DNA of 64,000 nucleotides, taken from NCBI RefSeq assembly GCF_000317475.1, contig NC_019729.1, positions 5,904,501 through 5,968,500 of the forward strand, written 5' to 3'. Positions 1-64,000 of the stretch are shown piece after piece. The DNA comes from Oscillatoria nigro-viridis PCC 7112 (GTDB taxonomy: Bacteria; Cyanobacteriota; Cyanobacteriia; Cyanobacteriales; Microcoleaceae). The translations under genes and the position numbers were made by a program. The notes under the pieces were generated by a model. The model did not search any database. It worked only from the letters and a program-made list of their open reading frames with translations, and was not told the origin of the DNA. Numbering within the stretch: position 1 is the first letter of the stretch; each line of letters begins with the position of its first letter.

Positions 1-2
1 AA

Positions 3-1004
3 GGAGATGTTTTTATTCATACAAAAATGGTCTGCGAAGCCTTAATATCTTCCCCAAATTGGCGGCAGCTTCCCGAAAAAGAGCGATCGATACTTTTTGC
101 CGCCGCTTTGCTGCACGATGTCGCAAAACCAACCTTTACAAAAATAGAAGCCGACGGCAGAATCAGCTCAAAAGGTCACGCCCGTCAAGGTGCGAGAATG
201 GTCAGACAAATTTTATCTCAATTCGAGCCGCCCGTGCAGTTTGAGATTCGCGAAACAGTGGTGGCGATCGTCCAATTCGGCAGTTTACCCATCTGGTTAA
301 TCGACAAACCCAACCCGCAGCAGTCCGTAATTAAAGTCAGTCAAGTTGTCCGCTGCGATTTCCTCGCACTTTTAGCCGAAGCAGACGTGCGCGGCCGCCA
401 CTGCGCCGACCAACAAGAATTGCTCGATAAAATAGAACTATTTCGGGAGTTTTGTCAAGAAAATTATTGTTGGGATTCTCCCCGACAATTCCCATCAGCA
501 CACAGCCGATTTATCTACTTCCGCAAAGAGAACGGAAACCCAGATTACGAAGCATTTGACGACACTAAATGCGAAGTAATTTTGATGTCCGGCTTGCCGG
601 GAAGCGGTAAAGATTATTGGATTCAGAAAAATCTCCCAAATTTGCCAGTAATCTCGCTGGATGCACTGCGAAAAGAGATGAATGTCCCTCCCGACGAAAC
701 CCCTGGAAATGTGGTCGCAGCCGCCAAAAAAAGAGCGCGCGAATACATGAATGAGGGGCGTTCTTTTGTGTGGAACGCCACGAATACAACTAAACAAATG
801 CGGCAGCAATTAATTGATTTTTTTGCGGCTTACCAAGCGCGCATTCGCATTGTTTATCTAGAAGTACCTCTAGAAGAAATATTGCAGCGGAATCGATCGC
901 GCACAGCAACAGTACCGGAAGCAGTCATTCGCAAATTAGCTGCGCGGCTGGATATTCCAGACATCACAGAAGCGCATCAAGTCGATCGGATCGTTAACAA
1001 TTAA
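3..1004 (+). CDS. HD phosphohydrolase / P-loop kinase fusion (5' end outside window)
   Basis: The reading frame is open to the window edge and reads GDVFIHTKMVCEAL before the first ATG at 27, so the true start lies upstream and the gene is partial. The N-terminal half has an HD-domain metal motif (LLHDVAKP) as in poly(A) polymerase/CCA-type HD domains. The C-terminal half is a small P-loop kinase with Walker A GLPGSGKD and the NATNTTKQMR stretch typical of T4 Pnkp-like kinases. The fusion suggests nucleic-acid end repair or nucleotide metabolism, but the substrate is unknown. The domain calls are firm and the role is inferred. Confidence 0.8.
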   Translation, partial: GDVFIHTKMVCEALISSPNWRQLPEKERSILFAAALLHDVAKPTFTKIEADGRISSKGHARQGARMVRQILSQFEPPVQFEIRETVVAIVQFGSLPIWLIDKPNPQQSVIKVSQVVRCDFLALLAEADVRGRHCADQQELLDKIELFREFCQENYCWDSPRQFPSAHSRFIYFRKENGNPDYEAFDDTKCEVILMSGLPGSGKDYWIQKNLPNLPVISLDALRKEMNVPPDETPGNVVAAAKKRAREYMNEGRSFVWNATNTTKQMRQQLIDFFAAYQARIRIVYLEVPLEEILQRNRSRTATVPEAVIRKLAARLDIPDITEAHQVDRIVNN

Positions 1005-1028
1005 TCTCCCTTGTTACCTCCAACTGTT

Positions 1029-1061
1029 AGAGCCCCGACTTCTTTAAGAAGTCGGGGCTCT
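1029..1061. repeat. Perfect 33-bp palindrome, possible terminator
   Basis: Arms of 16 bp (AGAGCCCCGACTTCTT and its complement) surround one central base. It sits between two convergent genes and could terminate either. A relative with the same design and the same trailing TCTGGGTATT lies at 53836-53868, so this is a dispersed repeat family rather than a private terminator. Confidence 0.75.
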
Positions 1062-1089
1062 GGGTATTAGGTTGGGGGTTTCCCTTGAA

Positions 1090-1299
1090 TCAATGAGTTT
1101 TATAATTTTTATCAGTCCAGCAGCGCGGCAAAACTTCGCCGGAGGGAAAAACTAATTTACTCTTCGGAAATTTTTCTGGATCTTGCTCTTCTTCACCTGC
1201 TTGATTTTGCCCCAATACCTCATTTTTGGTAGGGTTGACTAAAGCATCTACATCGAGAATTTTTATCAAGTCGCCTGATTCTTTTTCTTTTAAAAGCAT
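1090..1299 (-). CDS. Small conserved cyanobacterial protein
   Basis: A 69-residue acidic protein starting MLLKEKESGDLIKILDV, with the pattern GEEEQDPEKFPKSKLVFPSGE and ending in PRCWTDKNY. I recognise this as a conserved small protein of cyanobacteria, sometimes loosely annotated as acetyltransferase-like, with no established function. It lies 27 bp beyond the end of the alcohol dehydrogenase gene start region on the same strand, reading away from mutS. A purine-rich AAGGAGAAAC Shine-Dalgarno precedes the ATG. Confidence 0.7.
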   Translation of the reverse strand: MLLKEKESGDLIKILDVDALVNPTKNEVLGQNQAGEEEQDPEKFPKSKLVFPSGEVLPRCWTDKNYKTH

Positions 1300-1326
1300 A
1301 GTTTCTCCTTGTCAATTGAATGCAAG

Positions 1327-2493
1327 TTATGGTTTGAGGACAACTTTGATGCAGTTGTCTTTTTTGTTGAGGAAAATATCGTAGCCGTGGGGCGCTTCAT
1401 CCAATTTCATTCGGTGCGTAATTACGAATGACGGGTCAATTTCGCCTTTTTGAACGCGATCGAGCAAAGGCCCCAAATAGCGGTGAACGTGCGTCTGTCC
1501 CATTTTCAGGGTCAAGCCTTTGTTGAAAGCTGCACCTAATGGCACTTTGTCTGCGAAGCCGCCGTAAACGCCGGGAATTGAGACTGTACCGCCCTTGCGA
1601 CACGCGAGGATAACTTGTCGCAGGGCCGTAGGTCGATCGCTCTCCAACCGCACGGCTTGCTTAGCTTTGTCGTACAAAGCGTCGAGACCGGTGCCGTGGG
1701 CTTCCATCCCCACCGCGTCGATGCAAGAGTCGGGCCCGCGTCCCCCCGTCATTTCGGTGACAGCTTCCCCGGCGTCCATTTCTTCGTAATTGATGATTTC
1801 AGCTTTGGCCGCAGCCGCCATTTGCAAGCGTTCCGGTATGCGGTCGATCGCAATTACTCGATCGGCCCCCAGCATAAACGCGCTTCTGATCGCAAATTGT
1901 CCGACAGGCCCGCATCCCCAAACTGCGACAGTATCCCCCGGCTGAATGTCGCAGTTTTCTGCCGCCATGTAACCGGTAGGAAAGATATCGGTGAGGAACA
2001 ATACTTGTTCGTCAGAAAGTCCGTCGGGAATTTTTAAAGGGCCGACATCTGCAAACGGAACCCGCGCGTATTCTGCTTGACCTCCTGCATAGCCGCCCGT
2101 TAAATGCGAGTAGCCAAACAGTCCCGCCGGCGAATGACCGAACATTTTTTCAGCCAGCCCAGCATTGGGGTTGGAGTTGTCGCACAGCGACCACAAATCG
2201 CGGTTGCAAAAGAAGCAACTGCCGCAAGAAATAGTAAAAGGAATGACGATGCGATCGCCCTTTTTCAAGTTCTTGACTTCGCTGCCGAGTTCGACTACTT
2301 CCCCCATGAATTCGTGTCCCAGAATATCGCCCGATTGCATTGTCGGGATGAAGCCATTGTAGAGGTGTAAATCCGAGCCGCAGATTGCTGTAGACGTGAT
2401 TTTAACTATCGCATCGCGCGGGTTGATAATTGTTGGGTCTGGTACATGATCGACTCGCACATCATTTGCTCCGTGCCAGCAAAGAGCTTTCAT
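1327..2493 (-). CDS. Zinc-dependent alcohol dehydrogenase (glutathione-independent formaldehyde dehydrogenase-like)
   Basis: A 388-residue medium-chain dehydrogenase. Catalytic zinc ligands are visible in [13 protein letters not shown] (Cys about 38) and GHEFMGE (His about 60). The structural zinc cluster [15 protein letters not shown] lies near residues 90-104. The NAD(P) site is WGCGPVGQ near residue 190. The long form with an extra loop around [20 protein letters not shown] matches the FdhA-like subgroup acting on formaldehyde or short alcohols, although substrate cannot be read from sequence. The ATG is preceded by an AGAGGAAA Shine-Dalgarno. Confidence 0.88.
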
Positions 2494-3207
2494 TATTTTT
2501 TTCCTCTAGTTAACTAATAGCTGGCCGATTTTTGCTTCTCAATCTTAAATTTACTACGCCGATTAATTATCTGCTTGGATATTTTAATGTTAAGCATATA
2601 AAATATAGTTTATCTCTATCCTAGGTATAATTTATAAATCTATCTTCCGGCTGTTTCCAATAACAACAATGTCAAGTTAATCCTCTAACTAAAGTGCGGG
2701 ATATTTCACATTCTTCTGTTAACCCCCAACAGTTATAGCAACCGCGCCCGACGGTGAGAACGTTCTTAATTGCTGAAACCGTTGCCGAAGATTGCTTCTG
2801 ACTTCTCTTTTAGATAACTAAAGCCTTTTTCCTTTTTCCTTTTTCCTTCTTCTTTCTTCCTTCTACATCTGCTATAACAGCTAACAACTACATAGCTGAG
2901 ATTGTTTTTGTCGATCGCCGCTCGCTCCCTTCTCACAATCAATAAACTTTCCGCATTTTGCCTCACTATAGCCGCTATTTTTACTCACTTGAGATAAACA
3001 GCGACCAAAAACTTCTCACGTAAAAGCGGGTTTATCAATTATTAAACAGGGTGCGCGGCTTTTGTATAGCTCAACACTTCACCCCAATCAGGAGAATTAC
3101 GCACCCTGCTTAAGGAGGATTAATCGTCAAATATTGTATATTAGTTATAGCTAAAAGCCGAGCTTGCGCTAAAGTTGTTAAAGATTAAAATTTATCGATC
3201 GCCTTTT
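2494..3207. other. Gene-free interval upstream of mutS
   Basis: About 700 bp without a credible gene. It is AT-rich with a pyrimidine run of TTTTTCC units near 2821-2865. An inverted repeat (CAGGGTGCG at 3047-3055, CGCACCCTG at 3100-3108) lies about 100 bp before mutS. An open frame at 2766-2966 on the minus strand has low-complexity Lys/Glu composition from the pyrimidine tract and is not convincing. Confidence 0.6.
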
Positions 3208-5835
3208 ATGCCTTACACTGCATCTACCCCAACAGATCCCAATCAACCCAACATCCGCAATGCCGACTACCGCCTACTAGAATTCACCAAGCTGACACCG
3301 ATGATGCAGCGGTATGTGGAAGTGAAAGAACAGTATCCCCACGCACTTTTATTGTTTCGAGTCGGAGATTTTTTTGAGTGTTTTTTCCAAGATGCAGTTA
3401 CTATTTCGCAGGAATTAGAACTTGTTTGTACTAGCAAAGAAAGCGGCAAAGAAATTGGCAGAGTGCCGATGACGGGAGTACCGCACCACGCCCTCGACCG
3501 CTACACCTCAATGTTAGTAGAAAAAGGTTATGCCGTGGTAGTTTGCGACCAAGTTGAAGATGCCTCGATTGCTGCTAGAGAAGGTCGTCAAGTCAAGCGA
3601 GAAATTACCCGCATTCTCACTCCCGGAACTTTGACTGATGACGGAATGCTCAAACCCAGACAAAATAATTTTTTAGCAGCAGTCGTCATTGCTGGGGAAC
3701 ATTGGGGATTGGCTTATACAGATATTTCTACGGGAGAATTCGTCACTACCCAAGCAGACAGTTTAGAACAATTAACCTTAGAATTGCTGCGCTTGCAACC
3801 TTCGGAAGTCTTGGTACCGACTAATGCGCCGGATTTGGTGACTATGTTGAGGCCCGGAGAGAAATCCGAGCATTTGCCCGATTGTTTGCCGAATTCGTTT
3901 TGCTATTCTTTGCGATCGCAAATTCCGTTTAGTTTGTCCGAAGCAAAACAGAGAATCCTGCAAAAGTTCAAAGTGCGATCGCTCGAAGGCCTGGGATGCG
4001 GACACCTTTCCCTCGCAGTGCGCGCCGCCGGCGGTTTGCTGCAATATATCGAAGAAACTCAAAAGGAAAAAGCAGTTTCTTTGCAAAGATTGCACACTTA
4101 CACTCTCACCGATTTTCTCATACTCGACTACCAAACCCGCCGCAATCTCGAAATTACTCAAACAGTGAGAGATGGGGTTTTTCACGGTTCGCTGCTGTGG
4201 GCTATAGACAAAACCAGCACCGCAATGGGAGGCCGCGCTTTGCGCCGCTGGGTGCTGCAACCTCTGCTCAACATTAAAGGCATTTGCGCCCGACACGACA
4301 CGATTCAAGAATTAGTAGAAAATAACGGTCTGCGCCAAGATTTGCAGCAGTTGCTGCGCCAAATTTACGACATCGAAAGACTGACAGGCCGCGCCGGTTC
4401 GGGAACAGCTAGCGCGCGGGATTTGGTCGCTTTAGCTGATTCTCTCTCGAAACTGCCGGCATTAGCCTCCATCGCAGCCCAAGGGATCTCGCCCTATTTG
4501 AAAGCGCTGCAAAATGTACCGCCAATTCTAGAAGAATTAGCAAATACAATTCACGCTCACTTAGTTGATGAACCGCCGATTCATTTAAAAGAAGGAGGTT
4601 TGATTCGCTCGGGAATCAATCCCATGCTAGATGAAATGCGCCACACTGCATCAGCAGACCAAGAATGGATTGCAAATTTAGAAGCAACTGAGAGAAAACG
4701 CACCGGAATTTCTAATTTAAAAGTAGGCTACAATAAAGCTTTCGGCTATTACATCAGCATTACTAAATCGAAAGTAGACCAAGTGCCGAAGGACTACACC
4801 CGCAAGCAAACTCTCACCAATGAAGAACGCTACAGCACTGAAGAATTAAAAGAAAGGGAAGTGCGAATTCTGACAGCGCGGGAAGATTTAAATCAATTGG
4901 AATACGATATTTTTGCTAAAGTGCGATCGGAGGTAGGAGAACAGGCCGAAATTATTCGCAACGTTTCCCGCGCCGTGGCGGCTGCAGATGTTTTGTGCGG
5001 TTTAGCAGAAGTAGCAGTTTACCAGAATTACTGCCGCCCGACTATGACAGAAAGTCGGGAAATTAAAATTATTGAAGGTTGTCATCCTGTGGTGGAAAAG
5101 TCTTTGCCGCCCGGATTTTTTGTACCTAATTCGGCTTTTTTGGGTCGGGAAAAATCGCTAAACCGCCCAGATTTAATTATTTTAACCGGGCCGAATGCTA
5201 GCGGGAAAAGCTGCTACTTGCGGCAGGTGGGTTTGATCCAGTTAATGGCGCAGATGGGCAGTTTTGTGCCGGCGAAAGCTGCGAGTTTGGGAATTTGCGA
5301 TCGCATTTTTACCCGCGTCGGCGCAGTAGATGATTTGGCGACCGGTCAGTCTACGTTTATGGTAGAAATGAACGAAACTGCAAATATTCTCAATCACGCG
5401 ACGCCGCAATCGTTGGTTTTGTTAGATGAAATTGGCAGGGGAACAGCGACGTTTGACGGACTGTCAATTGCTTGGTCTGTGGCAGAATATTTAGCAACTG
5501 AGATTCGGGCGCGGACAATTTTTGCGACTCACTATCACGAGTTAAATGAGTTAGCTTCTATTTTAGATAATGTCGCAAATTATCAAGTGACAGTGAAAGA
5601 ATTGCCGGATCAAATCGTTTTTTTGCACCAAGTTCAGCCGGGAGGTGCTGACAAATCTTACGGAATTGAAGCGGGCAGATTGGCCGGTTTACCGCCGTCG
5701 GTGATTGACCGGGCGAGACAAGTGATGAAGCAGATTGAGAAACATAGCAAAATTGCGATCGGGCTGCGGAAAGGTGTTAAAAAAGATGGCAAAAAAGAGT
5801 CTGAGGGCGAACAGTTGGATATTTTTGAGGGTTGA
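3208..5835 (+). CDS. mutS: DNA mismatch repair protein MutS
   Basis: MutS recognises mispaired bases and recruits MutL in post-replicative repair. The mismatch-binding Phe-x-Glu motif is present in VGDFFECF (residues 55-57 from the ATG). The ATPase has Walker A GPNASGKS (about 661-668), Walker B/signature [12 protein letters not shown] (about 739) and FATHYHEL. The MutS1-type connector, lever and clamp regions are complete, giving 875 residues. An upstream in-frame TTG at 3175 would add 11 residues. I prefer the ATG at 3208 because the family begins near PYTASTPTD-like sequence and the added residues look non-conserved. Confidence 0.96.
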
Positions 5836-5857
5836 AAGTTTTCCTAGGTAAAAAATT

Positions 5858-5990
5858 GTAGTAACTTCTATATTGCACCATTTTCAATAAGCCTTTCAGG
5901 GGCGGGCGGGACACCCCACAAGAAAATTTAATTTTTGTGGAACAGGCATCCTGCCTGTTCTTGAGCATGGTGCAATATCTCAGTTACTAC
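5858..5990. mobile_element. 133-bp MITE-like element
   Basis: Terminal inverted repeats of 24 bp (GTAGTAACTtctaTATTGC... at 5858-5881, complement at 5967-5990) match at 21 of 24 positions. The interior holds a GAACAGG...CCTGTTC hairpin and a GGGCGGGCGGGACACCCC segment, and no reading frame. It lies directly downstream of mutS. No clear target duplication is visible. Confidence 0.65.
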
Positions 5991-6022
5991 TTTTACTACA
6001 AATCAGGAACTCTCCAGCAACT

Positions 6023-6733
6023 CTAACGCCCATTTTGCAAATTTCTTACCTCTTTGTGCACGCTCATCCCAATTTCCAAAGCCTCATTTAGCAACCGCCC
6101 GTATTCCGTCGCCCGATCGCTCACATCCACCGCCATCAAAGCAGCCAAATTACTTTCAATATTAGCAAATAACTCGTAACGGCGGCCGATAAATTGCTGA
6201 TTTTCCCTGAGAATCCTCTCTGTTTTCAAAGCACACACTAAACTTTCTCTAGTGATTTTTAATGCCTCAATTGCATCTGCTCGGTTAATTAAATTGGCTT
6301 GTAAATTGCCAGCAGCCGTTAGGCGATCGATAATATCTAAAGCCTGAATCACCTCATGATACTTCTCAACTTCATCCAGCAGACCCGCTAGCGTTTCCAG
6401 AGGTTTTGCCTTCACCCATTTATAGACATTCCAAGCCACAGTAATCGCCAGCGACAAACCCAAAGTTATTTGTAAAACCCTGACAAATATCTCAGCATCG
6501 CTAAATGAACCAACATTATGTTTATTGACCAGCAAAGCCACAGGCAGCGAGACAACAAGCGTCACGCAAAATATCAGCAACTCATGCAACAACAGAGCAA
6601 ACAGCTTTTTGCGGTCCCGGAGTGCAGCAGGTATATAAAAATTCCCTGCAAAACCGTCGCTCAAAGCTATTCCGCTCAAATCCTCCAACTCCTTCTCAGG
6701 AATTCTCAACTCATCCAAATCCGCTTGTATCAC
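6023..6733 (-). CDS. Hypothetical membrane protein with helical cytoplasmic domain
   Basis: A 236-residue protein with two predicted membrane helices (LLIFCVTLVVSLPVALLV and VLQITLGLSLAITVAWNVY, roughly residues 53-100). A helical, charged C-terminal domain rich in Glu/Leu/Arg follows. I do not recognise a family. It follows the membrane gene at 6763-7479 by 29 bp on the same strand, so the two probably form an operon and may act together. Its start ATG is preceded by AAGGAGA. Confidence 0.7.
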   Translation of the reverse strand: MIQADLDELRIPEKELEDLSGIALSDGFAGNFYIPAALRDRKKLFALLLHELLIFCVTLVVSLPVALLVNKHNVGSFSDAEIFVRVLQITLGLSLAITVAWNVYKWVKAKPLETLAGLLDEVEKYHEVIQALDIIDRLTAAGNLQANLINRADAIEALKITRESLVCALKTERILRENQQFIGRRYELFANIESNLAALMAVDVSDRATEYGRLLNEALEIGMSVHKEVRNLQNGR

Positions 6734-6762
6734 TATTTAAAATCTCCTTAAATTGGGATTAA

Positions 6763-7479
6763 TTACGATCCTCCCAGAGACATAATTGATTGCCACAGAC
6801 TAAGATAAAAATTGCTTTCTCGGTTTCGGAATAGTTGAAAAGCTTGTCCAGGTGCGCCAAAAAAAGGTCTCAGCGTCCATCCCAACTGACTGCCAACAAA
6901 CGCATAGAGTCCCAACCAAAAGCGCAAAATATTTAGCCTGATGTCTTTGCCTTCCGTATCTTGTTCGGACAAAAAGTGCATTCCTTGATAAATGAAACTT
7001 ACCCCCAAAAATCCTGTGATTGCCATAATAGCAACATTCAGCAACAAATAAAAAGTGTAATTGGTACTGCTGATGAGAAAAAACAGACTGACAGGTGCAA
7101 ATCCAAACAGCAAAATGCTAATCATCGCCATCGCTGTCATCAACAATGTCAAATACTGCTCAAAAGTTCGTTTTGAACCAAACATGACATTAAAAAAGTA
7201 CAGCGTGGGAAAGCAGATAATCAGTGTCAGCAAGTAAAGTGCTGGCAGTTTAATTGCTGAAACCAGACATTGCATCCACGTACTAGATGCGCCTAATATC
7301 GCTCCGTAAATGCCAAAAAATACGGTACTAGAAATCAACAAACCGAAAATTTTAGATTTTAGCTTGACACCTTGGCGAATTTCTTCCAGAAACTGTTGCC
7401 GTTCCCGCAGCAAATACATTACTACTGAAAAATATTTCACGGGCTCTCCTTGTGACTGATGCGACTCCGAATCAGTCAT
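6763..7479 (-). CDS. Multi-pass membrane protein (Yip1-like)
   Basis: A 238-residue protein with five or so hydrophobic helices, including GLLISSTVFFGIYGAILG, LPALYLLTLIICFPTLYFF, ISILLFGFAPVSLFFLI and a C-terminal pair. A short basic segment (YLLRERQQFLEEIRQG) precedes the first helix. The arrangement resembles cyanobacterial Yip1-like proteins. No catalytic residues are visible and the function is unknown. It is the first gene of the pair with 6023-6733. A GGAGAGCC Shine-Dalgarno-like stretch lies after the ATG, so the start is less certain. Confidence 0.7.
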   Translation of the reverse strand: MTDSESHQSQGEPVKYFSVVMYLLRERQQFLEEIRQGVKLKSKIFGLLISSTVFFGIYGAILGASSTWMQCLVSAIKLPALYLLTLIICFPTLYFFNVMFGSKRTFEQYLTLLMTAMAMISILLFGFAPVSLFFLISSTNYTFYLLLNVAIMAITGFLGVSFIYQGMHFLSEQDTEGKDIRLNILRFWLGLYAFVGSQLGWTLRPFFGAPGQAFQLFRNRESNFYLSLWQSIMSLGGS

Positions 7480-7792
7480 AACTCAAGCTGAGTGCGCTTG
7501 GCAAGCTTGGCAAATCAGGGCACTCTATGTTAACCCATTATTCTTGTACCCAGCTCACCACAAGCTCAGAGGTGGAGGCGTTTTGAGAGATACTTGCAAA
7601 CCTAAACGGCTCAAACTGAATACAGTTATGCTTTGTATTCAATTTGTATTCATTTATCTCCAAATTGTCTCCAAAAAGGGCGATCGGGTAGTTATGTGAT
7701 ACTCAGTTGATACTCTGTTTGGTCGTTCCGCAGTCAAATTGTATTCATTTTGTATCCAATTTCTAGTTAATCCGACCGCTCGACAACCGAGA
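7480..7792. other. Gene-free interval resembling the right end of a lost element
   Basis: The interval carries paired 9-mers, TTGTATTCA at 7633 and 7644, TTATCTCCA/TTGTCTCCA at 7654 and 7665, and TTGTATTCA/TTGTATCCA at 7739 and 7750, each pair 11 bp apart. It then has ATTTCTAGTTAA before the repeat shared with the right att site. The same order of motifs occurs inside the right end of the neighbouring element (16771-16835). This is best read as the scar of an earlier related insertion. Confidence 0.5.
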
Positions 7793-7898
7793 AAATCAGC
7801 AATAAAAAACCTCAAACCGTTGATTTCTGGTGGGTTTGAGGTTTTTGTAGGCGCAAGCGGGCAGCGGGAATCGAACCCGCATAGTTAGCTTGGAAGGC
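7793..7898. repeat. attL: left attachment repeat with tRNA-Gly 3' remnant
   Basis: It contains a terminator-like hairpin (CCTCAAACC 7810-7818, GGTTTGAGG 7833-7841, reading towards lower coordinates into a T-run) and a 3' tRNA-Gly fragment at 7857-7898. Similarity to attR stops after GGAAGGC, inside the 5' strand of the anticodon stem. Just inside the element are short inverted repeats (AGGGA/TCCCT and GAACTG/CAGTTC at about 7901-7940). Confidence 0.9.
7857..7898 (-). pseudogene. tRNA-Gly 3'-half remnant
   Basis: This is the acceptor 3' strand, T arm and anticodon arm portion of the tRNA-Gly at 16920-16989, base for base. The D arm and 5' acceptor strand are missing, so it cannot fold into a tRNA. 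It is the chromosomal 3' half displaced when the element integrated. Confidence 0.9.
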
Positions 7899-7969
7899 GG
7901 TAGGGAGAAATCCCTGAACTGCTTGCCTGCAAACAGTTCTAGTTATTGTGGCATGAGGCTGTTAGGAAA

Positions 7970-7989
7970 TTGTATTCATTCTGTATTCA
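7970..7989 (+). promoter_or_regulatory. Arm-type-like paired repeat at the left end of the element
   Basis: TTGTATTCA at 7970-7978 and CTGTATTCA at 7981-7989, 11 bp apart, about 70 bp inside attL and 40 bp before the integrase start. The pairing and phasing copy those at the right end (16771 and 16782), as expected for recombinase arm sites. They could also serve as an integrase operator. Confidence 0.55.
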
Positions 7990-8030
7990 AACGGGTATTA
8001 TGTGGGTGCTGAGTTGTCAAAAAAAAAATT

Positions 8031-9269
8031 ATGGTCAATCTTCCACCAAGCAAAGCTAAAAAAGGTTCCGTAGTCGTTCAAACCAATCAGGGCCGACTAC
8101 GCTTGCAGATGCCGAGACAGCTTTGTGGAGGGCATCAAAAATTCCTGTACCTGAATCTGGCAGATACCCCTGAGAACTGGGAATTGGCAGAAGCTAAAGC
8201 ACGGGTGATTGAATCTGACATCAAGTTTGAGCGGTTTGACCCCACACTCAAAAAGTACAAGTCACAGACTCACTTGACTGTTGTTGAGACAATCAAGCCT
8301 AAGCCGGAACTGACGCTGACTAAGTTGTTTGCTAAATACTTGGAATTCAAGAAGCCAGCACTCAAGGCGACAACTTTCAACTACTTGGTAACGGGCATTC
8401 AAAGTTATATTGACCGTTGCCCCTACCAGCCTCTGTCAGAGGACTGTGCTTTGCAGGTACGCGCTTGGCTGTTGGAGGATACGACTAACAGCATGACTAA
8501 GAGGATTTTGACTCACCTAAATGCAGCGGTTAAATGGGGGATTAAGTTCAAGATTGTTAAGGGTTTAACTGTATCCCCGTTTGAGGGACTAGCAGCGGAA
8601 TTGCCTAAGCATAACTGGGAAAGCGACCCGGAACCAAACGCATTTACAGCACAAGAAAAAGAGCTGGTGTTGGAGGCTTTCAAAAACCACAGAGGGACTT
8701 GGAACGGGAGGGGAGAAACCGGGCAAAAGTTTTGTTTTTACTACCCAATGGTGCAGTTCTGGCTGCTGACTGGATGCCGTCCCTCTGAAGCTGTGGGTTT
8801 GAGGTGGTGTGACATTGCCCCTGACTTTTCTCACATTGTGTTTAACGGGAGCATACAACACCCAAGCGGTAAGGAGACAAGGGTTGACGGCAGCAAAAAC
8901 AATAAGCGGCGCAAATTTCCTTGCAATCAAGAATTGATTCAGTTGCTAAAAAGTATCAAGCCACAAAATCTGACTGACAAAGATAGGTTAGTTTTCCCAT
9001 CACCTGTTAAGGGCAAGGCGATTAATTACAACAATTTCACTAAGCAGGTATGGCACAAATTAGTTGACCCGATTACCGAAAAAACCAGGCAACACGAACA
9101 GGATTGTAAGACAACTACCCCTTACTCGTGCCGGGATACTTTCATTAGCGAACAGGTTGGCAAGGGTGTGCCGAGTGCGGTGGTTGCTAAATGGTGTGAT
9201 ACGTCGGAAAGGGTGATTAATTCTGTGTATTTAGACGGCAAGATTTTGGAGCATTTACGCCCGCTTTGA
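8031..9269 (+). CDS. Tyrosine recombinase (integrase)
   Basis: A 412-residue phage-type integrase that would recombine attP on the element with the tRNA-Gly attB. An N-terminal arm/core-binding region (residues 1-200, including TLTKLFAKYLEFKKPALKATT) precedes the catalytic domain. Visible catalytic residues are Arg250 in TGCRPSEA, a likely Lys near 290 in SKNNKRRKF, Arg368 in YSCRDTF and the nucleophile Tyr400 in SVYLDGK. The usual His of HxxR is Tyr365 here, and the usual LGH box reads WCDTS. These variants occur in divergent cyanobacterial integrases but deserve a check. The gene lies beside attL. Confidence 0.9.
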   Translation: MVNLPPSKAKKGSVVVQTNQGRLRLQMPRQLCGGHQKFLYLNLADTPENWELAEAKARVIESDIKFERFDPTLKKYKSQTHLTVVETIKPKPELTLTKLFAKYLEFKKPALKATTFNYLVTGIQSYIDRCPYQPLSEDCALQVRAWLLEDTTNSMTKRILTHLNAAVKWGIKFKIVKGLTVSPFEGLAAELPKHNWESDPEPNAFTAQEKELVLEAFKNHRGTWNGRGETGQKFCFYYPMVQFWLLTGCRPSEAVGLRWCDIAPDFSHIVFNGSIQHPSGKETRVDGSKNNKRRKFPCNQELIQLLKSIKPQNLTDKDRLVFPSPVKGKAINYNNFTKQVWHKLVDPITEKTRQHEQDCKTTTPYSCRDTFISEQVGKGVPSAVVAKWCDTSERVINSVYLDGKILEHLRPL

Positions 9270-9425
9270 TGCTGTTAGGATGTTGATTCTAGGGACAACT
9301 TTTGGGACATAAAACTTTACAGTTCCTGTGTTGACAAGGAAGTGGAAGTCTGCAATCGTGAGTAACTAAGGAAGATTGTTGCGCGGTTGACGAGCACTGG
9401 AAATGCTAGCCAAACCACGACTTCC

Positions 9426-9451
9426 CCAAACCGTTCTCTAACAACGTTTGG
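9426..9451 (+). promoter_or_regulatory. Inverted repeat just before the operon's first gene
   Basis: CCAAACCGTT (9426-9435) and AACGTTTGG (9443-9451) form an inverted repeat with one bulged base, ending 12 bp before the ATG at 9464. It could be an operator or a leader hairpin. A TTGACA hexamer at about 9332 lies upstream, but I find no convincing -10 partner. Confidence 0.35.
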
Positions 9452-9463
9452 AGCCTATAAATT

Positions 9464-9868
9464 ATGCCACTTTCAGCCGATTGTCCTAACGGACGATCGC
9501 AATTCTTTACGCAATCTCGTGTCCGAAAATTTGGACATCTATTCAGTTGGAAGGATTTAGCCCGTCGCGAAAATCTAAGACGCTCAAATAGCAGTCTGTA
9601 CCGATTTGTATTTTCACCAGCAATTTTTGCTCAACTTCCCCGCCCGAAATTTCTTATCGGGGACAAGATTTCCGACCACTGGATAGATGAGTTCGACAAA
9701 GAGTGTGTCGAGTTTGGTGAAGTCGTTGGAGTTTCTTGGCATCCAACCCAAAGTGAGTGGGCTTACCTAGTTAATTGGACTTCTGGCGAAGGCCCGGATT
9801 CTATTTACCCCTGCTTCGATGAGCACTTGGTAATCGGCGGTGACTTGAGGCTTGTCAGCCATGACTGA
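9464..9868 (+). CDS. Hypothetical protein, first gene of element operon
   Basis: A 134-residue soluble protein. The C-terminal half (KFLIGDKISDHWIDEF to FDEHLVIGGDLRLV) looks like a small beta-rich domain with conserved-looking Trp residues in VSWHPTQSEWAYLVNW. I do not recognise a family. The start is supported by GGAG ten bases upstream of the ATG. The stop overlaps the ATG of the next gene by 8 bp, so the two are translationally coupled. It is a candidate accessory or regulatory factor by position only. Confidence 0.6.
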   Translation: MPLSADCPNGRSQFFTQSRVRKFGHLFSWKDLARRENLRRSNSSLYRFVFSPAIFAQLPRPKFLIGDKISDHWIDEFDKECVEFGEVVGVSWHPTQSEWAYLVNWTSGEGPDSIYPCFDEHLVIGGDLRLVSHD

Positions 9869-10394
9869 GCCCGCCATCAGCTACCGTCGCATTGACAAAC
9901 TCAGGGCGATCGCCTTTGACCGTGGATTCACCAATGAAGACGCCAAGCAGTTTGGGAAGCTTTCTAAAACTGCTACGTGGGAAGCGCTGCTGGAACTTTA
10001 CCTGGTTGACGGTGAATCGCTTGACACAGTGCTAGACGTGCCACTAGACACTGTAGACATACCGCTAGACATCACGCCTGAACCGCTTGACCCGCAAGCT
10101 GTAGACACTGTAGACATACCGCTAGACACCACGCCTGAACCGCTTGACCCGCAAGCTGTAGACACTGTAGACACCCTAGATTGGACTAACGACGGTTCGT
10201 TCCCTGTGTGTGGCTTCACCCGCCAGAATTCCACTAGCTTTTTAGACTGGGTTGACCTTGGGCAACTCATCGCACTCATACTCGCATCGACGGGGGTGTT
10301 TGTACTGGCTATGTCTATGTGGCGACAAATCAATCCCCTGAATTTATTTCCCTCTCCTGTTCGTATCAACATTCAAATCGGGACAAAATTATGA
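9861..10394 (+). CDS. Single-pass membrane protein carrying a 19-residue tandem repeat
   Basis: A 177-residue protein: a helical N-terminal domain (KLRAIAFDRGFTNEDAKQFG), a repeat region of 19-residue units (VDTVDIPLDTTPEPLDPQA), then one membrane helix (LGQLIALILASTGVFVLAM) and a short basic tail. The start is the ATG at 9861, with GAGG ten bases upstream, rather than the TTG at 9852. The repeat DNA is an array of TGTAGACA motifs, listed separately. The stop overlaps the next ATG as ATGA. Its function is unknown. Confidence 0.65.
   Translation: MTEPAISYRRIDKLRAIAFDRGFTNEDAKQFGKLSKTATWEALLELYLVDGESLDTVLDVPLDTVDIPLDITPEPLDPQAVDTVDIPLDTTPEPLDPQAVDTVDTLDWTNDGSFPVCGFTRQNSTSFLDWVDLGQLIALILASTGVFVLAMSMWRQINPLNLFPSPVRINIQIGTKL
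10043..10178 (+). repeat. 57-bp tandem repeat with TGTAGACA motifs inside a gene
   Basis: About 2.4 copies of a 57-bp unit begin at 10043, 10100 and 10157. Exact TGTAGACA occurs at 10052, 10100, 10109, 10157 and 10166, with CTAGAC half-matches between. Paired motifs are 9 bp apart, as in the array at 16024-16360, where the same octamer is found in both orientations. The repeat encodes a Pro/Asp-rich linker. Confidence 0.85.
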
Positions 10395-10900
10395 GCTTAC
10401 AACTACGCCTTTTCGGCGGTAATTCTGATGCTGGCAAACTCACTGCCAGCAACGACGGCGGACACGCAATCGACAAATCAAAAGTTTTGGCAAGCACTGA
10501 TGCAAGCGTCATCACACCGCTAAATCCTGGTAATTTTTCCAGCATCCGTAGTGTGCCAGTTGTGCCAGCACCGCGCTACTTTTCCAAAGATGAAGCCGAC
10601 GCGGTGAAGGATTTGGCAAAGGAGAAAACAGACGGTGCAAAACAGTCTAAACGCGCCTATGAAGCACTGGCAAAAATTGAAGAAGCCGACGCTAAAGTTC
10701 ACCGCCATCACCGCAAATATGAGGGTGTTGTCGCCGATAATGAACTGGGCAAAAAACGCTCAGACACTCGACTGGCTAAGCACTTACACAGTTTGCGTCC
10801 CGGTTACGCTCGACTGGGTTTAGGGATTGACAAAGCTGACAGCGATGCCCGCACTCGGATTGATGCGATTAAAGCCAAACTGACGGGAGGGGCTAACTAA
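10391..10900 (+). CDS. Hypothetical coiled-coil protein of the element operon
   Basis: A 169-residue, highly charged protein. A low-complexity N-terminus (MSLQLRLFGGNSDAGKL) precedes a long helical stretch from DEADAVKDLAKEKTDGAKQS through HRHHRKYEG to the end, likely a coiled coil. The ATG at 10391 overlaps the previous stop by four bases. A longer in-frame start at 10319 would run deep into the upstream gene and is not preferred. The next gene starts one base after its stop. No family is recognised. Confidence 0.6.
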   Translation: MSLQLRLFGGNSDAGKLTASNDGGHAIDKSKVLASTDASVITPLNPGNFSSIRSVPVVPAPRYFSKDEADAVKDLAKEKTDGAKQSKRAYEALAKIEEADAKVHRHHRKYEGVVADNELGKKRSDTRLAKHLHSLRPGYARLGLGIDKADSDARTRIDAIKAKLTGGAN

Positions 10901-11164
10901 ATGAAAGCGATGTATCTGGCTAACTACTTCGTTGCCGGATGCGTCGCTTTCTCCCTTTTGGGGTGGATAGCGAGTCTGCATCCGATGGCAATGAAAGCCG
11001 TTTTATTCTTGTTAGCAGCGACTGCGATTGCTTGGGGGCTTAGTTGGTTGCTTGACTATTCCCTGAGTAAACTGCTTAAGATTTCAGTGGCTGATTTACA
11101 AGCGCTTCTAATCGGCGGTTTGGTGATGCTGCTGATTGGTTTGGGGGTGTTTCTATGCAGCTAA
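10901..11164 (+). CDS. Small three-helix membrane protein
   Basis: An 87-residue protein made almost entirely of three hydrophobic helices: YFVAGCVAFSLLGWIASL, AVLFLLAATAIAWGLSWLL and LLIGGLVMLLIGLGVFLCS. It has a strong GGAGGGG Shine-Dalgarno nine bases upstream, directly follows the preceding stop and overlaps the next start by 10 bp. Its size and composition recall holins and small phage membrane proteins, but nothing identifies it as one. Confidence 0.6.
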   Translation: MKAMYLANYFVAGCVAFSLLGWIASLHPMAMKAVLFLLAATAIAWGLSWLLDYSLSKLLKISVADLQALLIGGLVMLLIGLGVFLCS

Positions 11165-11742
11165 AATTGTTTGTGTTGAGTGCGTCCTCTCTTGTGCTGT
11201 GGCTGACTCCACTAGCAGCGTTAGACAAAAAGCTAGACACCCACAAAGCACTGCAAGGTGTCAGCTTGTGTGCTGCGATTGCTTGTGCAGTGTCGGCGGG
11301 TAATATCGCTCGCAAACTGTCTGAACAAGGGGAGATTGAGGCAATTAAAGAGCGGGCAATCACCGCCGATGTGGTGGATGAAATCTCTACAAGCGTATAC
11401 ATTTCTCAGAAACAAAGACAACAGGAAGCAGAACAAATTCTGGCAACAAACGAACGAACAGACGAACAAGAAGCAGAACTCGATTCGATAAGAGAATCAC
11501 TAGAACTGTTACTGAATAAGACTTCTGGCGATTCTGGCGAACTTGCAGTAGTGAATTTATCCACCAAGCAGCGCGAACAAATCGAACTAATTCTGCAATG
11601 TCACGCGAAGGGCATCACCGGCAAGAATAAAATCCTTAAAGAAGTTTGGGGAGTCAGTGCAGGTAGTAGCCAATTCTACCGGGACGCGAAGGCTGAGTAT
11701 GAATTCTTGATGCCGTTTGTGAAAGGGGAAAGTGATGACTAA
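11155..11742 (+). CDS. Membrane protein with C-terminal helix-turn-helix-like segment
   Basis: A 195-residue protein. Two N-terminal hydrophobic helices (LFVLSASSLVLWLTPLAAL and GVSLCAAIACAVSAGNIA) are followed by a long Gln/Glu-rich helix (KQRQQEAEQIL onward). A C-terminal segment with KGITGKNKILKEVWGVSAG then YRDAKAEYEFL resembles a recognition helix-turn-helix. It may be a membrane-tethered DNA- or protein-binding factor, which is inference. The ATG overlaps the previous gene by 10 bp and the stop overlaps the next ATG by 8 bp. Confidence 0.6.
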   Translation: MQLKLFVLSASSLVLWLTPLAALDKKLDTHKALQGVSLCAAIACAVSAGNIARKLSEQGEIEAIKERAITADVVDEISTSVYISQKQRQQEAEQILATNERTDEQEAELDSIRESLELLLNKTSGDSGELAVVNLSTKQREQIELILQCHAKGITGKNKILKEVWGVSAGSSQFYRDAKAEYEFLMPFVKGESDD

Positions 11743-12010
11743 ACAGCCAAATATCCCAACCACGGCAGCCCTAAGATTGACTGGTACTAAGTCAGAAATA
11801 GAGTTGGTTCTGGCGGTTTTACGAGGTAAGGATTTCTTCTGGAAAACTAATGGCAAGTTCTACCCGCAACGAGGGGATAGCAATCAGTACGCTTACTACC
11901 TCAACGACTTGCAATTACCCCAGCTTGGGGTAGCAGCCCCGCCAACACCAACACCGGGGGAACCACAACCTCGACCGTGGGATGCGGTTTTGGGTGGTCA
12001 GGGAGAGTAA
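11735..12010 (+). CDS. Hypothetical 91-residue protein, last gene of element operon
   Basis: A small domain (AALRLTGTKSEIELVLAVLRG, then FFWKTNGKFYPQRGDSNQYAYYL) with a Pro-rich tail. I prefer the ATG at 11735 over the adjacent GTG because GGGG lies about seven bases before it. It is coupled to the preceding gene by an 8-bp overlap. The Tyr/Trp-rich pattern suggests a compact alpha/beta fold. No family is recognised. Confidence 0.55.
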   Translation: MTKQPNIPTTAALRLTGTKSEIELVLAVLRGKDFFWKTNGKFYPQRGDSNQYAYYLNDLQLPQLGVAAPPTPTPGEPQPRPWDAVLGGQGE

Positions 12011-12102
12011 GTACAAAGGCTTAGTCGGGGGGGTGAAAATCGCCCTACTTTACCCCAAAAACTGCTTTTTCTGGAACCCGCTCTCTGTCTACGTTTCTCT
12101 CC

Positions 12103-12278
12103 AAAAAAAATCACTCGTGGATGTTAATACCCACGTGGTAGAGACTGGTTAGGGAAATAAGGGTAAAATTCCTCCGAATTTTCAGACAAAAGTCCCTCTG
12201 ACTTGGCGGCGCTAAACTCCGCGTTACGAGCTGGTCGTCGATTGCTTTTACCTTTAAATCCGACGAGTGAGTTTTTTT
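12103..12278 (+). ncRNA. Candidate structured RNA closed by a 16-bp inverted repeat
   Basis: The outer arms are an A-run plus TCACTCGT (12103-12118) and ACGAGTGAG plus seven T (12263-12278), pairing at 15 of 16 positions. The right arm ends in the T-run expected of an intrinsic terminator. Inside are smaller hairpins: AAAATT/AATTTT (12165-12182), GTGG/CCAC (12117-12134) and GCGG/CCGC (about 12213-12228). The segment has no good reading frame. It lies between the operon and the primase gene, where satellite replication-control RNAs can be encoded. Confidence 0.45.
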
Positions 12279-12331
12279 ACGTTTCCGGTTCGTGTTTTTT
12301 CCGTTTTCAGGCTAGCGGCTAGAATAAAACG

Positions 12332-12820
12332 ATGTGCTTAAAGTGTTCGGCAGAGAGGAAAAAACTTGTAGAGCTGACAGAGCGATTAATAGTTCGCGGC
12401 ATCCTCGGTGGGTTGCCGTTGACGTTCCATTTGGCAAAGGAGCGAAAGTACAAGGCCCACAGTCTAGCGCTCTGGACAGTTCTGATTCAGGTTTCTAACG
12501 AGCAACTTCTCCGCCAACTCAAGGACAAGCGGAGCATGGACAAATCCTTTGAGCACCTTCTTTGGGGAAACCGCCATCTCCTGTGGTCGTTCCGCAAAGT
12601 AAAGTTTTGCTCCATCAAGGCTTTTTGGGACAAAACCCCTGACACGTTTCTGCGCTTCCTTGTAAGTCGGACTACATTCCGAAGCTTCCTCAGTCGTTTA
12701 CTGCTGTCGCAGCCAGAACCTTCTTGCAATGGCCCGCCAAAGGGTTTTGTGCCATTGCCAGACGCCGAAATAGGTGGTTGTGCTCGCAACGACAGCCTAG
12801 CCGCACCCCTAGTCAACTAG
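12332..12820 (+). CDS. Doubtful basic protein upstream of the primase
   Basis: An open frame of 162 codons starting MCLKCSAERKKLVELTERL, basic and rich in Ser/Phe/Leu. The first 110 residues could be a helical protein; the last 50 (from PEPSCNGPPKG) look like translated non-coding DNA. There is no clear ribosome site. An overlapping minus-strand frame (12487-12816) is Arg-rich and even less likely. I list it because nothing else explains 12.3-12.8 kb. Confidence 0.3.
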   Translation: MCLKCSAERKKLVELTERLIVRGILGGLPLTFHLAKERKYKAHSLALWTVLIQVSNEQLLRQLKDKRSMDKSFEHLLWGNRHLLWSFRKVKFCSIKAFWDKTPDTFLRFLVSRTTFRSFLSRLLLSQPEPSCNGPPKGFVPLPDAEIGGCARNDSLAAPLVN

Positions 12821-12870
12821 CGGGGCGGTACCTCCTATGCTCTAAATTTTCCAAAAAATCTACACACTAA

Positions 12871-12912
12871 AAAACCGCTGCCTTCAATTGGTACCTGAAC
12901 CGCAACGGTTTT
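12871..12912 (+). terminator. Hairpin terminator upstream of the primase gene
   Basis: AAAACCGCTGC (12871-12881) pairs with GCAACGGTTTT (12902-12912), with one G-T-type mismatch, and ends in a T-run. It would separate the primase message from upstream transcription. It also covers the earliest in-frame GTG-type start at 12888, supporting the later ATG at 12954 as the true start. Confidence 0.6.
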
Positions 12913-12953
12913 TAGTAATTCACCCATCTCTTAGAAAGACGAGACAAATCATC

Positions 12954-15900
12954 ATGTCCCACAATGTTAACTCGAATGACGGGCAAACATCAAGCACCCC
13001 CAAAAAATTCGACATCCGCGACCATCTCGACAAACTGGAACCAGGCAAAGCCAAAAATTACTACACTTGCCCTGTCTGCGAAGGTCATAGCTTAGGGATT
13101 AACTCCAAGAACGGCAAGTACCAATGCTGGACGAACGCTTGCTCAACCGCTGATATTCGGGAAGCTATCCGGCCACTGGCTGAATTTTTAGCAGAGTGCA
13201 AAGAGGACAATCCCGCATCACAAGCAAAGAAGCCAAAAGCCAAAAAGAAGGAATACCGACCCGTACCAGTTCCGATCGGCGCGAAACTTCTGAGATTACC
13301 CGCACCCGGAAAACCACCTCGTGCCGAACAACCCAAATACGTTCCCAAAGGCGTTCCAGACAGTGCCACACAAATCACCTACGCCTACAGCGACACTCAA
13401 AAGGTTTTGCGGTTTGATTGGCCCGACGCCAGTAAGCCAAAGGGACGCGACAAAACTTGCCGCCAAATCCACATAGACCCCAGTGGCAAGGAAATTTGGA
13501 GCAAGGGCGATGCTCGCTGGCCGGCATATCGGATTGACGAAGTTGTGCAATTACTGGAAGCACTACCCGATGATGAACCCGTCCTCGTTCTGGCACTTGA
13601 AGGGGAAAATAACGTAGAACTTGCACGGGACATCAGTGTAGCGGCCCTGACTCTGCAAGGTTCCAATTGGAGCCATGTCGAAATTCAAATAATGCTCGAA
13701 ACTCTGCAAGCGACAGGCAAAAACGTCGCCGTTGCAGTGTTGCGCGATAACGACGACGCGGGCATCAAGAAGAGCCAAGAAGTTTGGCTGGTTGCCCGTC
13801 ACATTCAGCTCCCTTGCGTGGTTGTTGACCCGCGTGTCATCCACCCAAAAATCCCAGAGGCGGGAGACATCAGAGAAATCTTGGAAGCCATAGATAGTGA
13901 GGAATTCATTCGGCGGGTAGAGGAAGCAGTCAATAACGTTGCAGCGGAATCAATTACTTCTATTTCTCTAACTCCTCACCCGCGCACGCGAGAAGAAGTA
14001 GTATGCCAGAAGTATGACAGTAGTGAAAGTGACTACATCCCAGACACTGCACCGACTCCAGAGCAAAACTACGTGCAGAAAGCTGTGGATGCGCTGTACT
14101 CTGACAAGCCTTGGGTATCGATAGCGGGGCAGCTTTTTGAATTCACCGGGACTCATTATGAGTTGCGATCGGAAGCTGCCGAGAAGCGACGTATTCTTGA
14201 TTGGCTGAGCACTTACTCTGAATTGGTAAAAGGGAAATATCGCTGCAATCGTTTTAACTCTGCCAGTGCTAACGAGGTCTACAACTGTATGGTCTTAGCT
14301 GTAGCCGTAGACCCTAACACCATCAATCCTGATGGGTTGAACTCTTCTAAAGGGATAGTGAAAATCAATCCTGATGGCTCTCACTCGCTTGTGCCGCATA
14401 ACCCTAACCAGGTCTATACGTATGTTGGCTGCAAGTATGACCCCGACATTGACCCGACTGACTGCGATCGCCTTTTGGAATGCTTGGAGCCGTCGCAGCG
14501 TGAGGTATTTTTGCGGACTGCTGCTGCTGCGCTGAATTTGAAGCTTGTCCGCTCTAAGCTGACGGGACGGGGCGTTAAAGGTTTGCTGTGCCACGGCGAG
14601 GGGTCTAACGGTAAAGATACATTGCGGGCTGTGTTGTCTGCTGTCTTTGGGCGGGGGATGACCGGGAAGTCTCTGTCAGATTTCAAGTCCTATGACAATG
14701 GCCGCAAGTTTTCTCTGGCAGGAATTGAAGGAAGTATTTGCAATTGGGCTTCCGAGAATACTGGAAAAATAGACCTCGACACCATCCAGAGTCTTAAACA
14801 GTTGATTACAGGCGACATTCTTGATATTGAACGCAAGGGCAAGGATGGTTATGAGTACAAACCTGCGGCCATCTTTTTAGCCAACTGCAACAAACTACCG
14901 TCTATCACCGGGGGGACGGCCGCCATTGATGACCGCTACAGCATCCTGAGTTTCGAGAAAACTTACAAGCACAACGCTGACCCGTCTCAGGGTGAATTGG
15001 AGGCTGACCCGCGTTTTAAGGATGATGAGAACTTTATCCTTGAACGGATTGCACCGGCGATGCTTAACAAGATGTTGGAGCGGTTGCCGCTGTTGTTGAA
15101 AGAGGGGATTGACTACAAGGCAACTCGTGAGGCGATGCGGGAAGCTCAAGAGGGAAGTCGGCACTTGTGGCAGTTTGCGCGCGAGGTTGGTCTGGAGGTT
15201 CAGTCTGGTGGGCGTGTTTGGCTTAAAGACTTATGGCAAAAGTTGCAAAACTGGTATGAGGATGCAGGGATTCTAGAGAGAGAGACTAGCGGCACCAAGG
15301 AGAAGCTGATTTGGAATGAACTTCCTAGTAAGTATGACGCTCCTGTAAAAGCTATAAACCAGTTGTACTCAAGGTTATGTGAAATTTTCCCTAAAGTACA
15401 AGTCCATCGCTGTGAAGACCGCAACAACCCAGAGCGAAGAGGTCAAAAATACTTGCTCGGAATCAATTTTGTGCAAAGTTCTACAACAGCTCATAAAACT
15501 GGGTTGGCAGAGTTGGCAGTAGACACAGCAATGGTTACAGGGTTGGCAAGTGGGTTGGCAAGTGAGTTGGCAAAAAATACTGCCAACCCAGTTGCCAACC
15601 CACAAACCCTTACACAGAGGGCTGCCAACTCTGCCAACCCAATTTCCTCACCTTTTGCGGAAGTGTGCAATTTACTCTCTCAACTCACCGATGACGAGCG
15701 GCGGAAGTTGGCAGAATTACTGGTGAAACCTCAACCATTGGTTCAGAAAGTTACTCCCGAAGATGCCCAGGCGATGCGAGACATAGCACTGGTGTGGTGG
15801 CACGAATACTACCCAGAACAACTACAAACTCTCCAAACACAAATGTTTGGCTGGCAGGCACCGGGCAAAAAATACGACATAGCTACGATTGCTCAGTGGT

Positions 15901-15968
15901 TGGAAGGAGAAGTGGAAGCCGTTCGCGATCGAATTGCTGAACTCATCCGTCTCCAAGGAGAAATTTAG
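12954..15968 (+). CDS. Primase-helicase (zinc finger, Toprim-like, D5_N/SF3 helicase)
   Basis: A 1,004-residue replication protein of the plasmid/phage P4 primase family. A zinc ribbon (Cys39, Cys42, Cys58, Cys63 in YTCPVCEGH and YQCWTNACS) is followed by a Toprim/DUF3854-like region at about 208-310 (LALEGENN, LRDNDDAG, DIREIL). A D5_N-like region precedes an SF3 helicase with Walker A GEGSNGKDT (about 548-556) and motif C FLANCNKLP (about 640-648). Residues about 850-896 are a repetitive linker encoded by the TTGGCA array. A C-terminal helical segment follows. It probably initiates replication of the excised element. Confidence 0.9.
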   Translation: MSHNVNSNDGQTSSTPKKFDIRDHLDKLEPGKAKNYYTCPVCEGHSLGINSKNGKYQCWTNACSTADIREAIRPLAEFLAECKEDNPASQAKKPKAKKKEYRPVPVPIGAKLLRLPAPGKPPRAEQPKYVPKGVPDSATQITYAYSDTQKVLRFDWPDASKPKGRDKTCRQIHIDPSGKEIWSKGDARWPAYRIDEVVQLLEALPDDEPVLVLALEGENNVELARDISVAALTLQGSNWSHVEIQIMLETLQATGKNVAVAVLRDNDDAGIKKSQEVWLVARHIQLPCVVVDPRVIHPKIPEAGDIREILEAIDSEEFIRRVEEAVNNVAAESITSISLTPHPRTREEVVCQKYDSSESDYIPDTAPTPEQNYVQKAVDALYSDKPWVSIAGQLFEFTGTHYELRSEAAEKRRILDWLSTYSELVKGKYRCNRFNSASANEVYNCMVLAVAVDPNTINPDGLNSSKGIVKINPDGSHSLVPHNPNQVYTYVGCKYDPDIDPTDCDRLLECLEPSQREVFLRTAAAALNLKLVRSKLTGRGVKGLLCHGEGSNGKDTLRAVLSAVFGRGMTGKSLSDFKSYDNGRKFSLAGIEGSICNWASENTGKIDLDTIQSLKQLITGDILDIERKGKDGYEYKPAAIFLANCNKLPSITGGTAAIDDRYSILSFEKTYKHNADPSQGELEADPRFKDDENFILERIAPAMLNKMLERLPLLLKEGIDYKATREAMREAQEGSRHLWQFAREVGLEVQSGGRVWLKDLWQKLQNWYEDAGILERETSGTKEKLIWNELPSKYDAPVKAINQLYSRLCEIFPKVQVHRCEDRNNPERRGQKYLLGINFVQSSTTAHKTGLAELAVDTAMVTGLASGLASELAKNTANPVANPQTLTQRAANSANPISSPFAEVCNLLSQLTDDERRKLAELLVKPQPLVQKVTPEDAQAMRDIALVWWHEYYPEQLQTLQTQMFGWQAPGKKYDIATIAQWLEGEVEAVRDRIAELIRLQGEI
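15501..15640. repeat. Mirror-symmetric TTGGCA array within the primase gene, origin-like
   Basis: TTGGCA starts at 15504, 15513, 15543, 15555 and 15567; TGCCAA starts at 15581, 15593, 15623 and 15632. Four pairs are placed exactly symmetrically about 15570.5, and the fifth unit covers the centre. The outer 19 bases of each arm are identical complements, and the inner 21 bases match at 20. The encoded peptide is a Gly/Ala/Asn linker. The pattern resembles iterons of replication origins such as those bound by P4 alpha protein. Confidence 0.85.
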
Positions 15969-15999
15969 CCGCTGCCTGACAACTGACGGCTCAATCCTA

Positions 16000-16022
16000 T
16001 CCCCCTTAATTGGGGGATTTTC
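16000..16022 (+). terminator. Intrinsic terminator after the primase-helicase gene
   Basis: TCCCCC (16000-16005) and GGGGGA (16012-16017) form a hairpin with loop TTAATT, followed by TTTTC. It lies about 32 bp after the primase stop and ends where the TGTCTACA sites begin. Confidence 0.7.
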
Positions 16023-16023
16023 A

Positions 16024-16107
16024 TGTCTACAAGTTTTGTCTACAAACTGTTGACACTGTAGACAGATATCAGTTAGTGTAGACAAATACTGTATATAGGT
16101 GTCTACA
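16024..16107. promoter_or_regulatory. TGTCTACA operator cluster upstream of the RHH gene
   Basis: TGTCTACA lies at 16024, 16037 and 16100, and its complement TGTAGACA at 16057 and 16077. A TTGACA hexamer (16050-16055) that could be a -35 box lies among them, and the last site abuts the ATG at 16108. Binding by the downstream ribbon-helix-helix protein would shut its own promoter. That assignment is inference. Confidence 0.65.
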
Positions 16108-16440
16108 ATGAGTCAAAGTCAAGTCGTATCGTTCAGGGCTTCCGGTCACTTCCTAAACTGGATAGAGGCTCAGAGGCTAGATGGTGAGTCGGTCAGTCAA
16201 GCTGCACAACGCATCCTCAAGGAAGTCTCAGGCACGTCTACAACAGTGTCTACAATGTCTACACCAAGCGACACTAACGTGCTGTCTACATCGTCTACAG
16301 ATTTGTCTACACGAAGCGATAACAGCGTCGCGTCTACAAATATTGTAGACACTGTAGACAAGGCTGTAGCCGATCGCCTTGACCCCGTGATGGAGCGGAT
16401 GGCCGCCATTGAGGAACGGCTGGGAAAATTGAGTGCCTGA
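16108..16440 (+). CDS. Ribbon-helix-helix DNA-binding protein with repeat-encoded linker
   Basis: A 110-residue protein. The N-terminus (SQVVSFRASGHFLNWIEAQ, then SVSQAAQRILKEV) fits the strand-helix-helix of CopG/Arc/Omega-type regulators. The middle is a Ser/Thr/Asp linker of VST, MST and LST triplets, encoded by TGTCTACA copies. The C-terminus (RLDPVMERMAAIEERLGKL) is a short coiled coil. The ATG at 16108 has AGGTG six bases upstream, whereas the GTG at 16099 has none. It is likely an autoregulator or partition/copy-control protein of the element, by inference. Confidence 0.75.
   Translation: MSQSQVVSFRASGHFLNWIEAQRLDGESVSQAAQRILKEVSGTSTTVSTMSTPSDTNVLSTSSTDLSTRSDNSVASTNIVDTVDKAVADRLDPVMERMAAIEERLGKLSA
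16235..16360. repeat. TGTCTACA array inside the RHH coding sequence
   Basis: Nine further sites: TGTCTACA at 16247, 16256, 16283 and 16304, CGTCTACA at 16235, 16292 and 16331, and TGTAGACA at 16344 and 16353. Many neighbours are 9 or 12 bp apart, multiples of three that keep the reading frame. With the five upstream sites this makes 14 in about 340 bp. Confidence 0.85.
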
Positions 16441-16478
16441 GCGATGGCAACGATGAATCGCTCAGGCAGGAATTGAAA

Positions 16479-16763
16479 GTGGCCAACAAGCAGCTTGCAG
16501 AATGGGACAAGGAACTGAATCAGTTACACGAGCGGAATGGTGACTTGGGTTTGGAAGTTCAGAATTTGAAGGAAGAACTTGCGACCGTGACGCGCGATCG
16601 GGAGGAAATTAAAAACTCGGCTCCGACCGTGGCGAAATTTCCAGAGTCAGCCGACTTGCTCAACCAGTTAAAAGCGCGGCGTAAAAAGTCGAGGGCCGAC
16701 TTGGGAGATATCGACGCAATTCTGGGGCTTCTGGCGGAAGAGTACGGTTCAAACCCTCTCTAG
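16479..16763 (+). CDS. Small coiled-coil protein at the right end of the element
   Basis: A protein of about 94 residues, nearly all heptad-like helix (LAEWDKELNQLHERNGDLGL, then NLKEELATVTRDREEI), with a shorter second helix (LLNQLKARRKKSRADL). The GTG at 16479 has AGGA seven bases upstream; a TTG at 16473 is the alternative. It follows the RHH gene by 38 bp and may be its partner. No family is recognised. Confidence 0.6.
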   Translation: MANKQLAEWDKELNQLHERNGDLGLEVQNLKEELATVTRDREEIKNSAPTVAKFPESADLLNQLKARRKKSRADLGDIDAILGLLAEEYGSNPL

Positions 16764-16770
16764 GTATGGA

Positions 16771-16821
16771 TTGTATTCAATTTGTATTCAAACGAGGCCA
16801 ATTGTCTCCAAATTGTCTCCA
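16771..16821 (+). promoter_or_regulatory. Arm-type-like repeats at the right end of the element
   Basis: TTGTATTCA at 16771 and 16782, then TTGTCTCCA at 16802 and 16813. Each pair is 11 bp apart, about one helical turn. The pair design is repeated at the left end (7970/7981) and left of attL (7633-7758). Tyrosine recombinases bind such arm sites beside the core. Confidence 0.6.
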
Positions 16822-16855
16822 TTTTCTAGTCAACTAGACCCCTTGATAGTCCTAG

Positions 16856-16961
16856 AAATCAGCAATAAAAAACCTCAAACCGTTGATTTCTCGTTGGTTT
16901 GAGGTTTTTGTAGGCGCAAGCGGGCAGCGGGAATCGAACCCGCATAGTTAGCTTGGAAGGC
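16856..16961. repeat. attR: right attachment repeat
   Basis: This is the second copy of the 106-bp repeat, offset 9,063 bp from attL with two differences, both in the terminator loop. It supplies the 3' half of the functional tRNA-Gly and its terminator, so the tRNA gene stays whole after integration. Confidence 0.9.
16867..16904 (-). terminator. tRNA-Gly terminator carried by the element
   Basis: CCTCAAACC (16873-16881) and GGTTTGAGG (16896-16904) form a nine-bp stem. Read on the minus strand it is followed by TTTTTTATT. It lies 16 bp beyond the tRNA 3' end. Confidence 0.8.
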
Positions 16962-16989
16962 TAAAGTTTTACCACTAAACTATGCCCGC
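16920..16989 (-). tRNA. tRNA-Gly (anticodon TCC)
   Basis: A 70-nt cloverleaf: acceptor GCGGGCA/TGCCCGC, D arm GTTT...AAAC, anticodon arm TTAGC-CTTCCAA-GCTAA, and T arm GCGGG-TTCGATT-CCCGC. CCA is not encoded. The 5' 28 nt are chromosomal and the rest comes from the integrated element. Confidence 0.95.
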
Positions 16990-17001
16990 ACACAGAAACT
17001 A

Positions 17002-17030
17002 AACATACCACAAGTCTCTGGGGATTGCAA
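17002..17030 (-). promoter_or_regulatory. Promoter of tRNA-Gly
   Basis: On the minus strand, TTGCAA (17025-17030) and TATGTT (17002-17007) are separated by 17 bp, with the -10 box ending 12 bp before the tRNA. It lies outside the element, so the tRNA keeps its native promoter. Confidence 0.65.
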
Positions 17031-17141
17031 TAGGCCCGTGCAAAATTTTTGAATACCTCCCTCACACTGGCTGAATCGGGACTTGCGGCCCGATCGCCCT
17101 CCTCGCGCCTACAATCCCTCTCTCCGATGCTGGATAAGGCT

Positions 17142-19181
17142 TTACGGATGGAAATAATCGTAAATTTGCTGCGCCAGACGCGGGCCAATCCCAGAAACTT
17201 CTGCCAACTGTTCGGGAGTCGCTAAACGCAGGTAGTCGATCGACCGAAAATGTGCCAACAATTGTTTTTGCCGGTGGTGTCCCAATCCGGGAATTTCATC
17301 AAGGCGCGATCGCTTCATTCTCTCGCTTCTTCGATCGCGGTGAAAACTCACAGCAAATCTGTGCGCCTCATCCCGCACCCGGCGCAATAATTGTACGCCC
17401 GGCTGCTCAGAATTAGTTGGCAGCGGCAAAGATTCCCCCGGCAAAAATATCTCCTCTCGCTGCTTTGCCAAACTGACAACGCGCAACTCTTCTAGCAAAT
17501 TCATCTCCCGCAAAACAGCCACAACTGCTGAAAGTTGACCTTTGCCGCCATCGATCATAATTAAGTCGGGTTTGTCGGAAATAGTACGAGAAACGGAGGA
17601 TAAATTGCTGAGTTTTTCCTGTTCTTCTAACTCGCTAAATCCCTCTTCCATCTTCCCTCTCTCTTCTTCCTTCAATCCTCGGAATCGGCGACCGATAACT
17701 TCTGCTAAACTAGCAAAATCATCAGAATGACCCGATTTAACTTCAGGATTTTTAATTTTGTAATGGCGGTAGTGTTGATTGGCCGGCAAACCGTCAATAA
17801 ATACGACGCGGGAAGCTACGGCGTCAGAACCTTGAATGTGAGAAATATCGTAACCTTCAATGCGCCGAGGAACTTCTGGCAAATCGAGAATTTCTGCTAA
17901 ATCTTCCATTGCTTGAGAATTGCGATCGCTCAATCTTTGCATTCTCGCCAATTCATACTCAGCATTGCGTTCCACCATCTCAATCAATTCTGCTTTAGTT
18001 TGCCGTTGCGGCGTCAAAATCGTAACTTTTCGCCCCTTACGGTTGCTCAACCAATCTGCTAATATTTCCCCTTCTGGCAATTCGTACTGCACAGAAATTT
18101 CGCTGGGAATTTCTACAGATTCGACATTTTGATAGTGTTCTTCCAACACCCGCTGTAAAATGGCTCCGGCCTCTACCCCCCCTCGTTCTCCCCCAAGGCT
18201 TGGGGGGGAGGCAAGAGAAAGTTGAGATAACTCTTCCCCCCCCGATTGTAGGGGCGGTGCCCCCGTGCCCGCCCTGGGTTGGGGGGCGATTTCCGCCATA
18301 AATCCTAACCTTCCGACCAGTTGACCGGCGCGAATTTGGAACAATTGGACGCAAGCGTGCTGGTTGTCTGCCGCAAGTGCGATCGCATCTCTGGAAACCG
18401 TATCGTCTGGCAAAGAGACTTTTTGACCCGCACTCAAAGACTGCAAACCCTTAATTCGATCGCGAATGCGCGCCGCCGTTTCAAAGTTTAAATCTTCGGC
18501 AGCTTGTTCCATTTGCGGCGCTAACAAGTCGAGTAATTCCTGAGTTCTCCCCTGGAAAATCATCGCTACTTTTTGGATGATTTTTCGGTATTCCTCCGGC
18601 GAAGTTAACCCCTGACAAACGCCAACGCAGCGCCCGATGTCGTAGTTCAAACAAGGACGGTCTTTAAACAGCGGTTGAGGGCGCTGCCGCAGCGGGAAAA
18701 TCCGCTTAATTAAATGCAGCGTACTCCGCAGCGCCCCTGTATCGACGTAGGGGCCGTAATAGCGGTCTTTTGCACTACCTGCGCGGCGTTTGCGGGTGAT
18801 AAAAATGCGCGGGTATTCCTCCGACCAAGTTATGCACAAATAAGGATATTTCTTATCATCTTTGAGGAGTACATTAAAGTAAGGTTGGTGCTGTTTGACG
18901 AGGTTTGCTTCTAAGGCCAAAGCTTCCGCTTCTGTGTCGGTGGCGATGAATTCAATTTCGCGCACTTGCTGCACCATCATCGCGATGCGGGGACTGAGAT
19001 TTTGGCTTTCGCGGAAGTAGGAACGGACGCGGTTTCGTAGTTTTTTTGATTTGCCAATGTAAAGGATGCGATCGCTCTCGTCTCGCATTAAATATACACC
19101 AGGAACCGCCGGAATTTCTTTGAGGCGACTTTCAAGGCGTTCCGAGTCTTTAACTAACGGCAGAGTTTTTGTGGATGGCAT
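17142..19181 (-). CDS. uvrC: Excinuclease ABC subunit C (UvrC)
   Basis: UvrC makes both incisions in nucleotide excision repair. The order is as expected: GIY-YIG nuclease ([20 protein letters not shown]), UVR domain ([20 protein letters not shown]), RNase H-like nuclease ([28 protein letters not shown]) and C-terminal helix-hairpin-helix pair ([25 protein letters not shown]). Two segments look foreign: a Gly/Pro-rich insert at about residues 297-338 encoded by intergenic-type repeat DNA, and a Glu/Lys-rich one near 497-530. Both keep frame. Length is 679 residues. Confidence 0.95.
18172..18292. repeat. Intergenic-type repeat inserted in frame within uvrC
   Basis: A block of C-runs and G-runs (CCCCCCTCG, CTTGGGGGGGAGG, CTTCCCCCCCC, GTAGGGGCGGTGCCCCCG) unlike the surrounding coding DNA. 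It contains TGTAGGGGCGG, which is also the start of an intergenic family at 47190, 59374 and 61835. It encodes the non-conserved insert of UvrC. Confidence 0.6.
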
Positions 19182-19301
19182 TGCAAGCTATCTCAGCAAA
19201 ATAGAGACTGATTGTACACTCTTTTATTTTACCTTAATTGTGCTGATTTTTACTGCTGCTACCGTCGGCAAATCAACCGACTAAATTTGATTGAAAATCA
19301 G

Positions 19302-20054
19302 TTATAATATCTGAGATAAAAACTTGCGAGTGCGTTCTTCCTTCGGGTGCTGAAAAAAATGTTCCGGCTTCGCTTCTTCAACTAAAACGCCGCCATCCAT
19401 CAATACAATGCGATCGGCAACTTCGCGCGCAAACCCGACTTCGTGAGTCACCACCACCATTGTAATTCCCGTTTGAGCCAAATTTCGCATTACATCTAAA
19501 ACTTCCCGCACCATCTCCGGGTCTAATGCTGATGTCGGTTCATCAAACAGCATGATTTTAGGCTGCATTGCTAGAGAACGCGCAATAGCGACCCGCTGCT
19601 GCTGTCCCCCAGACAACTGTCCGGGATATTTTTTTGCTTGTTCCAATATTCCCACTCTTTCTAACAGTTGCATTGCCACTTCTTCGGCTTTTTTCTTCGG
19701 CCAGCGGCGCACCCACACCGGCGCTAGCATGACGTTTTGCAAGACGGATAAGTGGGGAAACAGGTTGAATTGCTGAAACACCATTCCTACTTCGCGGCGG
19801 ACGGTCTCGATGTTGCGTAAGTCGTGAGAAAGTTCGATTCCGTCGATCGTAATTTTACCTTGTTGGTATTCTTCTAATGCGTTGAATGTGCGAATAAATG
19901 TCGATTTTCCCGAACCAGAGGGCCCCATTACGACAACTACTTCACCTCGGTTTACGGTCATGCTAACGCCGCGCAGTACGTGAAATTGTCCGTACCATTT
20001 GTGGACGTTTTCTGCTACTATTACTGGTTCGGGGATTGGGGGTTTAGTTTCCAT
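19302..20054 (-). CDS. Amino-acid ABC transporter ATP-binding protein
   Basis: A 250-residue ATPase of the polar amino-acid uptake family (GlnQ/AapP/BgtA type). Walker A is GPSGSGKST, the signature [16 protein letters not shown], Walker [14 protein letters not shown] and the switch histidine [10 protein letters not shown]. It follows the permease at 20126-21325 in the same orientation and energises the two permeases. In Anabaena the matching N-II system uses NatF, NatG, NatH and BgtA. Confidence 0.93.
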
Positions 20055-20125
20055 AATTTTTTATTTTTTTACCGCAGATGGAGGCAGATTAACGCATATT
20101 AACGCAGATGAAAGTAGATGAGTTT

Positions 20126-21325
20126 TTAGCGCTGGCCTACTCCTAAAGTTCGCTCTATTTTGCGGCTTGCTAGGGACATTGAGTAGCAAAATACCCAATA
20201 AATTATGCCGACGAATATGTAAACTTCGGCGTATCTGCCGATATAGGATGGATTTGCTAAAACTGCGCGGGATATGCCTACTAATTCTAACATTCCGAAT
20301 AGAGACAGCAGGGATGTATCCATGAATAATCCGATGAATTGACCGCCGATCGCCGGAATGACTGTTCGCAGTGCTTGAGGCAGTACAATTAGAATTGTGA
20401 GTAGGGGTGTATTGAGTCCGATCGACTTCGCTGCTTCTATTTGTCCCCTGGGCACGGCCTGCAAGCCACCGCGCACGTTTTCTGCCAAGTATGCCGCACT
20501 AAATAAGGTTAATCCAGCAATTGCTCTAATCACTCTATCCAATTTCGGATATTCGGGCGGCAAAAAGAGTTGCAGCATCACTTGACCTAAAAATAAAATG
20601 CCAATTAATGGTAAACCGCGAATAATTTCAATGTATAATGTTGATAACAGTCTGATAACTGGCAAAGAACTTTGTCTGCCGAGTGCTAACAATACCCCTA
20701 AAGGAAAGGAAAGCACAATACTAATCACTGCTAAAAACAGTGTCAATACTAAACCGCCCCAATCATTTGTTGACACTTCTGTCAAACCCAACCCGCCTTT
20801 AATTAGCCACAAAATTATGGGGAAGGAAAGAGCCCAAATTCCCGGCATCCAGCCCATGATTTTTGGGTTGATTTGCCTTCCGATGGCATAGCTGGCGGCG
20901 GCTGCGATAATAATTCCTAAGAGGTAGAGGCGAGAGGTTAGGTCGATCGGCGAAATGACCGCACCCACAACCGCAGCACCGAGTATAATTAGTAAAGGCG
21001 CATTCCAAAGACGTTCTTGCCGCTGAATGTTTCCCCAAGTTAATCCTCCCAACAAGGCAATTATGGCGGCTACTATCCACAGCCGCCAGTACGATTCGCT
21101 GGGAAATCTGCCGGCGAAAAATAGCGGCAAGTTGGCTTCTAATACGCGCCATTGAGCTTTTGTTGTTGCCCAAACGATAATTCCTTTAATAGTTAGGAAG
21201 GCGACAATTAGGCAAACTACTGTCAGAATGCTGTTGTACCAGGTACTAAATAAATTTTTGCGCGCCCAATTCCAAGGAGTGGGCGATTCGGTGGCTGGGG
21301 GCGGTAATACGGGGAGTGTTTCCAT
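20126..21325 (-). CDS. Amino-acid ABC transporter permease (AapM/NatH-like)
   Basis: A 399-residue inner-membrane protein. Several N-terminal helices precede the core permease domain with the EAA loop ENVRGGLQAVPRGQIEAAKSIGL. The long N-terminal extension with extra helices is typical of the AapM/NatH branch, which pairs with an AapQ/NatG partner (22096-23310). The predicted substrates are polar and neutral amino acids. Confidence 0.88.
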   Translation of the reverse strand: METLPVLPPPATESPTPWNWARKNLFSTWYNSILTVVCLIVAFLTIKGIIVWATTKAQWRVLEANLPLFFAGRFPSESYWRLWIVAAIIALLGGLTWGNIQRQERLWNAPLLIILGAAVVGAVISPIDLTSRLYLLGIIIAAAASYAIGRQINPKIMGWMPGIWALSFPIILWLIKGGLGLTEVSTNDWGGLVLTLFLAVISIVLSFPLGVLLALGRQSSLPVIRLLSTLYIEIIRGLPLIGILFLGQVMLQLFLPPEYPKLDRVIRAIAGLTLFSAAYLAENVRGGLQAVPRGQIEAAKSIGLNTPLLTILIVLPQALRTVIPAIGGQFIGLFMDTSLLSLFGMLELVGISRAVLANPSYIGRYAEVYIFVGIIYWVFCYSMSLASRKIERTLGVGQR

Positions 21326-21446
21326 AGTTTTCGCTGTTTTAGATGTTAGATTTTAGATTGCATACTGATAACGATAGGGGTTGGTAAGTTACTAACATTT
21401 ACTTTTTTTTGACTAAGAAATGTTATTATTTTTTAGGTGTTAGTTA

Positions 21447-22046
21447 TTAATTCCTAATTGCACTTGCTAAAATTCCTAATATTTTATTGACATCTCTCAG
21501 GTAATATTCACTCAAGTCAATTTCAATGACTTGCTCTTTTAGTTTCAAAAATCTCCAGTTAGTCCCGCTAGTAACACATCCATAAATTGTCGCAATCTCG
21601 TTGCCTTCACGTTCATTAAATATTCTAGCGGCCAACATTTCTGCTACGCACTGTCCCAAACCGCCATTAATGTTTTCTTTTTTCGCTTCTACAATGATAA
21701 TTACTGGTGCAGTAAGAACTAATAATTCTGGAGAACGACTAATCAGAAAATCGCAATTTCCATTTAATCCTTTTTCTGGATCGACTGTAAAATCTATTCC
21801 TGAAAAAAAGCTAATCTCAGAATTAAACTGTTTTCTAAGTTCTATTAAAATTGGTGCAATAATCATTTCAGAGCGAGATTTTTCTGTATTACTGCTAATA
21901 GCTAACGGCACACTGTATAGAAGAGTCTCTGCTAAGAAACTACTGCTTTCTAACTCTGATATAGTAGAAAACATATTAATTTGATCGGAAATTTTTAATT
22001 CAAATATTTTAGATACTTTTGCTAAACTAAAATCACTATACGCCAT
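21447..22046 (-). CDS. PD-(D/E)XK nuclease-like hypothetical protein inside the transporter operon
   Basis: A 199-residue soluble protein. GNCDFLISRSPEL followed by IIIVEAKKEN gives the D...ExK spacing of restriction-endonuclease-like folds, then an amphipathic helix (GLGQCVAEMLAARIFNE). I recognise this as a conserved cyanobacterial hypothetical type with a likely nuclease fold; activity is unproven. It sits between two permease genes, on the same strand, 50 and 121 bp from them. It has its own GGAG Shine-Dalgarno and looks like a later insertion. Confidence 0.65.
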   Translation of the reverse strand: MAYSDFSLAKVSKIFELKISDQINMFSTISELESSSFLAETLLYSVPLAISSNTEKSRSEMIIAPILIELRKQFNSEISFFSGIDFTVDPEKGLNGNCDFLISRSPELLVLTAPVIIIVEAKKENINGGLGQCVAEMLAARIFNEREGNEIATIYGCVTSGTNWRFLKLKEQVIEIDLSEYYLRDVNKILGILASAIRN

Positions 22047-22095
22047 TTTTAATCTCCTTAACTCCTACCTATAAAATCTCAAATTCTCAGCGCGT

Positions 22096-23310
22096 TTATC
22101 TTTCCTTGATTTGTACGGTTTTATTGTACAAATTCATAAACAGAGAAACTATCAAACTAATTGTTAGATATGTTACCATGATAATTAACATTGCTTCGAT
22201 CGCCCGACCGGTCTGATTCAACGTCGGAGAGCCCACCACAAAATAAACGTCGGGATAAGCAACCGCAACCGCTAAACTCGAATTCTTAGCTAAATTCAGA
22301 TACTGACTGGTTAAAGGCGGCACAATCACCCGCAAAGCTTGCGGCAAAATTACCATCCGCATCATTGTTCCAGACTTCAGCCCCAAAGACTTTCCGGCTT
22401 CCCACTGACCTTTCGATACTGACTGAATTCCTGCCCGCACAATTTCTGCAATGTAACTGCCAGTATACAAGCTGAGTCCTGTCACCAGGGCGGCAAATTC
22501 AGGAGTTAATTTTAATCCTCCTTCGAGTTGCAAGGCTGGTGTCAGGCGGGGGAAATCTAGACGAAAAGGGAGATTTTTGGTGATAATAAAAGCTAAGATT
22601 GCACTCAGCCCGATCGCACCTAGAGCCCAAAACAACTGTCTTCCCGGCTTAGCTTCTTCCCACATCACCCGCGCCCGCCACATCCACAGCGCCGCCGCCG
22701 CCAAAAATCCGACAGTTAGCAAAATCAACCAAATCTCAAAACCCGGCAAAGCCACCGGCCAAGGTACAGCAATACCGCGATTTGTCAAGTAAATCGCCCC
22801 CCTCATCTGCTGATTGTCTTCCAGTTTTGGCAGGGAAATGAAAACTGCAAAATACCAGAAAAATAATTGCAGCAATAACGGCGTATTTCGCAGAATTTCT
22901 ACGTACAAACCAGCCAAATTCCGCAACAGCCAATTGTCGGAAAGGCGCGCAATTCCTACTGTCAAACCCGCAACAGTTGCGAAAACAATGCCGATACCCA
23001 TCACCCGCAGCGAGTTGATCAAGCCGACAAAATAAGCTTGTCTGTAACTGTTTTCGGGACTGTAGGGAATCACGCTTTCGCCAATGTCAAAAGATGCTTG
23101 GGAATTGAGAAAATCAAATCCAAATGCAATCCCCAGTTGCGAGTAATTGGCAGTGAGATTGTCCCAAAGAATGGCGATAACAACTATTACTAAAATTAGG
23201 GCGATCGCCTGTCCGGCTATTTTCCAGAAGCGATCGTCCCGCAGCAGTTTTGATAGATCTTTAAATTTGGGCAATTTCTGCGATTTGCCCGGTTGAGGTT
23301 CTGGGTTCAT
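22096..23310 (-). CDS. Amino-acid ABC transporter permease (AapQ/NatG-like)
   Basis: A 404-residue membrane protein with the EAA loop EIVRAGIQSVSKGQWEAGKSLGL and NLAKNSSLAVAVAYPD near the C-terminus, a strongly conserved AapQ signature. A large periplasmic insertion between the first helices and the core is normal for this branch. It acts with the AapM-like permease and the ATPase downstream and the binding protein upstream. Confidence 0.9.
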   Translation of the reverse strand: MNPEPQPGKSQKLPKFKDLSKLLRDDRFWKIAGQAIALILVIVVIAILWDNLTANYSQLGIAFGFDFLNSQASFDIGESVIPYSPENSYRQAYFVGLINSLRVMGIGIVFATVAGLTVGIARLSDNWLLRNLAGLYVEILRNTPLLLQLFFWYFAVFISLPKLEDNQQMRGAIYLTNRGIAVPWPVALPGFEIWLILLTVGFLAAAALWMWRARVMWEEAKPGRQLFWALGAIGLSAILAFIITKNLPFRLDFPRLTPALQLEGGLKLTPEFAALVTGLSLYTGSYIAEIVRAGIQSVSKGQWEAGKSLGLKSGTMMRMVILPQALRVIVPPLTSQYLNLAKNSSLAVAVAYPDVYFVVGSPTLNQTGRAIEAMLIIMVTYLTISLIVSLFMNLYNKTVQIKER

Positions 23311-23439
23311 AACTGTTTAATGTAGAACACACTATACCTAACTTTAGCCTGCCTAAAATATCTTGTAGGGTACACCTAGCAAGCACCTTACAAGTTGGGT
23401 AAGCGCGGAGTACCTTGCTGTCTAAAATATCTAGTTGGT

Positions 23440-23483
23440 TAACTGTTAACAGTCAACGGTCAACAGTCAACAGTCAACAGTTA
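23440..23483. repeat. Heptamer repeat (TCAACAG type)
   Basis: About six copies of GTCAACA/GTTAACA-like heptamers between the binding-protein and permease genes. The same heptamer makes the long array at 57247-57415 and shorter runs near 58995 and 59478. Confidence 0.75.
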
Positions 23484-23490
23484 ACTAAAA

Positions 23491-24576
23491 TTAGCGGAAC
23501 GGCGGCGAGTAAAGCAAACCGCCATCTTTCCAGAGTTTGTTTTGACCCCGTTCTAACTTGAGTGTACTTTTGGGGCCGAGGTTGCGATCGTACATTTCTC
23601 CGTAATTCCCGACTTTCTTAACAACGCGGAGTGCGAAATCGTTCGGGAGTCCGAAACCTTTACCTAAATCTCCTTCTGTTCCTAGCAAACGTTTGACGTT
23701 CGGGTCTGTAGTGCTTGCAACAATTTGGTCTACATTTCCCGAATTAATTCCCAAATCTTCAGCTTCAATCGCCGCAAAAATAATCCATCTCACCGCGTCA
23801 GACCATTTATAATCGCCGCTTTTGACGGCAGGGGCCAACGGTTCTTTTGACATCACGACCGGCAAAACAACATTATTCTCGGAATTCGGCAGAGTTGTCC
23901 GCTTCGAGACTAGCTGCGATCGATCGGCAGTAACACCTTGACAGCGACCTTCTTGATAGGTAGCAAAGGTAGTATTCACATCTTCAAACACCACAGGAGT
24001 GTATTTAACTCCTAATTTTCGCATTTGATCGGACAAATTTTGTTCGGTGCTCGTACCTGTCTGCACGCAGATAGATTTGCCCGCAAAATCTTTTAAACTT
24101 TTGATGCCGCTGTCTTTTTTGACCATGATGCTTTGAGAGTCATAAAAGATCACCGGGGCAAATTCCAGCCCGGTAGTGCTGTCGCGACTCGCGGTGTAGG
24201 TGGTATTTCGGCTGAGAATGTCGATTTCTCCGGCTTGCAAAACTGTAAATCTATCTTTAGCATTGAGCTTTCGGTACTCGACTTTTTCGGGATCGTCAAA
24301 TATTGCCGCCGCGACAGCCCTGCACACATCCACGTCGAGTCCCGAATATTTGCCTTTTTCGTCTACAAAGCTAAAACCCGGCAGTTCGCCGCTGACGCCG
24401 CAAATCAGCTTGCCGCGGCTGACAATTGTATCTATCCGGCTCGAACCTTGTTGCGATTTGCCTTCGGCAGTTGTTGTTGCTCCTGTTTGTCCGATTTGTG
24501 CCGATCGATCCCTACAAGACGCCAACCCTGCCAAAAACAACACACTTGCTAGTAGCAGAAATCCCGATTTACGCAT
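23491..24576 (-). CDS. Amino-acid ABC transporter substrate-binding lipoprotein (AapJ/NatF-like)
   Basis: A 361-residue periplasmic binding protein. The N-terminus is a lipoprotein signal peptide with lipobox LASC. The family-3 solute-binding signature is visible in GEIDILSRNTTYTASRD, preceded by GFSFVDEKGKYSGLDVDVCRA. The AapJ-specific C-terminal region (LGTEGDLGKGFGLPNDFA, YGEMYDRNLG) is present. It is the first gene of the transporter operon, upstream of the permeases. Confidence 0.92.
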   Translation of the reverse strand: MRKSGFLLLASVLFLAGLASCRDRSAQIGQTGATTTAEGKSQQGSSRIDTIVSRGKLICGVSGELPGFSFVDEKGKYSGLDVDVCRAVAAAIFDDPEKVEYRKLNAKDRFTVLQAGEIDILSRNTTYTASRDSTTGLEFAPVIFYDSQSIMVKKDSGIKSLKDFAGKSICVQTGTSTEQNLSDQMRKLGVKYTPVVFEDVNTTFATYQEGRCQGVTADRSQLVSKRTTLPNSENNVVLPVVMSKEPLAPAVKSGDYKWSDAVRWIIFAAIEAEDLGINSGNVDQIVASTTDPNVKRLLGTEGDLGKGFGLPNDFALRVVKKVGNYGEMYDRNLGPKSTLKLERGQNKLWKDGGLLYSPPFR

Positions 24577-24652
24577 AGATTTTAATAGAACGCTTTCCTG
24601 ACAATCCTACCTTGTAGCTGTCGAGAACTGTTGCGATCGGCAGCGCACAAAA

Positions 24653-24717
24653 GCGGGCGACTTCAAATTAGCCATTCTGCATCGCGGCAACTGCCCCGAC
24701 TACCCGCTTGTTTTTTT
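24653..24717 (+). terminator. Orphan plus-strand hairpin with T9 tail
   Basis: AAGCGGG (about 24653-24659) pairs with CCCGCTT (about 24702-24708), followed by G and nine T. An inner GCC/GGC stem is possible. No annotated gene reads into it on the plus strand, so it may end a small RNA starting in the preceding 80 bp. The rest of the interval 24577-24884 holds a dispersed GAAACCGGGTTTCTT-type repeat. Confidence 0.35.
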
Positions 24718-24884
24718 TTGAGCAAGCTGGGCGCGGAGAGCTAGAAATCCGGTTTCTGGCTGGAGGCCTCGTCGTCAAACCCAATATTTATCTTTGAAAC
24801 CGGGTTTCTTTTCTGTTATTTTTGCCCACCGCGAGCGATCTTCGCCCTTCCCTGGAATATTTATCCGATTTTGATTGAATGCGC

Positions 24885-25139
24885 TCACAGTAGCTCTGGT
24901 GCTAGCCGCTGCTCAGCTAAATCGCGGATTAGGGACAGCCGAGACTGGATGTATTCGTCCAACAAATCAGCTTCTTTGCCATTAAGCGCAGAGTTGGTCT
25001 TTAACTGTTTCAGCAGCCACTGTACCAGGGTGGCATCGTCTAAATTAACTAACAGAGTGGCTTGGGTAGTCTCAATTAAGGACCAGAGTTGGCGTAACAT
25101 GACTGGAGTCATAAAACCTCGTTGAGCGTAAATACGCAC
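24885..25139 (-). CDS. Small conserved cyanobacterial protein
   Basis: An 84-residue helical protein (RGFMTPVMLRQLWSLIETTQ, DATLVQWLLKQLK, EADLLDEYIQSRLSLIRDLAEQR). The pattern is a known small cyanobacterial protein type without assigned function. It has no operon partner. An open frame on the opposite strand (24871-25125) is Ser/Cys-rich and is a shadow. Confidence 0.65.
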   Translation of the reverse strand: MRIYAQRGFMTPVMLRQLWSLIETTQATLLVNLDDATLVQWLLKQLKTNSALNGKEADLLDEYIQSRLSLIRDLAEQRLAPELL

Positions 25140-25178
25140 TAATGGGCGGGGCTAGCGAAAAGCTAGTTTTGGTGTTTC

Positions 25179-25217
25179 AAGCCGATCGACGAAAAGCACC
25201 CTCTGGTCGATCGGCTT
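25179..25217. terminator. Perfect 12-bp inverted repeat between two minus-strand genes
   Basis: AAGCCGATCGAC (25179-25190) and its exact complement (25206-25217) enclose a 15-base loop. It lies between the start of the small gene and the end of the histidine kinase. There is no long T-run, so either a weak terminator or a protein-binding site is possible. The remaining DNA to 25423 shows nothing else. Confidence 0.5.
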
Positions 25218-25423
25218 AATGATTATTTTATATTTGACCACAATAACTGAATGTAGTAGTGTCATAAGCTACAACACACAAGATGTTATAAGAGTTCCCA
25301 ATTCCGTCACATTCAGATAAATATCTTGATAAAAAATTAAAAATCTTTACATGCGCTCGCTCGCGGGGGCTGCCAGAAGCTGTGCGGGATCGGGCCCGAT
25401 AGCCCGGTTCAAAAGAAAATTGA

Positions 25424-28400
25424 TTACTCAGTAGCCACCAACTTTTGAACCCCCGCCAGAATTATTTCTAATTCAGCGATGATTTTTGTAGCCCCCTCCA
25501 AATCATTTGATTCGGCCAGACTTTGAAGCCGATCTGCCATCTCGGGCATTAACCGCACCGCCGCCGTCGCGCTGACACCTTTAATTTGATGAGCGCGGCG
25601 GGCCAGTGTGTCCATGTCTCCCGAGGCGATCGCCCCCTTAGCAGCTTCTAAATAACTACAAGTGTCCACCACAAAAGCTTGCAGTATTTCCCGCTCAAAC
25701 TCTAAATCAGCGCCCGAAATTTCGTGCAAACGCGCCATATCGACTACCGATTCGATATCTGGCTCAGAATTTTGAAGTTCCTCGCCATTAAACTTGGGAG
25801 TTTCAATTTTTAGCTTGGCCGACCAATTTTCTAGTACCGATTTTAACTTTTCGATCGAAATAGGTTTGCTAATATAATCGTCCATGCCCGCCGCCAGACA
25901 CTTTTCCCGATCGCCCTTCAAAGCATTCGCCGTCATCGCAATCACCACCGTCTTTTGATGCGGCTCCATGTTGCCTGCAGCATCTGCCGCTTCCCGGCGG
26001 CGCAATTCCCGCGTTGCTTCGTAACCGTCCAAAACCGGCATCTGACAGTCCATCAACACAATGTCATACTTTTTCAGAGCAACCATAGATAGCGCCTCTG
26101 CGCCGTTATTCGCGACATCCGCAGTGCATCCCAAAACTCTGAGTTGATTGAGACCAACTTTTTGATTGATTGGAGTATCTTCAACTAACAAAATCTTTAA
26201 ACTTGCTAACTCCCGGTTGTCAATAGCTGAGGCTCGATTGGAAGTTAGATTTGCCCGCGGCTCATCCATCAGCGTCATCGGGGCGATCGCATTCGCCAAG
26301 CAATCAAATAGTCGGTGAGCTTTAACAGGTTTAGTTAAATACCCGCTAAAACCGCTATTTACCAAGCGTTTCGCTTCTGCAAGCTGATTCGTTGAAGTCA
26401 GCACCACCCACTTTGTCTGCTGCATTGCCGGCTCAGAAATCCTCAAGCGTTCGAGACTTCCCGCCACCATTTCCGGCAACTGAATATCAACCAAAACGAT
26501 ATCGTAAGGGGAATTCAGGCTGACAGCTTTGTACAGAGATGCGATCGTCATCCAACCGTTCTCAACCTCCTCCACCTCCATTCCCCACAAAACAGCCATT
26601 CTCACTAGCAGTTTTCGCACTGTCGGCTTGTCGCTGGCAACTAACATTTTTCGCCCCGCCAGCACCGTTTCTAAATTCACTTCGCACGCTGTCCCCACAG
26701 CAGTTAAGTTTTCCTTAACTGTCGGCACAGTAAACCAAAAAGTCGAGCCTTGGCCAGGGGTACTTTCCACACCGATTTGCCCACCCATTAATTCCACCAA
26801 CTCCTTAGAAATAGCCAGCCCCAAACCTGTACCGCCGTATTTTCTTGTCGTAGAGGCATCAACTTGAGTAAAAGATTGAAACAGCTTTTTTTTGTCTTCG
26901 GGAGCAATTCCAATTCCTGTATCTGTGACTTTAAACAGCAGCAACATCAAGTCATTGTTTTCTATTTTTAACTTTTCAATATTTTCTAAAATTTTCTGAT
27001 TTTCGCTGGCTGCCAATAACCCAGGATTACTAGCATTAGCAACCTCAATTACCACTTCTCCTGCTTCTGTAAACTTAATAGCATTGTTGATCAAATTAGT
27101 TAGTATTTGCCGCAACCGCGCTGCATCACCTTTAATTTGCACCGGCACGTCGCTGTCAATCAGTGCCACCACTTCTATACCTTTTTCTTGTGCGGGAGTT
27201 GCCAACAAATCCAGCACTTCATTCATACAGATACTGAGGTTAAATTCTAGTATTTCTAAGCGCATTTCTCCGGCTTCCAGTTTGGATAGATCCAGAATAT
27301 CGTTAATGATGGAGAGTAAATTTTGGCCGCTGAGTTTCAGCGTCTGTACAAAGTCAAGCTGTTCGGGAGTAAGATTCGTTTTCAGCAGCAAATCAGTCAT
27401 CCCCATCACTCCATTCATCGGAGTACGGATTTCGTGACTCATATTTGCTAAAAATAGCGACTTCATTCGAGACGCTTCGAGGGCTGCTTCTCGGGCTTGC
27501 TGCGCTTGTTCAAAAAGAGTAGATTGCTGAATGGCGATCGCCAACTGCACGCTCAACCTTCCCAGCAAATCCATCTCAGAATCAGTCCAAACACGCGGAG
27601 CTCTGCACTGATGGGCAATCAGCAATCCCCACAACCGATTTTGGCTCGTTTCCAAACTCCTTCCCGGCAGTTCAATTCGAGTTTCCGGCGAGTATTCGGT
27701 TGCCAACCCCTGACTTTCATCCCCTATAAAAATTGGTACAACTAAATTAGCCCTTACCTGCAAACTAGCAAGTAAATGTCGGTGTTCCTCGCTCAAATTC
27801 GCCGTATAAATATCTGCCATTGCTTGAATTTTTTCTGCGCTATACAGCCATACATAACTTTCTCCAAATGATGTTCTTTGAACTTTTCTACCCAGCAGGG
27901 GCATCCAATCATCCCCTACAGATTCCACAACAACAAGCGCTGTTTCTTCCGACTCAAAACGATAAATTACCGTGCGGTCATTTGCCAACAACTGCCGCAC
28001 TTCTTGTACAGCCGTGCTCAGAGTTTGAGTCAGGTTGAGAGACTGCCGGACTCGCTGGGCGATCGCCGAAACCAGCCGTTCTTGTTCTGCTTGTTCCCGC
28101 AGCATTCTCTCAGCTTGCTTGCGTTCGGTGACATCGCGAATTACCGCAGCAAAGCACAGCGGTTCGGTGGTTTGAGGGTGCTTGACCAGAAAAGCATTCA
28201 TCACCACATCAATGGGTTGTCCGGTGGCCAAGTGCTGCATTTGACCTTCGCCTTGCCACTGGCCCTGACTGATAATTGTTGGTAAAATCTCTTGACTGAA
28301 TTTCTGCTGAAAATACGGCCCAATATAATCCCATATCTCCGTATAAAGCACTGCCGAAAGATTCTCTACACCCACCAGTTTTCGTCCGGCTTCGTTGACA

Positions 28401-30538
28401 AACAGCGTTTTGCCTTTCAGGGTAGCCATACCGATAAAATCGCTGCTGTTTTCAATCAGCGACACAAATTTTTGCCGTTCTTCTTCTCCTTTTTTGCGTT
28501 CGGTAATGTCGCGCTTGACGCAGACATGACAAATTACATCGTTGGCGTTGTTAATCACAGAGTATGCCGCAACGTCGATCGCCAGCGTCTGGCCTTTTTT
28601 AGTGCAGTTAGTAATTTCGCCCCGAAAACTTCCTGTTTTCGCTAAACTTTGAGCAATTGCCGAAAAGCGCTCCCCCGCAACCAGCGGCGAAGCTTCTGCT
28701 TCTAATTCCGCGTCTGTGTATTCTAGAAGCGTTTGGTGAGCACGATTTTGTTCGAGGAAAAACCCGTCAGCATCGATAATGACGATCGCATCGTTGGAAT
28801 TTAAAAATATTTCTCGGTAAAGCTTTAGTTTTTCCTCAGCTCGCTTGCGTTCGGTGATGTCTCTGTTGACACTTACGTAACAAACTACATCCCCAGCATC
28901 ATTTAAAACCGCAAAAGCCGAAACCTCCACCTCAACTGTTCCTTCTTGCACAGCCTTAATACAGGTCATTTCGCCTCGGTAACTCCCTGTTTCTGCCAAG
29001 GTTTGCAGCACAGACGTAAATGGCTGTTCTCCCATGTGAGTTGCAGGTGTTTTTCCCCACAATTTAGACGAACTGTAGCCCAGCAAAGCCGTGTGAGCTT
29101 GATTTGTTTCTAAGTAATAGCCTTGGGGGTCTAAGATCGCGATCGCATCGTTGGATTTCAAAAAGATTTGTTGATAAAGTAGCAGCTTCCGTTCAGCTTG
29201 TTTCCGGGCGCTAATATCCGTGAACAAGCCGTAGTAAACTATTTCCCCCGATGCTTGGAATTCTGGCTGGGAAGCTCCTTGCACCCATTTAAGTTTTCCC
29301 GACGGAGTGACAATTCTTCCTTCCCAGCGCCAAGGCTGCAAATTTTCAGCAGAAAGCGTCACCGAGTTGAGAAAATCATCTCGATCTTCGGGATGAATCA
29401 TGTCAACAATTACATTAAAATTCTGCTGAGCAGCCTCTGGTTCTATTTCATACAATTCTCGGCAGCCAGCGCTCACAAACGAGAAAGCCATCGAGCCGTC
29501 TGGATGCAAGTCAATTTGATATACCGTACCCGGTACGCTAGCAGTAATTTTTTGCAGTTTGGCTTGGCTTTGATTCCTGGCTTCATCTGTGGCCTGCAAT
29601 TGACCAATCTCTCTAGAAACACCCAAAACCCCAAATATATTACCCTGTGCATCGCACAGCGGCACTTTTTGCGTATCAAAAACGTGCTGTTTGCCACCTT
29701 CAAAGGTTATCGCCTGGTAGGGATTGCGAACCCTCTCCCCAGCCAGCACAGCTCGATCTTCCTCGCGGATGCCCCTAATTTTGCCGTTGCGATCGCCAAA
29801 TACTAATTCGGCTGAAAACCCTAATTCAATATCATCTTTTCCGATAATTTCTTCAACATTTTTCCCCACATATTCAGCAAAACTTTGATTGACAAAAATG
29901 TATCTAAAATTTCTATTTTTCGCAAAAACTTTGTCCGCCGCAGCATCCATTACAGCCCGCAACAATAGTTCTTGACTTTCCGAATCCAGAGCAAAATTTT
30001 TTTGAGTTTTATCCTTGACACTGGTCGTTTTAGCTGCTAATATTGTTAACTGTTTTGCACAAATTTTAGCTACAGTGTGCAGCAAACAAAGGTGTTCCAA
30101 ATTAAAAGCAGTTGCCTGCTCTGCACCAATGAAAAATACTCCCAACAATTCTTCACTTTCATCCGGGTTGGCTGGTGCCATCAAGACCGACTGAAACTGA
30201 GCCATTGGTGGCGGAGCGATGTTGTGCTCCCAGTCCCGATTGCCAGCAAGCCATTCAGCGCGAGCAGCTTGCAAGCGCCCTTCCATTTCGGCTTTGGTGC
30301 TAGCACTTAACGGCTGTAAGTGTTCCAGGTATATTCGATCGTCCGGTAGCGTCAAAATTGCGATCGCCTCTGTGGGAATGAGGCGATCGAGATATGCCAG
30401 ACACGCAGACCAAATTTCATCAGCACTGAGAGCGGCTTGAACTTTTGTAGTAAGTTCGTTGAGAACTTGCAGTTCCAAGGTACGCTGGCGGACTTTTGCT
30501 TTGAGGCTGGCGGCTAGGATTTGCATAGTGCTCACCAA
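25424..30538 (-). CDS. Hybrid sensor histidine kinase with GAF, five PAS, two receivers and HPt
   Basis: A 1,704-residue phosphorelay protein without obvious membrane helices. Approximate order: GAF (20-180), five PAS/PAC repeats (190-830, each ending in a VxRDITERK-like motif), and a phytochrome-type GAF (845-1025, [12 protein letters not shown]). HisKA follows with phosphoacceptor His in [12 protein letters not shown] (about 1055), then HATPase ([16 protein letters not shown]). Two receivers follow, with Asp in [11 protein letters not shown] and [17 protein letters not shown]. An HPt domain with His in [10 protein letters not shown] ends the protein. All phosphorelay steps are present. The input signal is unknown. 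No response-regulator gene is adjacent. Confidence 0.95.
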
Positions 30539-30857
30539 ACTGGTTTGCTTATATTATAATTATTGATTTTAAAACTTTGGCAAACAATCATCTTAAAATA
30601 CATCCGGCTAAAAGACAACGGTTTGATATTTAAATTACCTTCAATCGCTAAAAAACAATGATGCGATCGGGAGCAAAGAGACACTGCTCAATGCAAGCTC
30701 TCGCTCCCGCTGCGACACTTAAGCTCACACCCAAACACAGATGCAAGCTCCGACTTCCGCGATCTAACTCAAAAAATTTTAGACCAAACTTCAAACCCTC
30801 AAATTCATGTGTTGAGTCAATCTAAAATCTAAAATCTAAAATCAATGGACTGTGAAA
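30539..30857. other. Gene-free interval
   Basis: About 320 bp upstream of the histidine kinase. It is AT-rich next to the kinase start, with a loose GGGAGC/GCTCCC pair near 30669-30710 and a short AATCTAA heptamer run (30820-30841). I see no gene or RNA. Confidence 0.5.
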
Positions 30858-31259
30858 CTAGCCCATTAAAATTACATTATCGATCACATGGATGACGCCG
30901 TTATCAGCTTCGATATCCGCAGCGACAACTGTAGCATTTTTCACCTCAAAACCGTCAGAACAATCAATTTTAATCGGCGAACCTTCCAAGGAAGTAACAA
31001 AACCGAGTTTTGCCAAATCAGCTTTCATAAACTTGCCAGAGACGACGTGAAACATCAAAATCCTAGTCAGTTGGGGAACGTTCTGCACTAGGGTTGTGAT
31101 AGTTCCCGGTGGCAATTTCGCAAAAGCATCGTCATTGGGTGCAAAGACAGTGAAAGGGCCCGGACTTTTGAGCGCGTCTACTAAATTAGCTACTTGCACG
31201 GCTGTTACGAGGGTTTGGAACGAACCCGCACCTACGGCAATATCAACAATATCAGGCAT
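30858..31259 (-). CDS. Fasciclin (FAS1) domain protein
   Basis: A 133-residue single FAS1 domain with the H1 box [15 protein letters not shown], the HVVSGKFM segment and the C-terminal box [13 protein letters not shown]. There is no signal peptide, so it is probably cytoplasmic, as for many cyanobacterial single-domain FAS1 proteins. FAS1 domains mediate adhesion or protein interaction, but the specific role is unknown. The ATG has a GAGGTAG Shine-Dalgarno upstream. Confidence 0.9.
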
Positions 31260-31355
31260 TGTGTTCTACCTCATCTGGGAAAAAAGTTCTATTAAGTATC
31301 GTAAACTGAGGCGGGCAACAATACCTACTGTCTTTTTTGAAAAATTGGTAACTCT

Positions 31356-31414
31356 TTTGTAGTGAGGACTTCAATCCTCAGATTTTTGATGAGGACTTCA
31401 GTCCTCACTACAAA
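31356..31414. repeat. Palindromic dispersed repeat (TTTGTAGTGAGGAC family)
   Basis: The ends TTTGTAGTGAGGACT and its complement enclose paired CCTCA/TGAGG segments. A relative with ends TTTGTAGTAAGGGCT lies at 54540-54603. Both lie in intergenic DNA. The rest of 31260-31606 contains a GAAACCGGGTTTTTT-type repeat and no gene. Confidence 0.65.
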
Positions 31415-31606
31415 CCTAATAATATAGGACTTACATCTGGGGGCCCAGAAACCGGGTTTTTTACGGAAAGACGCGTTAAAACCCGCAGATTAGGTAAAAA
31501 ACCCAGTTGCGAGGAGTCGGAGTGCGTCCAGGACTGTAATAGTTATTTTACCCGATATCATATTACTAAATGCTTGGCAATTTAACCGCGCGGTGCTTTT
31601 AAATTG

Positions 31607-31996
31607 CTAGAATACTGCTGGCGATTGTGATACCAAAACCTCGGTTTCTAAATCTGCTACTTCAGCCTTTAGGTTTTCTCCCTTGTGAATGCTAAAACTG
31701 CCGTACAAAATTGAAATTTCAAAAATGTCAGTATGAATTAAAGCTGCTTTCCGGTGCGCGTCTTCACCCAAATGAATGCCAATCAAATCAGCTTCAGGAT
31801 CTTTGACATCTTCAGGATGGAACACCTCCCAACTGATGTCTCGGCAGTCATGAAATACTATGCTATAAGGCAATCTATCGCCTGTCGGATCGTAAATACA
31901 TTCAAATAAAATTTCATTCCCCCACAAAGACACATTGACATTTGTAATGAGGGATGTAAGTCCTCCTAAATTAAGCAATTTGTAGTCATCGGGCAT
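31607..31996 (-). CDS. Probable immunity protein of orphan toxin module
   Basis: A 129-residue acidic soluble protein (NVNVSLWGNEILFECIYDP, HDCRDISWEVFHPEDVKD) with beta-rich character. I recognise no named family. Its ATG lies one base after the stop of the toxin-like fragment 31998-32342, the usual placement of immunity genes for polymorphic toxins. Its role as an antitoxin is inferred from that arrangement, size and acidity. Confidence 0.55.
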   Translation of the reverse strand: MPDDYKLLNLGGLTSLITNVNVSLWGNEILFECIYDPTGDRLPYSIVFHDCRDISWEVFHPEDVKDPEADLIGIHLGEDAHRKAALIHTDIFEISILYGSFSIHKGENLKAEVADLETEVLVSQSPAVF

Positions 31997-31997
31997 A

Positions 31998-32339
31998 TTA
32001 ATTACTCACTTTTTCTCCAGTATTGTGCGTCCCAGGAATCTTATTGCCAAATTCATCGCGTGTTTTGACCAAGCTGCCATCTTTGTCAAGACGCAAACCT
32101 TTGTTTATTTTTCGGCCATCTGAACTGTATCTGGGAGCTGGGGTGCGTACAACTTCACCATCAGGACGGATATTGACTCGCGAACGATCGGCAAATTCGT
32201 ATTCAAGATAACCCCCTTCAGTAGTTCTGATTTCTGCACCCAATCCGCGCAAAAAGTCATCAACTTCTTGGCGAGTCATCCCGGTTAAGTCTCCAAACTC
32301 AGATGCAATTGCATTTCCTCCCGCTCCCTGACTCGGCAC
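31998..32339 (-). CDS. Orphan polymorphic-toxin C-terminal domain
   Basis: A 113-residue fragment starting at a GTG. DRSRVNIRPDGEVVRTPAPRY, then INKGLRLDKDG and DEFGNKIPGTHNTGE match the layout of C-terminal nuclease-like tips of Rhs/contact-dependent toxins. The frame remains open for eight more codons upstream (ending in TCV before PSQGAGGN), then meets a stop. There is no delivery domain, signal or repeat region. It looks like a displaced or truncated toxin tip kept with its immunity gene. Active or decayed status is undecided. Confidence 0.55.
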   Translation of the reverse strand: MPSQGAGGNAIASEFGDLTGMTRQEVDDFLRGLGAEIRTTEGGYLEYEFADRSRVNIRPDGEVVRTPAPRYSSDGRKINKGLRLDKDGSLVKTRDEFGNKIPGTHNTGEKVSN

Positions 32340-32607
32340 GCAAGTCTCCTCACCAACCGTTGCTTATTGGAGTTTAGCACGGTTGAAGAATCGGAACAAG
32401 GAAGTTCGGCAACGGATGAGCTTTCTGAGGATGTAACGGATGGATGGAAGAAGGAAGAAGGAAAAAGGAAGGATCGTGCCTCAAACTCGCAATGCCAAAT
32501 GCTTTTCGTCCCAATTATCAATTCCCAACGACCAATAATTAATTTCCAAAACAAATAGGGGGTGCCTTCCGCCCCCCTACTAATTAACTAACTCAAGTGG
32601 CACAGAA

Positions 32608-33054
32608 TTATTGATTGCCGATTTGCACTTTCACTACGCGGTTCTTGTCGGCTTCCGCTTTGGGCAAATTCAGCTGCAAAACTCCATTTTTGTACTCAGC
32701 TTCCACGCTGTCATTTTGAACCCGTGCGGGTAGGGGAATCACCCGGCGGAACGAACCGTAGCGGAACTCAGAGCGAGTCATGCCTTTATCTTCAGTCTTA
32801 GTTTCCTGACGGCGTTCGCCACTGATAGCAACAGATTCTGCTGTTACTTGTACGTCCAAATCCTTAGCTTCCATGCCCGGAATTTCCAACTTAAGGTGGA
32901 TGGCTTCGGGAGTTTCATCGAGTTCGGCGGGGGGTACAAAAGCAAAACCGTTAGCTCCGCGTTCTGTTGCCGGTGTCAAGCTATCAAACAACCGATTCAT
33001 TTCTCGCTGCAAGGAGTCCATTTCCCGCAAAGGTTCCCAACGAATAAGTGCCAT
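32608..33054 (-). CDS. Small heat shock protein (Hsp20/alpha-crystallin)
   Basis: A 148-residue holdase chaperone. The N-terminus (LIRWEPLREMDSLQREMNRLFD) is typical of class A Hsp20. The alpha-crystallin domain ends in the conserved YKNGVLQLNLPKAE. The C-terminus has the short VKVQ-type tail. A TTAGTTATGGC start context is present, and no CIRCE element (TTAGCACTC type) is visible upstream. Confidence 0.94.
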   Translation of the reverse strand: MALIRWEPLREMDSLQREMNRLFDSLTPATERGANGFAFVPPAELDETPEAIHLKLEIPGMEAKDLDVQVTAESVAISGERRQETKTEDKGMTRSEFRYGSFRRVIPLPARVQNDSVEAEYKNGVLQLNLPKAEADKNRVVKVQIGNQ

Positions 33055-33307
33055 AACTAATACCTCGACTATCTGAAGTTTTTAGGGGTTGAGAAACACT
33101 TGACTCAACTTGTATTTAATATATTCCAGCTCCCGCAACTGGGGGATTCGGTTTTCCGCAAAAAGACCGATCGCATTTCCGAACATTCGCGATCGATATT
33201 GTAAAATCATCCCAGGTGCGGGTATCCGATCCAACCCGAACCCAGCAATTTTAGATTTTAGATTCGAGCGAGGAATTCGCATCTAAAATCTAAAATCTAA
33301 GGTTCGA

Positions 33308-33595
33308 TTAACTCCACCGCGAATGCTGATAAGAAGCATAGGTATTAAACAAAGCACCCACCAAACTAAAAGTTAGACCGATCACGAAAAAACCCTGGAG
33401 GGGACAGCCGCTGCCGAAAGTAGCTAAGAACTGCAAAATCAGGTCTTCTCCAGAGCGACCAACTTCTTGGAGAGCAGGCAGGAAGCCAATCAGCGAAAAG
33501 CTAGTCAATCCCCCGCCGATTAACAATAAGGGGGCGACAAAGCTCAACAGGCTGGTCAGCAGTACAGAGCGAAGGAAATTGGGAAAAATGCTCAT
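33308..33595 (-). CDS. Small two-helix membrane protein
   Basis: A 95-residue protein with two hydrophobic helices (VAPLLLIGGGLTSFSLIGFL and GFFVIGLTFSLVGALFNTY) and a short basic C-terminus. It is a conserved-looking cyanobacterial hypothetical protein. It reads divergently from the MlaE-like gene. Upstream (33055-33307) a heptamer AATCTAA run separates it from hsp20. Confidence 0.65.
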   Translation of the reverse strand: MSIFPNFLRSVLLTSLLSFVAPLLLIGGGLTSFSLIGFLPALQEVGRSGEDLILQFLATFGSGCPLQGFFVIGLTFSLVGALFNTYASYQHSRWS

Positions 33596-33781
33596 AATAG
33601 TCAGTAAATTCAGCTAAACTGCCGAAAGGTACAAGCAAACAAAACTTGTCCTTTTCTACGATAGGCAGCGATCGCCCTCAGTGGCCGATTCTGTCAGAAA
33701 TCTTAAATGTTATAGAAAAAACTTGTTTAAGATTTGTAGATAGATTTCATTTTTGGCAGTTGTTCTATACTCGAAATCTCC

Positions 33782-34576
33782 TTGAGCACCACTACATCTT
33801 CCAGCCTCAGTTTGTGGAGTCAGCGGTTGCTGGCAGCAATTTTATTGGGCGGCCAAGTCATGCTGCACTTGCTGAAGGGCAAAATTCACCGCCGCAACAC
33901 CCTCGACCAAATGGCAGCAGTCGGCCCGGAATCTCTGCTGATTGCTTTGCTGACTGCGGGTTTTGTCGGCATGGTATTTACTATTCAGGTAGCGAGGGAG
34001 TTTATTAACCTCGGTGCCGGCAATGTCGTAGGCGGCGTTTTGGCTTTGTCTTTGGCTCGCGAACTCGGCCCCGTCTTAACAGCCGTAATCGTGACGGGAC
34101 GGGTAGGTTCGGCTTTTGCAGCGGAAATCGGCACGATGCAGGTAACAGAACAGATAGATGCCCTGCTGATGCTCAGAACAGACCCGATCGACTATTTAGT
34201 CATTCCCCGCGTCCTTGCTTGCTGCTTGATGCTGCCAATTTTAACCATCATGTGTCTCGTCACCGGCATCATCGGCGGACTGCTGATTGCTACGACGATG
34301 TACGGCATCTCTCAAAGCGTGTTTTTAGAATCAGTCCGCAATTTCCTGAGTCTGTGGGATATTTGCAGCGCGGCAATTAAGGCTTTTGCATTCGGTGGCT
34401 TGATTGCTGTAATCGGTACTAGCTGGGGTTTGACCACCACCGGCGGGGCAAAAGGCGTCGGCCAATCGACTACTACGGCGGTGGTGACGGCTTTACTGGC
34501 TATTTTTATTGTGAACTTTTTCCTGACTTGGCTGATGTTTCAGGGGACAGGCTCTAGCGTACTCAAAGGCTTGTAA
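33782..34576 (+). CDS. MlaE-type lipid ABC transporter permease
   Basis: A 264-residue membrane protein with the MlaE family signature across LARELGPVLTAVIVTGRVGSAFAAEIGTM (in part) and five or six helices. The family moves phospholipids between membranes with MlaF/MlaD-like partners. In chloroplasts the homologue is TGD1. The start is a TTG because no ATG precedes the first conserved helix. It begins the run with DUF3119, DUF3086 and plsY that is conserved in cyanobacteria. Confidence 0.88.
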   Translation: MSTTTSSSLSLWSQRLLAAILLGGQVMLHLLKGKIHRRNTLDQMAAVGPESLLIALLTAGFVGMVFTIQVAREFINLGAGNVVGGVLALSLARELGPVLTAVIVTGRVGSAFAAEIGTMQVTEQIDALLMLRTDPIDYLVIPRVLACCLMLPILTIMCLVTGIIGGLLIATTMYGISQSVFLESVRNFLSLWDICSAAIKAFAFGGLIAVIGTSWGLTTTGGAKGVGQSTTTAVVTALLAIFIVNFFLTWLMFQGTGSSVLKGL

Positions 34577-34639
34577 GCTAGGAAACGGATAAAATATGAA
34601 TAATTGGCAACATTCGCTTACTACCCTTGATTTAAACCC

Positions 34640-35032
34640 GTGAATACCACTGCCTCTTCGACTGCGCCGACAAATACGATCGAACTCGCTCCGAGTTATG
34701 CGATTCCCCTAGTCCTGGTACTGGCGGCCCTACCGCTGCTGTTCGTGCAGAAGTGGGCGAGTTTGCCACTTTCGCTGTTCGGCTTGTTTCTGATGTACCA
34801 AGCCGCCACCATCCGGCTGCAATTTACCCCAACAGATTTGGACATTTATCGATCTTCCAACTTAATCCGCCGCTTTCCTTACCGAGAATGGCAAAATTGG
34901 CGGATATTTTGGCCCGCTGTGCCGATTTTGTTCTATTTCAAAGAAATTAACAGCATTCACTTTCTGCCAGTTCTGTTCGATCGTAAAATGCTACAGACCT
35001 GCTTAGAACAGCGCTGTCCCCGTCAAGACTAA
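34640..35032 (+). CDS. DUF3119 family protein
   Basis: A 130-residue protein with two N-terminal membrane helices (AIPLVLVLAALPLLFV and LPLSLFGLFLMYQA) and a C-terminal domain reading LDIYRSSNLIRRFPYREWQNW. The GTG start at 34640 gives the expected family length. Its constant position between the MlaE-like permease and DUF3086 suggests a role with that transporter, unproven. Confidence 0.85.
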   Translation: MNTTASSTAPTNTIELAPSYAIPLVLVLAALPLLFVQKWASLPLSLFGLFLMYQAATIRLQFTPTDLDIYRSSNLIRRFPYREWQNWRIFWPAVPILFYFKEINSIHFLPVLFDRKMLQTCLEQRCPRQD

Positions 35033-35091
35033 AAAAGTTGTTAATTTTAAATTTTTAACTTTTCCGTGCCCTACGCCGAACAAAATTTCCC

Positions 35092-36423
35092 ATGAATTCA
35101 GACGAATCTCCAACCCAAGAACCGCAAGCCCAACCACCCGCCCCAAGCGGTGACGGCGAAGTCGATTTACCCGTGAATCAGACGGAGTACCAACTTCCAT
35201 CTCAAACACGAGATTTGTGGATCGACGAAAATGAACTGCCAGCCCGACTCCCGGCAGAAACAGACGCGCCGCTGGATGAGGAAGATGCCGAAATCGCCCA
35301 TTTCGTGGACGAAGCAAGCGCAATCGCCCAAGTCCCGCCCAACACTGACGATCGCGAATCAGAAAGTCCGATCGCTCAAATCGATCCTCCAACAGACTCC
35401 CAGCCAACAGCAACCGCAGAAACGGTAACGCCCATCCCAGAAAATGTTACCGAACAGTTGGCAAATAGAGTCAAAGAATTGCAGCAGCAAGAACAAAATT
35501 TGACTGAAAGAATTGCCGCCTTGGAAGCCGACAAAGCCAATGCTATAGAAGCGTTGGGCTCCGCTCAAGCATCGATCGGGCGTTTGGTACAAGACGGCTT
35601 GATTCAACTAGATCAGCGCAAACAAGCGCTACAAATCGAAGTAGAAAAACTCGAACGCCGGCGCGATCGAATTCAAAAGGAAATGCGAACCACTTTTGCC
35701 GGCGTTTCCCAAGATTTAGCAATTCGAGTCCAGGGTTTCAAAGACTATCTAGTAGGCAGTTTGCAGGATTTGGCCGCCACCGCCGAACTCTTAGATTTGA
35801 CGCCACCGGTGCAAGAGACACCCAAGCAAATTCCTGCTGAGGAGTCTCAATCCTCAGCACCGGTAAATCCCAAATTTGCCGAACAGGGATTTCAAGAACA
35901 AGCCAAACAAATTCGCCGCACCCTCGATCAATACCGCACTCTCCCCGACTACTACGGCCCGCCTTGGCAACTTCGCCGCACTTTTGAACCCATCCACGCA
36001 GAACGAGTGTCTAATTGGTTTTTCACCCAAGGAGGAAGAGGCGCTTTGCGGACTATGGGTTCGCGCTTGCAAAATATCTTGATTACTTCGACAATTATTT
36101 CTGTACTCAGAAGCGTCTACGGCGGGCGGGTGCGGACTTTGGTACTCGCCAACAGTCCCGAACGTTTGGGAGAGTGGCGCCGGGGTTTGCAGGACTGTTT
36201 GGGCATTACTCGCAGCGATTTTGGCCCGGAAAGGGGGATTATTATGTTTGAGTCTGCGGAAGCTTTGGCTCAAAAAGCCGATCGACTGGTGAAAGATGGC
36301 AAATTGCCGCTAATTGTCATTGATGAAACTGAGGATTTAATTAGTTTGTCAATCCTGCAATTTCCTTTATGGCTGGCCTTTGCTGCCGATCCGCAAACTT
36401 TGATGGCTGCTAAGGATTTTTGA
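35092..36423 (+). CDS. DUF3086 family protein
   Basis: A 443-residue soluble protein. A disordered acidic N-terminus (to about residue 115) is followed by a coiled coil (about 115-200, LQQQEQNLTERIAALEADKA), then the conserved C-terminal DUF3086 region (about 260-443, PDYYGPPWQLRRTFEPIHAE and RTLVLANSPERLGEWRRGLQ). The C-terminal domain resembles a Rossmann-like fold. Function unknown; only cyanobacteria carry it next to DUF3119. Confidence 0.87.
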   Translation: MNSDESPTQEPQAQPPAPSGDGEVDLPVNQTEYQLPSQTRDLWIDENELPARLPAETDAPLDEEDAEIAHFVDEASAIAQVPPNTDDRESESPIAQIDPPTDSQPTATAETVTPIPENVTEQLANRVKELQQQEQNLTERIAALEADKANAIEALGSAQASIGRLVQDGLIQLDQRKQALQIEVEKLERRRDRIQKEMRTTFAGVSQDLAIRVQGFKDYLVGSLQDLAATAELLDLTPPVQETPKQIPAEESQSSAPVNPKFAEQGFQEQAKQIRRTLDQYRTLPDYYGPPWQLRRTFEPIHAERVSNWFFTQGGRGALRTMGSRLQNILITSTIISVLRSVYGGRVRTLVLANSPERLGEWRRGLQDCLGITRSDFGPERGIIMFESAEALAQKADRLVKDGKLPLIVIDETEDLISLSILQFPLWLAFAADPQTLMAAKDF

Positions 36424-36470
36424 TGGGGTAATTGGTAATTGGTAATTGGTAATTGCTAATTAGTAATTGC
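36424..36470. repeat. Heptamer repeat (GGTAATT type)
   Basis: Seven or so copies of TGGTAAT/TGCTAAT units between DUF3086 and plsY, typical of cyanobacterial short tandem repeats. Confidence 0.75.
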
Positions 36471-36539
36471 TAATTGCTAATTATGCTAGGGGAAAGGTTG
36501 CAAATTTTAAAAGTACACGAAATAATCTCAAATTAAAAA

Positions 36540-37220
36540 ATGGCTAGCTGGATAATTTTAAATGGCGCCTTGCTAATCGCAGCTTATCTGCTGGGATCGA
36601 TTCCGACTGGGTACGCCTTGGGGAAATGGATGCTGGGAATTGATATTCGACAGGTTGGTTCGGGTTCGACGGGTGCGACTAACGTACTGAGGACTTTGGG
36701 GAAGTGGCCGGGGTTGGGGGTTTTGTTGGTTGACGTGTTGAAGGGGGTAAGTGCGATCGTCCTAATTCGCTACATTTACTCTCTCACTTTTACCAGCCAG
36801 CTAGCAACCGCAGCAGGTATTGAAAATACTGTAACTGTCATCCCTTGGATGGCAACTTTGGCGGGTTTATCTGCTGTTTTGGGCCACAGCAAATCAATCT
36901 GGCTGGGGTTTACCGGCGGTAAATCTGTGGCTACGAGTTTGGGAGTTTTGCTTGGTTTGTACTGGCCAGTTGGTTTGGGAACTTTCGGAATTTTCGGGAT
37001 AGTATTTGCGGTGTCGCGAATTGTTTCTTTAAGTTCGATTATCGGGGCAATTAGCGTTGCTGGATTGATGTTTGCTTTACATCAGCCGCTGGCTTATGTA
37101 TTGTTTGGAATTGCGGGCGGTGTGTTTGTAATTGTGCGACATCGCAGCAATATTCAGCGGTTGTTGAACGGTACGGAACCGAGGATAGGAGAGAAATTGG
37201 AAACAGCAGCTAGCGATTAA
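36540..37220 (+). CDS. plsY: Glycerol-3-phosphate acyltransferase PlsY
   Basis: PlsY transfers an acyl group from acyl-phosphate to glycerol-3-phosphate, the first step of phospholipid synthesis, in the membrane. The three signatures are visible: GSIPTGYALGKW, GSGSTGATNVLRTLG (active site) and GHSKSIWLGFTGGKSVATSLG. The family's helices and length (226 residues) are complete. It follows the MlaE/DUF3119/DUF3086 run on the same strand. Confidence 0.95.
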   Translation: MASWIILNGALLIAAYLLGSIPTGYALGKWMLGIDIRQVGSGSTGATNVLRTLGKWPGLGVLLVDVLKGVSAIVLIRYIYSLTFTSQLATAAGIENTVTVIPWMATLAGLSAVLGHSKSIWLGFTGGKSVATSLGVLLGLYWPVGLGTFGIFGIVFAVSRIVSLSSIIGAISVAGLMFALHQPLAYVLFGIAGGVFVIVRHRSNIQRLLNGTEPRIGEKLETAASD

Positions 37221-37242
37221 TCTGAAACAGCCTGACACCTTT

Positions 37243-37830
37243 TCAGTTAGTTCCCATAACGGGGCCTAGATCCAACACAAATCCGGGCAAAACATCTTCC
37301 CCTGACAGCGTAACAGGGGACTGCAATATTTCTATTTCTCGATCGATCCTATAAATCTCCACAGTCCGCGTTTGCGGGTCAATCAACCACCCCAAACAAA
37401 CGCCATTTTCCCGATATTCTTGCATTTTCTCTCGCGTTTCTCTGAGAGAATCACTGGGCGAGCGCAATTCCACTACAAAATCAGGACACAGTGGCGGAAA
37501 TTTCCTTTTTTGTTCGGGAGTTAAAGCTTCCCATCTTTCGCGTTTTATCCAAGAAGCATCGGGAGAACGAGTTGCACCGTTTGGGAGTCTAAAACAGGTC
37601 GAAGAGTCAAAAGCAATTCCTAGATTCGGATTTTGGCGACTCCAAGCTTGCAATTGATAGGATAAATCCATATTACGGTTTCCAGTTTCTCCTCCCGTTG
37701 GTGGAACCATCAGCAGTTCTCCTTTTGCATTCCGTTCAAATTTATAATCGGGGTGATGTTGGCACAGTTCGTAAAACTGATCGTCTGTCAACTCGATCCA
37801 CGGACTTAAATCTAATTTTAAAGTCAGCAT
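37243..37830 (-). CDS. Uma2 family PD-(D/E)XK endonuclease-like protein (DUF820)
   Basis: A 195-residue protein of a family greatly expanded in filamentous cyanobacteria. The fold is visible in RSPDASWIKRERWE, PDFVVELRSPSDSLRETREKM and GWLIDPQTRTVEIY. The Lys of the ExK motif is Arg here, as in many members. The biological role of the family is not established. It lies 11 bp after the proC stop and may be co-transcribed. Confidence 0.9.
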   Translation of the reverse strand: MLTLKLDLSPWIELTDDQFYELCQHHPDYKFERNAKGELLMVPPTGGETGNRNMDLSYQLQAWSRQNPNLGIAFDSSTCFRLPNGATRSPDASWIKRERWEALTPEQKRKFPPLCPDFVVELRSPSDSLRETREKMQEYRENGVCLGWLIDPQTRTVEIYRIDREIEILQSPVTLSGEDVLPGFVLDLGPVMGTN

Positions 37831-37841
37831 GGCACTAACAC

Positions 37842-38687
37842 CTATTTACCTAATTCTTGAGAACGCAAATAAGCTGCTTTCACGGCTTCGATCAGCGCCG
37901 AACGGAAGCCGTTACTCTCTAATTTAGCAATTCCCGCAATAGTTGTGCCGCCGGGACTTGTAACTCGATCTTTCAATTCTGCTGGGTGCATTCCCGTTTC
38001 TTGCAATAGTTTCGCCGTACCGAATACAGTTTGCAAAGCTAATTGAGAGGCGATCGCCCGTGGCAGTCCTGCACAAACTCCGCCATCTGTCAAGGCCTCT
38101 ATCAAAATTGCTACATAACCGGGCCCGGAACCCGACAGCCCAGTCACCGCATCCAGCATGCTCTCAGGTACTTCTACCACTTCTCCTACGGCCTGAAAGA
38201 TGCGCTTTACCAATTCTAAATCAGCCGGTTGCACGAGTTTTCCAGGGGCGATCGCGCTCATTCCCGCTCCTACCGTTGCCGGAGTATTCGGCATCACACG
38301 CAGCACTCCCCGCCCCGGGAACGCGGGTTCGAGCTTGCTGAGCGGCACTCCTGCCAAAATCGACACTACCAGCGCTTCTGGCTGGGAATTAGCCGTTTCT
38401 CCATTATTTCCCTGTTTGCGATCGGCAGCCACCGCCAACTCCAAAGCTACCGTATCAAAAACTTGCGGTTTAATCGCCAAAAACAGCACTTCTGTAGCGG
38501 CAGCAACTTCTAGATTGCTGGCTGTTGTTCCAATCCCGTATTTCTCAGTTAAAAACTCGCGGCGTTTTACCCCAGGCTCGCTCACCAATATTTCTCTTGG
38601 CAAATAAACTTTTTGTGCTATTAAGCGGGATAAGAGAGCTTCTCCCATTACCCCACCGCCGATCGTACCAAATTTTATGTTAGTCAT
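37842..38687 (-). CDS. proC: Pyrroline-5-carboxylate reductase
   Basis: The enzyme makes proline from pyrroline-5-carboxylate with NAD(P)H. The N-terminal nucleotide fold begins FGTIGGGVMGEALLSRL, the middle has RVMPNTPATVGAGMSAI, and the signature GLSGSGPGYVAILIEALTDGG and DRVTSPGGTTIAGI are complete. Length 281 residues. It is downstream of sepF and pipY on the same strand, a grouping common in cyanobacteria and other bacteria. Confidence 0.96.
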   Translation of the reverse strand: MTNIKFGTIGGGVMGEALLSRLIAQKVYLPREILVSEPGVKRREFLTEKYGIGTTASNLEVAAATEVLFLAIKPQVFDTVALELAVAADRKQGNNGETANSQPEALVVSILAGVPLSKLEPAFPGRGVLRVMPNTPATVGAGMSAIAPGKLVQPADLELVKRIFQAVGEVVEVPESMLDAVTGLSGSGPGYVAILIEALTDGGVCAGLPRAIASQLALQTVFGTAKLLQETGMHPAELKDRVTSPGGTTIAGIAKLESNGFRSALIEAVKAAYLRSQELGK

Positions 38688-38703
38688 TAGTCAGTTGTCA
38701 CTT

Positions 38704-38873
38704 TTGAGTTATCAGTTGTCAGTTGTCAGTTGTCAGTTGTCATTGTTTACTTAGTTGTTAGCTAATGTTATTAATCCGCAGTGTTTATTCCACAGTTATT
38801 AGTTGTTAACTATTGACTACTGACTACTGACTACTGACTACTGACCACTGCCAACTGACTACTGACTACTGAG
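38704..38873. repeat. Heptamer repeats (TTGTCAG and TACTGAC types) between proC and sepF
   Basis: Runs of CAGTTGT at 38715-38745 and CTACTGA at 38814-38872. The second run reaches the last codons of sepF and its stop, so the repeat may have altered the tail of the protein. Confidence 0.75.
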
Positions 38874-39483
38874 CGATGGGAGCTTGTTCTGCTGGCCAGA
38901 CTGTTGGTGCAGGAGCCGCAGCACGAGGGCGTCCTTGAGCAGGAGGCACTTCGTGAACCACACCAGACTGAGTTCTCACCTGCACGCAGCTAGGCGTAAA
39001 CAAGAAAATACTTTCGCCAATGCGCTCTTGATGACCGTCCAGGGCATAAGTACCGCCCGCCACAAAGTCCACAGCTCTTTGCGCTTGGTCTGGGTCCATC
39101 ACCGTCAGGTTCAAAACCACAGACTTGCGTTCCTTAAGGGCTCGAATTGCTGCCGGCATCTCTTCAAAAGTGCGCGGCTCCATTACTACTACTTCCGAAA
39201 TCCCGTTCATAGCTCCAGGCATTCCAATCACGTTATTCATTACTGACCCTACTCCCCCGGTTGGTGCAACGACATCCATACCTGTCGATCCTACTACTGA
39301 CCGCTCTCGCATTCTACGATTTTGACGACGTTCTTCTTCGGCTGCTGCGACGGCAGCGGGGTTCGGTTCAGCCGCTTGGTAGAAGTTCTGATAGCGCTCC
39401 CCTTCCGTTTCGTCGTACACGTCATCGTACTCAGGCTCATTGTTGATGCCTACAAAATCTCGCAGTTTAGAAAAAATATTCAT
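38866..39483 (-). CDS. sepF: Cell division protein SepF (Cdv2)
   Basis: SepF tethers and bundles FtsZ at the division site. The N-terminal membrane-binding helix ([13 protein letters not shown]) precedes a variable acidic linker. The SepF core follows, with [54 protein letters not shown]. The C-terminal tail ([17 protein letters not shown]) is non-conserved. Length 205 residues. It lies in the pipX-pipY-sepF-proC run. Confidence 0.95.
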
Positions 39484-39600
39484 GATTCACGCTCCTTCAC
39501 GACTTGGCTGCCCCGACTATACTCGCGTTGCGCGTTAGTCGCGGGTGGCTGACTATTCTATATTTAACCCAAATTGTCTTTATCAGAAGATTTCAATTAC

Positions 39601-40266
39601 TTATCCCCTCCTAGAGCCAAATAAGGTTTGTCCTAGCCGTACCATAGTAGCACCTGCTTGAATTGCCAAATGATAATCTCCCGACATCCCCATCGAGAGC
39701 TGCTGCATTTGAATGCAGGGCAAATTTTGCTGCTGGATTTTCTGTGCAAGTTCGCGGGTGCTGTTAAATAATTCTAGGATTTGCGAGTCATCTAATCCCA
39801 GCGGCGGAATTGTCATCAAACCTTGAATTTTGATATGCTGACATTTGTTGAGTTCTGGAAGGTCGGCCAGCAGTTCTGGAACGCTCCAGCCGTATTTGTC
39901 AGGGTCGGGCAACATTTTGACTTGCAGGCAGACTTGGGGAGAGCAGGACATTTCCCCCGCCAAGCGCGAAAGTCGCTGAGCGAGTTTTAAATTGTCGAGA
40001 GAGTGAATCCACTGGAAATGCTCTAGGGCCTTGGCGGCTTTGTTGGCTTGCAAGTGTCCGATCAAGTGCCAGTTGATATCCGGTAAATCTTGCAGTTGGC
40101 TTTGTTTTTCGACAGTCTCTTGAACCTTACTCTCGCCAAAATCCCGGATACCGCCGTCGTATGCTTCGCGGATAGCATCAGTCGGTACCTGTTTGGTAAC
40201 GGCAATTAACCGCACTGATTCGGGCAAGTGTTGGCGAATGCTCTTAATTCGAGAGGCTATGGTCAT
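39601..40266 (-). CDS. pipY: PLP homeostasis protein PipY (YggS/COG0325)
   Basis: A 221-residue PLP-binding protein of the alanine-racemase fold that keeps vitamin B6 and amino-acid pools balanced. The PLP lysine is in LIAVTKQVP, followed by FGESKVQET and WHLIGHLQANK. SMGMSGDYHLAI and GQTLFG complete the phosphate site. In Synechococcus the homologue is co-transcribed with pipX, the arrangement seen here (72-bp gap). Confidence 0.94.
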   Translation of the reverse strand: MTIASRIKSIRQHLPESVRLIAVTKQVPTDAIREAYDGGIRDFGESKVQETVEKQSQLQDLPDINWHLIGHLQANKAAKALEHFQWIHSLDNLKLAQRLSRLAGEMSCSPQVCLQVKMLPDPDKYGWSVPELLADLPELNKCQHIKIQGLMTIPPLGLDDSQILELFNSTRELAQKIQQQNLPCIQMQQLSMGMSGDYHLAIQAGATMVRLGQTLFGSRRG

Positions 40267-40338
40267 GGGTGCTCAACGCTCTTGACTGGAGGGAAGGAAA
40301 ATTAAGACTGTTACCAATTACCAAATTACTGATTTTCG

Positions 40339-40608
40339 TTATTGAAACGTGCGCTGGTGAATGGTCTGCAATTGGTCGTACTCTTGATATTGACCGCTGC
40401 GACGCAGGGTTCGCAGGCGAATTTCGACCATGAGGCGAGCGTCGGAGCGGCTGATGGGTTCAAATCTCAGACCGCCTGGGCCGTTTGTCACCAAAAAAAA
40501 CAGGCGTTGGGCGTATAGGGTGGTAAATAATTCTTGGCTGTCTTCAACCTGGGATACCCTGAAGAGGAGGCCAAAGTTTGGATGATTCAGGTAAGTTTCA
40601 GTAGTCAT
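40339..40608 (-). CDS. pipX: PII-interacting protein PipX
   Basis: An 89-residue protein that co-activates NtcA and is held by PII according to 2-oxoglutarate level. The Tudor-like domain reads TYLNHPNFGLLFRVSQ and ends with FEPISRSDARLMVEIRLR. The C-terminal helices (LRRSGQYQEYDQLQTIHQRTF) are complete. It heads the pipX-pipY-sepF-proC run. Confidence 0.95.
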   Translation of the reverse strand: MTTETYLNHPNFGLLFRVSQVEDSQELFTTLYAQRLFFLVTNGPGGLRFEPISRSDARLMVEIRLRTLRRSGQYQEYDQLQTIHQRTFQ

Positions 40609-40650
40609 TAACGCTCACAATCGATCGATTTTAGATTAAAGATTTAGATT

Positions 40651-41109
40651 TTAGATTTTAGTTTCGCTCGATCGCCCGACGGCGTTGTTTGACGGCGGGC
40701 TACAAAGGGCGATAGCCGTAGCCGTGCAATAGTCTCCGTCGTGGCTGAGGCTCAATTGCCACTGGCAATTTCCCCAAACAGAGGCTTGTACTGCTGCGGT
40801 TCCGTGCAGTTGCACATTTGGAGCACCGTTTTCGGAGCGCCGAATTTCCACATCTGCATACCGTATTCCCCGCCATCCCGTGCCTAGAGCTTTGACAACG
40901 GCTTCTTTTGCTGCCCAGCGCCCCGCTAGTTGGTTGCAGGAAACTCGATTCATTTTACCTTTAATGCTGCTGTGTTGAGAATTTAGTTGCCCGCAATCCC
41001 TTTGTTCGGCGGGCGTGTAAACTTTTTCGAGGAAGCGATCGCCAAACCGGTCTAATGCGGCTTGAATGCGCGGAACATATACTATATCTGTCCCAAGATA
41101 GATGTTCAA
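40651..41109 (-). CDS. acpS: Holo-[acyl-carrier-protein] synthase
   Basis: AcpS attaches phosphopantetheine to acyl carrier protein. The metal-binding LGTDIVYVPRI and the catalytic AGRWAAKEAVVKALGTG are complete, with LSLSHDGDYCTATAIAL near the end. A short insert (LNSQHSSIKGKMNRVS) and a non-conserved tail make it 152 residues, slightly long. The start is a TTG at 41107-41109, fixed by the position of the first motif. The start region and 140 bp upstream are duplicated at 41290-41456. Confidence 0.92.
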   Translation of the reverse strand: MNIYLGTDIVYVPRIQAALDRFGDRFLEKVYTPAEQRDCGQLNSQHSSIKGKMNRVSCNQLAGRWAAKEAVVKALGTGWRGIRYADVEIRRSENGAPNVQLHGTAAVQASVWGNCQWQLSLSHDGDYCTATAIALCSPPSNNAVGRSSETKI

Positions 41110-41456
41110 GGTCTTGGTTCTCTAAATATTTGTCTCCATTACTTTAGCAGGACTGTCGCGTACCAGACAAAACTTACTCAAATCTAGGCTGGTGTTCCAA
41201 ACCCCGCTCGAATCAGTCCTTCCCAATTCTTCAATCTCCAATCTAATCAATCAATCTCAAATCTCAAATCTCAAATCTCAAATCTCAACATCTGTCCCAA
41301 GATAGATGTTCAAGGTCTTGGTTCTCTAAATATTTGTCTCCATTACTTTAGCAGGACTGTCGCGTACCAGACAAAACTTACTCAAATCTAGGCTGCTGTT
41401 CCAAACCCGGCTCGAATCAGTCCTTCCCAATTCTTCAATCTCCAATCTAATCAATC
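41086..41456. repeat. Tandem duplication of the acpS start and upstream region
   Basis: A segment of about 167 bp (41086-41252) recurs at 41290-41456, offset 204 bp, with about two differences. Each copy includes the first eight codons of acpS. Between and after them lie CAAATCT/AAATCTA heptamer runs, which may have mediated the duplication. No further gene lies in this interval. Confidence 0.88.
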
Positions 41457-41484
41457 TAAAATCTAAAATCTAAAATCTAAAATC

Positions 41485-42480
41485 TCAACTGTCCCAACCC
41501 CAAACCAAGCGGGCGCTCCAGAGGAAGAGCAAGCATCCGAGGGCGATCCAGTCTCGGATTTTCAATTGCAACGGGTGCCATTCTACACGGTGTCGATCGG
41601 GACTGGTGAAGCCGCGAACTTTCATGGCGCTGGCAATTTGTTCGGCTCGCAGGAGCAAGTTTTCTAACAGTCGCTCGGCTATCATCAACCAAACTTGAGC
41701 GGCGCGGCGAAATCCGAGTTTTTTCCAGTTTATCGCTCTGGTACTCACCGATCGCACTAAATTTTGTATTTCTTCCAATACTAGGGGAATGAACCGCAAA
41801 GATAAAGTTAATGTTAAGGCTATTTCGGTAACAGGCCAATTTAAGCGGCGCAGGGGCTGCATTAAGTTTTCAAGGGCGCTGGTGATTTCTTCGCTGGCTG
41901 TGGTGAGAAGGTAGAGGTTGGTGCTGTAAATTACTGTGAAAAATAGGGTGCTGACGTTGAGAGCTAAATCTAGGGATTTGCGGGTGATTTTAATCGGGCC
42001 TTGTTTGAATAAAACGTAACGGTAGTTTGTGGGTTGGGGGAGTTGATTTGGGCTTTGGGCTTTGGGATTGGGGATTGGGGAGTTTGAGCCTAAGTTAAAA
42101 GATTGGTACCAGGGTTTGGGCTTTTGAGGGGGTGGAAGAGTTGCCGGCTGTTGGGAAAAGGTTAATTCGTCGGCGGGGATGCGGGGCTGGTGTTCTGAGG
42201 GGAGTCCGTCGGGGGCGATCGCGCTGAGGCAAAATACTAATATGCAGAATAGCAGCAGCAGTCCCATTTGCTGTTTCCACACGCGCAGGGGAATGGCTGC
42301 GGTTAGTGTCAGTACGATTAACATTCCTACTAGCATCAACCGCCAGATGGGATTGGCGAGTATTGGCGCAATCAGAAATGTCATCAACCAGGCTAGTTTT
42401 ACGCGGGAGTCTAGCCGGTGAAGCCAGGTTATGGGTTGTTCTAGGTAAAGTCCTATGGGGAGCGATCGAAGTAAGTCCAT
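41485..42480 (-). CDS. Energy-coupling factor transporter T-type membrane protein (CbiQ family)
   Basis: A 331-residue membrane protein of the EcfT/CbiQ family that links ECF ATPases to a substrate-binding S subunit. The N-terminal SRVKLAWLMTFLIAPILA and C-terminal ALTLTLSLRFIPLVLEEIQN, ASAMKVRGF fit the family, whose two Ala-Arg-Gly motifs contact the ATPases. A non-conserved Pro/Ser/Gln-rich segment at about residues 105-160 (NPKAQSPNQLP) derives from a GGGATTG-type repeat. No S subunit or ATPase gene is adjacent. Confidence 0.88.
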   Translation of the reverse strand: MDLLRSLPIGLYLEQPITWLHRLDSRVKLAWLMTFLIAPILANPIWRLMLVGMLIVLTLTAAIPLRVWKQQMGLLLLFCILVFCLSAIAPDGLPSEHQPRIPADELTFSQQPATLPPPQKPKPWYQSFNLGSNSPIPNPKAQSPNQLPQPTNYRYVLFKQGPIKITRKSLDLALNVSTLFFTVIYSTNLYLLTTASEEITSALENLMQPLRRLNWPVTEIALTLTLSLRFIPLVLEEIQNLVRSVSTRAINWKKLGFRRAAQVWLMIAERLLENLLLRAEQIASAMKVRGFTSPDRHRVEWHPLQLKIRDWIALGCLLFLWSARLVWGWDS

Positions 42481-42486
42481 CTTGGG

Positions 42487-42650
42487 ATTTTAGATTTTAG
42501 ATTTTAGATTTTAGATTTGGGGATTGTTTGATTGAGGGATTGTTTGATTGAGGGATTGATTGATTGATTGAGGGATTGTTTGATTGAGGGATTGATTGAT
42601 TGATTGAGGGATTGATTATTGAATGGGGATTATGTGATTGAGCGATTGAT
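42487..42650. repeat. Heptamer and GATTGATTGAGG repeat tract
   Basis: TAGATTT heptamers (42487-42517) followed by irregular units of GATTGTTTGATTGAGG and GATTGATTGATTGAGG to about 42625. It lies between the EcfT-like gene and the four-helix-bundle gene. Confidence 0.8.
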
Positions 42651-42716
42651 TTTTTGAGTGCGATTATTTGATTGTTTTATTTTTAAGAGGAAATTCTTGT
42701 TGGATTTGACATTGTT

Positions 42717-43136
42717 TTATTTGCGATTTGCTGTTGGGTTTTTAGCAATTAAAGTTTTGATGGAGGCAACTGTCATCGCTAAAATTTCATTCGTTTCTGA
42801 CATGATATTCCTCAAATTAGTGGCATCTACTAATTTAGCTTCAACTATCAACTCCATCCAGTACAAACATTCATCCGCTTCTTCTTCCACTATTCTGAGT
42901 TTGGCAATTAAGTCTGCTGTCGATCTAGCGCGACAAGCTGCTCGATAGTTAGCCCCTACAGAAGTTCCTGAACGAATTAACTGCTTGCCAATTACCTCAG
43001 AAACGGTATTTTTGGGCAGTGAACTTACTAGCTTAATAACTCTTAATGCTAGCTGCTTCGTTCTTTGTTTAAACTCTTGTTCATTCATCCGATATTTAGA
43101 TTTTAGATGAAAAAATTTGCTGTAATTGGCAAGCAA
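42717..43136 (-). CDS. Four-helix bundle protein (TIGR02436/S23-like)
   Basis: A 139-residue helical protein. Recognisable features are FKQRTKQLALRVIKLVSSLP, VGANYRAACRARSTADLIAKL and EEADECLYWMELI. Relatives are encoded in insertions of 23S rRNA and as stand-alone genes beside mobile DNA in many cyanobacteria. Function unknown. It is flanked on both sides by heptamer repeats, as expected for a recent arrival. Only the ATG in LKSKYRMNEQEF may be the true start, which would shorten it by about 16 residues. Confidence 0.85.
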   Translation of the reverse strand: MLANYSKFFHLKSKYRMNEQEFKQRTKQLALRVIKLVSSLPKNTVSEVIGKQLIRSGTSVGANYRAACRARSTADLIAKLRIVEEEADECLYWMELIVEAKLVDATNLRNIMSETNEILAMTVASIKTLIAKNPTANRK

Positions 43137-43194
43137 TTATATCATCTAACCGCCTTTTTTCTTCAATCTAAAATCTAAAATCTAAAATCTAAAA

Positions 43195-44556
43195 TTACTT
43201 GACCCGCAGTGCTCTGTTTGTTGTACTCATTTCGGTGGCACGAACTTTTTTGCCTCTCCAAAGCAGCCGCATTGGTGTACCGGTAAAGCCGAGGTGTTTG
43301 CGGAATTGGCTTTCCATGTAGCGGCGGTAATTTTCGGTGAAGCGTTTGGGATCGTTGACAAATAGGGCGATTGTCGGTGGCTGCGATCGCACTTGAGTGC
43401 CGTAATAGATTTTGCCTTGTTTTCCTTGGCGGGTAACTGGGGCTGAGTGCCAGGTTGTGGCTTCCTCTATGACTTCGTTAATGACGGCGGTAGGGACGCG
43501 GCGCTTGTGTTCGTCGGATGCTTTGTCTACTAATTCAATGATTTTTTCAACTCGCTGTCCACTCATGGCGCTAACAAAAATCATTTCTGCCCAGTCGAGG
43601 AAATAAAGTCTGGTTCTGACTTCTCTTTCGTACTCGTAGATGGTGTCGGAGTCTTTTTCTACGGCGTCCCATTTGTTGACGACTATGATGCAGGCGCGAC
43701 CTTCTTGGCTGATGCGATCGGCTAATTTTTGGTCTTGATCGGTAACGCCGTCAATTGCGTCAATTACTAGCAGTATTACGTTGGCGCGGCGGATGGCTTT
43801 AAAAGCGCGGTTGATCCCGAAAAATTCTGCGCCGTATTCAACGTTTTTCTTTTTGCGAATTCCGGCTGTGTCAATCAGGCGGTAGGTTTTACCGTTCCTT
43901 TCTACTAAGGTGTCGATCGCGTCGCGGGTTGTGCCGGAAATCGGGCTGACTATAGCGCGGTTTTCTCCGAGAAATGCGTTTAACAAACTCGATTTGCCGA
44001 CGTTGGGACGGCCGATAATTGCTACTTTAATTTCCTCAACTTCTGATAATACTTCCGTGGGAAGATAAGTAATTAATTTGTCCAGCAATTCGCCGGTGCC
44101 GTTGCCGTGAATGCCGGAAATTGGGTAAGGTTCTCCGAGTCCCAATTGCCAAAAGTCGGCTGCTTGGGTGAGTCCTGTCTTTTCCGATTCGCATTTGTTG
44201 ACGGCGAGAATGACGGGGACTTTTTGCAGTCTCAGCCAAGATGCGATCGCTTCGTCGCCGCCGGTGAGCCCGGTTTGTCCGTCTACTACGAAAATGGCTG
44301 CGCTGGCTTCTGCGAGGGCCGCCATTGCTTGTTCGCGAATTAAAGGCAGAAATTCTGTTTCGTCGTCGAATACTAGCCCGCCGGTGTCTACGACTTGATA
44401 TTCCCGATCGCCCCAGTATGCTGGTCTGTAAGTGCGATCGCGCGTGATTCCCGGTTCGTCGTGGACGATCGCGTCTTGGGTGTTGGCTAAACGGTTGACT
44501 AGCGTCGATTTGCCTACATTGGGGCGTCCAATAATAGCAACTATAGGTAGAGACAT
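43195..44556 (-). CDS. der: Ribosome-biogenesis GTPase Der
   Basis: A tandem GTPase that binds the 50S subunit during assembly. The first G domain has [18 protein letters not shown] and NKCE; the second has [20 protein letters not shown] and NKWD. The C-terminal KH-like domain ends LLWRGKK. Length 453 residues is normal. A single upstream ATG starts the first P-loop region directly. Confidence 0.97.
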
Positions 44557-44957
44557 AAAAGTAGCAGCAATTAGGCTGCGCCGTAATTTTGAGGTTTAGT
44601 CTTGTATTGTAAGCTAATCTGACCGGAATTTTATAGATTGAGCCTGTGTTTCTGTCTTTTCATGCTGTAGGCGGTGTTCTACCGATCGCCCGTTTAAACA
44701 TCGAACCCTAAAAAATAGGCACAGCCTATGGATCTGCATTCCCAGCCCGACTCTGAGAATTAGAAATAAAACTTAAATAACTCAACAAATCATCTCATGT
44801 GTGGTAATTCTTTGATGATTGTGAAGGTAGATATAGGATTTTAGCGATCGGCTATGATTGAAAATAAGCAGGAGTTTAGTTTTTGACGAAAGCTTAAAAC
44901 AGCAGCTTAAAAATGGAAACTAAATTTTCCTCAAATCTCAAAACATTAGGTGGTAAT
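44557..44957. other. Gene-free interval upstream of the dioxygenase gene
   Basis: AT-rich DNA between divergent genes. It should hold the promoters of der and of the dioxygenase. I see no RNA gene or convincing repeat. Confidence 0.5.
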
Positions 44958-45500
44958 ATGGCTGTTCTGCAACTAGAAGACGGTAGAACATATACGGATA
45001 TACGGGCGATCGCGAATCAACTGGCCGTTTTAAATATTGAGATCGATTCCCTGCCCGCAAACAAAAATCCGGCGTTTCAAGAACTGCTAGTTCAAGACAT
45101 TCTCAATGTTACAGAAAAACAGCAGATTCTCGCAGCATTTAATAGCGAGTTTGAACAGTTTAAGCGCGCCAGCGGATATCAGTGGTGCGACTTAAAAGTT
45201 CTGCATCCAGGTTCGCAGCAGATTTACGCGCTGATGACTCAAAGCGAGCGCACTCACACCCACACAGATGCAGAAGTTCTTCACATTTTAGCTGGGGAAT
45301 GCGTTTTTGGGTTTGTGTATTCTAACGGCTCTCAGGTACAATTAATGCTGCAAGCTGAAGAATACATTAAAGTGCCTGCCAATACCGAGCATTGGTTTTA
45401 TCTCACTCCGTCGCTGTACTTGAAAGCCTTGCAGTATTACACCAGTGCTCAAGGCTGGGTTCCTCAGTATACTAACAGGAAACTAAAAATTAAAAACTAA
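44958..45500 (+). CDS. mtnD: Acireductone dioxygenase (ARD) family protein
   Basis: A 180-residue cupin. Metal ligands are in THTHTDAEV (HxHxxxE), and the fourth histidine in PANTEHWFY. KALQYYTSAQGWVPQY follows, matching the acireductone dioxygenase C-terminus. The family oxidises acireductone in methionine salvage; its metal decides the product. The ATG at 44958 has AGGTGG seven bases upstream. A longer form from 44913 would add 15 non-conserved residues. No other salvage gene is nearby. Confidence 0.82.
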   Translation: MAVLQLEDGRTYTDIRAIANQLAVLNIEIDSLPANKNPAFQELLVQDILNVTEKQQILAAFNSEFEQFKRASGYQWCDLKVLHPGSQQIYALMTQSERTHTHTDAEVLHILAGECVFGFVYSNGSQVQLMLQAEEYIKVPANTEHWFYLTPSLYLKALQYYTSAQGWVPQYTNRKLKIKN

Positions 45501-45506
45501 ATGTAG

Positions 45507-45530
45507 GGTGCGCTTCGGCGCACCTTTCTC
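45507..45530 (+). terminator. Intrinsic terminator after mtnD
   Basis: GGTGCGC-TTCG-GCGCACC (45507-45524), a seven-bp stem with a stable tetraloop, followed by TTTCTCT. It lies seven bases after the stop. Confidence 0.85.
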
Positions 45531-45592
45531 TATCAAAATAGGCGATTGAAATGGCGACACTACCAACAAAGTCTCTCTCTCAAAGACGAGGA

Positions 45593-46456
45593 TTAAATGC
45601 TCTCTACTTCATTAGGTGCGGCCATTTCAATTTCTTCGCAACGCTGCAAAAGTGCTTCTATTTCCTGAGCTAAAAAAATTACTTCCGGCCACGAAGAACC
45701 GTTAATTAAATCTTGAGCGTGAGCTAATTTGTTTCTCAATGCTTCTGCTGACTTTAAAAAACGCTCCCCGTAGCGTTTGGATTTGAGCCCCAGCCGATCG
45801 ACTATTTCCGCAGAAGTGAGGATTAAATCTCGCTTGTCGCAGAATTGCAAATAATCGATTAAGTCAATTGCTTCATTTCGCGATCGCCCCAATTCCCACA
45901 GGTGTTTTGCTGCTAAGATGCGATCGCCCTTGAGCAATTTTTGCCAAGAATCTTGGGGAAAGTAAATCCGCACGATCCGCAATAAATTCATTTCCAGAAG
46001 CGTCACCAATCCAAACAGCAGCATCCGCACCGGTGCTTTTTGCAAATCGCCGCAGGTAACGATCCCGTCGATCCTGTTGCTTTCTAATACAAATAATCTC
46101 GGTTTTTCTCGCAGCAGCGGCAGCAATTCCATCAAAGGAGTCGAGGCGGCAATTAATTGTGAGGGGTGAAAAATTTGCTGGTAGTCGCTGCACTTGCCTG
46201 TCTTTAAGTGCGATCGTTCTACATAGCCGCAAACCGTGCCGTTTTCTTCAATCCCGAGCACGTCAAAATCGCGGGCCTCCATCCACGATCGCAATTTGGC
46301 TGCATCTTCGCAAGCTGGGACAGATTTCAGCGGTTCCGCGAGGTATTTAACTGTAATGCTGTCTTTGAATAAATCCCGCAAGTCGGCGGAACTAGATTTT
46401 AAATGTTTCATCTCGTGTCTGGTAATTTCATCGATCGTTGCCCGACAAAATAACAA
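45593..46456 (-). CDS. CBS-domain protein with helical C-terminal domain
   Basis: A 287-residue protein. The N-terminal half has a degenerate CBS pair (ITVKYLAEPLKSVPACEDA, then DFDVLGIEENGTVCGYVER and LFVLESNRIDGIVTCGDLQ). The C-terminal half is helical with SAEALRNKLAHAQDLI, like HEPN/Swt1 helical domains. Nucleotide sensing is plausible. The start could also be the internal ATG at about 46411 (MKHLKSSS). Confidence 0.7.
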   Translation of the reverse strand: MLFCRATIDEITRHEMKHLKSSSADLRDLFKDSITVKYLAEPLKSVPACEDAAKLRSWMEARDFDVLGIEENGTVCGYVERSHLKTGKCSDYQQIFHPSQLIAASTPLMELLPLLREKPRLFVLESNRIDGIVTCGDLQKAPVRMLLFGLVTLLEMNLLRIVRIYFPQDSWQKLLKGDRILAAKHLWELGRSRNEAIDLIDYLQFCDKRDLILTSAEIVDRLGLKSKRYGERFLKSAEALRNKLAHAQDLINGSSWPEVIFLAQEIEALLQRCEEIEMAAPNEVESI

Positions 46457-46610
46457 TTAATATTGTAACTGCCAATAAAGACGCCGTATTACTGTGGGAG
46501 AATCTCAGCTTTGTAAAAATGGTTTTTTAGGAGTGCGAACGTCGCCCTTGCACTCCTGTAAAATCAAAACTGAGATACTTCCTTACCGTGTCCCTACAGA
46601 TTTCATGATA

Positions 46611-47084
46611 TTACTTACTGGCTAATTCCGGGCAATAATGGTTGGCGGCAAGGGTGGTAATAATATCCGCATCGGCGAGAAAACTTTCTTTGACAGTTGG
46701 ATTTTCGATACTGGCAGCTTGCCCGATCGCTCTCAATTTAACTTCCGGCAGAGAAACCCCCGATTTTGCTTCCGCACATATTCTTTTAGCGGCCGCAATT
46801 TTTTGACCGGGGGCCCTTTGGATTGCTTGCAGTAAATTATCCGTTGCTTCGGGAGAGTAGCTTTTTGCTAAGCGTCTGTAGTCTTCGAGAAATTTCCCAT
46901 CGTTTCCTGTCAGCTTAATGTCGGATTCTTGAGGCGAACACAACAAATTTAAGTTAATTACTTCTCCCGCTGAATTGACAAGAAAACATCCTTCGCGTTC
47001 TTGGGCGATCGCGCTTTTATCGCTGGGAACCAATTGTATAATAACGGCGGACATAACAGCAGTTAAACGCCAGTAATTTAGCAC
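46611..47084 (-). CDS. Exported DUF732-like protein
   Basis: A 157-residue protein with a signal peptide (about residues 1-28, AVMSAVIIQLVPSDKSAIAQ). The end (SFLADADIITTLAANHYCPEL) resembles DUF732, with a conserved Cys-Pro near the C-terminus. Central Cys residues (CFLVN, LLCSP, RICAEA) may form disulfides. Function unknown. Confidence 0.65.
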   Translation of the reverse strand: MLNYWRLTAVMSAVIIQLVPSDKSAIAQEREGCFLVNSAGEVINLNLLCSPQESDIKLTGNDGKFLEDYRRLAKSYSPEATDNLLQAIQRAPGQKIAAAKRICAEAKSGVSLPEVKLRAIGQAASIENPTVKESFLADADIITTLAANHYCPELASK

Positions 47085-47189
47085 AGCACTTACCTTATCT
47101 AATTGGGATATTTAACAGAAGATTAACGCGGATGAATCCGGGTGTTGCGGGGTCAGATTACGTCCACTCAATTAACCAAAATAATTGTA

Positions 47190-47252
47190 GGGGCGGGTTT
47201 CACCAACAATTTGTAATTCTCACTAAAAATCTACATAAACCCGCCCCCACCA
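47190..47252. repeat. Dispersed GGGGCGGGTTT...AAACCCGCCCC repeat
   Basis: TGTAGGGGCGGGTTTCACC and TAAACCCGCCCCC flank about 35 bp of AT-rich DNA and form a hairpin. Relatives are at 59374-59430 and 61835-61900, and the GTAGGGGCGG half also appears in uvrC. A possible ATAATAT-type end follows at 47283-47292. Confidence 0.7.
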
Positions 47253-47292
47253 AGCTAAAACAATTATTACCGACCATTTAACCGACATAATA

Positions 47293-47913
47293 TCAGACGA
47301 GCATTTCGTTGTCTATGGAAGTTTTCATTAACAGCAAACATCCCCCTTCTGTGAGGGAGGAATGTATGGAACCGGGAACCGATCGAATGTAGTCGCCTTG
47401 ATGGCAAATTTCCCCTTCTACCATTAAGTCTCCTTCTAATACAAACACTTCCTCCGAGGCAGCGTGTCGGTGCAGGGGAAATGTTACTCCCGGTTCGAGT
47501 CGCATCAAGCAGGTAATTTCGCGCTTTTTTTTGTCAATATAAAGCTTGCCAAACGAAACTCCGGGAACTCCATAAGATTTCCATTTTACATCGTTCGATC
47601 GCACGATTAAAGATGGAACATTGTTCTCTGTTGGAGAGGTAACAATTGGCTTTAAATTGGCTGATGCTGCTGGGGTTGGCGGCAGTTCGGCTATGCGCTG
47701 GAACAGGCGGTTTTTGAGGTCGGGCGTGACGGGAACTGGGGGGGCTGTGTAGGCGATCGCGGCAATTGCGGCTTCAAAAGCTGCTAATTCACTTGTAAGT
47801 TCTGCGGACTCTTTCAATTTCTCTGCAAATGCGCCGCGTTCTGACTCGTCGAGGATATCGAGAGCTTGAAGGGCTGCAAGGATGATAGACTCTTCGTCTG
47901 GCATCATTTCCAT
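47293..47913 (-). CDS. ChrR-type cupin anti-sigma factor
   Basis: A 206-residue protein. An N-terminal helical anti-sigma domain (LDILDESERGAFAEKLKES) is followed by a cupin with LEPGVTFPLHRHAASEEVFVLEGDLMVEG (in part) as metal-binding core. ChrR-type factors hold an ECF sigma factor until a signal, singlet oxygen in Rhodobacter, is sensed. It lies immediately downstream of the sigma gene at 48058-48627 on the same strand. The cysteine/histidine zinc motif of classical ChrR is not obvious at the N-terminus. Confidence 0.85.
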   Translation of the reverse strand: MEMMPDEESIILAALQALDILDESERGAFAEKLKESAELTSELAAFEAAIAAIAYTAPPVPVTPDLKNRLFQRIAELPPTPAASANLKPIVTSPTENNVPSLIVRSNDVKWKSYGVPGVSFGKLYIDKKKREITCLMRLEPGVTFPLHRHAASEEVFVLEGDLMVEGEICHQGDYIRSVPGSIHSSLTEGGCLLLMKTSIDNEMLV

Positions 47914-48057
47914 CTGTTTTCCGCCATTAATTGTAATTCAGCCTAACTTGATTTTAATTTTGAGATTGGTCTGCTGCCCTCGCACTCAAGATGGATGATT
48001 GGAGATGCCATAATTTTAGATTGATGTTAAAAAAAACTAATTTTGTTTTTTGACAAT

Positions 48058-48627
48058 CTAAAAAAATTGTTCGCTCAAAGCTTGACGCAATTTGGAAATA
48101 CCCAACCGAATTCTGGTTTTGATTGTACCTACCGGGATACCAGTTTTAGCTGATATCGCCGCGCAAGTCAAGCCTTGGTAGTAGGCGAGTTCGATCGCCT
48201 CTTGCTGTTCCTTTGGCAGTTTTTCTAAGGCTGCTTTGACTTGTTCGCTGCGTTCTTTAAACATTGCATCTTCCATCGGTTCTGCAACGCTAGAGATGGG
48301 TACCTTCGCATCTTCCAGACAAGCTTCAGCAGCCCGGACTGTTCGCTGCATCGCTCGAAGCCGATCGAGGGAACGACTGCGGGTAAGCATGAACAACCAA
48401 GTATCTGCTCGACTGCGAGAAGGATCGTAAGTTGCTGCTTTTTGCCAAATTTGGGAAAAAACATCGATTACCACTTCTTCAGCTTCTTCTACCGAACCCA
48501 GGATTTTGTAAGCGAGAGCGTAACTTGGGCGACCGTAGCGATCGTAAAGTTTAGCTAATGCCGTTTGGTCTTTCCGGGCAATCTGCACTAAAAGCAGCGA
48601 TTCATCGCCTGACTTCTGGCCTGTCAT
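48058..48627 (-). CDS. ECF-type RNA polymerase sigma factor
   Basis: A 189-residue sigma factor. Region 2 is ALAKLYDRYGRPSYALAYKI with VVIDVFSQIWQKA and WLFMLTRSRSLDRLR; region 4 is LPKEQQEAIELAYYQGLTC with IPVGTIKTRIRLGISKLR. I start at the ATG at 48625-48627 (MTGQKSGDE); the longer frame to 48807 adds 60 non-conserved residues. It is followed by a ChrR-type cupin, so it likely belongs to an RpoE-ChrR-type pair. The targets may include the nearby DUF4331 locus, which is inference. Confidence 0.92.
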   Translation of the reverse strand: MTGQKSGDESLLLVQIARKDQTALAKLYDRYGRPSYALAYKILGSVEEAEEVVIDVFSQIWQKAATYDPSRSRADTWLFMLTRSRSLDRLRAMQRTVRAAEACLEDAKVPISSVAEPMEDAMFKERSEQVKAALEKLPKEQQEAIELAYYQGLTCAAISAKTGIPVGTIKTRIRLGISKLRQALSEQFF

Positions 48628-49247
48628 TTCAGTGTACCCAAAATTTTTGTTTTGACGGCACAGATCCAAAATTAAAAATTCGGCGTATATCACTACAGAA
48701 CATAATTGTAAGTTTGAAGTTGGGGTACAAACTGGAGTAGGCCTTTTCAGGCTAATTTTGTCGTGCTTTGAATGGTAAAAATTCCAAGTCATCTGGAATT
48801 TTAGCACCTAATTAGTGATTTTCTGGAGACTTAGCAATCCGCTTTATGCAGAACGAAGAAATGCCCGGAGCCTGAACACTCAAAACAGCCCCATTAACTC
48901 GTCATAAGCTCTGTTCGATCGCTCCCAAGAAGAGCCTGGGAACCCATATAAGCGATGCTCTGGCTCCATTGGATCGAGGGAAGCCGTGTCTCCGAGCAGG
49001 CATTCCCAAGCATAGTCCGGGAACGAGTAAATCCTTAATTACCCACTTTTTTACATAAATTAGTCTGGCAGCACAGATCCAAAATTGCCAAACCTTCGTA
49101 TACCACCAATAGGAGAAGGCTCAGCAACAGCGCAAAAGCGCGACAGGTTGACAGATTTCAACCTGTTGCTACAAAAGTAAAACCCGCGAGTGCGGGTTAT
49201 TTACCATTGATTTGTGCAAAAATTTCATTGAAATAAAGGTGCTAACT
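48628..49247. other. Gene-free divergent control region
   Basis: About 620 bp between the sigma gene and the DUF4331 gene. Two hairpins lie near 49143-49200: AGGTTGA/TCAACCT and AACCCGC/GCGGGTT. Promoters for both directions must lie here; I cannot identify an ECF-type promoter with confidence. Confidence 0.5.
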
Positions 49248-50462
49248 GTGAAGCTCACAAAAAAAATTCGCCGAACCATACTAGCTATTGAAGTAGCTCT
49301 AATTGCTCTATTAACTCCAGGGATAATTGTCGCTTCCGACCACGACGACGGCGAAGTAGATATCAAAGGTCGCGCTGTAAATTTAACTGACCTGTACGTA
49401 TATCGCGAAAAAGACCAAAACTCCGGTGCTGCGGACGGGGATTTAGTATTTACCATGAATTCAAATCCCAGGTCTGTCGCCCGTTATCAATATTATTTCA
49501 GCACTACAGCCCTCTACCAATTTCACATCACCCAGGTAGGTGACGTGAATTCTACACCTACTGGACGCTCGGATATTATCTTGCGGTTTGCCTTCAGTCC
49601 GCCTAACAATCAAGGTATGCAAGCGGTAGCTGTAACTGTTGTTCGCGGTGGCTCGGAGACAACTACTAAGACTACAGTTAACGGCGGGCTAATTGCCACA
49701 ACTCCGCTGAATTCTAATGCTGTTTTGAATACAGTACCTGTGGGCGGTTCTAACTTGACTGTATTTGCCGGTTTGCGGGAAGACCCGTTTTTCTTTGATG
49801 TGGAACAATTTTTCCGAGTTCGGGCTGGAGCTTTGGGAACGGGACCGAAAGTAGGTTTCAAACAAGCGAACCAAGCGATCGACTTTACTAAAGGTTACAA
49901 CGTCAATACAATTGCTGTCCGCGTTCCCAAAGCGTTTTTGCAAGCAGGAACTGGGGCGAATGTTTTTGATGTTTGGTCAACAGTTTCGATTCGCGATGGA
50001 GCTGGCGGTTTCAAACAATTCGAGCGTTTGGCGAGACCTGCAATTAATGAGGGTTTGATAGTTACTCCCGCTTATCTGGAAGCATTCAATAATATTCCTC
50101 CGAGATCGGATTTGAGCGCTGCTGCTGCTCCCGTGCGGCAGGAAGCTGTTGCTACTCTGAATGCTGTGGATCTTTTGGACGGTCGGGATAATGTCGATCC
50201 AAATGCGATCGCCGGAGCTTTCTTACCCGATGTCATGCGGATCGATACCACAAAAACCAGCGGCTACGCTAGCGCTACAAATTCTCAAGGAAGTTTGATC
50301 GGAGGTCGTATGCTGATGGACGACGTTATTGATATCACTCTGGGAGCTTTGGTGGGCTCTCCGGTTGGCGATAACGTTTCATATAACGGAACTCCGGGAA
50401 ATCCGGCTCAGGGACACAAACCTTTAGAACCGAATTTTCCTTATTTGGCTTTGCCTAATTAG
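49248..50462 (+). CDS. DUF4331 family exported protein
   Basis: A 404-residue protein with a signal peptide (TILAIEVALIALLTPGIIVAS) before SDHDDGEVDIKGRAVNLTDLY, the DUF4331 opening. The rest is beta-rich. The GTG at 49248 has AAGGT seven bases upstream and gives a normal signal peptide. Family members are often found with ECF sigma/anti-sigma genes. The three genes 49248-53780 read in one direction and probably form one locus. Confidence 0.86.
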   Translation: MKLTKKIRRTILAIEVALIALLTPGIIVASDHDDGEVDIKGRAVNLTDLYVYREKDQNSGAADGDLVFTMNSNPRSVARYQYYFSTTALYQFHITQVGDVNSTPTGRSDIILRFAFSPPNNQGMQAVAVTVVRGGSETTTKTTVNGGLIATTPLNSNAVLNTVPVGGSNLTVFAGLREDPFFFDVEQFFRVRAGALGTGPKVGFKQANQAIDFTKGYNVNTIAVRVPKAFLQAGTGANVFDVWSTVSIRDGAGGFKQFERLARPAINEGLIVTPAYLEAFNNIPPRSDLSAAAAPVRQEAVATLNAVDLLDGRDNVDPNAIAGAFLPDVMRIDTTKTSGYASATNSQGSLIGGRMLMDDVIDITLGALVGSPVGDNVSYNGTPGNPAQGHKPLEPNFPYLALPN

Positions 50463-50527
50463 TCATTAGTCATTAGTCATTAGTCATTATTCATTAGTCA
50501 TTAGTCATTAGTCATTAGTCATTAGTT
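50463..50527. repeat. Heptamer repeat (AGTCATT type)
   Basis: About nine copies of AGTCATT directly after the DUF4331 stop. Confidence 0.8.
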
Positions 50528-50609
50528 ATTGATTCTTGGCTAATGACTGATAGGAAATGCTTTTTTTAACCGCAGATGAAGGCGGATTAACGCAGATGAA
50601 CGCGGATGT

Positions 50610-52016
50610 ATGAAAACAAAAATAGGACAAGGAATAAAATCGGATATCTTCGGGTGGGGGCTGCTGATAGTGGTTCCTTTAGTTGGGATAATAGTAGTAA
50701 ATTTATCTCCTAATTTGCGTTTGATTTCCGATAAATTTTCTAACAAAAGTCCAGAAAATCTCGATAGTAATTACCGCTATCATTTTTCGGAAAGTTTGAG
50801 AAATAATCCCAATCAAAAGGAAGCTATTCAGCAAGAGATTGCTTTTTACCAGCAGCGATTGGCTGTTGATTCCCGCAGCGGTTTGAACCGGGCCGCGCTG
50901 GCGGGATCTTATTTGAAAATGGCTCGCGCTACTGGGGAGGGAGGTTGGTTTTTATTGGCAGAACAGGCGGCTCAAAGGTCGATCGCCGATTTGCCTTTTG
51001 ACAACAAAGGTGCGCTGTTAGTTTTAGCTCGAATTGCTGAGGCGAGACACGATTTTGCTACTGCTTTGCGCTTGGCTAAACAGGTGGGTTCTGATAATGA
51101 AGATGCGATCGCCCTGGAAGTTACTTCTCACTTAGCGATGGGTAAAGTGAGCGAGGCAAATGCAGCCGCAGAAGCCTTAGTTAACCGGATTCCCAACTTG
51201 GGTTCTCTCACTTTGAGAGCTTTAGTGAGAGAGTCTCAGGGCCGAGATGCTGAGGTTTTGCAGGATTACCGCCAAGCAATGGCGGCGGAGGAACCGGGAG
51301 AGGTTGGGGGTTCGGCGCGGGCCCGATCGCTCTTGGGTCGATTTTACGCGCGTCGCGGGCAGTTTGTGCAGGCGAAAGCGCTGTTTTTGGAGGCGCTGCG
51401 GCTGGTGCCGCGATACCCGCTGGCGCTGATTTATTTGGCGGATTTGGAGACGCGGCAGGGCAATTATCGGGAGGCGGAAGGTTATTACAGCAAGATTTCT
51501 GCCTATTCTGGAGGGGCTGCGACGCTGTTCGATCGCACTGTAGATCGCGGTATGGCTAGGGTGAAAGAGTTGCAGGGAGATGCGATCGAATCCCGGCGAC
51601 TTCGCGACAAAGCAGAAGCCGGGCTGCGGCAGGAACAGGCTTTGGGATCTCGCGGTTTTGGGCACCGGCGCGATTTGGCGAGTTTGCTGCTGGAAAAAGG
51701 TCGATCGCAGGATGTCGCGGAAGCGCTGGCGTTAATGCAGGAGGAGGTGAAAATTCGGCGGGATGCTGCGGGGCTGGATACTTTGGCTTGGGCGCTTTCG
51801 GCCGCTGGGGAATGGCAAAAGGCCGATCGAGTCATGGCCGAAATACGGAAATCGGGGATTCGCGATGCGGGTATGTTTTACCGGGCTGGTGCGATCGCCC
51901 GGACTTTAGGTAAGGATGCTGAATCTCGCGCTTATTTTCAAAAGTCCAAGGAAATTGACCCGAATTTTGACGATCGATCTCGCCAAGCATTGGGTTTGGG
52001 AAGTTATGAATTTTGA
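50610..52016 (+). CDS. TPR-repeat protein
   Basis: A 468-residue protein with one N-terminal membrane anchor (GWGLLIVVPLVGIIVVNL) and then tandem TPR-like units (RAALAGSYLKMARATGEGGW, FYARRGQFVQAKALFLEALR, LIYLADLETRQGNYREAEGYY). Such proteins scaffold assemblies; here the neighbours are DUF4331 and the NicO-type transporter. The ATG at 50610 lacks a strong Shine-Dalgarno. Confidence 0.86.
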   Translation: MKTKIGQGIKSDIFGWGLLIVVPLVGIIVVNLSPNLRLISDKFSNKSPENLDSNYRYHFSESLRNNPNQKEAIQQEIAFYQQRLAVDSRSGLNRAALAGSYLKMARATGEGGWFLLAEQAAQRSIADLPFDNKGALLVLARIAEARHDFATALRLAKQVGSDNEDAIALEVTSHLAMGKVSEANAAAEALVNRIPNLGSLTLRALVRESQGRDAEVLQDYRQAMAAEEPGEVGGSARARSLLGRFYARRGQFVQAKALFLEALRLVPRYPLALIYLADLETRQGNYREAEGYYSKISAYSGGAATLFDRTVDRGMARVKELQGDAIESRRLRDKAEAGLRQEQALGSRGFGHRRDLASLLLEKGRSQDVAEALALMQEEVKIRRDAAGLDTLAWALSAAGEWQKADRVMAEIRKSGIRDAGMFYRAGAIARTLGKDAESRAYFQKSKEIDPNFDDRSRQALGLGSYEF

Positions 52017-52062
52017 GATTAGCTAATAGCAGCCATTCGGCCAAGTTCGCCATTCCGTCAAT

Positions 52063-52199
52063 CCGCCAGGGGTTGAAACCCCTGGCTAAAAGCTTAAGTC
52101 CTCTTGCATAGGACTAAAAGATTTCACTAAAAAGTAGAAAATCTTTTAGTCGGTTTCAACCGACTTTCGCTATGAGACGGGGATTTCAATCCCCGGCGG
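52063..52199. repeat. Dispersed palindromic repeat (GGGGTTGAAACCCC family), copy 1
   Basis: Ends CCGCCAGGGGTTGAAACCCC and its complement-like GGGGATTTCAATCCCCGGCGG, with internal AGTCCTC and TTTCAACCGACTTTCGC segments. Copy 2 is at 63181-63350. No reading frame is present. It is MITE-like but I see no target duplication. Confidence 0.75.
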
Positions 52200-52277
52200 G
52201 CTTGCGGGTAAGCGCGCCGTAAAAATCACAACAAAAACAAATAATTCATCCGAAAATCACTAAAAAAATAGGTATTT

Positions 52278-53780
52278 ATGCAGTACAAAATGAACCGATT
52301 TTTTAAATTATTTCTCCTATTCTTCCTGACAATTTCCTTGTTACTAACAACCTCAACCCGACCAGTTTACTCGCACTGGTCAGACTTATCCGTAGCAGAA
52401 ATAGTAGTCAACGATTTGCAAACCGAAATAACATTAACTTTCCCAACCGGCTTAACAAACTTCGCCGACGACAATCGAGACAGCCAGCTACAATCTGCTG
52501 AAATTCGCAGCCACCAAACACAGCTAGAAAAGTTTTTCAGCCAACAAATTCGCATTACCAACAGCAGTAACATTCAAGGCTCCCTAGCAGTAAAACCGCT
52601 AGAAATAGCAGCTAAAACCGCCAGCTTAATCCAGCAGCCGAATACCCACAGCACCTTAATTTTAGACTACACCTGGCCCGCACCTTCTCAAAATACAACC
52701 CCCGGTTTACCTGACTCAATTTCCATCTCCAAATCAGAGAAATTGCGGATTAATTACAATCTGTTTTTGCCTGGAGTGGTGACAGCTAGCTGTCAAGCTA
52801 CGATCGTGCAAGCGGGTGCTGTAAAAAGCTTTGTATTTACGCCGCAAAACCGCGAGTTTTTGTTAGCCGGAAATGAATCAATCTGGGATTCAGGTTGGAG
52901 TTTGCTGCTAGCAGTAGCGGGAGCATTTGTTTGGGGATGCGTGCACGCGATGTCGCCCGGACACGGCAAAACCATAGTCGGCGCTTATTTAGTTGGTTCG
53001 CGGGCTACTCCGATACACGCTTTATTTCTAGCAGCGACGACTACAATTACTCACACTGCCGGCGTGTTTGCGGTGGGCGGAATTACTTTGTTTGCTTCTA
53101 ACTTAATCAACCCAGAAAAATTAGATCCTTGGCTGAGTTTAATCTCAGGTTTATTAGTAGCTTTCATCGGGCTTAACTTACTATTACAAAAAATCAAAAC
53201 TAGGTTGGTAGTGAGGACGGAAGTTATCAAAAAAATCAAAAGTAAAGTTTTTAATAAAAACTGGTTTCTCAGGAATAAAGTCGTTACTGCGGAATGTGAA
53301 GAACCAGTAAATCTTTTGAGTAGAGGAACTTGGGAGCGAGAATTTAAGCCTGTAAAACCCGATATATCTCACCACTACCACCATCACGGAGACGGCCGGA
53401 TTCATTCGCATTTGCCTCCCGGTGCTGACGGTTCTGCTATTACTTGGAAAAGCTTATTAGCGTTGGGAATTTCCGGCGGTTTGTTGCCTTGTCCTTCCGC
53501 TTTGGTGATGCTGTTGAGTGCGTCGGCTTTGGGCAATGTTGGTTTGGGAATGACGTTAGTGGTAGCGTTTAGTTTGGGATTGGCTTTGGTGCTGAGTGCG
53601 ATCGGGTTAATCTTAGTTTATGCCAAACGGAATTTTGATAAACTGCCCAAACAGATAACAGCAGTCAAATTTCTGCCTGCGATTAGTGCGATGTTTGTCA
53701 TGTTTTTGGGGTTGGGAATTACCGGACAGGCGATGTTGAAAATATTGGCTGCAAATCAATGGGTAATTGGCAATGGATAA
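52278..53780 (+). CDS. NicO/RcnA-type metal transporter with His-rich loop
   Basis: A 500-residue membrane protein. A signal-like N-terminus and periplasmic domain (about residues 1-190) precede the transporter core with CVHAMSPGHGKTIVGAYL, ATTTITHTAGVFAVGG and GISGGLLPCPSALVMLLSA. A loop with HHYHHHGDGRIHSH can bind metal. The HxxxPGHGK and THT motifs are those of NicO family nickel/cobalt exporters. The direction of transport and the metal are not fixed by sequence. Confidence 0.87.
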   Translation: MQYKMNRFFKLFLLFFLTISLLLTTSTRPVYSHWSDLSVAEIVVNDLQTEITLTFPTGLTNFADDNRDSQLQSAEIRSHQTQLEKFFSQQIRITNSSNIQGSLAVKPLEIAAKTASLIQQPNTHSTLILDYTWPAPSQNTTPGLPDSISISKSEKLRINYNLFLPGVVTASCQATIVQAGAVKSFVFTPQNREFLLAGNESIWDSGWSLLLAVAGAFVWGCVHAMSPGHGKTIVGAYLVGSRATPIHALFLAATTTITHTAGVFAVGGITLFASNLINPEKLDPWLSLISGLLVAFIGLNLLLQKIKTRLVVRTEVIKKIKSKVFNKNWFLRNKVVTAECEEPVNLLSRGTWEREFKPVKPDISHHYHHHGDGRIHSHLPPGADGSAITWKSLLALGISGGLLPCPSALVMLLSASALGNVGLGMTLVVAFSLGLALVLSAIGLILVYAKRNFDKLPKQITAVKFLPAISAMFVMFLGLGITGQAMLKILAANQWVIGNG

Positions 53781-53835
53781 GCATTAAATTAGGACTCTCC
53801 CTCCTAACTACAAACTTACGAATAAGTCGTATTTT

Positions 53836-53868
53836 AGATACCCGATTTCTTGAAGAAGCCGGGTATCT
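53836..53868. repeat. 33-bp palindrome (same family as 1029-1061)
   Basis: AGATACCCGATTTCTT and AAGAAGCCGGGTATCT around one base, 14 of 16 paired, then TCTGGGTATT as in the first copy. It lies between convergent genes and could terminate both. Confidence 0.7.
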
Positions 53869-53900
53869 GGGTATTCTGTTTTTTAGCTGTTGCTCACTTA

Positions 53901-54338
53901 TCAAGCCGCACTATGTTTATTGATAATTTCAGCTAAATCCGGTACTCCGTTTTCCACGTAAGTCTTAGCTGAGGGGCGGAGTTTGGCATAGGCGCCTTTA
54001 ACCATCGCTCTTGTGCTTTTCTCGACCCTTTTGTCACTTATCTGGAGCAATTCGTCTGCTACTTCACCTTTTCTTTGGGCTAGATATTCTACTGGGTTGC
54101 CATTGTTTTTCGCTTCAGTCCACATCGGATCGAGTGCGATCGAGATTTCTGGCAGAAGTTGATCGACGACTTGGGCGCAATAGTCCGCCCGTATCCCCTT
54201 GACAGTAGAGTAGGCAGCTTTAAGAGCCAGACCACCCAATCCGGACGCTGCTGCAACTTGTTGGTCTATCAACTTTACACAGTCATCAACAAAATTGTCT
54301 CTGTGGTTTTCATTCAAGAGAATATCGCTAAGTCCCAT
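53901..54338 (-). CDS. DUF6918 family protein
   Basis: A 145-residue helical protein (MGLSDILLNENHRDNFVDD, then GLGGLALKAAYSTVKGI and VVDQLLPEISIALDPMW), recognisable as DUF6918. The ATG at 54336-54338 has AAGGA upstream; an extended frame to 54365 adds nine non-conserved residues. Function unknown. Confidence 0.75.
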   Translation of the reverse strand: MGLSDILLNENHRDNFVDDCVKLIDQQVAAASGLGGLALKAAYSTVKGIRADYCAQVVDQLLPEISIALDPMWTEAKNNGNPVEYLAQRKGEVADELLQISDKRVEKSTRAMVKGAYAKLRPSAKTYVENGVPDLAEIINKHSAA

Positions 54339-54539
54339 TTTCACTTTCCTTGATTTAATAGTCAATGTGCTTATTAGCTTTAAGCTTAATCTGACATCAT
54401 ATATCTATTTTGAGCCTTTACTCAAGGTTTCCCAAGATTTTTAAAGTTTGAATGTCTCTATGAGACAACCTAATGTTGAGATTTGTCTAGTATGTTATGG
54501 AAATTAATGTTCTATCTGCTACTAATTATTAGCCTGCGG

Positions 54540-54603
54540 TTTGTAGTAAGGGCTTTAGTCCTTATTAGGTGATATTAATGAGGACTAAAGCCCTGACTAC
54601 AAA
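54540..54603. repeat. Palindromic dispersed repeat (TTTGTAGTAAGGGC copy)
   Basis: TTTGTAGTAAGGGCTTTAG pairs with CTAAAGCCCTGACTACAAA. It is the relative of 31356-31414. Confidence 0.7.
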
Positions 54604-54711
54604 CTGATGAGTTGTGAACAGTCACATAACAAAGAGAACAGCTCGAAAAAAATATTAGAAAGGCTCTGCCTAAGTCCGATCGCGCTTGCACGTATGATCT
54701 GGCACCTATCA

Positions 54712-54894
54712 TTAGGATTGGACATTCGGCGTGATGCCTGCAGGTACTGCAACGAGGGGAAGTTTCACGGTTTGAGCCGGACGATCGGTCGATCGCAATA
54801 CCAAATTTTTCGGTAATTTCGCGGAAGTGCTTAGTCCGGGAAATATTTGAAGCGATAAGGTTAAGCCGGCCGCTAATAATAGTTTTTCTAACAT
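54712..54894 (-). CDS. Possible small secreted peptide
   Basis: A 60-residue frame with a convincing signal peptide ([19 protein letters not shown] with a likely cut after STSA) and a Pro-rich mature end. GGAG lies about nine bases before the ATG. No family is known and codon evidence is thin, so it is tentative. Around it, 54366-54711 and 54895-55265 hold the repeat at 54540-54603, a G-rich tract (about 55015-55080) and the upstream region of ycf66. Confidence 0.35.
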   Translation of the reverse strand: MLEKLLLAAGLTLSLQIFPGLSTSAKLPKNLVLRSTDRPAQTVKLPLVAVPAGITPNVQS

Positions 54895-55265
54895 GGCATT
54901 GTCTCCGATACATATGCCCTAGGGCATAATTCCTCTTACACCTACAACATATAAACATCCTCAGTCGCTTGGTGCGATCGCACTGGCATAGTTAAGTGAC
55001 ATATATCACCACCGAGCAGGGGGTGATAGGGATAGGGGGTGTGGGGATAGAGGGTGATGAGCATCAGGGAAGTGGGGGAGAGCGGGAAATCTTTCCTCGC
55101 ACTTTTACCGTCAACATCTGTTGAACGTGTTAAATCCCTTACACTGGTTCATTGCCAAACTTTCCTACAAATCAAGAATTGTCCTAGAGAAAGAAGCCGT
55201 TGAGTCTCTCTCAAAGGTAGAATTAGCGCGTAGAAGTTATTTGACACAGCGGAGGTACCGACAAG

Positions 55266-56879
55266 ATGCTTGCATACATTCTGGCGTTGGCGGTCGGTCT
55301 AGGCAGCTTCAGTATTTACATGGCGGCCTTCTTTTTTCCAGAAGTGCACCGCAAAAGTGATTTTACCTGGAGCGGGGTAGGACTTTTTTATGCGTTAATT
55401 TTATGGGCTTGTGCGGGACGAATTACTGGTGCTCTCCTGCTTGGTCAAATGGCGGGCGTGGCGATGTTGGGCTGGTTTGCCTGGGAAACTCTGACTTTGC
55501 GCCGCCAGGTGACGCCCGTTGCTGAGCAAACGCCGATTCCTCAGTCGGCGAACTTGGCTGCAGCAGGCGTGCCGTTTGCTGGCTTGTTTGCCAAGAAAAA
55601 AGAACCCGCAGCGAAAAAACCTAAGTTTGTTCGATCGCCCAAACCGAAAACTGATGTGGTTCCAGCACCCTCTGTGGATAAGGGCGAGGTAAAGCTAGAG
55701 GAACAGCCGGCGATTCCCCCCATAGCTGAAAGTATTGCTGAAAGTGCGATCGCCCCTGACTTGAAAATTCCCGACTCGAAAACACCTGCAATTTCAGAAA
55801 TACCCGTGTTTTCAGTCGAAACTCCTGCTGCTGAGACTTCACAACCCCCAGCAGAATCAGCAGCCAGCAGCTTCACTCCTCTACCTCTACCTCTAGAAAT
55901 TTCAGAAATAGCCGTTGCACCAAGTGTGGAGCCAGCAGAGGCTCAACCAGAGCCTCAACAGCAGCCAGAAGCCGATGATTTTGACGAGGAAACAGAATGG
56001 AGGACAGCCGTTAAACAGTCGCAGGCGGCAGCGGCAGCGGCGGCAGCCCCTACTCCTCCTAATCCTCCTCAACCAGCTAAAAAATCCGGCGGTTTCGCAA
56101 GCCTGTTCGGCAATATCAAAAATAGTCTCGGCGGTATGTTGGGACGCGGTGCGGGTAAAAATAAGTCTGATGCAACTCCCCAGACGCCAAAACCTTCAGC
56201 GACTCCAGAATCGATCGCACCTGAATCTCAAATAACGGCAACTCCTGCACCGGGTATCGACCAAGTTCTCGAATCCGAATTAGCCGAGGCGGCTGCGGAA
56301 GTGGCAGCCGAAACCAGCAACATCGTTGTGGAAACAAGCCTTGGAGTGCCGTTTCCCACCGACGTTGAAGCAATGGCCGATTTGATGGCCACAGAAACCG
56401 CGAGTTCTGAGAAAATAGGGGAAACTCCGATCGAAGATCGATCGTCCGCCCAAACCCAGACACCGCTGGCTGCGGTTGGTGAACCGGAAGCAGCAGCAGG
56501 CGTACCAGAAGCAGAAGCCCCTGCTGTATCTCTGGAAACCCAGACACCGCTGGCAGCAGTTGGTGAACCGGAAGCAGCAGCAGGCGTACCGGAAGCAGAA
56601 GCCCCACCAGCATCTATAGAAATGACTGTGGTGGAAATGGTTTCAGTAGCGCCTGTGGAGATGGAAGCATCGGGAGAATCCGAATTGAGCGCGCAGGTAG
56701 AAGCAGTTTCAGTAACAGTTATCTCGATCGAATCTACAGGTGAAGAACTCTCTTCTGAGGCAGACAAAACTGAATTGAGTCCCCCGAATCATCCCGCTCC
56801 GAATCTAGTCGAAACTGCTAAACCGGCCACTGAATCCAAGTCTGAGAATCTATCCGGCGAAGATAAGCCGTCATCTTGA
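55266..56879 (+). CDS. ycf66: Ycf66 family protein with long acidic repeat tail
   Basis: The first 80 residues (LGSFSIYMAAFFFPEVHRK, then three hydrophobic segments to GWFAWETLTLRRQ) are the Ycf66 domain, a membrane protein of cyanobacteria and plastids with no established role. The remaining 450 residues are disordered, rich in Ala/Glu/Pro, with a 28-residue duplicate (TPLAAVGEPEAAAGVPEAEA) at 56455-56622. Residues 55-85 carry charged positions on the cytosolic side by inference. It is long for the family because of the tail. Confidence 0.88.
   Translation: MLAYILALAVGLGSFSIYMAAFFFPEVHRKSDFTWSGVGLFYALILWACAGRITGALLLGQMAGVAMLGWFAWETLTLRRQVTPVAEQTPIPQSANLAAAGVPFAGLFAKKKEPAAKKPKFVRSPKPKTDVVPAPSVDKGEVKLEEQPAIPPIAESIAESAIAPDLKIPDSKTPAISEIPVFSVETPAAETSQPPAESAASSFTPLPLPLEISEIAVAPSVEPAEAQPEPQQQPEADDFDEETEWRTAVKQSQAAAAAAAAPTPPNPPQPAKKSGGFASLFGNIKNSLGGMLGRGAGKNKSDATPQTPKPSATPESIAPESQITATPAPGIDQVLESELAEAAAEVAAETSNIVVETSLGVPFPTDVEAMADLMATETASSEKIGETPIEDRSSAQTQTPLAAVGEPEAAAGVPEAEAPAVSLETQTPLAAVGEPEAAAGVPEAEAPPASIEMTVVEMVSVAPVEMEASGESELSAQVEAVSVTVISIESTGEELSSEADKTELSPPNHPAPNLVETAKPATESKSENLSGEDKPSS
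56455..56622. repeat. 84-bp in-frame tandem duplication in ycf66
   Basis: Two 84-bp units, starting at 56455 and 56539, differ at few positions and both encode the unit TPLAAVGEPEAAAGVPEAEA. Confidence 0.8.
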
Positions 56880-57246
56880 GCCAAAAAGCAAAAGGTAGAA
56901 ACCAGAATTTTTTTTATTCTGCCTTCTGCCTTCTTACTTTTTACTTTTTACTTCTTACTTTTTTCTTCTGCCCTCTTTCTTCCTTCTTGACGCTTGACTT
57001 CTGCCCTGAACATCCACCGGTTAAATCCTTTATATCTGTTAGGAATGAGAATGAAATAACTTACAATTTTAATGGTACTTGTGGGATGGGCGTCCCGCCC
57101 GTCCAGAAAGGGCAGGCTATAAGAGCCAACCCCACTTTCAAGAGTGTAAATTATTTAATTCGCGATCCTTAGATCGTTTCCGGTTGCATCGGAATCATAA
57201 AATCGAGTCAACAGTTAACACTCAACCATTGAGTTTTTCGACGCCC

Positions 57247-57415
57247 AGTCAACAGTCAACAGTCAACAGTCAACAGTCAACAGTCAACAGTCAACAGTCA
57301 ACAGTCAACAGTCAACAGTCAACAGTCAACAGTCAACAATCAACAGTCAACAATCAACAGTCAACAGTCAACAATCAACAGTCAACACTCAACAATCAAC
57401 AGTCAACAATCAACA
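57247..57415. repeat. Long heptamer array (CAGTCAA)
   Basis: About 24 copies of the seven-base unit CAGTCAA, mostly exact with CAATCAA and CACTCAA variants toward the right end. It lies upstream of cobQ. The interval 56880-57493 also has pyrimidine-rich TACTTTT heptamers (56930-56965) and a GATGGGCG/GCCCGTCC hairpin near 57085-57103. No gene is present. Confidence 0.92.
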
Positions 57416-57493
57416 ATCACGGACGGTGCAACCGGAATAGATATTAAATCCCTTACACTGCTTCGTTGCCGAACTTCCTTCTCCCTTAATATT

Positions 57494-58960
57494 ATGAAAG
57501 CAATTATGGTCGTGGGAACAACATCTCACGCAGGGAAATCTTTACTCGTGGCAGCTTTGTGTCGAATCTTTTCTCGGCGAGGCTGGCGGGTAACTCCGTT
57601 TAAAGGTCAGAATATGGCACTGAATTCCTATGTCACAGCGGCCGGCGGAGAGATTGGTTACGCTCAAGCAGTACAAGCTTGGGCTGCGGGCGTCGCACCT
57701 TGGGTAGAAATGAATCCGATTTTGCTCAAGCCACAAGGAGACATGACTTCTCAATTGATTGTCAAGGGCCGGGCGATCGCCAATGTGCGAGCATCTCAAT
57801 ATTACGAGCAGTATTTCGATCTCGGCTGGCAAGCTATTCGGGACTCTTTAGAATTTCTCTGCCAAGAATTTGACATGATTGTGTGTGAGGGAGCCGGTAG
57901 CCCTGCTGAGATTAATCTCAAACACCGCGATTTAACAAATATGCGGGTAGCTAAATATTTAAAGGCTCGAACTTTGCTAGTAGTCGATATCGATCGCGGC
58001 GGTGCTTTTGCTCACATTATCGGTACTTTGGAATTGCTCGATCCAGACGAACGAGCTTTAATTAAAGGATTCATTATTAATAAGTTCCGAGGGCAAAAAT
58101 CGATCTTAGATCCGGGTCTGACTTGGCTAGAAGAAAGGACGGGAATCCCGGTAGTTGGGGTGATTCCTTGGATAGACGAAGTGTTTCCTTCAGAAGATTC
58201 TCTCGATTTGCTCGATCGGCGTTCTCCCAATTCTCAAACCGACATCAATATTTCGGTCATCCGCCTGCCCCGAATTTCCAATTTTACCGACTTTGACCCC
58301 TTAGAATCGGAAACTTCCGTCACCGTTAAATATGTCAGCCCAAAAGACACTTTAGGCCATCCAGACGCCGTGATTTTACCAGGCTCTAAAACTACAATTT
58401 CCGATTTGCACGTGCTGCGCCAAACAGGTATGGCAAAAGCTATTCAAAATTATTTAGTAGCAGGCGGTACAGTCATGGGAGTTTGCGGCGGCTTTCAGAT
58501 GCTGGGACAAAGTATCACCGATAAAGAAGGCATTGAGGGAGAAAAGGGAGAATTTCCAGGATTGGGATTGCTGCCTTTGAAAACTGCGATGGCACCGAAC
58601 AAAATTGCGCGCCAACGAATCGTAACATCTAACTATCCTCAACCGGGTTTGCCAGTTTCCGGTTACGAAATTCATCAAGGAAAAACGCAAATCCTAGAGT
58701 CAGATTTGACTCAACCGCTATTTGACGATGCTAGTTTAGGCATTGTCAATACTTCTCAATCAATTTGGGGTACATACCTGCACGGCATCTTTGACAACGG
58801 AGCTTGGCGGCGAGCTTGGTTAAATCACTTGCGGCAGCAGCGGGGACTCCGCGCATTGCCTACAGGTATTCCTAATTACCGAGAACACCGAGAAACTCTG
58901 TTAGACTCTCTAGCAGATACAGTGGAAAAGCATTTAGATATAAAGCATATTTTAGGTTAA
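57494..58960 (+). CDS. cobQ: Cobyric acid synthase
   Basis: CobQ amidates adenosylcobyrinic acid diamide at four positions in cobalamin synthesis. The ATP domain begins MVVGTTSHAGKSLLVAALC, with PFKGQNMALNSYVTA and a Mg-binding CEGAGSPAEINL. The glutaminase domain has VCGGFQMLGQ with the nucleophile Cys, and the catalytic His-Gly motif GTYLHGIFDN. Length 488 residues. I see no cobalamin riboswitch upstream. Confidence 0.96.
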   Translation: MKAIMVVGTTSHAGKSLLVAALCRIFSRRGWRVTPFKGQNMALNSYVTAAGGEIGYAQAVQAWAAGVAPWVEMNPILLKPQGDMTSQLIVKGRAIANVRASQYYEQYFDLGWQAIRDSLEFLCQEFDMIVCEGAGSPAEINLKHRDLTNMRVAKYLKARTLLVVDIDRGGAFAHIIGTLELLDPDERALIKGFIINKFRGQKSILDPGLTWLEERTGIPVVGVIPWIDEVFPSEDSLDLLDRRSPNSQTDINISVIRLPRISNFTDFDPLESETSVTVKYVSPKDTLGHPDAVILPGSKTTISDLHVLRQTGMAKAIQNYLVAGGTVMGVCGGFQMLGQSITDKEGIEGEKGEFPGLGLLPLKTAMAPNKIARQRIVTSNYPQPGLPVSGYEIHQGKTQILESDLTQPLFDDASLGIVNTSQSIWGTYLHGIFDNGAWRRAWLNHLRQQRGLRALPTGIPNYREHRETLLDSLADTVEKHLDIKHILG

Positions 58961-59049
58961 TTAGTTAACTGTTGACTATTGTTTGTTAGCAGTCAACAGT
59001 CAACAGTTAACTGTTAACTATTGTTTGTTAGAGTTGAGGTTCAAATTCA

Positions 59050-59286
59050 ATGACCAAAGTTTGTTTTTTACCTGATAACGTGACAGTTGAAGCTGAACCA
59101 GGAGAGCTTTTGCTAGATGTAGCCAAACGTGCAGGGGTTTCTATTCCTACCGGCTGCCTCATGGGTTCTTGTCACGCTTGCGAAGTAGAAATTGATGACG
59201 GAGATACGATTTGTGCTTGTATTTCCGGCATCCCTTCCGGAAAAAAGCAAGTGACAATTAATCTGTATGTTGACCCGACTTGGTAA
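59050..59286 (+). CDS. [2Fe-2S] plant-type ferredoxin
   Basis: A 78-residue ferredoxin. The cluster ligands read CLMGSCHACE (C-x4-C-x2-C) with the fourth cysteine in DTICACIS. It is shorter than photosynthetic PetF and belongs to a small divergent type seen beside cobQ in cyanobacteria. It may deliver electrons to a cobalamin-related step, by inference from position (89 bp after cobQ). An acceptable ATG at 59050 starts the first beta strand. Confidence 0.9.
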   Translation: MTKVCFLPDNVTVEAEPGELLLDVAKRAGVSIPTGCLMGSCHACEVEIDDGDTICACISGIPSGKKQVTINLYVDPTW

Positions 59287-59341
59287 TTTGCTAGTTGTCA
59301 GTTGGCAGTTGGCAGTTGGTTGTTGGCATTAGTCATTAGTC

Positions 59342-59463
59342 ATATTATGTCCGGTCGATTACCCCTAATACGGTAGGGGCGGGCTCACGAAAAATATCGG
59401 CCAATAATTGACAATCTCAAAAACCCGCCCTTTTAATCGCGGTCACTCGCTCGGACATGATAT
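59342..59463. mobile_element. 122-bp MITE-like element with GGGGCGGG interior
   Basis: Ends ATATTATGTCCG and CGGACATGATAT match as inverted repeats at 11 of 12. The interior has TAGGGGCGGG (59374) and AAACCCGCCC (59421). It sits in a CATTAGT heptamer tract, so a target duplication cannot be distinguished from the repeat. It is related to 47190-47252. Confidence 0.55.
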
Positions 59464-59512
59464 CATTAGTCATTAGTTAACAGTCAACAGTCAACAGTCA
59501 ACAGTCAACTGA

Positions 59513-60856
59513 CTAATTTTTTTGCCATTCTTGCTGTTTCTTGCGAGCAGATTGCAGCCATTTTTGGGATTCGGGATAAACTGTTGTGCCGGGTTTGACG
59601 GATTCTAATTGATTGATAATTTCTTGCAACTGGCTGAGGGAGTAACCGGGATTTTGAGAATTCACATCTTTTTGCAAGTTTGCCAACAAGCTTTTAGCTG
59701 CTTGCAAAGCTTTTGCAGAATCTTTTTCAGCTTCCAGTCTAATCTGGGTAGTTCCTAAATTTTTTTGATATTCAGCGAGTTTAGTTTGAGCGTCGAGATA
59801 GCCCGGGTTATCGACTGGAATCAATTTCAGTCTGTTAATTCCTTCTTGCCACAATTCTGCTATTTGCTCCCACTGTGCGGCGGGATGCGGCGGTTTTTGG
59901 GAGGCGACGGCGGCGGAGAGAGCAAATTCTTTGGCAGCTTCAATTAAGTTGTCAGCCTGCACAGAACCGGTGGCGACGCCGCCCATTGCTTGAAAGTCTC
60001 TTTCTGCTGCTTTGAGTGTTTTCTTAGCCGTTTCTCCCGCGAGGGTTTCGGCGGGAATTTGATTGAGTCGATCGATCGCACTTTGCCAATTTACCGTCGC
60101 TTTTTGTCTATCTGCAGCGGTTTTGGCTTGCTGATACTGCTGTTTCGCCGCGTTGAGAGTTTGTTCGACTTGATTTAACTGAGTAAAAGCATTTTTTTGC
60201 TGGAAAATCTGAGCCTCCATCCGCCCGACATTTTTGCGGGCCGCTTGAAATTCATCGAGTGTAAACCGCCAACTGCAGCTAAAAAAAGAGCAGTACCTCT
60301 TTGGGTAATAGCCGAGGAACCACACAGGCAAGGCGTCGAGGTGTTTTTGAGCCTCTTTTGCTTTAATTTCCCCCAAGTCAAAATCAGCGACAGCAGTGGC
60401 TTTATTGATTAGTTGATCGGATTGTTCCACAAGGGCGATCGCCTGCCGGTAATTGCGATCCATACTCATAAAACTCGGCAGCAACAATATCGGCATTGTT
60501 TTCGCCACGGGCCAGCGAATCATGGGAAAAGGCAGGTTAATCAGCCAAATTATCCCCGCAGCACTTCCCAGCACACTCCCGGCAAAGATGATTTTACCGA
60601 ACAATCCGGGGGGGCGGTTGGCTTTGACGGCAGCTTTGAGAACTTGTTCGCTGAAGTTGGGAAATTCGTCTTTGAAGGTATCGCGGATTTCTTCTCTTGA
60701 GGCGAAAGTGCCGTTTTGCGATCGCAACTTCTCCAACCGCTTGATGACCATCCGTCGGTAGACTTCACCTCCTAGACTATCAGCCGCCGCGCACTTGTCA
60801 ATTTCTGCCCGCAAAATTTCAAAAGCTCGATCGGTAAGACGCGCCATAAAACTCAC
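59513..60856 (-). CDS. Coiled-coil membrane protein, function unknown
   Basis: A 447-residue protein. An N-terminal helical region (VYRRMVIKRLEKLRSQNGTF) is followed by membrane helices at about 90-115 and 120-135 (GKIIFAGSVLGSAAGIIWLI). A long coiled-coil region rich in Ala/Gln (from about 150 to the end) follows. The C-terminal repeats (LNQVEQTLNAAKQQYQQAKT, LQAAKSLLANLQKDV) look like spectrin-type helices. No enzyme motif is visible. It has a good GGTGAGT-like leader but no clear operon. Confidence 0.7.
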   Translation of the reverse strand: MSFMARLTDRAFEILRAEIDKCAAADSLGGEVYRRMVIKRLEKLRSQNGTFASREEIRDTFKDEFPNFSEQVLKAAVKANRPPGLFGKIIFAGSVLGSAAGIIWLINLPFPMIRWPVAKTMPILLLPSFMSMDRNYRQAIALVEQSDQLINKATAVADFDLGEIKAKEAQKHLDALPVWFLGYYPKRYCSFFSCSWRFTLDEFQAARKNVGRMEAQIFQQKNAFTQLNQVEQTLNAAKQQYQQAKTAADRQKATVNWQSAIDRLNQIPAETLAGETAKKTLKAAERDFQAMGGVATGSVQADNLIEAAKEFALSAAVASQKPPHPAAQWEQIAELWQEGINRLKLIPVDNPGYLDAQTKLAEYQKNLGTTQIRLEAEKDSAKALQAAKSLLANLQKDVNSQNPGYSLSQLQEIINQLESVKPGTTVYPESQKWLQSARKKQQEWQKN

Positions 60857-60944
60857 CTATTCCCTTTTAATTACTTTACAGGTTGCCGGTCACAAAAATT
60901 GTTAAAATATATAAACTTTATATCAAATAATCCGAATTAAGTTC

Positions 60945-61733
60945 ATGCCCACTGCTTTAATCACCGGTGCTTCTGGCGGAATTGGTGCAGCCTTTGCCGC
61001 CGAATTAGCCAAACGCCAGCACAATCTAATCTTGGTAGCTCGTTCCGAAGACAAATTGCAACAGCTAGCTGCTAAACTGCAACAACAATTCAATATTTGG
61101 GTCGAAATTATCGTTCAAGATTTGAGCGCACCGGGCGCTGGAACTGCTGTATTTGATACGGTTGTTAAAAAAGGTTGGACGGTAGATTTGTTGGTGAATA
61201 ATGCGGGTTTTGGCGATTACGGTGTTTTTGCCGATCGCCCGCTTGCGAAACAACTAACAATGGTGCAACTAAATATTGTAGCATTAGTTGAACTCTCGCA
61301 CTTATTTTTGCAGGGAATGCGCGAAAGAAAATCGGGAAGTATCATCAATGTTGCCTCTATCGCAGCTTTTCAACCGATGCCGTACTTATCAATTTACGCA
61401 GCAAGTAAAGCCTTTGTCCTGAGTTTCAGCGAGGCACTTTGGGCGGAAAACAAAGATTTAGGAATTCGCGTTTTATGCCTTTGTCCCGGCCCAACAGAAT
61501 CGGACTTTGCTGCAGTAGCTGAATTCCCGAAAGCTTTGGCATCCAGCAGCGGGCAAAAACTCGTTCCAGCAGCGGAAGTAGTGCGAGATGCTTTGAAAGC
61601 TTTAGAAAAAAATGAGTCTAATGTTGTGACAGGGGGAATTCCCAATCAAATCATCGTAAATATGCCTAGATTGATGCCGCGAGAAGTTTTGGTGAAGTCG
61701 GTAGAAAAGCTGTTTCGGGCGAAAGACGAATAA
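60945..61733 (+). CDS. Short-chain dehydrogenase/reductase
   Basis: A 262-residue SDR with the nucleotide motif TGASGGIGAAFAAEL, NNAG at the end of strand four, active-site Ser in NVASIAAF and the YAASK motif. The C-terminus (IIVNMPRLMPREVLVKSVEK) resembles the DltE-like/YqjQ group. Substrate unknown. It is a single gene. Confidence 0.9.
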   Translation: MPTALITGASGGIGAAFAAELAKRQHNLILVARSEDKLQQLAAKLQQQFNIWVEIIVQDLSAPGAGTAVFDTVVKKGWTVDLLVNNAGFGDYGVFADRPLAKQLTMVQLNIVALVELSHLFLQGMRERKSGSIINVASIAAFQPMPYLSIYAASKAFVLSFSEALWAENKDLGIRVLCLCPGPTESDFAAVAEFPKALASSSGQKLVPAAEVVRDALKALEKNESNVVTGGIPNQIIVNMPRLMPREVLVKSVEKLFRAKDE

Positions 61734-61754
61734 TCGCGATCGTTGACAATATAA

Positions 61755-61943
61755 ATAAACCCGCCCCCACCCAAGGACAAACATTCGATCGCCCCTAACC
61801 CAAATTTTCCCAAAACAATCAAACATCCCGATCGTGTAGGGGCGGGTTTTACCAACCATCCCCAATTCCCACCAACAATCTAGATAAACCCGCCCCCACC
61901 CAAGGACAAACATTCGATCGCCCCTAATCCAAATTTTCCCAAA
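61755..61943. repeat. Duplicated AAACCCGCCCCCACCCAAGG repeats
   Basis: A unit of about 62 bp (AAACCCGCCCCCACCC...CCAAATTTTCCC) occurs at about 61756-61817 and 61883-61943. Between them lies a TGTAGGGGCGGGTTTTACC copy that pairs with it. Together they form the family seen at 47190 and 59374. Confidence 0.75.
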
Positions 61944-61977
61944 AGTCGATCGGGTGCATCTCACTTTGGCAAATACA

Positions 61978-62781
61978 TCAAATTGAAAGTTGACCGTTGA
62001 GATAAGCACAGCGAAGAGAAAGGATAGAGGGAACGCTCTCAATCTTCCATTGCGCTCCTGATATTTTTACCCTAAACCCAATTCGTTTAATGATTGATTC
62101 AACTGTTCCAGAACCTATCGAACTTATGGATTCTTCTTTATAGTATTGGTAGTTGACTATTCGGCAGCGATGAGTCTCTAAATAATTACAAAATGTTTTA
62201 AATGCTTGTTTTTTCATCTCTTTAAATAGATTGATAACTTCATCTATTTTACCTTGCCACAACATATTTTCTGCTAATTTCAAACGTTTTAGCGAACCTC
62301 CTACCTTGTAAAGATTTTCTTTCAGATGATACCAATCTAAGATTTCTTGTCTTTGTTCAGTATCTCCTATTTCTTGAAATATTTTCCAAATTCCCGCATG
62401 ACCGTCTCCTAGGCAATACATAGGATGTCGCAATTTTTGGCTATTAGTCCAATCAATTAAATTTTGATTATTTTGAAAAGATGCTCCCGAATAAACATTA
62501 TCTAAACAAATGGCTTTATAGTCTTTCCAGTAACAACCCTCGCCTTTGGTGTCGTTGCGTAGCCTGACTTTCCCGCCATCTAATGTAATTTCTTGAACTC
62601 CTTGTTTAGATGTAGGTAATTCAAATTCTTGTCGTTTGACTAATCTTTGTAATGTACTATGAGAGACTTTGATTCCGGTGAAAATCTCTAAATCTTTTTC
62701 TGCCATTTGATAAGATTCGTTGGCACTAATTAAAAGACAGCATTTTTCCATCATTGGACTGAATTGACTATACGCTTTCAA
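61978..62781 (-). CDS. ISKra4-type transposase, orfB (catalytic part)
   Basis: 267 residues as listed; the frame continues upstream to about 62820 (KIKSIVGSLEITDNQAKYF). DDE-type features are visible in ITLDGGKVRLR, CLGDGHAGIWKIFQE and DWYHLKENLY; the final Glu could lie in the SSIGSGTVESIIKR segment. It is out of frame with orfA by -1 across a GAAAAATAA stretch, so a frameshift could make the full transposase. Confidence 0.85.
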   Translation of the reverse strand: MKAYSQFSPMMEKCCLLISANESYQMAEKDLEIFTGIKVSHSTLQRLVKRQEFELPTSKQGVQEITLDGGKVRLRNDTKGEGCYWKDYKAICLDNVYSGASFQNNQNLIDWTNSQKLRHPMYCLGDGHAGIWKIFQEIGDTEQRQEILDWYHLKENLYKVGGSLKRLKLAENMLWQGKIDEVINLFKEMKKQAFKTFCNYLETHRCRIVNYQYYKEESISSIGSGTVESIIKRIGFRVKISGAQWKIESVPSILSLRCAYLNGQLSI

Positions 62782-62834
62782 TCCAAAATATTTCGCTTGA
62801 TTGTCGGTAATTTCGAGCGAACCGACTATTGATT

Positions 62835-63044
62835 TTATTTTTCTGGGTTTTCCTGTTTGAATTCCTGATACTGCTGAAAAAAAAAGTTACCTAGTTCTGG
62901 TCCCACTTCTTCTAGCATTTTCTGACGGAGAGACTTTTCTATGCTATCAAAGCTTTCTAACTCGCTTGGAGCTGTATTTCTGTAAAGAATTTCTGCTGCC
63001 GCTTTTAAGTAGACTTTTAGCTGTTCTTGGTCTGAGGGTGTCAT
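62835..63044 (-). CDS. ISKra4-type transposase, orfA (N-terminal part)
   Basis: A 69-residue frame (KVYLKAAAEILYRNTAPSEL, LEEVGPELGNFFFQQ), the usual N-terminus of ISKra4-family transposases. It ends at TAA in CCA-GAA-AAA-TAA; a -1 slip on the A-run there would read on into orfB. Whether the split is programmed or a mutation is open. Confidence 0.75.
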   Translation of the reverse strand: MTPSDQEQLKVYLKAAAEILYRNTAPSELESFDSIEKSLRQKMLEEVGPELGNFFFQQYQEFKQENPEK

Positions 63045-63180
63045 TTTCTTTACCTCATATTTTTGGGCAATTTTACTAGCTTTTCCATTTTAACCCTTTG
63101 GTGACATATTCGCCAAAGTGAGATGCACCCAGTCGATCGCACATTCGGGTCACCAAAATCCCCGACGCTACCCCACAAAT

Positions 63181-63350
63181 CCGCCGGGGGTTGAAACCCC
63201 CGTCTCATAGCGAAAGTCCTCTAAAAGAGGACTGAAAAGCACATTAAATAAACAATCGAGTATTTGCCACCGTAATCGATTATTTGTCACCATTCTTCAG
63301 TCGGTTTCAACCGACTTTAGCTATGAGACAGGGGTTTCAACCCCTGGCGG
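63181..63350. repeat. Dispersed palindromic repeat (GGGGTTGAAACCCC family), copy 2
   Basis: It starts CCGCCGGGGGTTGAAACCCC and ends GGGGTTTCAACCCCTGGCGG, with AGTCCTCTAAAAGAGGACT inside, and shares TTTCAACCGACTTT and CTATGAGAC segments with copy 1. The rest of 63131-63571 shows repeated AAACGA/GGACAAACCATCG words and no gene. Confidence 0.75.
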
Positions 63351-63571
63351 AATCGCGGAATCGCGGACAAATAAACGACCCCCAGGACAAACCATCGCAC
63401 CCACGGACAAACCATCGGGCCGACGAATAAACGATAAATCCCCGTGGTGTTGCAAATATTGTCGCCCAAATGCAAGAACCCCTACAAAAAACTTGGCATC
63501 GCCAGCCCCAAACAGATGAGTTTCACCGATAATAAATTAATGGATCGCACAATCCCAAATCCCAAATAGCA

Positions 63572-64000
63572 ATGAAGTCAGAACGCGAACAAGCCTATCT
63601 CAACCTGATAAATCAACTGCTAACCTGTCCCAGCGGCGAAGAAGCGGAGGTATTAGAGACTCAGCCGGAATTGCGGGATGATGGCTTGGTGGCGGCAATG
63701 CTAGAAGAGGCAGAGAATCTTAGAAAATTTGGGCAACTAAATAACGCTAATCGGTTGATGAATTGTGCCGGGATACTGCTTGGGATGAATGACAACACCT
63801 CAGTGGCATTCACCCGACAAGCGGAAGCAGAAAGACTGTTTCAACAAGGCAATCAGCAGTATAAAATCAGTCAATTTCGAGAAGCTTTGCATTCTTGGGA
63901 ACAGGCATTAACTATCTGTCGAAAAATCGGAAATCGCCAAGGAGAAGCTAATTGCCTCGGCCATTTGGGCAATGCTTACTATTCCCTAGGGCAATTCCAC
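63572..64000 (+). CDS. TPR-repeat protein (3' end outside window)
   Basis: The frame opens at the ATG at 63572 and runs without a stop to the window edge, giving 143 residues. A helical N-terminal region (AYLNLINQLLTCPSGEEAEV, LVAAMLEEAENL) is followed by tetratricopeptide repeats (RLFQQGNQQYKISQFREALH, then CLGHLGNAYYSLGQF). This matches the large TPR/CHAT proteins of filamentous cyanobacteria; the C-terminal domain is not visible. Confidence 0.8.
   Translation, partial: MKSEREQAYLNLINQLLTCPSGEEAEVLETQPELRDDGLVAAMLEEAENLRKFGQLNNANRLMNCAGILLGMNDNTSVAFTRQAEAERLFQQGNQQYKISQFREALHSWEQALTICRKIGNRQGEANCLGHLGNAYYSLGQFH

Follow-up and report, generated by a model that had tools for sequence, protein, structure and literature searches.

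A mirror-symmetric iteron array inside a cyanobacterial primase-helicase gene, a probable replication origin of an integrated element

The integrated element and its primase-helicase

The gene described here belongs to Oscillatoria nigro-viridis PCC 7112 and lies in a window, that is the whole stretch of DNA analysed, of 64,000 nucleotides. It encodes a primase-helicase and is part of an element of about 9 kb integrated at a tRNA-Gly gene. The features of the locus, by position in the window, are the following:

7793..7898, no strand: att-like repeat at the left end, 106 bp, with 2 mismatches against the right copy
8031..9269, plus strand: tyrosine integrase of the element, beside the left end (a PHROG match is among the basis of this assignment)
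12888..15968, plus strand: primase-helicase ORF, 1026 aa (DUF5906; PHROG DNA primase)
14592..14906, plus strand: DUF5906 domain, aa 569-673 (E 1.8e-13), an SF3-type helicase by inference
15153..15506, plus strand: putative DNA-recognition segment, aa 756-873, proposed from word covariation; winged-helix-like by inference, fold unconfirmed
15501..15640, no strand: mirror-symmetric iteron array of nine TTGGCA/TGCCAA units, centre 15570.5, inside the primase-helicase gene
15504..15560, plus strand: left arm, TTGGCA at 15504, 15513, 15543 and 15555 (spacing 9, 30, 12)
15519..15542, plus strand: left spacer GTAGACACAGCAATGGTTACAGGG, by eye alike in several relatives with another iteron word
15567..15572, plus strand: fifth TTGGCA unit, near the centre
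15581..15637, minus strand: right arm, TGCCAA at 15581, 15593, 15623 and 15632 (spacing 12, 30, 9)
15599..15622, plus strand: right spacer, a block like AA(C/T)CCTTACRCAGAG, by eye alike in close relatives with another word
15690..15965, plus strand: C-terminal tail, aa 935-1026; relatives have other tails in its stead, and PHROG 36873 is matched by aa 951-1022
16856..16961, no strand: att-like repeat at the right end, over the 3' part of the tRNA-Gly gene
16919-16989, minus strand: tRNA-Gly

The ORF as listed begins with TTG, although translation may in truth start from the ATG at codon 23. Its DUF5906 match exceeds the gathering score and was the only one in a Pfam scan at E<=0.01, in which neither RepA_N nor DUF3854 was found. 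Several PHROG families of DNA primases are matched as well (best E 4.4e-25). The kinship with P4 alpha, proposed in an initial annotation made from the DNA alone, is an approximate one: the P4-family model TIGR01613 gives 72.4 bits, under its cut-off of 108.7, and the only solved chain matching at E<=1 is the DNA primase 7ola (E 2.4e-4), which we take to be the SaPI5 primase-helicase. For the recognition segment, profile searches of the PDB and Pfam gave no winged-helix match of note, and AlphaFold prediction of aa 765-880 (two sequences) reached a mean pLDDT of 42.8; its winged-helix nature is an inference from family resemblance.

Judged by eye, the C-terminal tail is a swapped module occurring in three kinds. 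The genome of PCC 7112 carries two further long relatives of the enzyme, L002 (84%) and L003 (81%). The same C-terminal tail is also found at the end of two otherwise different proteins of this genome, L004 and L005, on contigs C3 and C4.

Geometry of the array

The initial annotation had described four TTGGCA/TGCCAA pairs mirrored about one point, with spacings of 9, 30 and 12 repeated in reverse; all were found, the centre being common to the four plus/minus pairs. The fifth unit, which had been placed at the centre, is present, but its midpoint is 1 bp off the exact one. The arms are near-complementary as had been reported, but the figure of 40 of 70 bases was too low, a recount giving 50 complementary positions of 70 within 70 bp and 47 of 60 once the central 10 bp are excluded. 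This last value makes the array the best centre of the 64-kb window (runner-up 37; centres within the gene average 14.8 of 60, sd 3.5), and a repeat search at the array returned arms of 89 nt, 74% complementary. A tenth TTGGCA, at 15708, is not part of the symmetric set.

TTGGCA occurs 81 times in the window against 52.7 expected (the largest of 100 shuffles had 69), which is a moderate enrichment only; the array is unusual by clustering and symmetry, not by the frequency of its word. When the 181-bp array region was compared with the genome of PCC 7112 there was, besides itself and its own reverse complement, a partial match to the linker of a paralogue and no other full copy. A dispersed palindromic repeat is rejected for lack of a second full copy in the genome.

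Relatives keep the place of the array and change its word

Relatives of the primase-helicase were found in 19 of 61 family genomes and in 41 of 291 order genomes searched, the latter taken from a larger group and overlapping the 61; one scan of viral contigs found none. All 16 close-relative loci whose linker was read have an array in the same place, the units of which are observed to change word together. The words include GTTGGCA (L001, L012, L010), GTTACCA (L009, L033), GGAGCCA (L002, L019), GGTTCCA (L003), TCCGCA (L013, L014) and TCGCAA (L016, L028), and others exist. Throughout this genus-level set the spacing 9/30/12 or 9/30/11, mirrored as 12/30/9, recurs. Identity among units of the same arm within an array is 0.75-1.00, against 0.34 between arrays (same-arm sets include matches with <=2 mismatches).

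What is selected could be an mRNA hairpin or a DNA cruciform instead of protein sites, as the high complementarity of the window's arms (47/60) and the likeness of mirror partners, which equals or exceeds that of same-arm units in 15 of the 16 arrays with ties counted, would allow. Direct repeats within one arm are, however, also kept and co-changing, and pairing alone needs neither; moreover, in a number of other homologues the arms are unequal and about 100 bp apart. We consider this explanation highly improbable, and the cruciform suggested in the initial annotation is not needed.

Distant relatives (34-49% identical), among them those on plasmids of Nostoc and Calothrix, frequently carry an array with its own word at this position, and the unit spacings there are 9, 11-12 and 30-32; both observations were made by eye. 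Position and spacing of the array are constant across families. Altogether 26 distinct 8-mer words were assigned among 44 loci. Words and register were called by hand and include those of L091 and L092, two loci that do not pass the shuffle test described below; all 44 end in CA, an agreement that is partly by construction because a CA core was used to set the register. Six loci without an 8-mer (L020, L046, L050, L061, L067, L076) are outside the word count and the covariation analysis. L007 and L012, apparently a single locus present in two collections, count as one. L027 and L029, which equal L013 and L016 over the last 300 aa, and L036-L042, which repeat earlier loci, were dropped, and L101-L111 were left out.

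Eight homologues of about 840 aa lack the tail (L051, L053-L056, L058, L060, L085), and no convincing array was seen at or behind the end of their genes, the downstream DNA covered being only about 60 bp in L060 and about 370 bp in L058. A weak ATTGCG cluster directly follows the stop codon in L055, where it is borderline (P 0.05), and in L080.

Relatives with different words are co-resident in G000 (three), G011 (three) and Nostoc C057 (two). The apparent duplicates L013/L027 and L016/L029, on the other hand, share their words. As evidence of incompatibility the difference proves little, since so many words circulate.

Selection at the DNA level

For 49 loci, the window's own included, the coding sequence that follows the recognition segment was long enough to be tested. 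In 42 of them the 6-mer count over both strands went beyond 1000 synonymous-codon shuffles (P<=0.01), and 33 of these 42 have copies of the word in more than one frame. L020, L046, L061, L067, L076, L091 and L092 (P 0.019) did not pass at this threshold. The 49 were drawn from 64 loci with distinct ends; the 15 skipped were L015, L018, L097 and the eight loci of about 840 aa, for which no tail was read, L031, whose match stops short of the segment, and the three phages used as comparators. In the covariation analysis and the word count L018 was retained, as an open piece. Close kin among the tested loci, such as L066/L071/L074, L073/L075/L095, L044/L045 and L049/L078, are not independent.

Codons for the same residue were then compared between loci sharing a word. 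Those overlapping the units agree in 71 of 74 cases (four pairs), those of the helicase in 119 of 179, 104 of 167 and 51 of 124 (the three comparable pairs) and those of the recognition segment in 182 of 264 (four pairs); linker codons outside the units are also well conserved (82 of 94). Higher codon conservation at the array than elsewhere in the gene had been proposed as a check of the origin, and unit codons set against helicase codons turn out in its favour. By the shuffles and the codon comparisons, what is conserved is the DNA and not the peptide. Homologues which keep the protein linker and lose the TTGGCA sites were to count as a refutation, and none was met in the intended sense: relatives of the L002 type do lose TTGGCA, another repeated word stands in its positions, and with that word the peptide of the linker is different too.

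The encoded linker is low-complexity, as the initial annotation stated, and it is on this ground that one could see in the array no more than the coding of such a linker, or a palindromic repeat that was inserted, without any role as DNA. Such a view is barely tenable in the face of copies in several frames, of their excess over synonymous shuffles, of the absence of another full copy in the genome and of a position and spacing that hold across families.

The word follows the adjacent protein segment

Across the 16 genus-level loci, identity of the word correlates with identity of aa 830-873 (r=0.72; partial correlation given the helicase 0.66-0.68), while helicase aa 680-775 against the word, given the recognition segment, gives -0.11. 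For 28 other loci the segment-word correlation is 0.62, not much higher than that of the helicase alone (0.56 and 0.46), with partial correlations of 0.39 and 0.47. Sliding windows of 30 aa in the genus-level set show a rise at aa 755 and a peak of 0.74 at 830-860. The downstream flank right behind the array (aa 933-960) correlates with the word at only 0.15; linkage as the sole cause of the tracking is rejected, r of this flank being <=0.15. Mantel p values (floor 0.0005) are guides only, because the loci share ancestry.

Individual pairs have the look of module swaps. L013 and L014 have the same word and recognition segments 82-88% identical, with helicases 63-67% identical; L014 and L001 have helicases 91-93% identical, recognition segments 56-58% identical and different words. 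From the tracking of the word and from these swaps it is a natural inference, made in the absence of binding data, that the recognition segment binds the array.

Small plasmids, GC skew and phage comparators

The array is also present in very small replicons. NZ_CP138353 (4586 bp, strain AL20115) and NZ_CP149443 (4363 bp, strain AL20118) of Cyanobacterium aponinum are circular plasmids on which the primase-helicase (L089 and L090, respectively) is the only large ORF, accompanied by two small annotated genes each. Their main two-strand array is in the gene, at the same place, and the words differ. Records of both sizes, 4.6 and 4.4 kb, are listed for each strain, and to judge from these entries alone the two plasmids may coexist.

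The large primase gene of L089 and L090 crosses the record start and is missing in the PLSDB gene table; to go by that table, both plasmids would seem to lack a gene for replication.

Of the 11 plasmid loci scanned, 7 have their in-gene word as the top two-strand 7-mer of the sequence available. In L076 first place goes to a word of A and T only at the gene end, which does not pass the shuffle test; for L067, L073 and L075 the leading two-strand word is found away from the in-gene array. Cumulative GC skew, drawn for 8 circular plasmids, gives no consistent signal at the array: the minimum is at the array only in L071 (74 bp away; amplitude P 0.09), and in L072, L075 and L076, with skew amplitudes of P<0.05, both extremes are more than 3 kb from it.

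It is possible, although in our opinion unlikely, that the same protein binds the array as a copy-control, handcuffing or autoregulatory site and not as a replication start. Covariation speaks of recognition specificity and not of initiation, and GC skew does not point to the array; against this, the strongest two-strand repeat of both 4.4-4.6 kb plasmids sits at the array, and in SaPI/SCC systems, which are related, the putative origin consists of iterons near the helicase gene.

Three phages with related primases served as comparators. Javan651 and GMA4 (L098 and L100) have significant two-strand arrays at or behind the gene end; in phage A25 (L099) no significant array was found.

A proposed in-gene origin

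The best explanation, to which we give a probability of about 0.8, is that the array is the iteron origin of the 9-kb element, placed in the gene of its own initiator and read by the C-terminal segment of that protein; both the binding and the origin activity are inferred. An origin within the enzyme's own gene, as first proposed, is in this way supported in outline, by indirect evidence only, there being no binding or replication data.

The C-terminal DNA-binding segment of the primase-helicase (aa ~756-873), encoded just upstream, would recognise the repeated word. Its sites, spaced by 9-12 bp (about one helical turn) or 30 bp (three turns) and grouped in two clusters of opposite orientation, would bring together two protein assemblies face to face, a double assembly which is itself inferred; the helicase could then open the DNA, and both strands would be primed. 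The array DNA, between recognition segment and C-terminal tail, would contribute nothing but a flexible linker to the protein. The segment and the array may together be one cassette, exchanged between otherwise similar helicases and giving each replicon its own specificity; a role in compatibility is likewise an inference. Relatives in other cyanobacteria have this layout with another word and a correspondingly altered enzyme, which points to joint evolution of initiator and origin. We lean slightly towards the stronger proposal that a cassette of about 450 bp (recognition segment and iterons in one frame) moves as a unit between cyanobacterial DUF5906 primase-helicases and brings new specificities in one step, the roughly 26 words and their segments amounting to a readable recognition code.

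In SaPI Rep and SCCmec Cch2 the C-terminal domain of the (primase-)helicase recognises short iterons beside the gene, and two hexamers have been proposed; SaPI origins lie directly downstream of the helicase gene and are recognised by its C-terminal domain (PMC7581432). The SaPI/SCCmec origin is in downstream non-coding DNA, whereas that proposed for the window's element is in the gene, before the C-terminal tail. Given the SaPI position and the phage arrays, the cyanobacterial case can be read as a SaPI-like origin enclosed by a C-terminal tail. P4 alpha combines primase, helicase and a winged-helix domain that binds origin repeats in a single protein (PMC4234260). The window's protein differs in reaching the P4-family model only below threshold. 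The P4 origin is not known to lie inside the alpha gene.

In-gene origins are already known in unrelated initiators. In pSK41, of the RepA_N type, the origin boxes are central in rep and are bound by the N-terminal domain encoded upstream, and the stretch encoded by the boxes is a linker dispensable for replication (PMC5703833). The pSK41 Rep is unrelated to the window's protein, which has no RepA_N domain; the likeness is in boxes inside the gene, which in the window's case are only inferred to bind the encoded protein. In lambda the iterons of the origin are situated centrally in gene O, which encodes the initiator (PMC3985674). Sites, layout and protein are unrelated to those described here. 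Lambda O is not known to be a helicase or a primase. Iterons outside the rep gene are described in PMC1626470 and PMC7145576.

CyRepA proteins, known from cyanobacterial plasmids, serve in replication and have a helicase part beside a primase-like one (PMC10079941, PMC10899382). They are DUF3854/DEXDc proteins, and DUF3854 was not found in the window's protein; the words DUF5906 and iteron are absent from the main texts of these two papers. A search of the literature for DUF5906 with cyanobacteria and plasmid gave no paper, and further searches, judged by title and beginning of abstract, gave none on in-gene iterons of such enzymes, most subscription papers being outside their coverage. What appears new is the combination, not found in the literature searched, of an SF3-like primase-helicase, a mirror layout and many natural words tracking the adjacent segment.

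If the proposed origin is correct, a replication role and an origin can be given to a protein which in cyanobacterial plasmid records is mostly annotated as hypothetical or as "DUF5906 domain-containing", and it becomes clear how related replicons may gain distinct specificities. About two dozen natural matched pairs of initiator and iteron would be at hand for working out the recognition code, and compact, possibly mutually compatible replicons for cyanobacterial genetics.

The second array and further repeats

A small ORF (16108-16440) directly downstream of the primase-helicase was judged by eye to be of ribbon-helix-helix (RHH) type, without any family match. A second array at 16024-16360, made of the word TGTCTACA on either strand (eleven exact sites and near matches), covers its upstream region and the part of its coding sequence behind the N-terminal domain. 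These are possibly operator or partition sites, again partly within the gene of a DNA-binding protein.

Several relatives retain this array, in word as well as in position. Its word, TGTNTACA, is kept in L001, L002, L003, L010 and L013, which have four primase words among them; within 600 bp, the second array is absent in L007 and L009. As TGTNTACA is constant while the primase words differ, the two arrays change independently, and the second serves as an internal control for the tracking of words. With an RHH-like gene and its own array so close by, the primase array might be thought to hold sites for a different product of the element, such as a ribbon-helix-helix protein with a partition or regulatory function. 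We give this very little credence, the primase word tracking the adjacent primase segment and the second array changing independently of it. The RHH protein as reader of the primase array is disfavoured by the constancy of TGTNTACA.

Primase genes occur twice on one contig in two cases, L013/L027 and L016/L029, 9.1 and 7.1 kb apart. L027 and L029 have the same match score as L013 and L016 and are identical to them over the last 300 aa, as if the element had integrated in tandem.

Two further repeats were noted. In the window, the ORF at 9852-10394 contains two tandem copies of 57 bp (10045-10173) and five exact sites of TGTCTACA, the word of the second array. Downstream of the primase in L009 there is an ORF ending in a repeated 'VTQQVTQQVT', perhaps another in-gene array.
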